Source: Guyanagaster necrorhizus
Lineage: Eukaryota; Basidiomycota; Agaricomycetes; Agaricales; Physalacriaceae
Length of the DNA stretch: 64,000 nt
Reading direction: 5' to 3'
NCBI RefSeq assembly: GCF_019112545.1
Contig: NW_025064882.1
Span: forward strand, 1,874,928-1,938,927
Shown: piece after piece, positions 1-64,000 of the stretch
Layout: each line of letters begins with the position of its first letter
Position numbering within the stretch: the first letter of the stretch is position 1
The notes under the pieces: generated by a model
The model's input: the letters and a program-made list of their open reading frames with translations, nothing else
Databases searched by the model: none
Told to the model about the DNA's origin: nothing
Program-made: the position numbers and the translations under genes

Positions 1-396
1 CCGAACAGGTTTTGTCGCACTGTTCGGGGGATAATCGTTGCATTAGAATTTGTCAGAGAATGCTGGCTTAGGCATCGAAACCAACGTCCTATGTTGTCGG
101 ATAGTGGTATGACTCAATTTATATACACGTCTGCACTCTGACTGTACAACCAGGGGGATGCTCGGCATTCCTGACGCGTAGCCTGAAACCACCTGTTTGC
201 GCTGAAAAATCTGACTCGACCGTCGCTTCCGGGACCCAAATGACGTCACTAATCCAATGCAGATGAGTCCACCTTTCTTGACGCGTCTTCTACCGAACGA
301 CTACGCAAGCTACTCCGTCGGTCTCGAGTAGTATAAAGGGTAGAAACTCAGGATATCATCTTCAATCACTATTCAACATTTACTCTCTAACTTCAA
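1..396. other. intergenic, promoter of first regulator gene
   Basis: No coding sequence is supported here. The only clear element is the TATA-like box just upstream of the Zn2Cys6 gene at 397. Short open frames in this stretch have no family features. Confidence 0.5.
332..338 (+). promoter_or_regulatory. TATA-like box
   Basis: The sequence TATAAAG lies about 60 bp upstream of the ATG at 397, a usual distance for a fungal core promoter. It supports that ATG as the start of the first Zn2Cys6 gene. Confidence 0.55.
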
Positions 397-2505
397 ATGT
401 CTACTTCTCGCGAAACGGCCTCATCCACCTGTGGCAGCTCCTCGTCGTCGCGGTCCTCCACCCATTTACATAAAGGCAGCGCATGCTTGAACTGCAGGTA
501 GGGAACACATCATCGCCACATGCAGATTCTGTAAATTGATTCTACGTTTTCAAGGCGTCGCAAAATAGTGAAATAATACTGTGCTCTCATCTTGTCATAC
601 ATGTGCTGACCATTCTTTTCCCCTTGTCGCTCAGAAATGCGACGGTCAGAGGCCTATTTGTGGGCCCTGCCTTGCATCATCAGGATTTAGTGACTGTGAA
701 TACTCAGATAGGGGAGCAACCAGAGCTCAAGCTCTTGAAGAACAGATATCTGTCCTTCAAAGTCGAATTCAAGATTTGGAACATCCAGGTCACTCAGAGC
801 CTTCACTCCCTCTTAGCGACCCTTACCATCGACATCGTCCAGCAGAGTTTGCGTCGACCACGGTAATATCACAGCCTCTCCAAGATATCGTAAGTGCAGG
901 ATCCTCATTTTATTGCCTTGAAGCCTGGCTGACCTGGACACGCTCTGTTGTTTCAGGACTTCCCCATCGAGTATCGTGAAAGAATGTAAGCATAGCCATT
1001 CCGTGTTTCCGCAGGCCTCTGGCTGATATACATCTCTAGTTTGCAACGTTTCGTACAGCAAAGCAGCGAGGTCGGGTTCTTCCTGGACATTTCCCGTTTT
1101 GTAGAGTCTCTTTCCGGTGTCAGTAGAGCACAGCCGTCCCCAGCACTTCTCAGCGCAGTGTATCTTTGGGGTGTTCACCTCTCCCCAATTAGCGAGCTTT
1201 CTGCATACGAACCCATTACTCTCCAGCGTGCCATAGAAGCCGCCGCCCAAGGCCTCTCTGTCCGCCATCCGCAAATCATTGTACATTGCATCCAAGCCGA
1301 AGTTCTTATTGCAAATTACTTTTTCCGCAATGGCAGAGTACTAGAAGGGAAATACCATACAACCACCGCTGTGTCTCTCGTTCTTAGTGCACGACTCCAT
1401 AGAATTCGGTCAGCTGAGCCAACATCGGCTGATAGCTTATACATAGGCGCTGAAGCTATGCTTCTGCCGCCCGTGGATCTGGTCGAGGAAGGCGAAAGAA
1501 TAAACGCGTTTTGGACTGTACTCATTCTCAACAACTGCTGGTCTGCAGCTGATGGCTCCCCTTCCAATATATCGTACTCGAACCCAGATGCGAATGTTGA
1601 CCTTCCATGGCCGTTAGACATGGTTAGTTATCATCAGGTTCGTCTGGTTGTTATCAATACTTGTAGCCGTGTGTATTCATGAGCTTCCTTCTGTCAGGTC
1701 AATCGTCCGCCACAATATCGAACTAGTCATACCATTCAAAGGTTTCTCGCTCACGATACTGATGATTGTCATTCTCTTATAGCTCTCCACGCGAAAGCGT
1801 CCATTCTTTATGAGCAGGCTTCCCGTGTGGGAGTCAGATTCAGGCCTGGCAAGTCATTCTATATTCTACTATGTTTCAATTTCTCATTGATTTCCGGCGC
1901 TAGGCATGCAGCAGCAAGAGGCCGCGCGTTTCTTCGCAACTTTCTCGACTCTTGAAAGAGTCATTCAAAGATTTTTGGAAGAACTGCCGTCGCCAATGAC
2001 CATGGCAGCCCAGTCAAGTCCGGGGGCTACAATTGTTATTCATACCCTCGCACAGATGTCTATGATACAGCTTCATGCACCCTTTCTTGCCAGGAATCCT
2101 TCCTCTCATGGACGCACCGTGGAAGGATTCCGTGCCATCGTTAAAATCATTCAGAGCGTCGACATATCCAGGAGCTTGTTTCTGGATCCTATAGTTGGAG
2201 TACGTCCATTCTGCTGTGACGTTCAATATTCTTTAATGATTGCTTAGGTCTTGTGGGCAACCATTTGCAAACTATTGATGCAAGAAATTTCCAGCGGTCA
2301 AGGCGCTTCCGTAGCTGGAAATGAACCTTTGCAGTTGCTTAATAACGTCATGGGTGCGATATCCACAGGGGCTAGTCACTGGCCTCTCTTAGGTTCGTCT
2401 TTGCTTCCTGTCATTTCCTTCGTGTTATAAACGATGTCTATAGAAGCTCAGCTGACTGATGTTCGTCGCATGTATACCGCTACAAGGCGGACATCTGGGC
2501 ACTAG
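397..2505 (+). CDS. Zn2Cys6 transcription factor (paralog 1)
   Basis: Fungal-type binuclear zinc cluster regulator, expected to act in the nucleus. Exon 1 (397-497) ends inside the cluster, exon 2 (555-567) is only 13 nt and encodes the basic loop, and exon 3 starts at 635. Spliced, the cluster reads CLNCRRRKIKCDG then C-x2-C-x8-C, so all six cysteines are present. A Leu/Glu-rich coiled-coil stretch (ALEEQISVLQSRIQDLE) follows, as usual for dimerisation. The rest is a helical regulatory domain with the segment VEEGERINAFWTVLILNNCW. One intron (1849-1903) needs a GC donor (GCAAGT). The start is the first ATG after the TATA box and is Ser/Thr-rich, as in the paralog downstream. The regulated pathway cannot be told from sequence. 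The next gene is a clear tandem duplicate on the same strand. Confidence 0.88.
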
Positions 2506-3283
2506 TGATCACGGACTCATGGACTCATCTCGGAGGGAGTCATACGTTTATCATTCTGCTTCTTGAATGTTGATTAATTGTTGAAGATAATAGAGAGCAT
2601 GGGTTTCGTACCTTTATATATCCACCGCACTTAGTCAGTCAATAGTCCGTTCCTCGACATTTCCCGATTTTCTCCAACTACTGTATGCAACTTCTGCCGT
2701 GGGCCTGTGCAAAGGAGCGTTTGCCGGTTTGTTCCAAAACGAGGAGAAATTTTTGCCTTGCCGATCCAGATCCCACGATTACCTTTGATCCGATCTATTC
2801 CGCACAATCCGAATGGCTTCCCAACGGACCCTTGAGCGGACCATCTTACTACCACCCTACGCGCCTCACCATCTTATGCGCCTCACCGTTTGAAGGTAAC
2901 CTGTTGCTAACTGTCGACAAAGCTCTGTATCTAACCGAGCCTTGGAACTTGAGTATTCGATGGAATGCTCTGTGGGAAAAGAACTACCACTGACGTGTTC
3001 TAACTGTATTGAACTTTCCTCGTCAATATGGCAGTTTTTGCAAGGAACTGGAGTCAGTACGTCGTCGTCAAATTACTTCCGGTACGGCGTTTTCCCGAAA
3101 CTTCCATACGCCATTTTCCGTGGTCGCGTTCAAGTACTCGCGCTACCGTGGCTGTCGGATTGAGAAAAGACATGTAACTCGCCTGACAAACTCCTCGAGT
3201 CATTGCTATACGCATATATATATGCCTCACTCTCAAGAACTGCCCTCAACTTGTTCCCCGTTCCCAACCAATCTCTAGTGGAT
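2506..3283. other. intergenic between paralogous regulators
   Basis: No supported gene. Open frames on both strands lack family features. An AT-rich TATATATATG run near 3213-3222 lies about 65 bp upstream of the next ATG and may be its TATA element. Confidence 0.45.
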
Positions 3284-5449
3284 ATGTCCTCTTCGCTTCA
3301 CCATAGAAGCACCTCGTCTGTTTCCTCTGGGACCTCGCATCCCCTGCATAGAGGTAGCGCATGCCTAAACTGCCGGTACGACGTTCAGTTGCGAGAAATC
3401 CTAAGCTTTAGGTCTGACAAAGCAACTTATTAGGCGCAGAAAAGTGGTAGGTGTCCTAAAACGCCGACATGCCAGTCGGAAAACCCTCGGAACTGAACTT
3501 TTGCGTATGCTTTAGAAATGCGACGGTGCAAGACCCATATGTGGGACGTGCGCGTCTGTTCCTTCGTTACAGGACTGCGAGTATAGCGACTCTGGAACCA
3601 CTCGGACACAACTACTCGAAGAACAGATCGCTATTTTTGAATCTCGAATTCGCGAGCTCGAAGCGTCCCCTGCGAATTCGAATGCGGCGATCAGACTTTC
3701 TCAGCCATATTCAATAGCTGAGAGCTCGATAGCGGGTTCCCAACCTCAAGCTTCAAGCTCTGGTACGTCGCCGTTCCATTCATGCAGGCGTATTCTCATG
3801 TCCCGCTCTAGTATCGAGTTTTCCGCCCAATCCTGCACCTCATGACTTACAGGCTATACCGGAGGTATGTCAAACAATAAGAGTGTCTAGATCTCAAGAA
3901 ACGTGATATCACTATTAAATCGTAGAGGCTTCCAGTTCAACTCCATCAAACAATGTGAGTTTCTATCTCCTTCCTCATACATAATCATTTCACGCTTTTG
4001 ACAGTGTTGGGTCTTTTTTGCGATGCTGCACGGAGATTGGATTTTTTCTCAACGTGGGCCGCTTCACCAACACGATTATGAATGCTGATGAATTTGGATG
4101 GGAACGGCCGTCTCTTGCTCTGCTCCAGGCAGTGTATCTGTGGGGGGTTCATCTATCCGCCTCCCCGGAAATATCAGCGTTCGAGCCGTATTTCTTGTCT
4201 ACGGCAGTGCGACATACTTCAGAAGCTCTGTCGACCACCCATACGCATAAGATCATCCATCGTATTCAGGCAGAAGCTCTTCTCGCACAATATTTCTTCC
4301 TGAATGCAAGGATGCTCGAAGGGAAGTACCATACCAGTGCCGCAGTTTCTCTCCTTTTTGGTGCAGGATTCCACAAAATTCGCTCTACTGAAGGAGGCAG
4401 TACCTCAAACCTCCCTCCTCTTACTGATCTTGTCGAGGAAGGAGAGAGAATTAACGGATTCTGGACTGTGTTGATACTAAATAACTGCTGGACTACTTTA
4501 GAGTCGAATATTGTATATGAATCGATTGATACACCTTGGCCTCTGGAAATGCAGTCCTATTCGCAGGTGTGTCCCTGGTCGTTCTTAGTAACAGACTACT
4601 TACTCTTACTTTTCTTAAGATATACTGGTCCCCGGAATTTAGAACGAGCCAAACCGTCTGGAAGTTTTTGTCCCGTGCGGTTCTTGACGGCGATGAAGGG
4701 ACCTCTATGATTGCATCATACGCCAAAGCCAGTATTCTGTACGAAAGGTCGTCGACAATCAGTCGCCATTTCGAGCCTAGTTTGTCTTTCTTACATGCTC
4801 CTTCAAGGTACATTTACAATTGATCTACTAACAGACATGCCTCAATCATCGGCACGACAATTCTTTGGTTCTTTTTCTGCTCAGGACGCTTTAGTCCAGA
4901 GGTTTTTGCAAGAGTTGCCATCAATACCAGAAATGATAGCAGCTACCTCGCATGAGACGACACTCCTCATCTACACTCTCGCACATTCCTCCGTGATTCA
5001 GCTGCATCGACCGTTCATTGCGATTAACCCAGCATCCAGGGGACGTACCATTTCTGCTGTTCGTTCCATCGTTCACATTCTTGATACTATCAATGTTACA
5101 GAAGTTGTATCACTTAATGCATTCTTGGCGGTGAGTCCAAGGGGGTTTCTTGCATGTGCCATTGCTGATATTCTTCTTAGGTTCTCTGGACTCAAGTATG
5201 TCAGTTTCTTATCCAAGAAATATCGGATGGTCACGACGATAGCATTGATTCGTCGGGAGCACCAAGTGAGCCCGTCCAGCTGCTTAAATCACTGATGACT
5301 ACGATGTCTAGTGCCGTACAACGAGGGAAAATATTCGGTGAGACGTTCGTGATGCAAATATTAATGTCCTAGGTGTCCTAATATCCTTATCAATCACAGA
5401 ATCACAGATGGCCGTGATTAGAGAACGTTATGCCCAAGCGTTTACCTAG
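3284..5449 (+). CDS. Zn2Cys6 transcription factor (paralog 2)
   Basis: Tandem paralog of the gene at 397. It has the same architecture: Ser-rich N-terminus, zinc cluster split by a 13-nt exon (3434-3446, giving RRKV), coiled coil (LLEEQIAIFESRIRELE) and helical regulatory domain with VEEGERINGFWTVLILNNCW. Spliced, the cluster reads CLNCRRRKVKCDGARPICGTC followed by a sixth Cys eight residues on. Both ends align with paralog 1, and the C-terminus is ESQMAVIRERYAQAFT. Where paralog 1 uses a GC donor near its 3' half, this copy has an ordinary GT donor. Duplication with divergence is clear from the protein comparison. Whether both genes are functional cannot be judged. No frameshift is needed to read the protein through. 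Confidence 0.87.
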
Positions 5450-5934
5450 ACGAATACCTTCGGTATTAGACCATGCCATACAGCTTGTTTAATTTTACAT
5501 ATTTTATATACAATACTGTACTAGCTTGAATAATCTTAGACTTGTCCTAATAATTCGTTTTTGCTTGAGAGGGTTGTGGAAGCATTCAAACCGTAATTAG
5601 AGCTTTATTCCTAGATTTTGTCGCGACTCTTCAAGTTGACGACAAGCTGTATGAAATTCCTCATACTAAATACTAGCTGATAAGACACAGTACCGTGTCA
5701 TGTTGCAGGCAATAACAACTATGATTTCCTCATGACCGTTGGGAAAGTATCGAAAATTGCCCTTTGAATTTGCTTTGAATTGCCTTTGAACACTACAAAT
5801 TTAGCTAGCGCAGCCGCCGTTCCGGCCACCTGTGGCGACGCTGACATAATTATGACGGAGTAGTGCCGGTAACTTAAGGTTGCTCGTCGCCTACCCTGCT
5901 TCACGTTGCTTTCCGCCACGATTAACTCGAATAT
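5450..5934. other. intergenic, AT-rich 3' and 5' flanks
   Basis: AT-rich sequence downstream of the second regulator, then the upstream region of the gene starting at 5935. Nothing else is recognised. Confidence 0.4.
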
Positions 5935-7514
5935 ATGAGCACACGGCCGCTCTCCCTACACGTCTCTGCTCTTAGTGATGGAGAGTACGCTGCATATACC
6001 TCAATTCTCGATGGCATCGCCCCCGCAGACGACGAGGACTTGAATGTGCGAGAGACTAGAGCATGGTTAAGGGGACGGTATCCTGATGCCCCAGTGGATG
6101 ACGTGCTCAAACTTTTCTCACCAAAGCTGGCGTTAAGAGATACGCTGACGAGAGGACAATTCTATGTCGCGATGCGACTTCTCGCGCATGCACAGGTGGA
6201 ACCGGGGCGAGAGCTGGATCGAGGACTAGCATTTATTCAGCGTACGTACAAGTATCGGTCAACTCTTACTTTATTTATTTTACTGACTAGTCACGTTTTG
6301 CAGCCCAACTGCTCTCACCACCGTTATCAACCTCACCGCCGCCGCGAACTAATCCATTCACGCCTGGGCATCGCCCCAACAATCCTTTTACGGCGCCTCC
6401 GTCGCGAAGACCATCGACGACGTCCTTGCCACCGCCACGAGCATCTTCTAACTCTCCCACACGGCCACCACCTCCGCTAAAACCGGCATCGACGTCTCTT
6501 CCTGCGACACCAGCACGTCCAACGGCCAGATCTACTTCACCTAACAAACCGTCTACATCTGCTCCAGCGCCAGATCTGCCTCCGCGTAAGCCCAGTAAGC
6601 CCCTCCTTCCCCCTCCAAAGAGATTGCCCGTCGTACCACCGAAGCCATCCATAAATGGCCCAGTTATACCCCCGAAACCTCTGTTGCAGGGCAACGGGAA
6701 AGTGCCGGTTCATACGACAGTATTAATGAAACAAAGTCTGCAAGCGAGTAAACAAGGGAGTGCGATGAAAAAGGCCGAGGAGATGCTGGAACGAGAAAGG
6801 GTTATCGGAGTGCTCAAAAGCTCTTCCAACCCTGTGCCCTTGCACAAGTCAAATAATCCCTTCCCAGTAAGAAAGGCAGGCAGTTCTAGTTCCGACAGCG
6901 GTAGTGCGAGTGGAAATCCTCTTCCCAGTCCACCAATGTCTGTTAGCTCGCTGGAGCAAGTCGCACTAGCCACGGCCAAATCGGGTCCGCCTCCACGACA
7001 CCCAGCGCTAAGTGAAGATGGAGGTCGACCACCACCTCGTCATCCAGCGCTCAGCGACGACGGAATCATTGGACGTGGACCCTCGAGCGCCTCAATTGGT
7101 ACGTTAAGTCGGAGCAAGACACTTCATCATCACTCGTCCTCAACTTCCTCCATGGGTCTCAATACATCCACCATTGGACTTGGTGGCCGGAGGAAAAGAC
7201 CGGAAAGTGTGCAGGTACTGATGGCACAGGAAGCCGAAGAAGGAGCAGCTTTCCTGTCGCGCCATGCTAGCATAGGCCCTGGGATTCAGAAAAAGCTTCA
7301 AGGACTTATGGAAACCCATGAACGGAGGGAGCGGGGAAAGCGTGGCATACAGGAAGAGAGAGAGGGTCTGATGGAAGAGGAAAGACTTCCGAGGGGAAGA
7401 TGGGATAATAGCGCTGATAGTGCTGAAAGTGGGGCGGAGACGCCGACCGTTGAACCCGACAGAGACAACCTGAAGTGGCCAGTCCAGGAGGCAGAGGGAT
7501 GGAAACGGCTATGA
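5935..7514 (+). CDS. EH-like / proline-rich protein with NPF motifs
   Basis: Two exons (5935-6241 and 6304-7514, intron 62 nt) give about 505 residues. The first 100 residues look like an Eps15-homology type helical domain: acidic loop, then LTRGQFYVAMRLLAHAQ, similar to the closing helices of EH domains. Just after the intron come two Asn-Pro-Phe motifs (TNPFTPG and NNPFTAPP) and a third (NNPFPVRK) further on. NPF is the classical EH-domain ligand. The middle is Pro/Ser-rich with SH3-ligand-like PPKP and PPRHP repeats, and the end is charged and probably coiled coil. This fits an endocytosis or actin-patch adaptor, but that role is inferred from domain style only. The EH-like call is tentative because the N-terminal half of the domain matches weakly. 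Confidence 0.75.
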
Positions 7515-9354
7515 TATTATGTCGCTAGCTTTGGAGAGGTGTTCGTATTTGTTTTGTGCCTCATCATGCCTTGTGTCTAACACAATATTACTTATCAAGA
7601 GAGCCTGCGGGCCTCATGTATATTATTAAATAATACTCATACTGGAAGTGCCGCGCAATCTAATTGAAAGTTACAAGGATAACGGATACAATGGTCATGT
7701 CAAGAGAAGTGCCTCCTGTAAATGGTTCATAGCGATGCAATCATCATCAATCAGTAAGTAATTCATTGATAAAGAGATGCTGGCAGACATACCCAGGCCC
7801 CAGATCTCCACGAAAACCAAAACCATATTCTGACAGCATCGACCTGAATGTCGTACGTACAGCAAATATAACCTGGGAATAGCGAAAAGTTGTATTCATA
7901 CCGATTGCTTGCCTTCTATATCGTAGATATCTTTATCCTTGATTGATATTTCCACAGCCACGACCTGTCAAACATCGAAACGATCACCAAGAGGGGGAAA
8001 GGGAATGGTGGTGGCGCATAGCGTGTCGCGCCTTGATCCCGACTGTGGCAGTGATTATTCAATTGCTTCGCAGTTACCGTCAAAAGGCAGAATAACAGAG
8101 AGATTCATGTGTAGATAATCATTTAGATCGCAGAGTGGAGGATACTCAATGATACCGCTTTCGAGGACCACATCTGTTCATATATTATGCGCATGCGTCT
8201 GGGAATGCTTTCGAATGGTTTCACGCAGCGTGAACACCATGATTGATTAACCTCAAAGAACCAAGGAATGCAAAAGAACATCGAGCGGACAACCGCTTTG
8301 GAAGCGTAATTCCTGTAAAAGAGTTAATGAGACGCGAACAATGCCTGTCAATGGTAGATATGAACACTGGGAGTAGATACCAAACTTAGAAACGGCTCAA
8401 GCAGGAGGGTCAAGGAACCGTTGAGTAACCGGTGTCGCTACAGCCACTTAAAGGAAACTGCACTCTTACCTTGCTATTACTACGTTGACACTTTGTCAAG
8501 CAAGGGATAATGTACACTGCTGCCACTCCGTCCGAGTCCTTTTCTACCACGTTCTTATCGCTCAATCGAGCTCCTGAATTTTGAAAAGGACGTAAGAGAT
8601 GTTAAACCAGATTCGTATTATGGGTATTACAGCACTACGGGTGGACTGCCGCTCCAACATTTGTTCTAGGAATATTACTGGGGAAAATATATCGTCACAT
8701 TCGACATCAGTATGACGCTCTTGCCACCGCGTTCCTGTGGGGTTTGCTGGTGCTGCCAATTTAGGGCCAGAAGATCGAAGGATGCATTACTAGAGCCCCG
8801 CAACCCAGCCATGTTCCAACCCGAACCTCGATTTGTGCCCTTTGCTTTTACTGGTATTGAATATGTTTCCTTCTCCTGAACGAGAAGATACACCCCGTTG
8901 CCGGCATCCCGGCGTCAAAGGCAGCTGTGCCGTCGTCAGAAAACAAAAAATGACAGCCCATCTTCCGACCTGCGGAAGGATACGCTGAAGCTGAGGCAGG
9001 ATTGAAACCTGACTGTGGATATCTCTATCAAGGCCAGGGTACATGGAGATGGTACCTTGTCTCTGTTGTAAGTATCTCCGCTTCCTGAATGTGGCGTGGT
9101 GACTGGACAGATGTTTTGAAGGTAACAGAACCGGATAACGCGCTGCACCTCATTGTAGTAGTTGGCTGTCTATGGGATGAGGGTAGGAGTATAACGGATC
9201 ACTGGAAAATGAGACGATGCATTGAACCTGTATGACAATAATAGCAACCTTTGTCGTGTACTTCGGCATAAGGAACTAGTTGAATACGTCTCAAAACACT
9301 TGGATCAAAATAGTTTGTGAGAAGCTAGTATTTTTTCATCAACGCACTAACCAG
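7515..9354. other. unassigned region with coding-like minus-strand segments
   Basis: About 1.8 kb without an assignable gene. On the minus strand, several segments bounded by plausible splice sites stay open and look protein-like: LALNWQHQQTP near 8750, NVVEKDSDGVAAVYIIP near 8530, EYPPLCDLNDYLHMNLSL near 8130, EISIKDKDIYDIEGKQS near 7940 and FRSMLSEYGFGFRGDLGPG near 7820. I could not join them into one convincing protein or recognise a family. Either a heavily spliced unknown gene or a decayed one may lie here. Confidence 0.25.
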
Positions 9355-10910
9355 TTAAACATCCTGTACGGCCTTTCCATCTAGCTTGTACACCTTCCCT
9401 CCCCTCATCACAAAGCTCACTCTATCCAAAGTTCCTTCAAAATCATCCTCCAAATTCCCTTCCAATGCGACTAGATCAGCTGCCCAGCCAGCTTTGACGT
9501 TGCCAAACCATATGTCATTATCTCCTGATGTTCCGTTCTGACCCCCCTTCCAGTTTATCGGTCTGATACACTTCCAACCGCCTAAGGTACTCCACCTCAG
9601 CACCCTTTCCACGGTGCACCAAGTCTGACCATCAGCTTCATCTCCAGAGCATTATCTCCGTGAGGAAATGGACCTGTATCTCCTCCACACGAGATATTAT
9701 CCATTCCCATCTTCAACGCTCGCTGGAAAGACGTCCGTGCGTCTTCCCATCCCTGGGGACTATTGTGTCGCATTTCATAATAAACGGCAAGGGTAGGAAT
9801 CCAAATTGTTGACGGCGAATTACAGAACGCGTCCATTAAGGAAGCGTCTTTGTACATTTGGGAGCCATGCTCGATGGTGTTAGCACCAGCCTTTAATAGA
9901 TTTGATACCGCTTCTACAGTTTTCGCGTGTCCCGCAACTTTGACACCAAGGGCATGTGCGATATCGACCATGACTTTAATCTCACTGTACATGAAAGTAG
10001 GCATGGCACGAGCTCCGATGGCAGGAGAGACAGACGCGACTCTAGAGCGCACGGAATAGTCTAGGAACGTGTCATTAGGATGTTCTTTGTAGGAAAAATC
10101 ACAGCGCGCCTGCATAAATCTAACAACAAGTCAACAGAGGTAACGAAACTGGGTGATTGGGGGAAATACCTTGATCCAATCTACGCCAGCGCCGACCTGC
10201 CTTCTGACGGCTTTGACACATTCGTCTATGCCATCAGTGACCTCTGCCCCGGTAATGCCTTCTACGCCTTCACTGTGAGGGTGTATCGAACTTTTCGGTC
10301 CTACAGCATCTTAGCTCTTCAGTGCCCATTTCGAGGCGCCACGCACCATAGCTTCCGGTGGTGACAAGGGCACGATTGGCGCAGAAGTATCTCGGGCCAG
10401 GAATGATAGGATCCGGGCCAGCTAGACATCGACGCAGCGCGAGATCAGCATCGCCTGCTCCCTCTGTTCCCAGGTCGCTAAACCAGGACTCAGGCTCAAG
10501 TGAACTTAATAACTGGACATACGTACCGAACTGTCGTGAATCCTGCCATCAAGGTCTTTCTGGCGTGAACAGTGGCCCTGATGGTGCGTTCAGCGAGACT
10601 CTCCTTCGTTAACTGATCCGTCCATGATGTCTCTGAATACGAATGAAGGAACACTAGCGGAGCTCGTCACTTGGAGATGAATTCCGGACATGAAGCATCG
10701 CATACTGTAAACATGAGCGTCCACGAATCCAGGCAGAACGGTGAGATGGCGAAGATCAATATCAACGGATCCAGTCGTATAGTCATGCACATCAACAATC
10801 AACCCAGCTGTTTTCGATACGACGATGACTTGACTTGCAACGAAATCTTCAATGCTAGGGTCGAAAAGGCGACCAGCAAGGATAGTGAAAGTATTCCTGT
10901 TGGCATCCAT
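9355..10910 (-). pseudogene. amidohydrolase (imidazolonepropionase-like), frameshifted
   Basis: Metal-dependent amidohydrolase family. Exons 10910-10706, 10653-10527, 10477-10347, 10300-10170 and 10109-9355 join in phase. Family segments are easy to see: LPGFVDAH, LAERTIRATVHARKTLMAG, DLGTEGAGDADLALR, HALGVKVAGHAKT, NTIEHGSQ, SCGGDTGPFPHGDNA, and a C-terminal strand region ending GGKVYKLDGKAVQDV. Two defects stand out. The first metal motif, normally HxH after GFVDA, reads HVY. One base is also missing around 9608-9614: the frame ending RLGAP must shift to continue as ERVLRWSTLGGW, and no intron fits in that gap. An upstream exon (about 11139-10990) with a membrane anchor could be spliced on, but it would overlap the neighbouring gene. 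A sequencing error could explain the frameshift but not the His to Tyr change. Confidence 0.75.
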
Positions 10911-11101
10911 CGACAACGAACTTGCTCGTGGTGCAGAATATACATGGTTGATGACAAATGTCGATGGCTTGCGTACGGAAAAATCGCTTGACGAAATGCA
11001 GAGACTCAGCAACGTGATGCGTTATTGCAATGGGAATTATTACGACTAAAATACTTATGGCCTTGAACAAAATGCTCCATATAAACCCAAGTGGAGCACG
11101 C

Positions 11102-12779
11102 CTACCTCCCCCAGCCAAACCACCCACTTGACTTCCCATCCTCTGTACTCTTGCTGCTCTGCTCTCCCAGTAGCGGTTCCCTTTCCCCTGACCTGGGCCT
11201 GACAGTGATTTCTAGCACGGGCCTTACCCCTGCTGATCTGACGTCGGTTTCGACCGCACTCTCCAGTTCGCTTGCCAGAGCGACCCTCACGGCGACCTCA
11301 TCTTCGCCTTCACCAATGACAAGCCCGGGCATCCCTTCAGGCAGAGGAGAGTATTGCTGTAGCGGGGTTAACGGCTCACCAAAGTCGTCTATGTGGAGCC
11401 TGCGTTGCCTAATCTTAAACACGATGCAAAGCGTCAGGAGAGTCCCTTGCATCATTCCAGCAACAGCAAAGGTTATCCATGAAGTCCAGTTTGTGCCGGG
11501 TCTGATGGAAAAGTCACATTAGCGAGAATATATAGAAGGCTAATGGGAGGAATAAAGAGACAGAGAGATGGGGTTTTAATTCACCTCAGCGCGATACTTA
11601 ATACCATTAACACGGCACCAGGGCTTTGAATCAGCATCATCGGAATACTAAGTGCACCGACCAGCCGCGCGCGCCAAGTGTGTATTATTTGAGGCGCATA
11701 TTGGATAGCCGCGAGGAGTGCTGAGGAAATACCTACGACGATAAATAACATTAATATGGTGCATCGTATTAACAGGCAGCGTACCAAGAAAAGTAGCCCA
11801 ATTAGCCAACGTTTTGTCCATGTGCTCCGGTGGCGTGAAGGGGTCGATGGGAGGAGATGCTGACGGGGCAGGTGACGTGAGAAGGAGGAAAAAGGTCGTG
11901 AACGTTATTATTACACTAGATAATTTATATTCAGATGATCTGAAGCACTGTCCACGCGCGGGTTACTCACAAGTGAGCCGCCGTGATCCAACTGAGCACT
12001 ATTGATTGGCTCCACTCAGAAGTAAGTGTTGGCGTCTTCACTCTCCTATGTATCGGGCGGGAATTGTGCGCGTCGATATCTATCTCCAAGTATTTGAGAT
12101 GGGGGGGATAGTATATCATGTATAGAACCATTCTGGACATGGCAGAAGTTCCCAGTCAGTTGTAACCAGGTGCACCAGAACGCGTAACTCACATAAACGT
12201 AAACATGGCCCATTGCAGACCGACCTGAATGACGCCAGCTGTCATTTCGAGGCAGGTTCCAAAAGTCTGTATACAGCATCGAGCAACGAGAAATAGGAGG
12301 AGAATGGAGACATACAAAGAATGGACAACATCGGACGATGCCCCATTGCATCGTCACCCTAAATCGAGCGAGGCATTATTAGCTCTCAATTGAAGAGAAC
12401 GTAATGCAGAGGGTGGAATAAATGGAGAATGACCGGAATGGACCAATGAACTGTTGGACTGAAGGAAACGCACATGTTCAGCAACCCCGAGGCAGACGAT
12501 GTACTGCCCAACAATAGAAACCAAGGACTGAAACCTTCTGAAGAGCGTTTCTGTATGATTCTCAAGTGCTGAATTCGCTTTCCGTGAGTCCGACCAGCAG
12601 GATCTGAAAAAAAGGGAGACTGACTTGGGGCACATAGGAAATGACGAGGCCAGTACAAAGACCAAACGTCAGTGTTGCCGTGAACCAGTCATGTTTCTAA
12701 ATAGATAATAGATTTCCTCGTAAGAAGAAAATGCACATGGAAATGTCGACGTACTCACAGGCGTACAGCTCTCCGACAT
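11102..12779 (-). CDS. PQ-loop repeat vacuolar transporter
   Basis: Seven-helix PQ-loop protein (MtN3/SWEET/PQ-loop clan), related to fungal vacuolar cationic amino acid transporters of the Ypq type. At least eight exons can be joined in frame, the first being 21 nt (12779-12759, MSESCTP). The first PQ motif is in LVISYVPQ followed by RIIQKRSSEGFSPWFLLLG. The second is in SSALLAAIQYAPQIIHTW followed by ALSIPMMLIQSPGAVLM. Both are split by introns typical of the family. The soluble C-terminal tail is acidic and ends in SSGWFGWGR. The likely role is amino acid export from the vacuole or lysosome-like compartment, inferred from family. The gene is divergent to the Spo7-like gene, with only 113 bp between the two ATGs, so they probably share a promoter. 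Confidence 0.88.
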
Positions 12780-12892
12780 GACTTGTAGGACAGCGAGAGT
12801 ACCGAGACACGTGTGCCGCGGCCCGAGTTCCGCCACAGATAACCACGTGCCCCGCTGTGAAATACAAACCCTAACCTCACCACCAACAATTG

Positions 12893-13907
12893 ATGCCGCC
12901 TCGTTCTACTCCTCCACTACGCCATTCTTTGTCGCCGTCGCCGTTCCCCCCAAATGATTCCGCGACTTACAGAGACTTGCTACTCTTTGAAGAACGTCTC
13001 AAGTCGAATGCAGCCTCTCTGCAAGCTCGAAAGTCGCGGTACCAGCGTGCGTACACGTCACATCAGCCGCAACACTGACCCATTGATTCTCCTGTCCATA
13101 GTATTCTTGCTGCAGTTACTGCTCTCTACACTTTTCCTGCTCATTGAGATTGTCCTTCCTCCTGAATCATCTCTTCTGCTAAATCCGTACAGAGCAATTC
13201 ATGCGTCTCTGTTCAGTTCACGTCCAGACTTCCGGCCCCCAGTAGAAATTCCGTTCTATCCCTACCTTCCCACCACTCTACTGCTTATTTCTCTGACTAC
13301 GCTCGTTCTATTCTTTGCTTCGGGAATGTATTCGGAGAAGATTGCCTACGCCAATAAGTATGTCCCACATGCCAATCGAGCATTGCGCTCCTTCAACATG
13401 TATCTCAATGTACGGAAACCCGGATGGAGTTTGTTCTTCTGGCGGAAACCGCGTGCCCATTCCCCACCACCTCGATCGTCCAGCCGTGGATCCAGCGTGC
13501 CCATTGCCCCCATTCCCCCTTCCTCTAACCCTCGTGGCGAGCTCATCTTTTCCTCGCGCATATCTCAGTCATTCCAGGACTCTTATGGTCGCCATCGCGC
13601 AACATTTGAACGCAAAAGAGCGGAACGAGCCAGACAGCAGAATTCTCAGACTTGGCTGGGAAAGTTTACCGCTTTAAAGTTTTGGGACCGCAGCCCACTG
13701 CCTGTGTTGGAGGCCACGCCGACACATGTGCGGACAGGGGGCACGCGGGGAAGGATTAGTAGGAGTGGGACACCTCCCATAGGTCGGCAGGTGGAGCGGG
13801 AACGGGAGAGGTCAGGTTCTCCGCCACTCATGTTGAGGGAGAGGGAGAGGGGTCTGAGGCCGTCATCGCTTGGTGCCGGGGGTAGTGTATCGAGCGATTC
13901 TGAGTAA
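12893..13907 (+). CDS. Spo7-like subunit of the Nem1-Spo7 phosphatase
   Basis: Two exons (12893-13046 and 13102-13907) encode 319 residues. The N-terminus carries the Spo7 signature YRDLLLFEERLKSNAASLQ, directly followed by ARKSRYQ and a transmembrane segment (LFLLQLLLSTLFLLIEIVL). A second hydrophobic segment follows (YLPTTLLLISLTTLVLFFAS). The Spo7 family is the regulatory subunit of the ER/nuclear-envelope Nem1 phosphatase, which dephosphorylates and activates the phosphatidate phosphatase Pah1 (lipin). The C-terminal 120 residues are Ser/Pro/Arg-rich and not conserved in yeast Spo7. The start is the second codon of an ATG-containing open frame and gives a Pro/Ser-rich leader of about 20 residues. 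The gene shares a 113-bp promoter gap with the PQ-loop transporter. Confidence 0.85.
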
Positions 13908-15940
13908 TGTGTTCCCTGTAAAGTGGACTTTTTTGCTGATATTCTTTCAAGGCAACTATCCCCCGTTTAACTGCCATCCTCGAAAACAATGTGAGCATTT
14001 ATGAAGAGCTGTATTCATTGAATTGAATTGCCATGTCTCAAGGCTAACATTTGGGTGGGCTTGTTCGACTGTTGCTGGTGCCGCAGATTTTCTCCATTGA
14101 TCTTCACAAGGTGTCTGTAGGAGGTTATCCCCTTGGAGCTGCGATCCTCCTGGTCAGTAGTCTGTTCGCACATTTATCAACTGGGGTGTCTGGCGCGGAA
14201 CCGGGCTAGAACTTGACGGTTACCGTCTGTCATGTACATATATATGACAACATTCCAAACATTTATTGCATTTCGGAGACGGCCTTTCCATTGGGGCGTA
14301 CAAACGACGATTATCGAGGATCCGCAGCTTGAAACCACAAGTCAGTTTTGGTTAACCAGTCGGTGCTAGCCAGCTACGGCATCAAATCAGGATGAGAATT
14401 CCGTGTCATCCGCTGGCATTGTACATGTCTGTCATTCATGACTTACCGCAGTTGGTAGAGTTTCAGAAACTAACTTTCTCTTGGAGGTTTATCGTGAAAT
14501 AATGGGGTTTTAACGACCCGTGCTTGCAGGTCTCTTGTGGCGACTCAACAAGATATTCCTAACTGTGGTCGCGCTCATATTAGGAATAATCTATCTCTAC
14601 ACGCATGTTCCAGAAGGTGTACGCGTCTTTATGCCCACATTTCTGATTCCAACGGTGATTAAACTGCTCAAGTTTTTATTCGGTTTTGTAATTCTTTGTA
14701 ATTCTAGAAAGCTCGTGCTGTCTCCAGACCTCCGTTCAACAGACTATCGAATGGGAAACCGTCGATCTCAATGCCCTTGATCGACAATGCTTTTATTACA
14801 TTACTATTGATCGCAGCGCCTTTTCCGCAATTATTGCCGATGCCTACCTTAACTCCATTCTCCGTTATGGAAAGCTGTTCTGGCTGGGAGCACGGAAGTT
14901 GGTGGACACGACGTAACCACTAAAGAAGGCGAATCATAGGAACTAAAGTTCAGAACCGAGACCTCCATGAGGGTATGGGTGGTGCTATTATCAGCAAACT
15001 GTCAATCCTTCAGCCTACGTACGAAGATTGACGTCAACATTTAGAGAAAAGGGCGACAACGTTGTGGAGTTAAGCATAAGTGAATCAAACGAGCGAGAAT
15101 TATGCGGCACAGGTCCTTATCGTAGTACTTACTACGTAGTGGCCTGGGGTTGTTTGGACTAGCATTGCCATATCGGGGCCGCGATGTGGCTGTGTAAGGC
15201 AAAGCCGTTCACTCTTAGTGGTGGAAGAGGCATTACTACGATACACATGGTCAGTGAACAAAAATGGAATGGTGTGCTGCAGCCATGCGCTTTGTGGATC
15301 TATTTTTGGGTTCCAGCATGCCTGTCTGAACAAGTAAAGTGAAATATTGAGTAAAAATATCGTGCCTACCTCGTTGGATCATCGCGAGAGCAACGGAGAG
15401 AAACAATCACCAACTTACAGTATAGAATAGAAGCTGATGGTCGTGAAGAATCATTCACGGAGAACTTCCTGGATTCGCTAGGAACCCTACGGTATTTGAA
15501 CCTTGCCACCCCACGAGGTATGCTAGAGGGACCCACAAGCACATATAAGGCGCATCTTACGACCACAGAAAGTAATGAATTATGGAAGCTTTGTACGGTC
15601 TGAGTTATCCAACAAAAATAATATGTTTCTAAGCTAGCGCCTCCGCACATAGCTAAACAACTTACAATCAGAAATAATGTTACAATTTTGTTGATTCGAG
15701 GTATTAGCTTTAGCTCCAAAGGGAGATAACATAGGTATAAGAAATAAAGTAATGCAAAGCAGCAAGCCTTACAATAATCCCAAATAAATAGAAAAGGTAT
15801 ATATCAGAAGAAGAAACGGTATCATCAAGAGTGTATGTAGTGTGATCCGCACCCAAGACGGTATACAAAGAGCAATTAAAGTTTTAGTCCTGATGTGATG
15901 AAACTCAGAGTGAGATGGTAGATTCTGGTAGATTGCCAAA
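13908..15940. other. 2-kb stretch without a supported gene
   Basis: No family is recognised. There is a hydrophobic open stretch on the plus strand (about 14520-14680, with IFLTVVALILGIIYLYTHV). After a possible acceptor, an open frame at about 14750-14917 contains FYYITIDRSAFSAIIADAY. They may be pieces of an unknown or decayed gene. The minus-strand frame at 15366-15719 has no recognisable features. Confidence 0.25.
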
Positions 15941-18067
15941 CTATACGCCGAAGCCAGAGCTAGTCTTTCTCAAAGTCAGGGCGCGCCATAATCGCTTTAC
16001 ACCACTGCTACTTGTTGGGCTTGAGATGTTGGTATTCGATTTTGATCGGATTGGCGGCATCGAAATCGGAGGAGGCGCATTATGCCCACCTTGCATTGGT
16101 GGGTGGTCTCCAATACCGAGGAGTAAGAGCGCCTTTGTCCTCGACTTGCGACCTTGTGTGGACGGGGACCGAGTAGGCGAAGTAGGTGGCGAGCTAGACA
16201 TGAAGGAGGAAGATGAACGTAAAGATGGACGTGTGGCGATATCAGAAGATACGACCCATGAGGATGGACGATGATTGACCGGAGAACTTGGAGCAGAGAG
16301 GGAATGTCCAAGGGTGGTCTCATCCGCATCTATGGCAAGGAAGCTGTGGGACTTGCTCTTTACGACTGGACGAGCCGCAAGGAAGGACGGAGGACAAGCT
16401 ATTGGACTGAGATTAGCCGGCATTGCAAGGGGAGTACTTATATAACTGCCTTCTGTGAAGGTGGGCGAAGGGGTCAAAGCACGTAAGCGCGCACCAGTTG
16501 AGGACGCAGGGGAAATCGAGGATCGAGATTGCGAAGTCGGTATTGAAGGAATAGGAATGACAGGGGGAGGCACTGGTTGCTTTCTGATGGTAGGCTTTGG
16601 CGTCGTTGGAGTGGGTGGCGTAGGCGTCTGGCGAACCAACTCAGTGGTCAAACTGGTGCCACTCTCAGGGACAGGGTATTCATGCTGATCCTCGGATGAC
16701 GTGAACGACAGGAATGAGAGTCCTTTCATATGTTTTGATCGTGGCACCGGGGCGACAACATGTTCTAAGACTTGGGATGACGACGCTACAAGACGCTCCA
16801 CAGGCACCGATTCAAGAAGGAAGCCGAGAGGAAGAGGAGGCCCGGCATGAGGCGAATGAGCTGCGGCATCTGCAGCCACCCTTCCGTCTTCGAGAGAGGT
16901 GCGAGGCCTATTCTTCGGCGAACCCCCGGATTGTGACCTGGCTCTCTTCATGATAGTCGACAATCGAGGGAGTGAAGATGTGCGTCGAGGGACTACAGGT
17001 GTAAGCGGTTTCTGAAACGGCATTAGAGATGTGTCAGAAGTGAGAAAAAAATGTAAATACCCACTTCAATGATAGGATCAGTGTGATCTACGTCCGACTT
17101 GGTCGAAGAAGCTGGTGTTGGTAGTGAAGGGCTAGATGAGACGGAATCTGACTCCGATACCGAGACTACGTCTGCCTCCTTGATTGTACCAAATTCATCT
17201 TGGATTTCAGCGATAACGTCACACTCGGAGGTAGAGGTAGAAGTGGACCGTCTACTGCGAAAGCTCCGCAATGAGCGTAAGCTTCGGGATGAACGGATGC
17301 TAGGTGCGGAACGCGTAGAAGTCGGCGGTACCGGAGGGGGTGAAGGAACGGAGACATTCGGGGACTTGGAAAACATAGAAACAATGGACCTGCGTCTTGA
17401 CACCGTTGCCTTCCTGTCTGTGTCTATACCTTGGTTAGCTGAATGAAAGCTGCCGAAAATAAATCGCACCAAAGGTTGCTGATGAAACTTTGGTGTGCCC
17501 ATCTACCGATGCCGAAGCCATGCTTCTTCTTCTCTCTTTCGCCGATACTGGCATTACGACATCAGGTGAAGCCAAACTCAGCCTAGAAAACTTAGGAGTC
17601 GTGAGGTAAGGATTAGCGGTAAGCCACGACTGGTCCGGAAGGGATGTATATGATGTAGACGGCGAGGATGGAGTTGATTGGGATGTATAAACCCTGGGAA
17701 AGTGCAGGACTTGGGCATGAGGTGACAAAGAAATAAAGCTATCGCGAGACTTTGAACGATGTGAAGCATTGTGAGGCGACAGAGGAGGCGAGGGTAACGA
17801 GGATCTGATGGGTATCACAGGGGGGTTCGATATTCGCTTGGGTAACTGCAAAGGAGCGACAGTGAGCGAGGGCAAGTCTGGGGTGGAGGATATTCTATTT
17901 GGCTTGGCCTTTACCGCGTCCAAGGGCGACAATTCGAGCCTACCATCGGGTGAAAGGTTGAACGACGGCCCTGCCAACGGAGAGGAACGTAGAGGACGAC
18001 TAGAAGGAGGCGTCAGACTGTGCCGCCGTGAAGGAGGTGCAAGACAGCCCAGGGAGGTCGCCGCCAT
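15941..18067 (-). CDS. Ser/Pro-rich protein of unknown function
   Basis: Three exons on the minus strand: the first begins at 18067 (MAATSLGCLAPPSRR) and runs to about 17500. The second covers roughly 17430-17065, and the third covers 17011-15941 after a 53-nt intron with donor GTGGGT. The exon 1-2 junction is uncertain; an acceptor just before KATVSRRR keeps the frame. About 620 residues are dominated by Ser, Pro and Arg, with many SP and RxxS sites (for example SRSLRSLRSFRSRRS and ARPVVKSKSHSF) that look like kinase targets. The C-terminus is basic (VKRLWRALTLRKTSSGFGV). There is no transmembrane segment or enzyme motif. It resembles disordered fungal phosphoproteins linked to signalling or polarity, but no function can be assigned. 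Confidence 0.65.
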
Positions 18068-19271
18068 CGTGGACAGGGAGAGGAAGGAATCTCCTAAGCG
18101 CTGCCTCGCTTCAGTGCGTCCAAATATAATGGCAGACAGGGGAGATTCGGCATCACGTACATCACGATCGCCCCGCCAAACACGTTAACAGCTCGGATAA
18201 TGTCGTAAAAGCAAATTGGAACGTTAACGGGTACAAGAAGGCCTTGAACTTGAAACATTCTTTGGCGGACTCGTTCCGTTTCTGATAACAGATCGCATCC
18301 ACTGCATGTCCAGGGGATTTCTAAACCCATGTCATGCAGGGCAGCGGTGTCGCTGGTTCACCAACTGCGAATAGCCCTATGCTTATAGCACAAATTCGTT
18401 TGTTGCAATTGGGAACACTAATTAAACCAACAGTTGGTTAGTTCGTTCCCCCAAAAAAATTACCTGGCCAATGGAATGCCTGGACAATCAATGGGCGCTG
18501 ATAGGCATCTATCGCTGGTCAAATAAAGTATGTGTCATCACATACTAGCAGCGCGACTTGTGTTGCGATCTTTATGCGGTGTTGAAAAATTCAAATCAAC
18601 CAGCGGCACCTTCCGGGACGATGTTGTCTCAACGCTTTCGATTCAAACAAAAGGCACAGCCACAGCCACCACTCAATTCCGCCGACCATTCCTGAGTGTC
18701 GACCTTCTTGGCAGACATCTTTCTTCGAACGCGATGATGCGCTCATCGGATGCAGCTGGTGCAGGAATTTCGTATTCCAAGTGCCGAACATTCTCGCGGT
18801 TTCGAGATGCTCTCCCATGACCACGACGTGTGGGAGGAATGTTGCATCATGCTCATGTTTTTGTTTCCTGGCGCTCCGGTGCCGAAAAAAATTCAAGTTG
18901 CGATGCGATACTATCCTCCACGAACATCGCATATTCTTACAGACTTAATACCACGACTAATCCGGCTTTGTCTTGCGTGGGTTTACAGGAGAGGCAATGT
19001 CATGCTAAGCATAGAGAACCACTAGGCTGACTGCATCGCTTGCTGCGTCGAAGATCACGAATTTGCCTCAAAGTCTTGGCTTGTGAAGTCAATGTCTCTG
19101 TCTCCGCGTCCTATTGGTTTTGCCATGCTTAACTCTTTCCGTCGCTTTGCACTGGGAAGATGGTATATCTCCTTGAGAATTCAGGTCCGCAAAATCTCAC
19201 AATTCAATATCCTGCAGTATAAAGGACTTGCCAACCATCCTACATAAACTATCATTGAATTCACTTCGAAT
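18068..19271. other. intergenic region, laccase-like gene promoter
   Basis: 1.2 kb with no supported gene. Open frames at 18530-19030 show no family features. The 3' end contains the TATA box of the laccase-like gene and an ATTGG (inverted CCAAT) about 160 bp upstream of its ATG. Confidence 0.4.
19218..19224 (+). promoter_or_regulatory. TATA box of laccase-like gene
   Basis: TATAAAG lies 54 bp upstream of the ATG at 19272. An intact core promoter argues against the laccase-like gene being a dead relic. Confidence 0.6.
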
Positions 19272-21850
19272 ATGCTGAAATATCTAGCCATTCTCATCTT
19301 CCTGCGTCTTGCGCCCCTGGTTCGCGCGAGCCAAGTTCATTATAACTTAATCATAGGGAATGCCATTGCTGCTCCTGACGGCTTCGAGCGCAAGCGAGTC
19401 CAGCTATTACAATTCCTTCCTTCGTTTCCTGACGTAGAGTTAGCTCCGTTTTGGCCGGGTTCACATCAGACACATTGCAATTTCCCGGACCCCTTATCAC
19501 GGCACAAAAAGGCAATATTATAACGGTCAGTCGACGCTTTTGCCATGCTTAAGCCTAGTCCTCATCTATCACGTTAGGTCAATGTCAAAAATGAACTTAC
19601 TAATACAAACATGCGTGCAAGTACGAGCATTGTTTGTATCTCTCCCTTGATCATTACCGCAACGCCATTTGACGCGTGGTTGCTTCAGAACTGGAGTGGG
19701 CTTCTTCAACTTGGCCATCCCGAGTTTGATGGTACAAGTTTCGTGACACAGTGCCCAATCGCACCTAATACGTCTTTCACCTATAATGTCGACACCGGAA
19801 ACCAGGCGGGAACCTTTTTATATCGCTCAGGCCTTGGTGTTCAATACGTCGACGGTTTGAGGTGTGCCCTTTTTCTTAGAAATATGGTTGCTGAGACTCA
19901 GAGTCCCCTCAGGGGTCCTTTAATTATATATGGTACGGTCATGCCTATTTTCACCCTGCGGCGGGCTACACTCGCAATATAGATCCCGAAGATCCTCACC
20001 TGAATTTGTATGATGTCGACGACGACTCTACTATCTTCCAGCTCGGCGAATGGTACCACGGATTCTCCACCGACGATTTCAACATTTTTCAGGAAACAGG
20101 AAGCATTCCGTGAGTGGCTCCTGCGGCTTGCTTTAGCTTCCGGCCGATCCTCTTTTTTCTAGGATCTATGACGCAGGACTCATCAATGGAGTTGGTAGAA
20201 CGCAGGGTACATTCGTATCATTTTCATCATATGAGATACTATCTAATGTTACATAGGTGGACCTGAGGTCCCATTTGGGGTGTTCAATGTTGTTTCTGGC
20301 ACTCGGTACCGCCTTAGGCTCATCAGCAACGCTCCTCGTGCCGTGTTTGGATTCATCATTGACCAGCATAACCTTACAGTCATTGAAGAAGACGGTATTT
20401 CTACTGAGCCCGTAGAAGTTGAAGGGCTGGAACTCTACCGTAAGTGATTCAGATTGCATCTATAGGACATCTGTAACTGACTGTTGTACGTAGCCGGTGC
20501 GCCAACCCTTCTTCCTCGTGTAATGCTAGTCAGCGCTTTGATTTTGTTCTTATCAAACGTCCGTAGGTCAACGATACTCGGTCGTATTCACTGCCGATCA
20601 GGTACGGATTCTTGCCTGGACATTAAATCTCATCATTATGCCAACGTAAAACAGGCCGTTGGAAACTACTGGCTTAGGTCTATTCCCCGCGGTGGAACTC
20701 AAACGAAAAACCCCAACTGTGGGTGAGCTCTATCGAGTGAAAAATTTTTGTACTGACGGGACATAGTGAATGCTACTCTTTCCATAGCTATCGTTCGTTA
20801 TGCTGGCGCTCCCTTTGAAGACCCGACAACATCCCAGGCAAACATCACTTTGCTGAAAGAAACACAACTCCACGTGTGTACCATGCTCTTTCAAATTGCG
20901 TTAGGCGATGCTGATGGTTTCATTTCATAGCCTCTGATCCATCCTGGAAGCGTAAGCGACGTGCCTTAGAGCAATGAAAGGTACAGAATCTAATTTCATT
21001 GCAGCCAGGTGGTCCTGACGCGGAGCCGGATGTCAACATTACGTTGAACTTCACCACGGTGCGTAAATCAATTTTGTCTCATGTTTTCCTGGATCACAGA
21101 AGGCATTGTAATAGGGTGCTACAGCGGTATGTGGAAGAGGGTTTGTTTAGCCTTGTCTCATGCAGCATTTAGACGAATCCACTGGATACATGGCATATCA
21201 ACGATATCTCCTACAAGGATCCTCCCATCCCCACGCTTGTCCAGATCATGAATAACAATGACACTTTCCCAGAAGACAGCCATATCATAGTCCTTCCACC
21301 AAACGCTTTAGTGCAATTGGTGATGCCCTTGGGCGAGGATGGTGGCGGTCATCCGATGCACCTTCACGGGGTAGACTTCTTATCTGGCATCGGCCCTAGA
21401 GAATCTAACCCGCTCACTTCACAGAGCACGTTTGATGTCATTCAGCCCGGTGACTCCGGTGGGGTAATGAACTTTATCAACCCATCTAGGAGAGACGTTA
21501 TCCCTGTTATTGGAGATGTAACAATCATTAGGTTCCGGACTCCTGCTGTTGGTGCGTGTGATCTTTATCAGATATACGATTTTGACCAAATCTTGTTCTG
21601 CCGGTGCGGGTGAAGGCATTTTCCACTTACACTGGTGAGCTGGCCCTCTTCAACTTGGCTTTAATATGCCTCGAAATTTATGACTGGTGTGTGCCTTCGA
21701 TTTCTTAGCCATATTATCTGGCATGCCGAGGCTGGTCTCCAAATGACACTTATCTCTGGTCCCAATGCTATTCGAGAAAGCGTCAGGCCAAGTCCTGAAT
21801 GGAATGACTTGTGCCTCAAGTACAACAGTCTAGCAGCGGAATTCCAGTGA
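19272..21850 (+). CDS. laccase-family protein lacking N-terminal copper ligands
   Basis: Secreted multicopper-oxidase family protein with three cupredoxin domains. Eighteen exons join to exactly 549 codons (548 residues) with no stop or frameshift. A signal peptide ([19 protein letters not shown]) precedes [17 protein letters not shown]. Family segments are in order: [49 protein letters not shown] and [17 protein letters not shown]. Laccase motif L1 (HWHG) reads NWSG at residues 89-92, and L2 (WYHSHL) reads LYRSGL at about 132-137. These changes remove all four N-terminal type-2/type-3 histidines. L3 (HPMHLHG) and L4 (HLHCHIIWH) keep their ligands, including the type-1 His-Cys-His set. Laccase oxygen reduction should be impossible, but a mononuclear blue-copper site could remain. 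One intron (19394-19437) needs a GC donor, and a 3-nt exon (20494-20496) best fits the conserved GQRY segment. Confidence 0.9.
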
Positions 21851-22306
21851 CACGTATTGGCAATTTGCATAGTCTGAGTCTGTGACAAGTTCATTTTGTA
21901 GTGTGCCGGATGTAAAATATATGAAATATCATTTCTGACGTGCTTCCATTTACCAAGACACTGTGATATGAACTCAGAAAAGCATTCCTGGTAAATAACT
22001 GTTTTGGGTCAGACAAAAAAAGGAAAATGGTTGGAATAACATTGATTCAGGTAAAATGAGTCGGGATTCCCTTTAATGATAAACTAACTAAAAGCCGAAT
22101 TTTGTTCTGGTCAAAAGCCTGTGTGAACATTTAATCTGTATTCCATGTTTCCCTTAGATTTTGAAGGACGCGAGTTAACCTACTGTCAGGAGTGTTAAAG
22201 GTAGAGTGACGTGTTCATCACGTGTGTGATTTGATTATGTAAGTCTGCCACGTCCGCCTTTGGCAGGAAATTTAGTTGAGGACTACCACTCTTCGTTTTC
22301 TCTATC
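21851..22306. other. intergenic
   Basis: Downstream flank of the laccase-like gene and promoter of the Sec61 gene. No gene or repeat is recognised. Confidence 0.4.
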
Positions 22307-24138
22307 ATGAGCGGTTGTGGGTAGAGTCTATATTTTCAGTATTCGGTTTCTAACTATATCTCTTCGACAGTTCGGTTTTTGAATCTTGTCCGTCCTTTCC
22401 TGCCCATCCTTCCAGAGGTCTCCTCGCCCGATCGCAAAGTATGTAGCCGGACGTGTTGTGGAAGTATGCAACTCATACTGTTTCCAGGTTCCATTCAACC
22501 AAAAAGTATTATGGACGGCTGTTAGTCTTTTAATTTTCTTGGTGTGCTCCCAAGTACCCCTCTATGGAATCATGTCGTCGGACTCATCGGACCCTCTGTA
22601 CTGGTTGCGAACCATCCTTGCCTCGAACCGTGGAACCTTAATGGAATTGGGCATCAGTCCTATCGTCACATCTGGAATGATCATGCAACTACTTGCCGGT
22701 GCGAACTTGATTGAGGTCGATTTCAGCTTGAAGGAGGATCGTGCTTTGTTTTCGGGCGCGCAGAAACGTGAGCGATCTAGTCCTTCTTCATCACTCCTGG
22801 CTGGAAGCGTGTTCATTTCTTTACTTAAATTTCTGTAGTTTTCGCTCTCATCATCTCGTTCGGCCAAGCGACCGTGCATGTTCTCACAGGTCTATACGGT
22901 CAACCAAAGGACCTCGGCGCAGGCGTCTGTCTTCTCCTCATGATCCAATTAGTTGTCGCTGCCCTCATTGTCATTCTCCTCGATGAGCTCTTACAAAAAG
23001 GCTACGGTCTTGGATCCGGTATCTCGCTCTTCATTGCCACCAACATCTGTGAATCTATCGTTTGGAAAGCCTTCTCGCCTACTACTGTCAACACGGGACG
23101 TGGCCCAGAATTTGAAGGTGCTATTGTCGCGCTGTTTCACCTTTTGTTCACCTGGAATGATAAGGGTCGTGCGCTGCGTGAGGCTTTCTGGAGAGATCGC
23201 CTCCCCAATGTTATGAACCTCATCGCCACCATTATTGTCTTCGCCGCTGTCATTTATCTTCAAGGTTTCAGGATTGAAATTCCTGTCAAGAGCAACCGAT
23301 TCCGCGGTCAACGTGGCTCCTATCCCGTTAAATTATTTTACACTTCAAACATGCCTATCATGTTGGAGTCCGCGTTGACGTCAAATGTCTTCATCATCTC
23401 GCAGATGCTCGCCTCTAGGTTCCCTAGTAACTTCTTCGTAAAGCTTTTGGGTGTTTGGGAGGTTTGTAGTTCATAATATACCATGACCTCATTTTCAATA
23501 CTGATTGGCGCGTCTTAGCCCCTGGAAAACTCACCTCAACTTGCAGCCACCTCCGGCATCGCGTATTACATGTCCCCGCCTCATGACTTGAAAGAGGCTA
23601 TCCTCGATCCTATCCATACCGCCGTCTACATCACCTTCATGCTTTCTGCCTGTGCGCTGTTCTCCAAGACATGGATAGAAGTATCCGGCTCCGGGCCCCG
23701 AGATGTCGCCAAACAGCTCAAGGATCAACAAATGGTTAGATAGTCTTTCTCTAAATTCCCATTTCTCATAACTCATGCCGTATCTTCTTAGGTTATGGCT
23801 GGTCACCGAGAGGGCTCTATGTACAAGGAGCTGAAACGTGTCATCCCCACCGCCGCTGCATTCGGTGGCGCTATTCTTGGTCTTCTATCTGTTGCTGCCG
23901 ATTTAATGGGTGCGATTGGAAGTGGAACTGGTATTCTGATGGCCGTCACCATTATCTATAGCTGTGAGCCGTTGTTTTCGCAATCGTAGCTATTCATTTG
24001 CTAATAATGCACATGCTTTTTTAGACTGGGAGACAGGTATGAGGGTAAGCAGTTGGTTGTTTCGGGTTTGTTCGAAATCTAACTTACTTTTAGGAATCCG
24101 GAGGCCCGGAAATGGCTGCTCTCGGAGATCTGCTGTAA
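22307..24138 (+). CDS. SEC61: Sec61 alpha, protein translocon channel
   Basis: Core subunit of the ER protein-conducting channel. Eight exons (22307-22313, 22371-22438, 22488-22767, 22839-23461, 23519-23734, 23792-23963, 24025-24044, 24094-24138) sum to 1431 nt, giving 476 residues, the usual length for the family. The first exon has only 7 nt (ATG AGC G). Typical Sec61/SecY features are visible: [11 protein letters not shown] at the N-terminus, [34 protein letters not shown], the helix with [40 protein letters not shown] and the C-terminal [20 protein letters not shown]. About ten transmembrane helices are expected. This is a housekeeping gene with no sign of anomaly. Its 3' end converges on the desaturase gene, leaving about 520 bp between stops. 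Confidence 0.97.
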
Positions 24139-24659
24139 TTTTATCGTAGTAGTGAATGGAGTAAAAATGAGAATGGGCGCTCCTACAGAAAGTTCGTTAT
24201 TACCCGGGCGTGGAACTTGGTCTTTTACGGGCGTTTCCTTTGTAAAATTGCGTGATTTCTGACCACAGACTGATGACCTAATACTTTGTCATGTCATTGA
24301 GATCATCAGTTGCTCGCATGAGTTTCTCGTGTTTCCACTGAAAAGACGGGTGTCGAATAACATGAGGAACCTTGGCATTCAATTGTAGACAGCGGAGACT
24401 TGGAGAGCAGTTATTGGCTGCCCCAAGTCATTAGTGTTGTAAGATCACTTGGTGTCACTGTACGGATTCAATAGACAATCAACATAGGTCTTTCGGCCTT
24501 GCTTTTGTGGCGGAGCTAATTTCAGAGCTGTTTTTGCCGCGACGCTTTAGATAACGCGTTCTAGTGCCCTGACTTCAACTTCAAGAGAGCGTAATGGATA
24601 AGAAAAAGACTTCCATTGCACATCAGCATGTCAGCTGTAGCATTTCAAGTAGCATCATA
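24139..24659. other. convergent intergenic region
   Basis: Shared 3' flank between the convergent Sec61 and desaturase genes. No coding sequence is supported; presumably it holds both polyadenylation regions. Confidence 0.4.
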
Positions 24660-26569
24660 TTAGGAGAACTCGACTGCAGGCTCGCTTACAGCTTCTCCAT
24701 ATTGGTTTTTGAAGAATAAAATATCACCATCATCCTCAACGAATGTGCATTGAGTAAATGATCTCCATAAAGCGAACAGTACACCCTGCTCATCGTCAGA
24801 TCGATAATTCAGTAGGCTCAACTATGCCACTGACCGTAGAGTCGTAGTTGTAATACTCGCCGAGTACGGGCTTGATTGCTTCCGTCACTTCAGGAAGGTT
24901 ATCTAGATTAAGGATTCTAAGTTGAAGAAGGAAACGTCGGAATACAGATAAACTCACAGAAGGGTACACTAACAAAGAAGTGGTGGGCCAAGTGGTTGGT
25001 GCTAATCTATATCGGGCTGTGAGCGCGAGTAGACCATAGCCTCATACAAGACCGCACATTATGAAGGAGAATTCTGCCAACCCATCCGAACAAGGGGCGA
25101 TCTACCGTTGCCAAGGCACCGCGAGCGAACGTCCATTGATCCTGAGACGAATTAGCGAGGGAAATGAAAAAGGCTGATTGGCACTCACGCCTCGATAATA
25201 TGGAATCGTGGGATCGCTATGCTGCAGATATGTGAACATGACCATCCTGGTGAGACGAGTAATTAGGAAACCGAGCAGCCTAATTTCGATGATAATATAC
25301 CAGTTATGTTGGAACTGCTCAACCATCGGAATCAGCGCATGCAAATATGTCGAGATGATTGCTTACAAGCCAAGGCACAAAATAAAATTTAACGACAGAT
25401 GTCCAACCAAATGTGTAGGTCAACCATGTTAAAATAGACAACATGGTACCAATGGCGATGTTTGACACGATGATCGATCGGCCTTCTCGTCATCAGTGGG
25501 AGACAGGACAGAGGCGGAATCCAACTTACGTTGTTCGGGTTTGAATAACAGGGACGAAGGTTTATAATGCTACAAGCCGCATTTTAGTTTTGCCACAGAG
25601 GAAGACAATATAGACTTGCACTTGTCCACGCCGGATATTTCGCGTTGCCTTTCCGATTATGTCTACAAAGTTTATGTTTTGATGGGAGGATGTAAAATGT
25701 CACAATTCCTCACAAAAGATATAGTTGAAATCCACTAAAGACTGGTTCAGCGCGACGCCGGTCGGATAGGACAGATGACAGCTCACAAGAATTGGCGCAC
25801 AAATAGCTTGAAGAGTGTGAAAGCCGGTGTCTCTTCCAGTATCTCGGTGTAGTCCATTCGGACGGCCACTTTTCCATCCAGAAGTTTAAAATCTTTGCGC
25901 GTAGGTGGCATGTAAGTCTCGTCACGGTCCATATGGTTAGTCCCTTTCTAAAGGCAGTGTGAGATCATACGAGCGGGAAACAAGCGATGAGTAATGCCTA
26001 CATGGTGCGAACGGTGCGTTGCACGCCACGCGTAGTAGGGAGTCAATACAACCGTATGGAGCACTATACCGACAATGGAATTCACGATACGATATGAGGA
26101 AATGGCATCATGGCCAGCCTGATGATTAAGCCTATAAGAGATAGAGCAAGGCAGGTTGTGATGCGCCACGTACTTCATGCCCTACAAGATAGTATGAGAG
26201 CACAATTCAGTGACGAACGAGTGGTATGAGATTACCAAGACACCAAATACCCGCGAAAGCAAAGCCTTGCCATGCCCAAAACGTGAGCCAGAGGAAGGCA
26301 GATACGAGACTATGAAGGGGTCTGTCATCAGATCCGCCAACTAGGAATTGGGAGATGACATCGATTCTAGTGGCAAAGAGATGAAAGGAGTAGGTTATGG
26401 CCAGATGCTTGAACACATAGAACAGTCCCCAGAATGTAGAACGTTCGAAAAGATGTTTTGGTACCGCGTCGCGGACATCCTTGAGAGTCACATTCGGGGG
26501 GGTGAAGATGGACCTCTTCCTGCGAGCCTCGTATTCAGGACCGTCCTGGAAGATCTGATACCAAGGCAT
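24660..26569 (-). CDS. delta-12 (oleate) fatty acid desaturase
   Basis: Membrane desaturase of the FAD2/Ole12 type, which inserts the second double bond into oleoyl chains in the ER. At least eleven exons join in frame. All three histidine boxes are present: HEAGH, HRSHH (within YYAWRATHRSHHKGTNH) and HLAHH (within STNHLAHHFFVSVPFYN). The first box is built across an 8-nt exon (26174-26181) carrying only GGCATGAA. One intron (25570-25619) has a GC donor (GCAAGT) that restores YPAWTSHYKPSSLLFKPEQR. I prefer the start at 26569 (MPWYQIFQDGPEYEARRK), which matches the family N-terminus. It has an AT-rich TATATATATGA about 55 bp upstream. A longer open frame to 26755 exists but looks like leader sequence. 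The C-terminus ends EAVSEPAVEFS. Confidence 0.93.
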
Positions 26570-26617
26570 GGTAGCTGGAAAGACGGAGCGGTGAATGGGT
26601 AAAGATGAAGCCTGCTT

Positions 26618-26631
26618 GTCATATATATATA
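26618..26631 (-). promoter_or_regulatory. TATA-like element of desaturase gene
   Basis: An alternating TA run on the minus strand lies about 50-60 bp upstream of the preferred desaturase ATG at 26569. It supports that start over the upstream in-frame ATG at 26755. Confidence 0.4.
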
Positions 26632-27574
26632 GGCCTGGGCAATAATTGATTAAACTTGGATTGGGAATCATTAAAGACTCGGATCGTCCGTCGAGCGTTA
26701 GGTAAAGAACAGAGCATGGTCCGGCCATGAAGGACATGTCGTCGGAATTATCCATTATGATATGATCGGCGAAGGACCACTCCCATTCCGCCTATCAATT
26801 CGACCAACGACGAACATTAATTTCGGATTAGACTGCATGGTCAGCATGGCCTTCAGGCCCCAGGGAGCTGGAATGATACCATCGATAAAGGTTGCATTTT
26901 CCCCAACAATGTGATATAAGTCGGCATCATAAGGAATGGTAAGCAGGCGACAAGTTGGTCTAAGATTCAGTGGATCTCGGATGACAGAATGTCAACGCCA
27001 CATAGACTTTTCCTAGCGTTCGGCCATGCGGCCCGGTCATCATTCAGGCGGAGACCGAAAAACGTTTACCAATGCGGCGACACCCGACGTCGGGAACACC
27101 ACCATCACCAGAGAGTTATGTTCCTACCATGGTGACCCTGATAGGTATTGAAGGCAAGGTTGCAGTGCTTTTCTGCCTTTTTCTGTCCCTTTACATGTTT
27201 CATGGATTCTTCATAACCCCCGTTTTTGACGCGCAGCGATGCTATGATTGGTAAGGGCCGGTCGGCAATTTGGCCGCTGCACTCAAGCTGAACCCATTTG
27301 GTCTCGACTCAGATACTAGCCCATAGCTCACTAGACAAGGTACACTATTGTCAGACTTATTCAATTGAAACCGTAGGGTGTATATGTTAGCTAAACGATT
27401 TGTTTTGGCCAAATTGCGGAACTGAATACCAAGTTACTATTCGTTTCTTGGGTTCTCCATTTCATCTTGCATGGCCGATGTACATCCCTTTCTCGCGACA
27501 TCAAATCTCCGGCTAACACTTTCTCATAGAACCAACCATCGGTAACATACCGTAACTCCTCGAATTTTAGTGTT
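26632..27574. other. intergenic
   Basis: Upstream flank of the desaturase and 3' flank of the sedolisin relic. A short plus-strand open frame at 27072-27254 has a hydrophobic stretch but no recognisable family. Confidence 0.3.
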
Positions 27575-29667
27575 CCTAGACCGGCTCGTTACAGAATTCC
27601 AGCCTGCCAGGGAATCAAATCCCGGTGTTCCATACCCTTGATTGCCGCCCACGGTTACATGATACAGCTACAACGGTGATTCAGCATCTCTTCTTAGTAT
27701 CTGGCCTCATGCTGACGCTTACCGCAGGATTGATGAATGAAACGCTCACTTTACCCTCCGCAATACGCGCATCGTTGATTAGTGTCAAGATAGCTCCAAC
27801 AATTGGTGTCGAGGCCGATGTCCCGTAGACCAGAGCGGCCCTACTGTCAATTATGACGATACATTTCACTCTAGTGCTCATGAGCTAAAGAAAAAGGAGT
27901 TTAAAGAGGCGGCGACCCTACCAATTCACAGAGATGTCCGGGATCCCTTTCCGATGAAAAGAATGAATACATTAAAGGTTCATGGGTAGCACTAGAACTT
28001 GTCTTGGCCGTGTTACATCTACATCTGCTTCCATCATATCTCACAGATGTGGTATATTCAGCCTTGTGAAGCTTAACAACATCTTATGCTGGCACCTTCA
28101 TTCGAGAGCGGTCTCCGCTGAAAATGACTTCTTCGCAGGCAGATTCTTCCTAATGCTTGAATTATAGATGGCTTCACTTCCCGTAGGAAACGGAACGACG
28201 GAATAGATCCTTCCCTGGGGTAGTCTTGTTCCGTACCAATCTTTCAATATCGTTGCTACTTGTACCTGAGGCACTGAAGCTTACCTTTGTCATTCAAGCA
28301 TAGCCAAGTGTCCGCTATTTTCCAAGCCAAGAAGAACGGCGAATATACTTGCGAGTCCCCTACCGGCAACAGCAGTCTCCCCCACAGTCCCGACGAAGAG
28401 GACCGATACTCTCATCAGCCCTATTTTGCACTACCACCGTTCTCACTGTCTGGAGGGCCTAGCTGTTATTTCATTCTGACTGTCGTATCCTCCGGGACGC
28501 TAATGGGGTCATCACTACCACAGCAGATGCATTGGGCACGTCGAGCAGATTTGAATGATTCGCCTACCTTGCAACGTCAAATGCAACACCGCAAAGTAGG
28601 GGTGGATTCACTTTGACGAGATCACCGACCTGGAATAATTCCACATGCTACTTGCTTGTCATAAGCTCTATCGCATCCTGGGGGACCAGGTTTGATTCCC
28701 ACTTTGCATCGAACCCGCGTTGGTCCGTTTGAATAAAGTCTATCTTGCATTAGTCCGGGGAAAGGTGGAGAACTTTGAATGCAAACATCGGGTACTCGTT
28801 AGTTCTGATGCCTTTCCTGGTTAGAAGCCTCTGTCGACGGGAAAAAATTGCAAAAAAAAAGTGTCGAGGTCGCTCTGGATGTAGGTTGAGAGATGTATTC
28901 CACTTCGCACCGACTTTAGTCCTAATTCAGAATTTGTGAAGCTGTTCTTTTCGGGGACAGCGGGAATATCAACAATCCCCTAGAGCGACCGAAGACATGC
29001 CGGTGTAGTGTGCGCTGCACAATCTCCGAGCTGTGACAGGACTGTCTACACTGGCCTTGCCAACATATTTCATTGTTAGCATCGGGACGGCGTTGGTGTT
29101 CGCTTTGCAGAGGCGTCATCAAGACAACCGACATAGGGTGCGACGTACAAAGGGAGGGAATAGTCCGGTTTGCTTCACAATTTTAACTCGACATCACTGG
29201 CAGAAGGGGAAATTTGGCCTACCAACGTGATCGCCTCGGCTATCACTCAGGTTTCTATACCCAGAACTTGCATATCTCGTCAAGAGTGTCCCGTACGCCG
29301 ACCTAGGGCCCTCCCCGCACGGCTGCAACGTGAGAACTTGAATCGTCTATTCCCACTCGAGTTGAGACCCTTGGCGATTTCCTGAATATCGGCGCTATAA
29401 AATGTCTGCCGAACGCTGCCTATCGGGAGTCGGGGTCTGAAATGTTCAAGAGTCCAGATGGAAGCCGGCGCGACATCTGGTGGCTGATATGCAAAGGAAA
29501 GAGCTTATCTGGTGAAGTTTGGTGCGATTTAGCGTAACCTACTGGCGGTGGTAAAGTTTTTTGTGGACATTATGGACCATCGTGCTGGCGAAGACTGATG
29601 AGATCTCACCCAAGAGTGCGACCAAACTAGCTGGAAAACGCGTCGCGAATGTCTTCGGTGCCAGCAT
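27575..29667 (-). pseudogene. sedolisin (S53 tripeptidyl-peptidase) pseudogene
   Basis: Relic of a secreted serine-carboxyl peptidase, read from 29667 down. A start with a signal-like leader (MLAPKTFATRF...SSVFAS) is still visible, followed by prodomain remnants: LLNISDPDSR then a stop near 29420, SADIQEIAKGLNSSGN in a different frame, and TLHRHVFGRSRG near 29000. Catalytic-domain remnants are VSVLF near 28400, GIPDIS at about 27930-27950, the intact serine motif GTSASTP at 27801-27821 followed by LTLINDARIAEGK and FINPAV, and a C-terminal GFDSLAGWNSVT near 27600. The pieces lie in the right order and spacing but need several frame changes and cross stop codons. The gene is dead, and the coding order shows it was once complete. 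I did not reconstruct the protein. Confidence 0.8.
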
Positions 29668-30313
29668 AGAGCTCTGCCTCTTTTTTTCTCTGCTTCGACT
29701 TCATTGTCATGGATCCAGGAGTGAAGTAGCTGGAGTCGCTGCTGCCTTTACCTAAAAACAAGGATCAGTACATACCTCGTGGGTACTGGAGTAGTCGGAA
29801 GACCTTATTTGCCCGCCTTCTTTTCACTTTCCTGTTCTCTGGCTTTCGGTTAATATGCATGATCCTATCTCGTTTCCGCTCGCATATTTTTTTGGTAAGG
29901 GATGTAGCACGCATATCGAACACAACCAAGAAGTTGACTTCCTTATATTAGGCGCATTTCCAGGACCTCTTTCCTGTAATCGCGCCGAGACAAGTTGTTA
30001 GCTACAAGTCCAAAAAATGTGCATATGCTTATCTTCTGATTAGATCGTTCGAACGCTATCAAGCGTTGACTTATTCTTATTTTCCGCATTATTCCCGATG
30101 GCTAAGGTCTTCAATCAATAAATGAGTAAAACTTCTTTTTTCGACTGAAGAAATGCTTGCAGATCTGTCAAAAGCCGTTACGCGTGTGATCTCTTCCGCC
30201 CAAAATCCGACGCAACGTTCAAGAACTCGTATAAGACCCATTCACTGTAAATTGCTAAGCTGAGGTCGCGCTGAATCTCGTTCACTCTTTGCCCATCACA
30301 CTTTTTCACCAAA
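29668..30313. other. intergenic
   Basis: Between the sedolisin relic and the histidine-phosphatase-like gene. No gene, RNA or repeat is recognised. Confidence 0.4.
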
Positions 30314-31226
30314 ATGCTGGCTCTTTCTAAGACATTCGTGCTCCTCCTTCTCGCTGCATCTGCACTTGCAATCACGAACATGGTCTACATAATTACCAAT
30401 GCGGAAACACCATCTCTTCATCGTCCGGGTTTGACGCCTATTGGACATCACAGAGCTGGTCACTGCATCCCAGAGGTTGGCATTTCACATCGTGGTTATT
30501 TCGAGAAACTAAGATGATGCAGGTTTTTGGAAACCTCAGCTTAGGCCTCATTGCATCATGCACCCCAAACAGTGATACGGGTACCTGCGTTCCCGCCGTG
30601 GCAACTGCAGCACCCCTCGCAAATAGTCTTGGAATGGAGATTGATACTTCCTGGTAGGCTCCACCTATAACTCAACCTCACATCCGAGTCGCCATTTTTA
30701 ATGTCATTCTTAGTGGAACTGGAGAAGAATCAGACGATGACTGTGTGCACAACCTTTTGCATGCGTACGCGAAAACTAGTTCAGCGCCTATTCTCATAGT
30801 TTGGGTCCGTACATCGTATGGTTTCCTGGCCCAGGATGTCTGCTTACTGCTAACAGGATGCCGCTGCTATGGATGATCTCCTCGAAAATCTCGGCATGGA
30901 ACTTCCTGATGCTGACAACGAGGACGATGAGGAAGGCCAGGAGGAAGAGGTAGTCGGAACACAGTAAGATTAGAGGACTTCTCCTTGGTTTCTGGTTCCT
31001 AATTCTATGCTCTAGTCCGGATACAATTTTGACGAAAATGAAGGGATCCAAGCTGGTAGAATCTTCCATGAATTGTACCGGAATTGACGGCATTGCTGAC
31101 GGCTCTGACACAATTGTGTATACACCATCTCATTCACGACGCCGTCCTTCACTTCACCGTCGGCGTTTCTCTTTGAGAGCCTCTGAGACTGTCAGGACAC
31201 ATTGGGACTTGGGACGCTCTATTTGA
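30314..31226 (+). CDS. secreted histidine-phosphatase-like protein, RHG motif absent
   Basis: Five exons (30314-30475, 30523-30653, 30714-30804, 30857-30963, 31016-31226) give 233 residues. A signal peptide (MLALSKTFVLLLLAASALA) precedes the first strand. The fold resembles phosphoglycerate-mutase-like proteins: the opening VYIITNAETPSLHRPGLTPIG aligns with the usual x-RHGE-x-P...GLSxxG. After it come VFGNLSLGLIASCTP, AVATAAPLANSLGMEIDTS and SAPILIVWD. The catalytic Arg-His-Gly is replaced by Thr-Asn-Ala, so phosphatase activity of the normal type is not expected. An acidic stretch (DADNEDDEEGQEEE) precedes HPDTILTKMKGSK, and the C-terminus is Arg-rich. I believe related fungal proteins share the TNAE form, but this is from memory and not verified. 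Confidence 0.7.
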
Positions 31227-31288
31227 ATAGCATAATAGGTATTTAATAGATTATTTAAATGAATCGGCACCATTTGATATATCGTAAC
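31227..31288. other. short spacer before solo LTR
   Basis: 3' flank of the preceding gene; the last five bases (GTAAC, 31284-31288) are the left target-site duplicate of the solo LTR. Confidence 0.6.
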
Positions 31289-31504
31289 TGTTGGGATTTT
31301 GCCGGAAAGTTCTAGAAAGGGAAATCCGGCATCATGCCGAGAGTTGATGAGTAAGCTCGAGAGAAAGAGAAAGTTGTAGTAAATTCTAGATATAAGCCTG
31401 GAGAGTATAAATACAAGCTCTGTAGGAGCTGTAGAATAAGAAGTTCATTCTATCTGGCCTTACCAGCCTGGAGCTATCCTGCGCAACACCCAGGATTTCC
31501 AACA
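31289..31504. mobile_element. solo LTR with 5-bp target-site duplication
   Basis: 216-bp element beginning TGTTGG and ending CCAACA, a perfect 6-bp terminal inverted repeat with the TG...CA ends of LTRs. It is flanked on both sides by the identical pentamer GTAAC (31284-31288 and 31505-31509). Inside is a promoter-like TATAAATA at 31406-31413, so the element probably reads in the plus direction. No internal coding region, primer-binding site or second LTR follows, so this is a solo LTR left by recombination. The perfect duplication suggests a fairly recent insertion. Gypsy or Copia origin cannot be told. Confidence 0.88.
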
Positions 31505-31509
31505 GTAAC

Positions 31510-32634
31510 TTTATTGGACTGTCCTCTACTATCGTGCAAAGGACCTGAGCTGACTCGGCCTATATGTCCGACACGGAAGTGGCGTGGCCTGACAACAAAC
31601 ATCAACAACGCGGTCGCGTCTTTTAAAGGGGCCGCTTGACATGTTTACACTTACTACCGTGATATTTCACTGATTTTTTTTTCTTACTTCGTCGCTCAAT
31701 CTGCACTGCCGAAATGTTTCCCGGAGGCTTTGGCTACTTGTATGATGACATTTTTGGCCCTTCAAGAGGCTATAGATACTTTGGCAGTGGATTAGGGGAC
31801 TCTGTAGACCGTCACAGTTTCGCGGCCGGCTCGCAGCGAGCCCTTCGTGACTACGAGAATGTAATGAACTTCTGCCATCTGTAAAATTGATTATCTGTCG
31901 ACAACAGCAAGGGTGCGGTCACGGAAGAGATCGTTAAATTCTAAGAGTGTACTCAGTTCTTCGCTTTAGCACTACCCATCGGAAGCTGACCAGAGAAGGA
32001 CTGGACTGGATTAATAAGAATCGGCGTTCCGTATATCTTGTGCAATCCCCATAGTTCTTTCTTCTGTTCAACGGATATTAGTTGATGCAATTTTCGTCCA
32101 TCGAAGTCACTCAAGGTGCGCAACAGGTGTATTTGCAAAAACTCCCCGAACTTGGGATTGATTTCGTTTACTGCCGCCGCCACCTCTTCTACTCAGACTT
32201 CTGTTCCCTTACAGAACATGGTCAACAAGAAAAGAGGCTCTGACGAGGTGGCCCTGACTACTTCTGTTTCCACCAAGAAGGTCAAAGTTAAATAATTCCA
32301 CGATCGCCACGGTTTTCCTTAAGTTACTTAGTGTTAGTTCCTACTTTCTTCGCATCATATTCTTTATGGGTCTATAGTCTTTTTAGTTTATAATCTTTTG
32401 TATTCTCGTATGTGCACTTTACAGTGGATCAAAGTGACCGTTTATATACTCACTACCCCAGTCGGTACTCATATCATTCACCCTGCGAATCTAAACTCCG
32501 GGGAGGAAGGGATGCGAAATAGTGGGTCACTGAATTTGTCATGATAATGTCGTTAAATCTGTGAGTTATCAAAGTTCCCCACATGATGTGCTAGTAAGGA
32601 GTTAACTATATACTGTTCCTTGTGTTTGCCCCTA
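31510..32634. other. unassigned region with small open frames
   Basis: A plus-strand open frame starts at 31714 (MFPGGFGYLYDDIFGP...) and may run into a splice donor after RALRDYEN. A minus-strand frame at 32183-31953 encodes 76 residues with a protein-like composition (for example GEFLQIHLLRTLSDFDGRK). A plus-strand frame ending at 32295 is Lys-rich (VSTKKVKVK). None is recognised and no complete gene can be assembled. Confidence 0.25.
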
Positions 32635-34596
32635 TCATATCAATTGACCACGGCCCATTGCTTTGTGTCTTCCGCTGTGAACGAATAGTACACGAGAAAG
32701 AACCATAGTGGCCGCACCGCAAAGCACCATTGCCTAGGAAACCAACCCGTCAACACTGTGAAATGGAAAGAGACATCAATAACTTACGCCGCAAAATGCG
32801 ATGCATCGACTCCAAGCATACGAATCGGGGTTATCGGTACGCAAAAGCGCTCCATCGATAGGTGTCCCGAAGAGCATGAACAAACCAACACACGAGAAAG
32901 CCACGCCCATCCGTGTCCTGTAGAGTGTTAAGCGGAGGGCTTCTCGTCAGAGTAGGAAATACTGACCCAAGTTCGCTGATATTCTTGGTCGCCAAAGATA
33001 TCAGAGAGGGAATAAGCGAATAGTCTGAGATGGAAGTAGATTATTTCATTCCGCAGAATTCATAACTGATAGCAGCACGCACATGAGCCGGAAAAGAATC
33101 CGTAGGCCAGTGCGAATACCACGATACCCGCTACATCCCTGATGTCGCTGCCAAGGAGTGCGAAGAGTAGGAAAGATGTGAAGGCAATGCAAGGAATAAT
33201 CATATTATATGGCCCAATATGGTCCGCGAAGAAATTAGGAAGGAGGCGACCAAGGATGCTCCCTGCATTTAGTATCGCAAGCTGTTTGGTGACCGGTGAG
33301 AAATGAATAGTGTACGCGTGTAAAACGCACTACGCACAGTATAAAAAGCCCAGTTCGGATTGATTCCTTTGTCAATGGAGTAAAGCTGCAGATAGAAATC
33401 TGAACGAGAGGAATGTCAGTTTAAAAATAAGCAGGTAGAAGGTTCATGATGCACAAGGAAAGAAAAACCCCAAACAGACGAAGCACGCTCTAAATATGTG
33501 CAGTTTGAAAATTAGAAACATTTAAGTAAAACCAGACGCGAGACTAACGCAATCACAGAAACCATGAAGGCGCCATCCATAAGAATGTCTCTCACAACGT
33601 CAACGTCACCACCGACGTGCGCACTACGTACTCGATGTGTCGTGCGCATCATCAAATTGGCACAGAAGAGCAACGCCGCCACGACGCCACCCGTGGCCCG
33701 GATCGCGTTTGCGAATGACGTACGCTGCCCCAATTGATTCAGCATAACAGGCCACACTATACCACCGCACGATGCACCCTACGCAAATGATCATCAACCA
33801 CAATAATGACTAACAAGGAAGGCGTTTTACTAACTGTTACGGCAACACCAGTGGCAAACGCTCGACGTCTTTTAAAATGGTGTCCGATGATGCTGAGAGA
33901 TGGGAGGAATAGAAGAGATTGACCAAATCCGATGCCTATAGCTTGGGAAAGGAATACCTGATTGAAGGTTTTTAGTGGTGATCCATTCAGTATGACAAAA
34001 AATCGTACTTGATAATATTGGCCTTGATGCGTCAAGGACAACATGAATGTGCATACCACTTGGATGAAAGATCCTGCGGCAATCATGTAATGACTGGGAA
34101 CAAAATGAACCCAGGGAATGTAGAAGGAGAGATGATCATACAAATAACCGGAGTCGAAGGCTCGGCCAACGAGTATTCCAGGAGCATATTGCATAAAGAG
34201 CTGAAAGCTACCTATCCAGCTGACACGTACCATGAGAAAGAAAAAAAAACGGAGAGAGAAAAAGTTGAAAACCTGATTTCAGATGGTGACTTGTGGGAAA
34301 GGAAGTCGCGAGTGTAATAGTCTTGATAAACACCAAAGGCGCTGATATATCTGAAAGAAAAGTCGGCATTTGTAGCAGTCATCATGAATTCTGTTTACCC
34401 CAATGTGCAGAACTGAATCATCCAGCTGTATCGCAACCGAGTGGAATTGATTCAAGACAGAGGTAAGCCCCACTTACGACCCAGCAACAGTCATCCAGGC
34501 CTGCACTCCCCCGTCCAGCGGTTCGATATTTTCGTGGCCATTTTTCTCTGCATCTGCGGTCGTCGTACGCGTTGTATAAGAGGTATCGTCGAACAT
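32635..34596 (-). CDS. monocarboxylate-type MFS transporter
   Basis: Major-facilitator protein of the fungal monocarboxylate-porter (MCT/Mch-like) family in the plasma or vacuolar membrane. Eleven or more exons join in frame from 34596 (MFDDTSYTTRTTTADAEK) to a stop at 32635. Family landmarks in order: DGGVQAWMTVAGSW at the start of helix 1, YISAFGVYQDYY, ISWIGSFQLFMQYAPGILVG, FLSQAIGIGFGQSLLFLPSL, GHHFKRRRAFATGVAVTGAS then GGIVWPVMLNQL. The second half has FFFPYFYLQLYSIDKG, LNAGSILGRLLPNFFADHIG and MGVAFSCVGLFMLFGTPIDG. About 12 helices are expected. The substrate is unknown; fungal members often do not carry monocarboxylates. The gene is divergent to the sugar transporter at 35185 across 588 bp. 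Confidence 0.9.
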
Positions 34597-35184
34597 ATTG
34601 AAGCTGAGGACTAAGAAAAGGTGGAATGTTGTTGCCAGCAGTAATTTTAAAGCAAGAATTGCAGACGGAAGAATGAGGCTGAGGGATGGATTCCTGTATT
34701 CTTAAACTGGCGCCGCCATTGGGTCCATATGAAAAGCGGATAAGAAAGGACCCCCAAAAGTACACAAGTTGGAGAAAAACGACTAGGCCGAGATGCCGAT
34801 GTTGTTCTGGCGTTCGGTTGAGACGAAAGAAGGCCGGAGGTCGACGACGGATGGACGGAGGAAGACTATCAAAAAGGATTCTGGTCGTGATTGGAAACGA
34901 ACTGCGGGTATAGAGGCCACGATATGAAAGTTGACGTTGAACAAGGACAGCTATGAGACGAACATCGCAGACGGACAAGTTCACAGCTGAGGGGGAATAT
35001 CTTGGATATTTGAAAGCGTCGTACTTCGGATACCGCGTCGACGCACATAATTGAACAACTGAACGTTACGGCTTGAAAGCAGGTGACCGTGAGCACAAGA
35101 TTCTTTATATATACTCATTACGTAAATGACACATCCAAGACGTTGACGTCGACCTCGACGTTCCACTACACTGGCGTGGTCGCT
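34597..35184. promoter_or_regulatory. shared upstream region of two divergent transporter genes
   Basis: 588 bp separate the ATGs of the MCT-type gene (minus) and the SUT-type gene (plus). A TATATATA run at 35106-35113 is placed about 75 bp upstream of the plus-strand ATG. No specific operator is identified. Confidence 0.45.
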
Positions 35185-37736
35185 ATGACCGGTGGCAGCT
35201 TCACCACATTTGACAGAAATGAAGCCAGTGCTGGTAGACTGACCGGACACGCCTACATTCGCGGTCCTAAGCACCTTCACTTACCCATCCTTACCATCGG
35301 CTTCCTAGGCATTCAGCTTTTCTGGTCTGTAGAACAATCCTACGGGTCTCCGTATCTGCTTTCGCTTGGTCTCTCAAAGTCCGCCATGGCTATGGTCTTC
35401 GTAGCGGGACCTCTGTCCGGCTTGGTCGTGCAGCCACTGATTGGTGTGCTCGCCGACGGGTGCACATCGAGGTGGGGACGACGACGACCATATATGATGG
35501 GAGGTGTGCTCATATGCATTTCTGCGATGCTTTTGTTGGGATGGACGAGACAGGTTGGGGCCTGGTTCACGTCAAAGGTGAGTTCGCCGCGTCTTCGGGA
35601 CACGCCATGCTCATTTATCGCGGTCAGCAATCTTTGGTAGTGTGGCTAGGCATCCTTTCCATATATTTTATCGATTTCAGTATCAATGCAGGTATTATTC
35701 TATTTGCCTTGTATGACTTGGTTTTATCATCATAGTGTCACACAGTCATGGCCGTGGATCGCGCCCTTCTCGTTGATACCTTGCCAGCCTCGCAGCAACC
35801 AGCCGCAAACGCATGGGCCGCGGCGATGTTTAGTCTAGGAAGCGTCATCGGCTTTTTCTTGTGAGCCTATCTTACCTATACCTGTCGGCAAATTAATATA
35901 TTCCTCATTTAGCGGTAACCTAGACCTCCCCTCTCTTCTGCCGTTTCTTGGACATGCAGAACTCGAGGTTTTCAGTATCATTGTCAGCTTCCTTCTACTT
36001 GCCGGGCACGTTTCAATGGCCATTTTCGTCAAGGAAAAAGTCCTTCTCACAATAGCACCGGGTCCTAGAGGGTAACTACATCCACCGTATGCAATTGTCT
36101 TATAATATTGATGTCCATTTCAGCCCGCTCATCCGAACATTCATCCAACAATTCAAGACGATATTTACCAGTATTCGGACGCTGCCTAGAGTAATTAAAC
36201 AGATCGTTAGTCAAAATATTTCTTCCCTACCATTCACACTAATGGAGCATCGCCGTTACATAGTGCATAATACAATTCTTGTGATTGTTTATGGTCTTTT
36301 TATTGCCGTCGCGCTGACGTTTCCGTCCCTAGTACCTGGATTTCTTGGTTCCCGTTGCTCTTCTACACCACGCTCTACATCGGAGACCTTCACAAACGGG
36401 AATATTATACGTCTCTTCTCCTTACGGAATCCGTCGGCCCTTCAACTTTGGAGTTAATCAATTCTACAGGTATTTCGAGGCAGGACGACATAGATGCGTT
36501 GGAGGCGGAATCTACGCGTCTAGGGTCTCGGGCCCTTTTCTTCTCATCAATATTGGCTCTCTTGTCGAATGTTCTTCTCCCTTTTTTTATCGTCAAACCA
36601 CGTCATAAACCAGCGCGTCATGTTAATGCCCGATACTATAATACTCGGGCGCAGAATGAAACGGATGGGTATACACAAAGTCCTACTGCGGCAGGGAGGT
36701 TGTGGGCGTCATGGAGAATTCCCGACGTGATCAGGGTGCATCTGGCGAGCCTGTGGGCCGTGAGTCATGTGGTGTTTGCTGGATGCATGTTGGGCACTTT
36801 GTGAGCTTCTACATTCATGTTTCAGACGTGGTTGATAACCATGGCGTCCAGCTTCACAACCTCAGTCAAAGGGGCAACCTTTCTGATAACCGTAACCGGA
36901 TTCTCGTGGGCCATCGTTCAGTGGGCTCCATTTGCATTGGTTCGTTATGTGGAGCCAGACAGCTATGTCATGTTCTCCCACTTACATCGTGTAGTTAGGT
37001 GAAGCCATATTGACGGAGCCAACGTCTGGTGCCGGTGACGCGGGTGCTATAATGCTCACGGACACGAGGTCTTCCAATGCAGGGGTGGAAGAGGTCGTGT
37101 TCGAGGATCCAGAACATGATTCCGACTCTGATATCGGATCGGACCAGAAAGAGACATCAAGATCAAGGCTGATGGGCAATCCTGATGCTAGTGTCAGTAG
37201 GGTCAACATCTCTGGGAATCGCGTTGAATTGTATGAAGAGGAGGAAGAGGAGGAAGAGGAGGGTGAAGATGCTGTGTTAGTCGGTAGGCGGAGATCGGAT
37301 CTTGAAATTAGCGAAACAGGAGATGGGGTAACTACCGAAGACTTGAGCGCAAAAGCGGGCATCATCCTGGTAAGTCCTGTATGGTTTGTCTGCCCGGGAA
37401 TCTGATGTAAAATTTCAGGGAATACATAACATATTTGTTGTGGTACCGCAGTTCCTTGTAACGGGCATCTCATCCATTATTTTCGCTGTCTTCGACAAAG
37501 ATACCAGGGTAGCCCATGACGGAGACGCCAGCTCCGCAAAAAACGGAGCCAAGGCCGCAAGCATCATGAATGCAGCTGCAGGGTCAAATTCGGTGGTGTA
37601 TGTGTTCCGGTGAGTATCCTCTGGAAATCATAGTGCCGTATCAGTAAGCGAACTATCTATCAGGATCGGCGGCATAGCAGCATTGATCGCCTTTGTGTTG
37701 AGTTGGCGACTCGCAAAGGAACTCAGACACCGATGA
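35185..37736 (+). CDS. SUT-type alpha-glucoside/sucrose:H+ symporter
   Basis: Glycoside-pentoside-hexuronide type MFS protein related to fission-yeast Sut1 and plant SUTs. Eleven exons (35185-35577, 35628-35691, 35746-35860, 35913-36071, 36124-36205, 36264-36280, 36333-36800, 36852-36939, 36995-37369, 37419-37609, 37664-37736) sum to 2025 nt, giving 674 residues. Landmarks: QLFWSVEQSYGSPYLLSLGL, GPLSGLVVQPLIGVLAD then SRWGRRRPYMMGG, DFSINAVMAVDRALLVDTLP, FFTWISWFPLLFYTTLYIGD, GFSWAIVQWAPFAL and GIHNIFVVVPQFLV. Exon 6 is only 17 nt. A long cytoplasmic loop between late helices is very acidic (a run of Glu near 37240) with Ser-rich flanks, a likely regulatory insert. Disaccharide uptake is inferred from family. 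The 3' end converges on the URC4 gene with 137 bp between stops. Confidence 0.92.
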
Positions 37737-37873
37737 CACCGTTTAAAAGAGCTCCTCCATGTTTCAAGAGAGCTATTCTTGGAGATATCGTGTAACTTAT
37801 TTTATTTCTGGGTGCTACGAGTAGATGACACACTGTGATGGTAATCTTTGATACTTAGGTCTTCCAGGCCGTC

Positions 37874-39474
37874 TCAAAAGACTGTGCCGTCACTTTCGAT
37901 GTCAAGTGGTGGACCTCCGGTTTCAGGACGTTTTTGTTTCGCAATCTCTCGCCCACCCTTCCAAGTCGCACCCTCTAGAACCTGGGCCAGATTAAGTTCA
38001 TCAGGCTTGAGGCCCAACTTCGCACGAATGTTATCAGCGATTCTATCCCTAGCGAGGAATGAGACAACGGCGAAGCTGGAATTCCAGATGACTTACAACA
38101 TGATCACAGTGAGGGCGCGCCATTCCACTACTGCCGGATGCGAAGCCGCGGCCTTGGGCAATAGAGAGACGGGGTCTGTGGGCAAGACGCCTGGTTTAAG
38201 CGTAAGGACGCCCAGGTCGATCAAGAGTCCACCTGCACATCCGTGAGAGTCCGAAAACGAGGCACAGAGTGTATTTTACCATTACGATACTCTGGCAGCC
38301 CCGTCATATCTTCTTTGCCGACGATGTCCCATCTCATCACGGTTTCAATTGCCTCAATGACGGAATACGTCATCCATTGTGTGAGTTTGTGGAAGGGAAC
38401 TAGATCATCTGTTTCTGCAGATGCGGTAGGTCTAAGGGCGGGGCAAGGCCATACGTCACCTAAAGAAACACCGGCAAGGGTGGTACGCGACGCAGGCCAG
38501 ACAGGATTGAGACCGTCGATCAAGACTTGCCAGAGCGCGGCGAGCGGCACTTTTCGAATCGATCCTTCGACAATTGACTCAGATTCCAGGAAATCTGTAA
38601 AACAAAACAAGCTCGGAAAAAGATTATGGTTTCAAGGTTGTAGGGTTTACCGAGCATATTTCCCGGCCGTCCGTCGGGCCCGAAAAATTTGGGACTGGCG
38701 GTAAGGGCCTTGGATAAATTGATAAGCAGGGATGTACGGCCGTCGAGACCGACGAGGGGATTGGTCGCATCGACTTGCATATGCTTCGCCATTGAATCGA
38801 CGGTGACCTTGGACAAAGCCTCCGCTGTGTATTAGTTTCAGCACTGAATATGATGGTCTAGATGCGACGGACTACTGTACCATCGACTTGGTGCGGTTGC
38901 TCTGGATTGCTTGAAAAATACCCTTCCGTGAACATGTGTAAGCAGCAGACGGCCAAACCTTCAGACCGTGAATAGCGTTCTCCCGATGGTTGCTCGGTGT
39001 AGGCCCAGTCTTTGCCTGCGCCGGCATCCAAGAGAGTAGAGGTGACCAAGAGATCGACAAGACGCTTGCATGCTTCTTTAATACCCGCTGAAGCAGTCCA
39101 TTGTTGAAGCAAAGGTGTGACTCGATCTTGTCCGATATTGCAATGGCTAATTCGTCCATGGGGGGGCACCTGCAGGGTATTAGCCGTTTAACATCGTCAA
39201 TAAAAGGTGCGAACCTGATCGTAATTTGTTCCGAAGTCACGCTGGAAACAACCGTTTAAATGAATGGGAATAATTTCCTGTGTTCTCGACTCACCGCAAT
39301 TATCCCGCTGCAAAACTCCGTGATAACACCCTCCTTGTCGGCATGATAATCAAAGTACTGAAGCTTCCCTCGTCTTGCGAGATTGAATACGCGCGCACAA
39401 CGTTCGCGAACAGCGGGGAGAGTTCGCAAATATTGGGCTTTTTGAGGCAACGATAGATCTGCACTGATGTTCAT
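37874..39474 (-). CDS. URC4: URC4/DUF1688 uracil-catabolism protein
   Basis: DUF1688 family, known in fungi as URC4/Urg3, required for the URC route of uracil degradation; its biochemical activity is not established. Start at 39474 (MNISADLSLPQKAQYLRTLP). Family segments in order: VRERCARVFNLARRGKLQYF, FGTNYDQVPPHGRISHCNIG, EACKRLVDLLVTSTLLDAG, SEGLAVCCLHMFTEGYFSS, ATNPLVGLDGRTSLLINLS, FFGPDGRPGNML, GVSLGDVWPCPAL, VPFHKLTQWMTYS, DMTGLPEYRNGG and the C-terminus KRPETGGPPLDIESDGTVF. Exon 2 (39215-39241) is 27 nt. About seven exons; no defect seen. No other URC gene is in the window, so it is not part of a visible cluster here. Confidence 0.92.
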
Positions 39475-40915
39475 GGCTGCTAAAAGAGAGTTGACAGGAT
39501 AAATTGCGAATTATTGCCCCCTTTATACAAGGTACCGGCCATTAGATAACCACGTGCGTAGATTAGATACGAATCTATTAATAATTTCTCTCCAATAGCA
39601 AGAACGAAAACAAAGTCGCCCAGCGTGTTCTTCAGAATACGATGCATCGGTCAGCTCGGCGTTACTATGCCGCAGGCAGTGAGCAATGGTAGCAAAGCGA
39701 AGGAGCCGTCTTCGTGACCACATTCTGTGAGGGCCGCAGCCTGTCCAGACAGTCATTAGCGAGCCTGAAGGTGGGATAAATAAATGGATGAACCATTGCT
39801 TGCAAGTACTCTTGCAATCATGATCATTGGCTAGATGGGCCGAGCTGTATCTGCATCTCGTGGAGTTGCAATCGATCTGTGGACGTCATGGGCTAGACTC
39901 AGATATTAAGAGCGGTGATGGTCGAAGTTCAACATACCCGTTGCTCGCCATGAGGGGTGTCGTGTCCACAAGAGTATCTCGTCGTATCGATTTTGCGATA
40001 ACACATGGTGAAGTAGGGGTGCTGCAGGGTATTTCTGTTTATGATGTACTGGTCCTTATAAGCTCGGTAGGGTCACGTACATTTGTAGAAGTCTGAGACG
40101 GTGAACTCTTTGGGAGTGGGGGTGAGATCAGAAGGATTTGATGCTACTTTCGCTGTAAAACCTCCTCTATTTAATAACCGCTGCTTCATGCGTCCTGTCG
40201 AAGTGAATTAAAATGCAAAAAGGAAAGAGGGGCAACGCGTAATGGCCGGGATAGAAGGAAACATTATTTGGACCACAAGGGATTAGGCAGAGCTCTAACC
40301 ACTCAGCTCTGTTCGGGAAGAAGTATAATTAAAGCACGATCTGGATCAGTAGTAAATCCTGTGCAGCATTGATATTAGGAAAGCCGGAATGAGATTGAAC
40401 TATGCTTACGCGGAAAACAACACAGCGACAATAGAGATTTAAGTGGCCCGAATATAATTGCTGCCAGGAATAGACCAAGAATGCTTGGTTCCGTGATGCG
40501 ATTTGGAATTAGGGCGGACGTCAAAACGAATACTTGTGTTACGAAAGTAGGGATCTCGTAGAGGGGGCCGAGAGTACCTTTCAAGCCAGGGACAAGGGTC
40601 GGAAGCTAATAAGCCGTTGTTAAGGATCCGGAAGTGTTGACATATGGCGGACTACATCGTATTCCAAACACTACGCGTAACGCGCGTATCCCAAGAAGGT
40701 CCCGATCGTTCTTGCGAGTTTGCCGCCGCCGCGTATTCCAATACCGGTAACCTAGCGAGGTGCCCGATTTTATGTGAAGCATGGAGAATTGATTAATTTC
40801 GTGATCACTGTCAGGAATAGTCCAAGTAGATGATAATGGCAAAATAGATAGATAGGATTAAAAGTATGAAAGCACAAGGCCCACAAATTACCTCGGGTGC
40901 AAACGATACGCCACA
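39475..40915. other. intergenic with weak minus-strand open frames
   Basis: 1.4 kb between URC4 and the histidinol-phosphatase gene. On the minus strand, an open frame at 40584-40375 is hydrophobic (with LGLFLAAIIFGPLKSLLSL). A segment near 40735-40660 can be read as GIRGGGKLARTIGTFLGYAR. They could be exons of a small membrane protein, but no ATG-to-stop model is convincing. The plus-strand frame at 39827-40096 looks like chance. A tRNA-like half (about 40270-40322) was examined and rejected. Confidence 0.25.
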
Positions 40916-42007
40916 TCATTGGTCGAAATCTCTTGAATGCAATCGTCCATGCCAGAATGCATGGTTCCACCAGTCACCCTCGAGCCTGACGGGCTGAATC
41001 TTGCGTCCAGCGGCGTTGACATTTATTGACTTCTGTAAGTACCACAGCTCCGCGATGTTGACGCTTCGAAGATACTTGGCCACTCTGTCATAATTCAACC
41101 CAACAGCGTGGGGTCCGTGACTATCGTCTGACAATGTGAACCGACCGCCATGTTTGACGATGATCTAGGTAGAGAACCGGACCAAAACCGATATGGAAGC
41201 AATTAAAACATACCCCTCGACGCGCTAAAATAGACATGTGTGTACACACCTCAACGACATCTTCCGCGGGGTAAGCCGTATCCCATTTTTTCCTGAGAGC
41301 GGCCGCGTTAACCTCAAACAAGGCGCCATATCCGACGGCATACGCAATATTCCTTTCCGCGAGCTTCCGGGCCGCGGGATAATTGTCCAGACGCAACGAA
41401 GGGGTATAGAGACGGCATAGATCAAAATGTCCCACAATCTCGGGCTTCACCTGCTGAAGAATGTCGTACTGGGCCTCGAAATAACAACAAAGGAAATTCT
41501 CCTGTGTGTCTTTCTCGGTTTCACTTGCTAAACTGTGTAAAGCCTTTTGGAAGGTGTCGAAATCGAAATCTATGGGCAGGCCGTTGACATGATGTATGGA
41601 GCCGACGATGTATTCGACACGCTCCCCATGTGTTCGAAGACACCGTTGGAGGTTGTCAATATCCAGCGAAGTGATGTATTCCGTCTCTAATCCGACTAGC
41701 AGATTGATCTTGTGAGTATATTTCAACTTCAATCTGTGCGCTTCATCAAGAAACGCGTTAAATTGGATTTCAAGATCAGGCAAAGACATTCCTTCCTAAA
41801 ATAAGTAGTGAGATATTTGATCGAAGCCTGTACCTGCCACTTAGTACTTGCCTCTTCAGGATAGAGATCTTGGATTCGGTATCTGGGAACATGCTCAGTA
41901 AGGCCGTACACGTCGAAGCCTTGATGTATAGCTTCAAGAACGACATCCTCAAGGTTCCCGGACGCATGCCTGCAGAATTGGCCTGAATGGGAGTGGTGAC
42001 TGTGCAT
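40916..42007 (-). CDS. histidinol-phosphatase (PHP family)
   Basis: Histidine biosynthesis enzyme of the PHP type (yeast HIS2 class), which hydrolyses L-histidinol phosphate. Exons 42007-41834, 41795-41250 and 41164-40916 sum to 969 nt, 322 residues. The first intron is only 38 nt. PHP metal motifs are present: MHSHHSHSG at the N-terminus, VYGLTEHVPRY, LLVGLETEYI, YIVGSIHHVNGLPIDFD, VGHFDLCRL and TLSDDSHGPHAVG. The sequence between (FLCCYFEAQYDILQQVKPEI) and the C-terminal region (IAELWYLQKS) match the fungal enzymes in length and order. All expected catalytic histidines and acidic residues seem intact. This is a housekeeping gene. Confidence 0.94.
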
Positions 42008-42359
42008 GGTGGTCAGGTCCAGGAGAAGCGGGGATCAGTGATCGGTGCAAATCGAGTGGACGTTTATGTAACTTTCTTTGGCTTTGTTACCTTTCGAAGC
42101 CGATGTCCTGAGCCAGGAATTTATCACGTGGACGAATTATTTCCCTCGTGGCGCCAACGAGGTGGACCAGTAATGTGCAGCGTGGTGCGTATTCATTTAC
42201 TTCTTTCCTTTCACCTTCATACTCACCATTACAAGCTGGTGGGATGATTGTGTCGCTCCTCTTTTTTTCTGCCTTTTGCCTCTCCCTTTTGGTAGAATTT
42301 ACTACCACGAGACCTGTTCGGTATCAGGCTGGGTATGTGCTAGCTCGCCCTTCCAAAAA
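42008..42359. other. upstream region of histidinol-phosphatase gene
   Basis: No supported gene between the HIS2-type start at 42007 and the beginning of the tandem modules. Presumably it holds the promoter of the minus-strand gene. Confidence 0.4.
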
Positions 42360-43250
42360 TTCCTACCAATCATCTCCGGGTTAAGATCCTTAGGTCCGAT
42401 AAAGGTCAACGCCGCCCTCGAGTCGCACAGGTCCGCTTTTTGGCCATACTCATTGCATTCTCGTACGCTAACAGTCACGTAAGGAATGGGGTTTGTACTC
42501 CCGGCATGAGCCAACGACTCGGATATCCCTGTGAAGATTTGTACGTTCTCCATTCAGTCTTAGAAGCTTTCGAGCTCAAGCGCTCGTCGCCAATTAGACT
42601 AAAAAGTCAGGATCTTGTTGTCTTCGCATCCGAACGGTACGTGTCGCGAACGTGTCCTGATTACTTCTTTCTTTAATTGTTGAATAAGGTCACATGCTCT
42701 GATGCCCAGCATGGTTTCCCCCGCATCCGAGACGCCAAGGTGTGTTATTTGCTGGTAGATCATTGTGCATCACGTTTGATGCCCGTCACGTAAGCTATGT
42801 GGAAGGTCCTTTGGGCCTGTATGACTCTTCGCGGCTTCATTCTGGAGATCTGTACGTTGTCTATCACCCCTTCTAACCTTCAGATCTTACCAGCAATTAG
42901 ACCAAAACCTCAAAAACCGCCGGTCGTCGCGTCCGAACGGTATGTTCAAGAGCTGTGCCCTGATATTTTTCATTCAGAATTGGTTTTAGATCTGATCGTT
43001 TGATGCAGAACGTAGCCTTCTGTACGTCTGAAATGCCGAGGTTGGTCAGTCATCGTAGTCGTCGCGGTCCCGTTATCTGACCTTCACGTGCAAGTTGCGA
43101 AGACGTTAATTCGGCTGTGGACGAATCTTCACAGGTTCATGCTGAGCATTCGTACGTTCTTCATTCATTTTAATAGGTGCGAGGACTCACCCGTCATAAT
43201 TAGAATCAAAGCCCGCGTTCTCGCATCCGAAGGGTATGTCTAGCTATGTC
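42360..43250. repeat. diverged tandem modules of about 300 bp (decayed coding repeats)
   Basis: At least three, probably four, degenerate copies begin near 42360 (partial), 42540, 42850 and 43150. Each shares a junction like TGTACGTTSTCYAT, then AATTAGAYYAAA, then GCRTCCGAACGGTAYGT about 100 bp in, and a second block ending near GARAYGCCRAGG. Similarity is visible at the amino-acid level on both strands. On plus: VVASER in two copies (ASEG in the third), and RSHALMPS versus RSDRLMQN ahead of SETPR/SEMPR. On minus: ENVQIF versus DNVQIS, YVTV versus YVTG, and LGVSDAG versus LGISDVQ. Copies contain stops, so this looks like a tandemly repeated domain in decay. A minus-strand open frame (42553-42302) is the best preserved copy and faintly resembles a C2 domain (PYVTVSV...KDLNPE). 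Copy ends are approximate. Confidence 0.55.
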
Positions 43251-43406
43251 GCATTTCTTTTTCATGATTCAAACTGGACGATCAGAAACGAAGATACACC
43301 TCATCAGCCTCATCTCTCAACGCCATTATTCATATTCCCACGAACAGTTATTCAGACCTCGTCAAATGATGTCACAACGCCCGTCTCACCCGCGCACCAG
43401 CTTCCC

Positions 43407-45917
43407 ATGTTTGCCTCCTTCGCGCCACTGCTCTCCTATAGCAGTATAGTTCTATTCATCGCCTTTGTCGTATCGCGATTACAGCGATGGTTCTCCCGAA
43501 GACGAAGGCGCCAGGGCTCATTAGGACTTGATGGGGTCGAATTGCTTCCTACAACCACAGCATCAGTACTCCCAGAGTTCAGGGATTATATTGTACAACC
43601 CCCAAATGTTCCCCCAACAGTTTCGTCTCCAGGCAGGTTGGGGAGGCGTATCGAAGCGCACAAGTCAATAGACGCTCTCGGGGCTGTCGGAACGCGGTTG
43701 AAAAAGCCCTTTCGGAGTCAAAGCCTTAGTCTGCCAAAGGCAGAAACAAGTGGTCTTCATGCACCAGTACAGTTTCGCTCGTTTGCCTCAGAACCACGCT
43801 CAAAATCCACTCCAAACACTCCGAATGGACTTCTAGTGGACTTGTCGCCAACACATGATTGGAATGCTAGGAACGGTATCCACGCTCGCCGACCTTTCGT
43901 GAATGATGTCTTGCTTGGAAACACCAGCCTTTGGGCAGCAGACGTCAACGTGTCGTCGGACACCCTCTTTGGCCTTCGACAGACATTATCGAATCAGAGT
44001 GTTGACATTGCTGATGTACCGTTAAAGCCTATAGTAATGAAGTCAAGAGTTTCAGCGGCTCCTGTAGAGGTCATTACGGTAGCAGTTCCAGTGGCAGCTT
44101 TTGGCGCTAAAGCGACTTCCCCGTCACTATCTGACTCCTACTCTGAGCAAGACATAACCGTCGTTCAGAGCAACTCTGATCACCCTCTTATTGAATTCTC
44201 ACCAAAGGGCGGCAGCGCCTTGGATTTGACTGCAGCAGCGCCGGTGGTTGATGATACCCATGAGATTGGAGCGCGGGACGAAGTCACATCCCTTCCGCAT
44301 TCTTCTCTTCAGGAAAAGCCCTTAATGGAGTTTAGTCAGTGGGACGAGGAGGGATGGGGATTCGAGGTCGTTTCCTTGCCCTCTGTTGATGACGAATGCA
44401 TGGGAATTACGAAAATGTCCACCGTAACTCGAGAAGAGGAATCCGTTTACGAGGTTGCCGAGCACAGCGTGCAAAAACCACTCCTTCCTAGTCCGGTTCA
44501 AAATTCCACAGATGTTCATGCTGAATATTCGGTTCAGGACATCACAGTAATTTCTTCGCCTCTTCACGCTGATGAAAAAATTATATCAGCCGATGAGGAC
44601 GCGAAACCGGACACTGCGGAGGGGACTGTTGTAGTATTGCTACGGGAGTCAGTGGAAGATACGCTCGTCTCTTCGGCTGCCGAGAATTTATGGACAGCCG
44701 CTGTTCTTGATGAAGGGGCGCCTGTCGTGCAGCGCTCTTTGGATGCGAAATCTTCTGAAGCATCAGAAGCCGTAGAACTGCAGGACACTTCTGATAACTC
44801 TGACCCATACAGCGATTTTGATGATGCATTGACTTGGAATCAGCCTACACCCCCGGTCTTGGTAGAACCACCGACGACGATTGATATCGACGAACAACAC
44901 GACAATTATGACATCTATGATAACTCCGACGACAACAAGGATCCATTCCATCATTCTTACGATGCCTTAGCAGAACCGCAACGATCAGAATCATTAGCGG
45001 TTGACACGATTATTCTTTCTTTACCTCTCGAGGTAGAATGTCCCTCTCCTGACGCGCAGCTAATGCCAGATATACCACCTTCAGAATCCCCGGAGATGGA
45101 TACATCTATTGACGATGCCCTCGTTTCCCAGCCGGAGATGAATGCTCCTGCGCTTTCGCCTGTTGCCGTATTAGATTCTTCTTCAGCCTCGCCTCAGACG
45201 TGTATTGCTGTTGACTCAGTTAGTATTGTTCAGCGAAGTCCGGAGCTTTTGGATTTGGAAGATACAACCACTGATGTATCCATTCCGGAGTTGGTTATAG
45301 ACCAGCATGATCTCTCTACGGCGACAAAGGAATTCCCCGATCCGGAGCTCATTCCGCTACCCATCTCGCCCAAAGAACGAGATTCTTCGCTCCTGGTATA
45401 TCGAACACCCACATCTCTCACCCCGCTGCCTCTGTCTCCAGTACGCAAATCCCCTGCACGACCAGCTTGGTCACTACGCGCGGCCGATGCCCCCCCACTA
45501 GGCCTCAGTGCCAGCGCATCAGCAGTTGGTCTACCCTCGCTCATCGAGGAAGAAGAGAAGGTCAAGAGCGAAGTCGAGAATGCAAAGGATTCTTCCCCGG
45601 TTCCGCCTTCATCTTCTGCATCTTCTATGACCTTGTCATCGAGTCTTCCAGGTGCATTCCCGGAGCCAGAGGCCAAAGAGACGGCCATAGCTGTTTCCCC
45701 ATCGAAGGAAGTAGAAGTAAGGTCTACTCCTTCCCGACCTCGTGTGACACGTTCACCCATCGATATCGCGTTGGCGATGCAACTCCGTCCCGGTTTGGGC
45801 GTTGGGGCAGACCCAGCGTGGATGGTGAGGTTCTTAATGTCGATGTTTGGATGGTTTGTTGTGATGCTTTCTGGAAGTGGGGGTTCCGATGGGTATTATT
45901 ACCCTATACGACGTTGA
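43407..45917 (+). CDS. large acidic membrane-anchored protein of unknown function
   Basis: Single exon of 836 residues from the ATG at 43407. An in-frame ATG at 43236 exists but overlaps the tandem-module region and sits at a donor-like GTATGT, so it is less likely. The N-terminus is a signal anchor (LLSYSSIVLFIAFVVSRL) followed by a basic cluster (RWFSRRRRRQG). The middle is acidic and Ser/Pro-rich with imperfect repeats: YSEQDITVVQS and YSVQDITVISS, PLIEFSPKGG and PLMEFSQWDEEGWGFE. The end is IALAMQLRPGLGVGADPAWM, then a hydrophobic stretch (VRFLMSMFGWFVVMLSG). Two membrane segments with a large disordered acidic domain are predicted. No enzyme motif or known family is recognised. The conserved-looking C-terminal segment may be the functional core. 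Confidence 0.7.
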   Translation: MFASFAPLLSYSSIVLFIAFVVSRLQRWFSRRRRRQGSLGLDGVELLPTTTASVLPEFRDYIVQPPNVPPTVSSPGRLGRRIEAHKSIDALGAVGTRLKKPFRSQSLSLPKAETSGLHAPVQFRSFASEPRSKSTPNTPNGLLVDLSPTHDWNARNGIHARRPFVNDVLLGNTSLWAADVNVSSDTLFGLRQTLSNQSVDIADVPLKPIVMKSRVSAAPVEVITVAVPVAAFGAKATSPSLSDSYSEQDITVVQSNSDHPLIEFSPKGGSALDLTAAAPVVDDTHEIGARDEVTSLPHSSLQEKPLMEFSQWDEEGWGFEVVSLPSVDDECMGITKMSTVTREEESVYEVAEHSVQKPLLPSPVQNSTDVHAEYSVQDITVISSPLHADEKIISADEDAKPDTAEGTVVVLLRESVEDTLVSSAAENLWTAAVLDEGAPVVQRSLDAKSSEASEAVELQDTSDNSDPYSDFDDALTWNQPTPPVLVEPPTTIDIDEQHDNYDIYDNSDDNKDPFHHSYDALAEPQRSESLAVDTIILSLPLEVECPSPDAQLMPDIPPSESPEMDTSIDDALVSQPEMNAPALSPVAVLDSSSASPQTCIAVDSVSIVQRSPELLDLEDTTTDVSIPELVIDQHDLSTATKEFPDPELIPLPISPKERDSSLLVYRTPTSLTPLPLSPVRKSPARPAWSLRAADAPPLGLSASASAVGLPSLIEEEEKVKSEVENAKDSSPVPPSSSASSMTLSSSLPGAFPEPEAKETAIAVSPSKEVEVRSTPSRPRVTRSPIDIALAMQLRPGLGVGADPAWMVRFLMSMFGWFVVMLSGSGGSDGYYYPIRR

Positions 45918-46290
45918 GGTGGTAATGCATTTTTCCATTTGTTTTGTTTATTTTTTCTCTTGCTCTTTGTCACTCGCACTTGCAATTATGGAACGCAACG
46001 GAATTCGGACAGCATCATTCATTCATACCCATCAGCAATCTTTGTCGCATGTATTCCTTCATCCTCGGCAACTCTGTTATCTACGCATTCTATTACCTTA
46101 CATACCGTTTTGACTCTTATTTTGCATTTTACATGCTATCTTTAATCAGTATTGCAAAGTCCTTCGGGTTTCATATCGGACCCTTGTTTCTAAAGTTGAA
46201 AACCTGAGACTCATGGCCGTTCATGCCGGAGAAGATATGTCACAGCTGTGACGCGACGCGACTTGAAGAGCTTGATCCTTAACCACCACT
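45918..46290. other. intergenic
   Basis: Pyrimidine-rich 3' flank of the preceding gene and short promoter of thymidylate synthase. No coding sequence is supported. Confidence 0.4.
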
Positions 46291-47271
46291 ATGCCCTCCT
46301 CAAATGGCAAAGATACCCCCGAACATGACGAATACCAGTATCTAAATCTGATCCGACGCGTCCTTGACACTGGGGATGCGCGGACAGATCGGACAGGTAC
46401 TGGCACAATATCCATCTTCGCGCCACCTTCTTTGCGCTTTTCTCTTGCCGACTCTACCCTGCCTTTATTGACGACCAAACGCACATTTCTACGTGGGATT
46501 GTTGAAGAGCTACTCTGGTTTATCCACGGTTTCACGGACTCGATACTGCTATCAAAAAAGGGCATCAAAATTTGGGATGGGAACGGGTCGAAAACATTCT
46601 TAGAGGGCCGAGGGTTAGGTCATCGTAGGGAAGGAGATCTTGGCCCTGTGTATGGCTTTCAATGGAGGCATTTTGGTGCGGAATACGTTGACTGCGATAA
46701 AGACTACGCGTCAGAGGGTGTGGATCAGCTCAAGGAGTGTATTCGCAAAATCATCGAGAACCCCACCGACAGGCGCATCATTCTAAGTGCATGGAATCCT
46801 AAAGGTACGTGACTCATGTATCGATCCGGGACGCACTAAAATGCCTTATCCTTAGATATTCCTTTAATGGCTCTACCGCCCTGTCATCTTCTTTGCCAGT
46901 TCTACGTTCATCTCCCACCTGCAGACGCTCCGCATCAGAAGCCAAAATTGTCTTGTCTGATGTACCAGCGCTCTGCAGACCTTGGATTAGGGATACCTTT
47001 CAACATTGCCTCGTATGCGCTGCTTACACATATGATTGCGCATGTAACCGGGACCGATGCCCACGAGTTGATTATTCAACTCGGAGATGCACATGTTTAC
47101 CGCGACCATGTGGATGCGCTGGAAGAGCAGTTAAAGAGGGAACCGAGGGTGTTTCCGAAGCTGAAATGGGCCAGGGATGATATAGCCGATATTGAACAGT
47201 TCGTTTATGGCGATTTTGTGGTCGAGGGATACAATCCGCATCCAGCCATTTCCATGAAGATGAGTGTATGA
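46291..47271 (+). CDS. thymidylate synthase
   Basis: Converts dUMP to dTMP using methylene-tetrahydrofolate. Two exons (46291-46804 and 46856-47271, 51-nt intron) give 309 residues, standard for the fungal enzyme. Visible motifs: [66 protein letters not shown], the active-site loop [12 protein letters not shown] with the nucleophilic Cys, [20 protein letters not shown] and [14 protein letters not shown]. The end is [11 protein letters not shown]. All substrate-binding residues I can check are present. The last exon's stop lies 170 bp from the stop of the convergent ETF-QO gene. Confidence 0.97.
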
Positions 47272-47441
47272 GTATGTATAGACTTCCTCGTGTTGTATGC
47301 CGTACAAGTTTGTTTCATTTATGTTAATGGATCTTTCCCGTCTGCATTCCTTTCTGACCATAACACGAGATTTGTCCGTGGCTGATATTGTCCAAGTTCA
47401 AGAATACTCGTTTATGTAACAGCTTGGAGATGAGCGTCAGT

Positions 47442-49905
47442 CTAACCCAGTCGTGCAATTAATTCAGGTGACTCACTGTATTTCGGACCTCCTCCGCCCT
47501 CGGGGACTGTCCACGTGATGTCCTGAGAGGGCACCTTCACGTCGCAAAGCTTACAATGAATGCAGTTCTACTCAGGTATATGAGGTATAGCACTGCATCG
47601 GAGCTTGTCACCACCTACCTGAGCATTGATTACCAACTTTTTGCCTTGAGCACCCTCCCCGTCATCCGAAGTTTTAGACGCCTAAGCATGGCAACAATCA
47701 GGTCTCGCTCGCCACCGATAAAATCTTTCAAACCTACCTCATCATCGACATATTCATAAACCCCGGCGGGACAGGCACGACCGAGTAGCCCAGCGTATTC
47801 ACCGACATTGACTTCCACATGCTTCCTTCGCCTGGCTTTGACGTCCAGTTCCCCTTCCTCTCCCTCGCCATACCATTCCTTGATATAATCCTTCATAGTA
47901 GTGACCCTCAGATGCGGTACCTGGTCCTCAACGTGGTTCGTTGCAGTCAACATTACACTTGTCATCAAATCGGTCGACAACGGCGGTTCAAAGGGAGGAT
48001 ATTTGATCGAGTTATGTTTGGATGCAGGTTCCGTATGCGCAGAGTCGAATGACGGCGTGGCGTTCTAGGAACGTAATACCCATCAGGCCCCGATCCGTTC
48101 GTTGATCAAGAACATTAATATTGCTTACAATGTATTTCTTTCGTGTTTCCTCCTTGGTGTGCCGGAAAGTCCAGGGGGTACGGCCCTTCAATAGTAGCGT
48201 ATCTATACCCGAATAAGCCACACCACCCCACATTCCCAAGCTTGTCGCAAACGACGGTCGTATATTTCTAACCTCATTTAAGTCATCATACACCCACGAT
48301 TTGGTAAAGGCGCGTGAATAAGATGAAAGGTCCGCAGGTTTATCTTCGTTCGCCGTTTCTGAAACAACGGTCACACCTCCGGAATGAAGATATGGAACAA
48401 GACGTACCAAGCGCATCGAATGCACCCTCGCCTCCAAGCATCCCTGTCTTCATAGCATTGTGGACACCCTTGATTTTGGCAATGTTGACAAACCCGGCGG
48501 AGCAACCAATGAATGCACCACCAGGGAAATGAAGAAGGGGAATAGATTGTAGACCTCCTTCTGTCAACACGCGAGCACCATAAGCGACACGGGTTGGCGT
48601 GAACGACGAGTCGGTCCCCGTCAAAAGCTTCCTAAAGTAAGGGTGGTGTTTCATCATCTGGAAATCCCGATACGGTTCTCTATATGGATTCTTCCAATCC
48701 GCCCCGACAACCAGCCCCAAACTTACTAGTCCACCATCCATGTGATACACCCAACCACCGCCATAGGTCTGCGGCTCAATGGGCCAACCAAGTGTGTGGA
48801 CTACTTCGCCTGGTTTGTATCGCCCGTCGTTTTGACTTCCGTCTTCTGCAGCAACACGCCATACTTCCTTGACACCAAAGCCATAAGTTTGTGGCTCACT
48901 CTCCTTCCGCAAATTGTACTTTCCCAATACTTGTTTACTCAGACTCCCATGAGCTCCCTCAGCGACTAGTGTCACCTTTGAACGGAAGACCATTCCAGGT
49001 TCAAAATTCGACTTGAGGTAACCAGTGCGTGAAATACCGACGTCATTGGTAATGACGCCCTGCACGCTTTTAACTTTTCCCGACGATGCGGGGCTGGCTA
49101 CATGCACTTTAATGGGCTACATCTGGCAACAAAGGGGGGTTCCACTTACATTCGGGCGATATACGAGTGACCTCTTTACCCCATTTCCCGTCCCACTCAT
49201 TCCACGGATCGTCTGCCCTGGCATCCTCGCTGAATAACAAACCCGCACCCGAGAATCCGGGGTAAATTTCAACGCCATAATGTTGCTCCGCAACAGTCGC
49301 CAACCAGCGCGTAAAGGCAGATAGAGATATTATATAATTTCCTAAGCAAATTTCAGCAACTTCAACTGCGCAATTGAAAAGCACGGCACCATTGTTTCCC
49401 ATCTGAGGGGGGTGCGGTATCGGAAGAGCTGACTTGTCCGTCAGATACAGCATTTTGGACGAGGTAGCTGCCTGTCCTAGAGGCGCGTCTGATCCGTAGG
49501 TCGCCGCGTAGGTAGAAGGATCACCAAGTAGCTCGTAGAGTGCCCGTGGTTCGAGTACACATCCAGAGAGGATATGCGAACCTAGTCATGGTTCATTTTA
49601 AAGAAATATCAGATATCGAGAAGAGACTCGCCTACTTCCCCTCCTTTTTCCAATACGACAACACGGACGTCCTTCCCCTTCTCGCGTTCCAATTGCTTGA
49701 TCCGAATGGCAGCACTGAGGCCAGCGGGTCCTGCGCCAACTATGCAAACGTCCGTCTCGTCTTCAATCCGTTCCACGGCTTTCGGATCGTAAAGCTCTAC
49801 CTGAGAAGTTTCATTCCGGCGCGCCAGTGTCGCATGTATTCCTCGACGTTGTAGTGAACGGCTAACTGGGAAGGAATGTTTGAGGATTCCTCTATAGTGG
49901 AGCAT
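47442..49905 (-). CDS. electron-transfer flavoprotein:ubiquinone oxidoreductase
   Basis: Mitochondrial inner-membrane flavoprotein that passes electrons from ETF to ubiquinone. Start at 49905 with a basic presequence ([20 protein letters not shown]), then the FAD dinucleotide fold [20 protein letters not shown]. Later: [80 protein letters not shown] and [20 protein letters not shown]. The 4Fe-4S cluster cysteines are in RACPAGVYE and [17 protein letters not shown]. Its intron 1 (49582-49631) uses a GC donor (GCGAGT); splicing there restores GGEVGSHIL. The exact stop is uncertain: reading on gives an end at 47442, but a last intron after PKYS is possible. Seven or so exons, no defect. Confidence 0.94.
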
Positions 49906-50308
49906 CTTGGATGATTCTGGGTAAGGTATGGGCCAGCACGAACAGTCATCTAAAAAGACGTACCCTTGCTGTTGGCAGGTGAACCCGATTTACCGGTCGC
50001 GATCATGACGAAATCCGGGTTATAATATGTCCATTGGACGTCATTTCATTGGTGAATTTGGTGTTTGGCATCGGCCTTGAAGCATAACTGTAAGCGCCGA
50101 CGGCTACGAAGTACGCTATTACTATTAGTATTTAGGATCAGCGATGAGCACTTTCCGATTCTCGCTCTGTTGGAATTTCCTTTAATTCCGGGCCGCGAGC
50201 ATTGGCGCAATATCAGTACAATATCACCCGCTCGTATTGCAATTACTTATCAAGGATCCCTTATCTTCGTTTGTTGAATCTCCCTCATTGAGATTCAACT
50301 GCACCATC
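49906..50308. promoter_or_regulatory. divergent promoter region
   Basis: 403 bp between the ATGs of the ETF-QO gene (minus) and the M20 carboxypeptidase gene (plus). No distinct TATA or operator is recognised. Confidence 0.35.
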
Positions 50309-52537
50309 ATGCAGACGAAGCTGCCAGAGTATTCTCTGCCATCAGCCAACGGTCTGAGGCCCACTGGCAAGCGATCCCAGTTTATCAGACTTCTAGGGGT
50401 TGCGTTTCTGTTCATCACATGGGCCTCTCTCTCCCTCTTCCGACATTACAGTAGTCGGAGTGATGTCTCATTGCTGGCTTCACCTAGATGCTCACAAGTT
50501 GATGTCCTGGTCCCCGAGAAGAATGCAGATGTCTGGAAATCAGCGGGGAAGACCATTTCTACCGAGGAATTCAAGTTGAAGGCGGCATCGTTGCTTGGTG
50601 GTGCTATTCAGATTCCGTGAGTACATTGCTTTTATCCAACAACTTTGTTTTGATCCGTGTCCAAGTGGGGAGTCATACGACGACATGGGTCCTGTCGGCG
50701 AAGATTCCCGTTGGGAGGTACATGATAAATTCCACCGGTACCTTGCCGAGGCCTTCCCGCTAGTGTGAGTTCATATCAACGCCACTGCCTTTCTTGCACT
50801 CATATCAGTTATCACACAGACACGCGACGTTTGTCCTCGAGAAAGTCAATACGTATGGTTTGTTATACACTTGGAAAGGAAGCGAGGCATCATTGAAGCC
50901 TCTTCTTCTATTGGCCCATCAGGGTGCGCATGTTTATATACTACTTCATCATGTCTCCTCTGAAAGCACCCAGATGTCGTTCCTGTTGATCCCAACACCA
51001 TTGATAAATGGGCACATCCACCCTTCTCTGGATACTTTGATGGTGATCGCATATGGGGACGCGGCTCTTCCGATGATAAAAGTGGTTTGATCGGCATCTT
51101 GTCTGCATATGTCGTTCTTTGATGACCACGCCTAACGTTTCACTTTAGATCGTCACTACAAGTACTGTTAGAAAATGACTTCAGGTCAACGAGAACCATA
51201 ATTCTAGCTTTTGGTTTTGATGAGGAGATTGGCGGATTTCAGGTGACAAAGCACATTCCTAGCCTATGACGGTTTACTTATTTGTTGCATTCTTAGGGAG
51301 CAGGACACCTTGCGCCTAAGATTCTGGAGACTTATGGCGAAGATTCGGTAGCTTTGTTAGTCGACGAGGGTGGTGGGTTCGGCCAAGAGTATGGAACCGT
51401 CTTTGCCACTCCGGGAATCGCTGAGAAAGGTAGCATGAATGTCCGGCTCGACGTCGCCACACCTGGTGGACACAGCAGTGTTCCGGTGAGCTTCTCCTGT
51501 TCTGATGCATTCCTGGTATGTGTCGTGCTTATATGATGGTCGAAGCCTGACCACACGAGCATCGGTATCCTTTCAAGACTGCTTGTCGAATTTGAAGATA
51601 ATCCTTACGAGATTCACCTTGTGCGTTCCTTAAACGTTCTTTTGTTGTCTTATAGTCAATGCTGCTTATATAGCGAAGAGGAACGCCAACGTATGAGCTT
51701 TTCCAATGCTTTGCGGAGTACAGCAAAAACATTCCCGATAAGCTACGGAACGAAATCAAGCGATCCGCCAAGTCTGACAAGGCCCTGCTCAACGTTGAAG
51801 ATGTATTGTTCCAAGATCCTTTGTATAAGAGTCTCGTGGGAACTACCCAAGCAATTGACATTATTCACGGCGGAGTTAAGTCTAACGCGCTTCCTGAGCA
51901 GGCTTGGGCCATTATCAACCATCGTATATCCACTCAAAGGCGAGGTTCCTCTCTGTCCTTCCATTCATAAAGTATCTCATCTTCGGCTTAGCTCTACCTC
52001 TGAAACCGTTGAACACGATACCAATCTCTTGGTATCGCTGGCAGCAAGGTTCAACTTGACCTATACTGCTTTCGGGAAAGACATTAGCCCGAGTGGGGTA
52101 CCGACTAAAGGGAGCTTGACCCTTAGCTCGCCCAACTACCTCGACATTGCTCCAGTAACCCCTACTACAGGAAACAAAGCTGCTCCATACAAACTCCTGT
52201 CTGGAACGATCAAGGCCACCTACAATGCATATCGGTCTTTGGAAGGCGACAACATTGTCGTCGGGCCTGGTATGCCAACGGGAAACACAGACACGAAGTA
52301 TTATTGGGGTCTAACGCCGCACATCTTCCGGTACAAGCACCAGAATTCCGGCAATGGAACAAACACTCTAGGCAGTGGAGCCCATACAGTCAACGAATGT
52401 AGGCATCTTTTATGCGTGTTTAACAGATAGGTAACTGACGTATCTTTACTATAGCGATTAGCGCAGATAGCTTTGTGGAGATGATTCTTTTCTACGCAAC
52501 CTTGATATTGAATGTGGATGAGAGTACGGACCTGTAG
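50309..52537 (+). CDS. M20 metallo-carboxypeptidase (Gly-X / CPS1-like)
   Basis: Zinc peptidase of the M20A family like yeast vacuolar carboxypeptidase S. The start (MQTKLPEYSLPSANGLRP) precedes a single N-terminal membrane anchor (IRLLGVAFLFITWASLSLF), so the enzyme faces a lumen. Motifs: LLLLAHQDVVPVD (first zinc ligand and catalytic Asp), GRGSSDDKSGLIGIL (bridging Asp), ILAFGFDEEIGGFQGAGHLA (general-base Glu pair), TPGGHSSVPPDHTSIG, and the last ligand in GSGAHTVNES. The remainder matches family length. The intron at 51940-51991 uses a GC donor (GCGAGG), giving NHRISTQSSTSETVEHDTNL. The end is YATLILNVDESTDL. Substrates are probably small peptides from vacuolar or secretory breakdown. Confidence 0.92.
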
Positions 52538-52886
52538 TGGGGTCTATTCCCCGGGCATCCGTTAGTGGAAGATGGTGACCTGCTGCCTACCTCCGTCACG
52601 GTCAACACGTGTTAACTGGTAACCATCTATGAGTTCAGAGGCCGTGTTTCCAAGGTCCATCGACTATTAATATTTGATCTCACGACTTCCAATATTGTTC
52701 TCTGTTGACCGTACGCTCTTCATATTCCTGAGCATAGTGGAGGATATTTATCCTGGTGGGATCACCATGGAAAGGGTTCAACGTTCAAGCAGCGCTGAAC
52801 TTTGCAATTTTAAGCTATACGGGCATTCTGCCCCGCAGTGATATTTCTCAATTCAATTCGGCACCGAAAATAGTAAATAGTCGACA
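52538..52886. other. intergenic
   Basis: Spacer between the M20 carboxypeptidase and the aspartic protease, on the same strand. No feature is recognised. Confidence 0.4.
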
Positions 52887-55015
52887 ATGCCGTACGTTTC
52901 ATGTCTTGCGGTGCCTAGTTCCTGCTTAATACTTCCTCACCAAATGCCACTATGGAAAGGAAAGCAGAGGCAAGAATCGCGCGATGATGAAGGCGCCCTC
53001 CTGCTTCTGAACTACGTCGGCTCCAGTGCCTTTGACGCGTCTGTTTTCTGTCTGTCACCGCATGTTTTTGACTCAAAACATATTCTGTACAGGTCTTATA
53101 CATTGCCCCTCCTAGTAGGATCATCGAAACAGAACCTGAGTGTGCAAGTAGACACAGGCTCAGCCGATCTGGTACATCCGTTGATTTTATCCAAAATCTA
53201 TCATTTAAGCTCATCGCTTTGGTTTCACACAGTGGTTAGCATCGACCGATTGCGCCTCATGCTCAAATTCATGTCCTCTCTACGACACAAGCCAAAGTAG
53301 TTCCGTCATCAAGACCGGTGCACTGTTTGATATCGATTATCTGGTCGGAAACGTTACCGGTACTGTTGTATGGGATGAGATTGATATCAACGACCAGTTA
53401 ACTATAGACTCGCAGGCTTTAGGTGAGTTGTTGTCGTCGACGGTCCTCGGATTTCTCAACCAGATTCCACATAGCCGCTGCCACCGACGTGGTCGATGAA
53501 CCTCTTGGATCTCGTTTTTCAGGAGTGCTTGGTCTCTCCCCGCCCTCCAACTCGCGTATCACAAGCCTCATACCAGCTACGGATTCCAACGCGCCGGATG
53601 GAGCTACATTTTCTTCCAACATCTTTTCGTCATCATCTATCTCCACTGTAAATCAATTCATAGGTCTCCTTATGACTCGTCCGGATGGTGGCGTGCTCGG
53701 AGGACGGCGTCCGCTTCTAGGTATCGCGAAACACCCTGAAGAGAGCGATTTGCCGGAGTGGTTGGGAGGGAGCATTGACAGCATCCAATACACTCGACCG
53801 GTGACAAGTACGAATGACTTGGGTGTCAATATCGGCACCATATTGTGGAAGGTGACGGTGCAGGGCGTGAGTGTGTGGGTAGATGGCCAGGAGCGGGTGG
53901 TAACACTACCATCGACGACTCGCGGTACGACAGCAGTGTTAGATTCAGGCGTACCGATAATCCTGACGACCAAGGCGATTGCGGATGGAATATATGGTGC
54001 AGTCGGTATAGGGCCCGGGTCTGATGGGCAGTATTACATTCCATGCAAGACGCCTCTAAATATGACGCTAACGCTGAAGATGAGCTCAAAATCAGTTGTG
54101 TATTCGGTGCATCCCCTCGATCTGACGACGCTACAATCAAAGAATGCCGGCGACAGCACCACATGTGTGGGCCTGATTCAGGCCAGTGACTCGTCCATTA
54201 ACACCGCAAACGCGGGCGACATGATTTTGGGTGTGGCTTTTCTGCGGAATGTATACATGGTGCTTGGGTTTGACGGAGCAGTGGGAACGAATGGCGAGGG
54301 GGATAATAGTGGATACCATCTCGGTCTAATGGGTTTGACAGAGCCAGGAGTTGCGATGTCTGAGTTCCATACGGTGAGAGTTGATGGAATGGCACTAGAT
54401 GGGGCCAGTGGTTCGAGCGGGACATCAAGCAGCAGCGACGGAGGAGGTCTAAAGATTGGATATGCAGCACTGATCGGAGTGGGCGGCTTCTTCGGCTTGG
54501 CCTTTTTGATGTTTGGTCTATGGAGGTGGACGACATGGAGGCGAGAGAAAAACGAGATAAATGAGGGAACAGGTACCAATTCTGCTATTGAAATGGCAAT
54601 GGCCATGACCCTGGGGAGAGGGGAGGACAAACCCAAGAAACAATCATGGTGGGCTAGCCTGCGGAACGGTAAGCATAGTCCCGGTGCCTACCAGCTGGCA
54701 GACCTGGAGATCAGCGAGGACGAGAAGAGGAGAAGGAAATTTGAGGCATATATGAGAAGGACAGAGCGTGAAAGGATACTGTCCGAATATACTGTCAACA
54801 GCGAAACCACGAAGGTGGGAGACTATGATGGTTGGAAGGGAGAATTTGGAGAGTCGAGTGATCCTTGGGATCCTGCGACACAGCTTAACTGGGGACAAGG
54901 TCGAAGAGGAAGCCACGGGAAAGGCAAGGAGCCAGAGATAGACTCAGATCCAGAGAAGGAACAGCTTTTATCATCGGAGGGTGGGCGGGTCCATGCCACA
55001 ACGGGAGCACCTTGA
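52887..55015 (+). CDS. membrane-anchored pepsin-like aspartic protease
   Basis: Family A1 protease. Exons 52887-53171, 53233-53422 and 53475-55015 sum to 2016 nt, 671 residues. The first catalytic motif is in LSVQVDTGSADLWLASTDC and the second in TAVLDSGVPIILTTKA (about residue 315). The flap-side segments ALFDIDYLVGNVTGTVVWDE and RFSGVLGLSPPSNSRI and the C-lobe ILGVAFLRNVYMVLGFD are clear. After a Gly/Ser linker there is one transmembrane helix (IGYAALIGVGGFFGLAFLMF) and a cytoplasmic tail of about 170 charged residues. It is therefore a type-I membrane protease, not a soluble secreted one. The N-terminus is the weakest part: it lacks a clear signal peptide, and a further exon or a different start is possible because GTACGT follows the ATG. 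Confidence 0.88.
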
Positions 55016-56062
55016 CGATTTAAGTCAGCTTGATATTTATCGATTTATATCGCATTTACATACCTGTATCATACTGCATCCATCTGTTATTTCTGCGTAA
55101 TTTGGACTTGAATATTAGCGAGAGTGTTGCCACGGTGCTGGGTCAAGAAAGAGAGGGAAACGTGTGCAAAGGCTCACTATGTCGACATTCGGGTTATACT
55201 GGTCCTACGGACAAAATGCGGTATTAGTTTACGTTGTCGCTGTCAGAACAAACATAATATGGACCACCTAGGCCGCTTTATCAGACAGAGTTTTCTGGCT
55301 CACAAAGTGCTGCGAATAGCGTTAGTGTCTTCATAGACAGAGAGCAAAGATGGTGTCATCCCAGAAATACTGAGAGTCAGACCAAACAGCTTGAGGGTAA
55401 AAACTTGAAGGGATCCGGAATGACTGCGCTTGACGGCGTACGTACTGCGGAGGGGCAAGTCCGACTGCTCCCTAAGTGGGTAGTCCAAAATGGTATACAG
55501 CAGTCGGGAAAACGGTGGCCGAGATTTTGGAAAAGGGCTCAGAATAAGGGCGTTGGCCTAAGAGAGAACGACAGGGACGTTCACGAAGCAATAATCAGAA
55601 GAGAAGAGGATGTAATGCAGTCGAACGAAGTAACAGGCGTTGCTATGCTCTTAGGAAGATGAGAGATGCTCGGTACGCCAAGTTGAAGTTGATCTTGCCA
55701 AAGGTTTGCTACTGACACTGCCAGCAAAGCTGAGTCCCTGAGCGGGAACGTACGACAAGGGAAAGGCAGGGAATTCCAAAGAGATCGTGATGTACCAGCG
55801 GTGTTATAAGAGACTGCTTATCTGTGCCGTACATCGCGTTGCGAGTGCGGCTGGCCCAACTTGGAATTCAAGAACGAGGGGCAAAAAGTAAGAAAATCTG
55901 GTGACATATGTATCTCTGCAAACCAGATTGAAGATGAAGCGTGCATCAAGGGGCAACGCTAAGAGTGAACGCAAGAAGAAGCCGGTATTAGGAGGTTGCA
56001 CCCCCGGTCCGATAGTTCCTTCTCATCCTTTCCCAGTATCACAATTCAGGACGGGCTCCATA
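55016..56062. other. 1-kb intergenic stretch
   Basis: No recognised gene. A plus-strand open frame at 55405-55662 has a basic composition but no family features. The 3' end is the upstream region of the TPR gene. Confidence 0.35.
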
Positions 56063-57754
56063 ATGGCCCTGGCTGCTTTGAAGACGGAGCTCAAGACATG
56101 GAATGCAGCACTGGAGGCAAATGATGCCGGAAACTTCACCGAGGCTCTGGTGCTGTTCCAAGTCAGTAGAGACGACCTTTTTGAGCATTTCTGGGACTTA
56201 CATCGGTGGTAGGAGATTGCTGATACGTCGAAGATTTGGGTAAACATGGGTCTAATACAGAGAAGAATCGAGCGGTACAATGAAGCGGTCAGGTCCTTGA
56301 CTAGCGCAATTGCGTTAGATCCGTCCTTGGTGCTTGCGTGCGTTCTGTCACCTGTATCATTGCCAGTAGCTAACTGGTATCTCTACGAGTCAGGTACTAT
56401 GAACGTGGCGTATGCTATCATGCGCTGAACAAGTGCTCTCAGGCGCTGGATGACTTTATCAAAGCAGAATCACGAATGAAGGGAAGCAGCGCGGTGTTCG
56501 TCTGTCATCTGCTCTGCTAGCATCCGTCTTATTAGTTAATTGCAGACACTACGATGAAACCGGCCTTGCTTTCACTCTCCATCTTGCAGAAGTCCAATTC
56601 AATAAGGGCTGTGTGCTGATACAATTAGGGCGTCAACCAGAGGGTATTGCTACTCTGCGCAAGACCATATTTCTCAAAGCCTTGCATGCTGATCGCGTCA
56701 TACAAGGGGTACACGTCGACCCCAGTAGACTTCTTAGGCTGCTGAGAGTCGTGAGTCTTCTATATCGTGTTGCCCTGGCCACTTGGCCGCCTTACTCCCA
56801 TATCGTTATTTAATACCCTCTTTCTTTTCTGACCCTCATCTACAGCCCCCTGGGAGACTCTATCGACCCACCGACAGCAAAATCAAGTTCCTGGAACAAT
56901 ACGACATGGATATTTACACCTATGCCGACGACAAATTTGCCACATCGTCTCGCAAAGCCTCCGGCTCGTTCTATAGCCACAGATCCGACGCCTCGAGCAC
57001 CTGCGCCCCGAGCTTTGATAGTTTTCCCTCCTCTCCTAAGAAGTGGGGTTATCATCGTCGACACACATCGGAATCGTTGCCGCCCACGCCACAGATCAGT
57101 CGAACGGAACTCAACAAAGCGATGGGGCCCGACATGACGACGCCAACAACAGATATCACTACGATACCATGTGCAGGTTTACGGATCTCACACGGTAAAC
57201 TAGCAGGTCTCATGGGCTGGCGCTTCGCCGTAGAGCTTGACACCTCACCGAGCTCAAAATACAGCGGCACCCCGCGGAAGTCTGTCGTTACCAACTTCAT
57301 TCTCGATACGGGTATCGGAAAGTCGCATGTCCCTGCCGAAACCCTTATGGTGCTGGGATATTCTGGGAGTTTGAAACGTGAGTGGTTCAATCACCTTTGT
57401 AGCGTCTCTCATGATCATGATACAGCCGGAGCCGAAGTGGCATTGAGAATACAGGGAATCCGCACAAAGTGTCTGATTGCACATGAGGGAGAAGCTGGGA
57501 GGTTGTGCGGCCAGTTTTTGACCTCGGGATCTCTCACCTTGTACTTCGACACCAAGCTGGATGCCCCCGTGCTTTACGGTAAGCAGCTCCAATTGGGTAA
57601 ATGTATTCGACACTCATCTCTTCAAGTCGCCGATGACAATCCAGATGCTGCCAGCATTCCTCGGACAATACAGCCTCTCTCATCACCAAGATTATCATTG
57701 AAAGCTGCTGTAGCCGCTCTGCTTGCATTCCGTGGCCCGCGGTCAGCGATATGA
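56063..57754 (+). CDS. p67phox/NoxR-like TPR protein fused to retropepsin-like domain
   Basis: Five exons (56063-56161, 56213-56337, 56394-56495, 56546-56750, 56846-57754) sum to 1440 nt, 479 residues. Residues 1 to about 190 match the TPR region of p67phox/NoxR regulators of NADPH oxidase: LKTWNAALEANDAGNFTEAL, IADTSKIWVNMGLIQRRIER, YNEAVRSLTSAIALDPSL, YYERGVCYHALNKCSQALDD, LGLAFTL-like DETGLAFTLHLAEVQFNKG, then PPGRLYRPTDSKIKFLE. After a Ser-rich linker the last 200 residues look like a retroviral-type aspartic protease: FILDTGIGKSHVPAETLMVL (Asp331-Thr-Gly), VALRIQGIRTKCLIAHEGEA, GRLCGQFLTSGSLTLYFD, LDAPVLY. The two parts share the last exon with no break, so this is one protein unless a promoter hides inside it. 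No PB1 or SH3 domain follows. Function as an oxidase regulator is inferred from the N-terminus only. Confidence 0.78.
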
Positions 57755-58303
57755 ACGCCATCTTCTCTGGGAATCCCGGATATATAATAATACCCAATGG
57801 ATGGACGTCTTAACTATTTATTTTACAACAATCCCATACGGATAAAATTGTAGACGGTGGCAGTTGTGCTTGTGTAACGGATAAAATTAATGTATGTGAA
57901 TGAACGATCATGACCTCACCAATTTGTACCTTTACCAATCCATCATGCGCTGGATCCCACACCCACCTCAAAAGCAGCGTTTTTTTCTCATGGCTTCCCT
58001 TTCTGCGTCTTCAGTATTCACTTGTCTGCCATTTAATAGAGGCCCCGTGCTGTACATGTTTGCCTTTCTGCACCCGTGGCCTTCTTTTCGATTCACTTAA
58101 CGAGCGGGACAGTCTGTAGACGGTTCTCTGTTACCGTTTCTGTTCAGGAGCACCGACGAATAATAAAATCATCTTCCGACCGACCGACTCTGGACGGCAC
58201 TCTTATCATTCCACATGGTGCTGGGAAGGGATATTGCGATAAAAGTCTCAAAACCCATGAACAAATGAAATTCCGGCTCTCAACTGTCCCTCGCAAGCAC
58301 AAG
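57755..58303. other. intergenic
   Basis: Flank between the TPR fusion gene and the amidase. In-frame ATGs upstream of the amidase start (for example near 58265) lie here. No other feature is seen. Confidence 0.4.
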
Positions 58304-60394
58304 ATGAAGGTCGCTTTCGCATCGCTACTCTCATTCTCGTTCCTGATAACGCGGAGCTTGGGTAGAGATGTTTTCCCAGATCTCTACGAGGCATCTGTGT
58401 CGGAGCTGCAGGAGGGTTTGGATGAAGGACTTTTCACTAGCGTTGATCTTATCAAGGTGTGATTACAGTTTCTTTCTTTCTTCACAAGAAATTGCAACGG
58501 ATTATAGGCATATTTTGCGCGAATCGATGAAGTCAACCTCCAAGGGCCTGAGCTTCGTGCTGTGATTGAAACGAACCCGTCGGCATTGGTGCAGGCAGCG
58601 GAAATGGACGCTGAAAGAGAACTATACGGGAAAAGAGGCGTATTACATGGCATTCCTATTCTACTGAAGGTGCGTTGTTGTTCGTGTGTGGTTAAATGCT
58701 TCATGACTGCCATTAATTGTGTCCCGTAGGACAATATTGCCACCGTTGCTTCCGAAGGTAGCTCTATTGTTTCTCCACAAGTGATCAGACTCATGTTTGT
58801 CACGTAGGAATGAATACTACAGCGGGTTCGTTCAGTCTTCTGGATTCCATCGTCCCCGACGATGCTGGCATAGTCAAAAGACTTCGCAAAGCAGGTGCCA
58901 TAATCCTTGGCAAAGCCAACCTCTCTGAGTTTGCCCATTTCCGCGGAAATCTCGCGTCAGGCTGGTCCGGTCGCGGCGGACAAGCCAAGGGTGCATACTT
59001 TCCTGGTGCAGATCCGTGTGGATCGTCGTCAGGATCCGGAATAGCAGCGTCGATTGGCCTGGCGGCAGTGACGCTTGGCACCGAGACGGACGGGAGCATT
59101 ACCTGCCCATCGAGCCAGAACAACGTTGTGGGCATTAAGCCGACAGTGGGCTTGACATCGAGGGCTGAAGGTAGGTAGATGAACCTGCGGTTTTGCGAGC
59201 AATCATGCTAAACCTGTGATTTCATAGTAATACCTATTTCATCCCACCAGGACACCGTTGGACCCATAACGCGTTCAGTAGCAGACGCAGCCGTCGTGCT
59301 ATCTATCATTGCAGGCAAGGATCCTAACGATAATTTTACCTTGGCGCAGCCATCTGTCGTCCCAGACTATACCCAAGCACTAAGAAAAGACGCCCTCGTT
59401 GGCAAGCGGATTGGTATTCCCAGAAAGGTCTTCCTCGACGGACTGGATCAACCGGTCTTGGACACATTTGAAGCTGCTCTCGAAACAATCAAGCTGCTGG
59501 GGGCAACTGTGGTGGATCCTGCTGATATTCCTTCAGCAGAGGAGATTGTGACATCTAACAATGAGACCATTGTATTAGACGTAGATTTCAAGGTACGTTG
59601 CTTCATTGCGACTAAACGAACTTCATTCGATTGACTTATTGAGCAAAGATCGAGCTGAATAGGTATTTTTCCGGCCTTATCAAGAATCCTTCTGGAGTGC
59701 GCAGTCTTGCGGACCTGATCAAATTCAACAATGATCATCCTGACCTAGAGGAACCAGTGAATTATACCGATCAGTCTACGCAAGTGTCCAATTGTTTTAC
59801 ATATAGCAAAGCCCGCTTCTGATGAGGGATTTATTAGTTTGATTGAATCCGAGGCCACTACCGGGTTTGACAACGCATATTTCGACGCTCTATCTATCGA
59901 CCGAGAGCTTGGCGGAAGTATGGGCATTGATGCTGCGGTGAAAGCATTTGACCTGGACGCGCTGGCTCTTCCCTCTCAAGGATTCACGTCGAGCATTGCA
60001 GGTGGGTCAGTAATTGTCTCAGCACTCCTGGAGACCGATGACCTATCATAGCTATCGTTGGATACCCGATTGTGACTGGTAAGGCGGCTGAAACCTCTCG
60101 TAAAAATTCGTACCTGACTTTCTTCTAGTCCCCTTGGGGTTTTATCCTGACAACTTCGCCATCGGAATTGCTGGTCCTGAGACCGTGTATCCGGCACCTG
60201 GAGTCCCATTTGGATTGTCTTTCTTTGCTTCAGCATTTTCCGAGTTCGATCTCATTGGTTACGCTTTTGCGTACGAGCAGCAGAGTCAAACGAGGCTTAT
60301 GAGAAAAGCATTCCCGGAAGCGATTCCGTCTACACAGCTCCAGGACATTGTAGAGAACCGTGTTCCGACCCATGTCTTCAAGGGTCTAGCCTAA
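58304..60394 (+). CDS. secreted amidase (amidase-signature family)
   Basis: Serine amidase with the Ser-cisSer-Lys triad. Start at 58304 (MKVAFASLLSFSFLITRSLG, signal peptide); an upstream in-frame ATG is possible. Ordered family segments: YEASVSELQEGLDEGLFTS, YFARIDEVNLQGPELRAVIE, HGIPILLKDNIAT with the catalytic Lys, AGIVKRLRKAGAIILGKANL, then GADPCGSSSGSGIAASIGLA with the Ser pair, TETDGSITCPSSQNNVVGIK, DTVGPITRSVADAAVVLSII and GYPIVTVPLGFYPDNFAIGI. One junction (59755-59810) is uncertain: a GTGAAT donor with an AAG acceptor restores DLEEPPASDEGFISLIESEA. Otherwise the frame is clean. The natural substrate is unknown; members act on varied carboxamides. Confidence 0.9.
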
Positions 60395-61150
60395 GTTGTG
60401 TAGACGGCAGTTTTGCTCCAACGAGACGGTTTCCAAACATTCAGGTTTTGACAATGTCACTTCTCCAGAATATTTGTCTATAACATGTGGACAGACCGCA
60501 CTTTGAAACGGAGATATATATGGCTTGACTATCGCGCGCCTACCTAACGGTGTCTGTAAATTGCGTTCTATGCTCTTGATTACATGCCGAAGCTCCAAGG
60601 ACGTCGTATCTGTTCAATTGAACACATGCTCGTTTTGACATTATTATCCTTTGGCTTCCCATTTCTTTCATCATGAAGCCGCCTTTTCTGGCTAATGAGC
60701 TAAATCTCTGACCCAGCATTACTGTCATCAATGTACCGAATGTTGCCTATTCCTACAGCGCCTTTACTATGTGGTGCGTCCAAACAAGCAGCTGTCGCAT
60801 GAATGCATGCATCATCTACATACTTGGTTTATATTATCCTGAAATAAGGACGCAGCCCTCTCTTGACGTTCAAAGTTTGAACGCCACTTTGTATCGCCTC
60901 GCCTGCGCTCCTTGATTGACGTACTCCGTGAAAGGATGCTGCGTCGATACCATCTGTTGTGAGCCAATTTAACTTGCTTATCTTTGGCTCAATACATTCT
61001 GCGAGCTGTTGATGTAGATGTAGATGTCGACCCTGACCCCTCATCAACACGCTTATAAGACAGGCTGAACAAAGGTCTTCGGAGAACAAGGTCCCCTTTC
61101 GTCACCTTTATCTCTGCGTTTTTCTGCACACCCCAACAAAGCTTTCTTGT
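60395..61150. other. intergenic
   Basis: 756 bp between the amidase and the membrane-protein gene. No gene, RNA or repeat is recognised. Confidence 0.4.
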
Positions 61151-63113
61151 ATGTTTTCTATACAGCGTTGTGAGTAACTATCTCTTCGTGGCCATGCATA
61201 CACTGTTGATTGACATGGCATATCCATAGATCTTGGTGTCTGGATGCTACTGCTCGTATCCTCAGCACTCAGCGTCAATTTCAGTCAATGTCTAGTTGAT
61301 ATTCAGTCGGGGAAGTATGGAATAAATGGTTTGCTGGATAACCAAGGAAACCCTGTTTCGACCTACGGTAACGCGACTGCTGCAACGCTTAAGTTGTGCT
61401 ATCATGCATGTGGTCGAGGGTCGGAGCCCTTCTCATTTCCAGCTTTCGCTCAGGAATCAAGTGCCTGGTTTGTTCCATGGCTAGCCTTACTCTCCCAGCT
61501 TCCTTTTGGAGCAAACGACCTATTCGAAAACGCCAGTTACATCATTCTGGCCGTCGGTTCTCCCACTCTTATCATTTATTCCCTTTCTCTTTCCGCCATC
61601 AATACTCGTTGGATCGGCCGCCTCTTTGATAACGCAAAACGGTATCCCAATCGCAATTACACTGCCAGAGCTTTCAATGCTCTTCAACATTGCTGCTTCT
61701 ATCTGGAACCGTCTGACGACGTCCTAGCATCTGTCATTGTCCTCCCACAAAATGATGCGTGGTGGGAAGGACTTGTTCAGGAATTGGAGTCACGAAGACT
61801 CGGGTGGACCATTTCCGCCTTCTTCAATCTCATCTGGGTTTTGATCTCTTTCATTCTCACCATCATCGACGCACTCAATACTCCGAATCAGGACACCAAT
61901 GCCAGCGGGCAGAGCATTGGTCTTCTCTGGCTCTGGTTATATCCGGTCGTTGTAGGGTGGATAGTTTTGTCTCCCGAGTGCGACAGGCGGTGGCTCGAAA
62001 GTCAGCTACTACATGCAGGCAGTAAGGCAGTTATTGCCTCAGAGACGCCCGGACAATTCTACAAGTGTCCTCCGAATAAGCATCCTATAACCCTGTGCAG
62101 GCCTGGCACGTCTCGATGGAAATTCCCCAATGATGACATTTACCGTACATTGCCGATATTTGACTATGCGCGAGCGTATTGGCTGAATCAGGTGGTACTA
62201 GACTACTTCCAGTCGTATCATTCCATTGCCGAGAAGGCGCATGCTCGTGGACTCGTCCAAGTTAACGGTACCATCGAAGATAAGCACAGAACTGGGAGCA
62301 AGGACGTTATCGTTTCGCGTTGCTATCACGAAACCCCTCTGGAATATCAAGGAGATAGCGTGTGTTTCCGGGTGTTAAAAGCATCAATCGCAGCTTTGGT
62401 GGTTCAATGGGGTACTACAGCGTCAGGCATAGTTGTCATCTATTTTACGCCCACGAAAGGTACAGGCACATCATCTTTAGTCCCGAAATTTATGTCTGAA
62501 ATCTCCTGTAGGTCTGGGATGCCGGTCTTTATCTTTCCTCCTGTATGGGCTGGTTTCGACGGTCGCGTGGTGGTGCATGATTGTATCAGCGTGGCTAGCT
62601 CACCGCTCTTCTACATGGCCGGGACCTCGTCCTGCTATGGAAATCACAACGGACGAATCATCACATCTCCCGTTAACCGCGATCTCGATGCCAATGCTAG
62701 CACCGTCGGGCGAGCCTCCGTCGACTGACCGGTCGTCACGGACTACGCTTTCATCAGAATCCTGCAGGTCGACGAAAAACACTAGAGCTAGCGTTGACAC
62801 CGCACCGCCAGACGACGGCTTGGCTGTATTTTCCAGATTTTTTTCGTATGCAGGAAAGACCTTGGCGTTCCTCAACGCGCTGCTCCTATTTGGATTATGC
62901 CTAGCGCAGTTGGGCAATGGGTTTTCAAACTGCTGGTGCAATAGCAGCTATATTGGATTGCGGAGCAAAGCATACACGGCTTTTTTAATTCCCAGCAGTG
63001 ACTTTGCTTCACTTAGGGCGGCATGGGGTGGCGCAATTTTCTTAGGTACTGTAATCTCGTCACTGTTTGCAGTTCTTATTATTTTTGCAAAGAAAACGTG
63101 CTACCCCGACTGA
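61151..63113 (+). CDS. polytopic membrane protein of unknown function
   Basis: Three exons (61151-61169, 61230-62459, 62512-63113) sum to 1851 nt, 616 residues. A 19-nt first exon plus the second give a signal peptide (MFSIQRYLGVWMLLLVSSAL) ahead of a cysteine-bearing ectodomain. Hydrophobic segments include IILAVGSPTLIIYSLSLSA, WTISAFFNLIWVLISFILTI, SIGLLWLWLYPVVVGWIVLS, ASIAALVVQWGTTASGIVVI, FLLYGLVSTVAWWCMIVSA, FLNALLLFGLCLAQLG and FLGTVISSLFAVLIIFA. A Ser/Pro-rich loop precedes the last two. The spacing (extracellular N-terminus, paired helices, polar loop) suggests 7-8 helices. I recall uncharacterised Agaricomycete proteins of this style but cannot name a family. The first splice is chosen because it supplies a signal peptide; the alternative start is the ATG at 61244. 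Confidence 0.75.
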
Positions 63114-63303
63114 GTTACGATACAATTTCTTTATCCTTGTACACATATCCGATTCTATAATTTACTATTCTTTATCGAGGAATACGCGTAGTTACCGTCA
63201 GGCGCCTCAAAATGATGTGCATGTACTGGATGAATAGCTGGGTACCTTGGTCCGGGTCCTAATTTTTTGAACAGAAACAAAGAATATCCTTTGATATAAT
63301 GAG

Positions 63304-63963
63304 CTACGAGAAAGCCGGGACGCCTGTACTTTCCTCCCAAAGATTCTTCAAAACCATGAAACCCACACCAAACAGAGCTCCCTTGGTCACTGTCTGAGAC
63401 CAAGACTCTTGAGCCTCTGAAAGGGTATCATCAGCAATATGAGCAGATATAGAAGCTATATCCGCGACACCGTCGTCCATTATCAAATAATGTGAAGTGA
63501 ACGTCCATCGAAGGCGATGGCCTGCAGCCTCCACCTGCTCTTGCAATTCCGGCGACAGCGTATTTGCGTCATACTGTACATGCAATATCCTCCGTCGAAC
63601 ATTGAGAATGAACGATTCGATCTCGCCTACGATCTCCAGCACATCATATATCGCCCCGCATATGTCCTCCACTTTCTCGGCAACAAGTCCCCAAGCTTGG
63701 AGGGGGGGGAAGATGATGTCTGATTTGAGACGTGCAGTCCAGGAAAATAGCCGGGGGAGGGGGTTATAGGGTGAGAATAGACGATCCCGGAGGGAAGCAG
63801 TGAACTCGTCGACGAGGTAAGCACGGGTCTGGTGCCATTGTTCTTCGGCTGCACGAGCGGATCGGCGGAACTCCGCAATATAGCGCCAAGTTTCCTCCCA
63901 GGTATGGCTGGGGTCACTGAGAGCTCTGTCAAGAGCACGCAGGGCACCGTCTACGGCACTCAT
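63304..63963 (-). CDS. small protein of unknown function
   Basis: Intronless frame of 219 residues from the ATG at 63963 (MSAVDGALRALDRALSDP); an in-frame ATG at 63984 could add seven residues. The protein is mostly helical and charged: WRYIAEFRRSARAAEEQW, YLVDEFTASLRDRLFS, YDVLEIVGEIESFILNVRRR. A short hydrophobic segment lies near the C-terminus (GALFGVGFMVLKNLWEE). No known domain is recognised. Its codon pattern is plausible and the opposite-strand frames are shorter, so it is probably real. It lies at the window edge, so upstream context is missing. Confidence 0.6.
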   Translation of the reverse strand: MSAVDGALRALDRALSDPSHTWEETWRYIAEFRRSARAAEEQWHQTRAYLVDEFTASLRDRLFSPYNPLPRLFSWTARLKSDIIFPPLQAWGLVAEKVEDICGAIYDVLEIVGEIESFILNVRRRILHVQYDANTLSPELQEQVEAAGHRLRWTFTSHYLIMDDGVADIASISAHIADDTLSEAQESWSQTVTKGALFGVGFMVLKNLWEESTGVPAFS

Positions 63964-64000
63964 GGAATTCAGTATACAACGCATGGTGTTCGCGATATCA

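Follow-up and report, generated by a model that had tools for sequence, protein, structure and literature searches.

The window, i.e. the whole 64-kb stretch of Guyanagaster necrorhizus DNA analyzed here (contig NW_025064882.1), carries a laccase-like gene on the plus strand at positions 19272–21850 and no other laccase match within its 64 kb. The gene encodes the NCBI protein "laccase [Guyanagaster necrorhizus]" (P0001, 528 aa) letter for letter. Our gene model, built by a spliced aligner from protein alignment alone with P0001 as template, consists of 19 exons and 18 introns and gives 528 codons with no stop and no frameshift; the coding part spans 19272–21847, and the stop codon ends at 21850. 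A preliminary description of the locus had correctly placed the start at 19272, the stop at 21850, and, as a sequence match, a TATAAA box at 19218. Its stop-free frame also holds, but its counts of 18 exons and 549 codons do not, and its exon around motif L3 contains a 54-nt intron that is open in frame and had been read through. The gene is organized as follows.

19218..19223, + strand: TATAAA box, 54 nt upstream of the ATG (sequence match only)
19272..19393, + strand: exon 1, start codon and probable signal peptide, ends at GC donor GCGAGT
19394..19443, + strand: intron 1, GC-AG (spliced alignment and paralog comparison)
19444..19525, + strand: exon 2 (spliced alignment to P0001)
19578..19631, + strand: exon 3 (spliced alignment to P0001)
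19689..19861, + strand: exon 4, NWSG for HWHG (19689-19700) and LYRSGL for WYHSHL (19818-19835)
19913..19932, + strand: exon 5, 20 nt (spliced alignment to P0001)
19983..20109, + strand: exon 6, LGEWYH, with Glu where laccases have the substrate-pocket Asp
20163..20206, + strand: exon 7 (spliced alignment to P0001)
20257..20439, + strand: exon 8 (spliced alignment to P0001)
20494..20496, + strand: exon 9, 3-nt microexon, gives PG in LYPGQRY, in agreement with NCBI model P0001
20567..20601, + strand: exon 10 (spliced alignment to P0001)
20655..20718, + strand: exon 11 (spliced alignment to P0001)
20767..20873, + strand: exon 12 (spliced alignment to P0001)
20931..20951, + strand: exon 13 (spliced alignment to P0001)
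21005..21058, + strand: exon 14 (spliced alignment to P0001; ends elsewhere with template P0004)
21115..21126, + strand: exon 15, 12 nt (spliced alignment to P0001; starts elsewhere with template P0004)
21173..21370, + strand: exon 16, ends with HPMHLHG (L3; T1, T2, and T3 histidines kept)
21371..21424, + strand: intron 16, 54 nt, open in frame (spliced alignment and paralog comparison)
21425..21551, + strand: exon 17 (spliced alignment to P0001)
21552..21615, + strand: intron 17, position and phase shared with both NMCO paralogs (paralog comparison)
21616..21634, + strand: exon 18, 19 nt, IFHLH and the first two bases of the T1 Cys codon
21709..21850, + strand: exon 19, rest of L4 (HIIWH, with the T1 His) through the stop codon

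Exon 1 probably encodes a signal peptide, as judged by eye and from a low-confidence N-terminal helix in the AlphaFold model. The window also holds several other gene parts. A SecY/Sec61-type translocon part (PF00344) is found just downstream at 22829–23476 (+), followed by a sugar-transporter (MFS_2) part at 35077–35640 (+) and a PHP-domain part at 41121–41795 (−). Upstream are three minus-strand ORFs (15941 to 18184), two of which were scanned and gave no Pfam match.

We compared the introns with those of 16 paralog models from the same genome (12 canonical, 2 NMCO-type, and 2 Fet3-type). More than one cut is possible at intron 1. No GT donor of exon 1 keeps the frame, whereas the GC donor at 19394 does, and intron 1 lies at the position and phase of an intron in 7 of the 12 canonical models, all of them with GT; the other 5 have no intron there. 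When the mis-spliced Armillaria borealis model P0003 served as template, the aligner returned 16 introns and placed one frameshift within intron 1, and with the Mycena floridula protein P0004 it placed two introns differently. We rejected a frameshift at intron 1 because the GC donor keeps the frame and yields P0001. Residues 41–60 of P0003 appear to contain intron 1 in frame, which a donor other than GT in that species too would account for; the GC donor may be shared among armillarioids. Of the 14 laccase/NMCO-type models, 12 match the intron after L3 in position and phase, and the remaining two have one four alignment columns away; neither Fet3-type model has an intron at that position.

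The predicted protein assumes the three-cupredoxin-domain fold of the MCO superfamily (PF07732, PF00394, and PF07731), as indicated by Pfam, the AlphaFold model, and its closest PDB structure. The Pfam domains come from a scan of a provisional 548-aa translation and from the precomputed listing for P0001. The AlphaFold model, based on a 33-row alignment, has a mean pLDDT of 91.2 and a pTM of 0.90, and its best PDB match is an ancestral Agaricales laccase (PDB code 9gly; TM 0.89 by query and 0.95 by target, 44% identity).

The copper-binding motifs are altered in the N-terminal half. L1 reads NWSG and L2 reads LYRSGL, so that none of the four N-terminal type-2/type-3 histidines remains. Both L3 (HPMHLHG, 21350–21370) and L4 (HLHCHIIWH, across exons 18 and 19) keep every copper ligand, including the T1 His/Cys/His. 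The preliminary description had reported the same replacements and the same retained ligands, and the sequence positions and a 167-row alignment bear it out on both. A proton-donor acid of L4 is also gone (HCHIDWH to HCHIIWH); it belongs to a pair of aspartates that donate protons close to the trinuclear site (PMC10741624, partial text). Whereas a laccase (EC 1.10.3.2) has ten His and one Cys as ligands in L1–L4 and the acid of HCHI[D/E]WH, the window protein has 4 of the 10 histidines replaced and an Ile at the acid position. Laccases sensu stricto (PDB codes 9gly and 1gyc) share with it the fold, several intron sites, and the T1, L3, and L4 ligands, but they possess the full trinuclear site and the L4 acid, whereas the window protein lacks half of those ligands and the acid.

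To place these changes, we read 19 sites in 167 rows, which comprise 151 distinct proteins and the 16 paralog models. The proteins are the matches listed (120 of 1,120 hits and 120 of 1,620 hits), and the sample is biased, being drawn by similarity to the window gene. For the paralogs, 4 of 20 loci were dropped, and one more match on C22 was left out. Among the matches listed are six window-type clusters, all with Arg and Gly in L2: P0001 (Guyanagaster), P0002 (Armillaria luteobubalina), P0003 (A. borealis), P0004 (Mycena floridula), P0005 (Hymenopellis radicata), and P0006 (Mucidula mucida). The relatives with NWSG/YRSG-type substitutions that the preliminary description had called for are thus found; they comprise Physalacriaceae and, besides these, Mycena floridula. 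Because five further clusters carry the L2 Arg/Gly and no L1 His, the altered motifs are more than chance.

In all six rows, the four N-terminal ligand positions (both of L1 and both of L2) are non-His, with an L1 pattern of N/F-W/F-S and an L2 of the LYRSGL type, the T1 residues His-427 and His-487 are kept, and the axial residue is Leu. Several of the relatives' database models are visibly mis-spliced (P0002, P0003, P0005, and P0006 skip or retain pieces). The T1 Cys is kept in all four rows whose model contains that exon, which is missing from the P0002 and P0006 models; the letters WHSPLA of P0006 would correspond to this exon read in another frame. At the L4 acid position, all five rows with data have Ile (P0006 has a gap), and the other proton-donor aspartate, Asp-77, is retained in five of the six. 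In P0004, a T3 His of L3 is lost as well (HPIHIQG), which makes it the fifth trinuclear-site His to be replaced.

That the gene is a lone oddity is not supported, as our best tree places the window protein beside a large, named group of T2/T3-deficient proteins, the NMCOs ("novel MCO"), known from Agaricales and Russulales. According to the accessible portions of Ruiz-Duenas et al. (PMC8480192) and of a review (PMC10741624), NMCOs lack three of the ten copper-binding histidines, which are replaced by basic or acidic residues. The window protein shares the retained T1 ligands but lacks four histidines, replaced by N, S, R, and G. By alignment, 80 of the 167 rows are NMCO-type, with [D/N/S/G]-x-D in L1 and the L3 and L4 copper ligands intact. 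The first L2 His is kept in 78 of these 80 (the others have one Arg and one gap), the second is mostly Gln or Glu (WYHSQ/E), and the L4 acid is replaced by F, Y, or M. The Arg belongs to P0078 from Marasmius tenuissimus, whose L2 ligand positions read Arg and then His, so that the usual NMCO pattern is reversed. All 80 rows carry Asp at the second ligand position of L1, perhaps a sign of a different metal site and not of a missing one.

Like the window clade, NMCOs are laccase-derived, lack trinuclear-site histidines of L1 and L2, keep T1, and have a hydrophobic residue for the L4 acid. They differ from it in having lost three histidines instead of four and in the Asp-77 position, which is Glu in 78 of 80 NMCO rows and Asp in 5 of 6 window-clade rows.

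Similar proteins have been described under the name of laccase. Partial texts report that Lelcc8/9/13/14 of Lentinula edodes, like the window protein, miss several T2/T3 histidines and keep the T1 histidines, and that they have signal peptides and expression data (Yan et al. 2019, PMC6947313), and that AaLac10 and AaLac12 of Amylostereum lack both L1 histidines (PMC7700495). Together with the NMCO reports, T1-keeping, T2/T3-deficient laccase relatives are therefore already in print. In our alignment, Lentinula laccase 8 (P0024) and Amylostereum laccases 10 and 12 (P0063 and P0062) are NMCO-type; Lelcc8/9/13/14 are probably of this type too, judging by the aligned database "Laccase 8" and assuming the same numbering. 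Our literature search, whose scope was mainly outside subscription papers and supplements, gave no description of an NWSG/LYRSGL-type protein, and the portions available of PMC3129051, PMC10470841, PMC11205865, PMC7827401, and PMC12929423 likewise contain none. The genomes of PMC8480192 (partial text) include Hymenopellis and Oudemansiella mucida, and window-type sequences may therefore be within its NMCO count.

An IQ-TREE tree was calculated from 61 of the 167 rows with the 19 scored site columns excluded. The six window-type rows form one clade (support 100/100), 26 NMCO rows form another (100/100), and the two are joined at 99/95; a quick tree supports the joint branch at 95. In this tree, the window clade falls outside the clade of 26 NMCO rows, as its sister, though the published NMCO set may count such sequences. 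The four-loss clade looks like a new subclade next to the described, uncharacterized NMCO group. By parsimony, the loss of each of the two L1 histidines and of the L4 acid takes one change, and that of each L2 His takes two. Most likely, the T2/T3 losses began in an ancestor common to the window clade and the NMCOs. Two separate losses remain compatible with the AU test, which did not reject trees that hold the window clade (p 0.337) or the NMCOs (p 0.135) with the 19 nearest canonical rows instead.

The G. necrorhizus genome itself contains two intact NMCO-type paralog models, L015 (C49:205500-210000) and L016 (C7:863000-867500), with the motifs STSLDLDG, WYHSQL, HPIHMHG, and HCHIFWH. Both share with the window gene an intron at site 940 (phase 1) that is absent from all 12 canonical paralogs, which favors a single origin of the window clade and the NMCOs within the limits of one genome. 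Two other candidate marks of a common origin were rejected. Canonical paralogs also carry the intron after L3, and the second disulfide lacks its first Cys in 24 of 79 canonical rows and its second Cys in 24 of 79.

In known laccases, both halves of the trinuclear cluster are needed for oxygen reduction. With four of the eight ligands of the trinuclear site missing, as well as the L4 acid, oxygen reduction should be abolished in the window protein, and on the grounds of known MCO chemistry we agree with the preliminary description that it should not be a laccase. We consider it likely that the gene encodes a probably secreted laccase derivative of three cupredoxin domains that would not reduce oxygen, would hold one T1 copper, and would serve outside the cell as a carrier or binder. 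As honey mushroom and other Agaricales relatives share the change, this looks like a conserved non-oxidase branch, with the protein probably a T1-only derivative of laccase. The trinuclear cluster would be unable to assemble, and a single copper would be bound at the T1 site. This site could accept an electron from a reductant and hand it to another partner, making the protein a one-electron (blue-copper) carrier; it might otherwise bind phenolics or copper. The carrier role is the mechanism that we favor, though with low confidence. Copper binding, a decoy function, adhesion, and signaling, which the preliminary description had proposed, are candidate roles.

A tentative alternative, which deserves consideration though we think it improbable, is a metal-free structural or binding protein. 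It would retain the fold in order to bind phenolics, cell-wall polymer, or another protein, which might be a true laccase, and packing would account for the persistence of the T1 residues. This is consistent with the intact laccase fold of the model and with the further trinuclear-site ligand lost in Mycena floridula. However, the T1 His/Cys/His is retained in every row with data, whereas the trinuclear-site ligands are not. The insect protein MCORP, in which no oxidase activity was detected and which is yet essential, and plant SKU5 resemble the window protein in combining an MCO fold with many missing copper ligands, but they show the opposite pattern: they retain two T2 histidines but lost T1 and T3 residues (in MCORP, T1 and most of the T3 ligands), whereas the window protein keeps T1 (PMC4203857, partial text). 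SKU5 is a doubtful parallel in any case, its activity being called unknown in the same partial text and a later title tying it to redox reactions (PMC10315306).

The site could also be modified instead of empty, the remaining trinuclear-site histidines holding another metal or Arg-132 replacing a copper ion electrostatically. Such an arrangement would be compatible with the T1-only, non-oxidase protein that we prefer, and it might account for the invariant Arg and Gly of L2 in the clade and for the invariant Asp at the second L1 position of the NMCOs. The Ser and Gly found at two of the window protein's positions are poor ligands, however, and we regard a modified metal site as unlikely. Slightly further still along this scale, and speculative, is the proposal that, in this clade of probably secreted proteins, a laccase has become an electron carrier with a single copper. 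The invariant Arg at the place of a type-3 copper would switch off the oxygen end, whereas the blue-copper end would be kept together with its His-Cys-His wire and would pass electrons to a partner.

The window protein is 87.8% and 87.1% identical to the two Armillaria rows, compared with 94.6% for the NMCO pair L015 and A. gallica P0109, and therefore changes faster. This conservation below that of one NMCO pair, the GC donor of intron 1, and the pieces skipped or retained in P0002, P0003, P0005, and P0006 could point to an early-stage pseudogene evolving neutrally or nearly so. We simulated neutral decay by random mutation of the window CDS to the observed protein divergences (300 runs, counting stops only, without indels). 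At the A. luteobubalina divergence, the runs acquired a mean of 2.5 stops and 26 of 300 had none; at half this divergence, corresponding to one lineage, the mean was 1.4, and 26% of runs were likewise without a stop. None of 300 runs was free of stops at the Mycena floridula divergence (mean 7.5). As the relatives' database proteins cannot show stops, this test covers the window's own lineage only, and weakly. Against decay stand the intact frame of the window gene, free of stops and frameshifts, and the retention of the same two L2 residues and T1 ligands across species down to 63% identity. A decayed laccase copy of the same genome, L024 (C17:158000-162500), looks different, with two stops and one frameshift. 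A pseudogene thus appears very unlikely. Three other loci (L014, L018, and L022) gave poor or partial laccase matches only. Between L015 and L016, pN is 0.13 and pS is 0.71, with synonymous sites near saturation.

It is hardly credible that the gene is a normal laccase whose HWHG and HSH lie on an alternative exon, or that the assembly is in error, as the altered motifs lie inside one continuous exon (19689–19861), other species carry the same changes, and no evidence for either was found.

Having retained the T1 residues but shed half of the trinuclear site, the reverse of MCORP, the clade provides a natural test of whether the two ends of an MCO can work separately. It also bears on annotation, since laccase counts from genomes serve to judge fungal attack on lignin. 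In our sample, which is biased toward the window gene, 86 of 167 rows lack at least two trinuclear-site histidines, and many of these are named laccase in databases. Laccase 6 of Cyathus bulleri (P0019) shows a single L1 ligand change (HWNG) in an otherwise canonical row.
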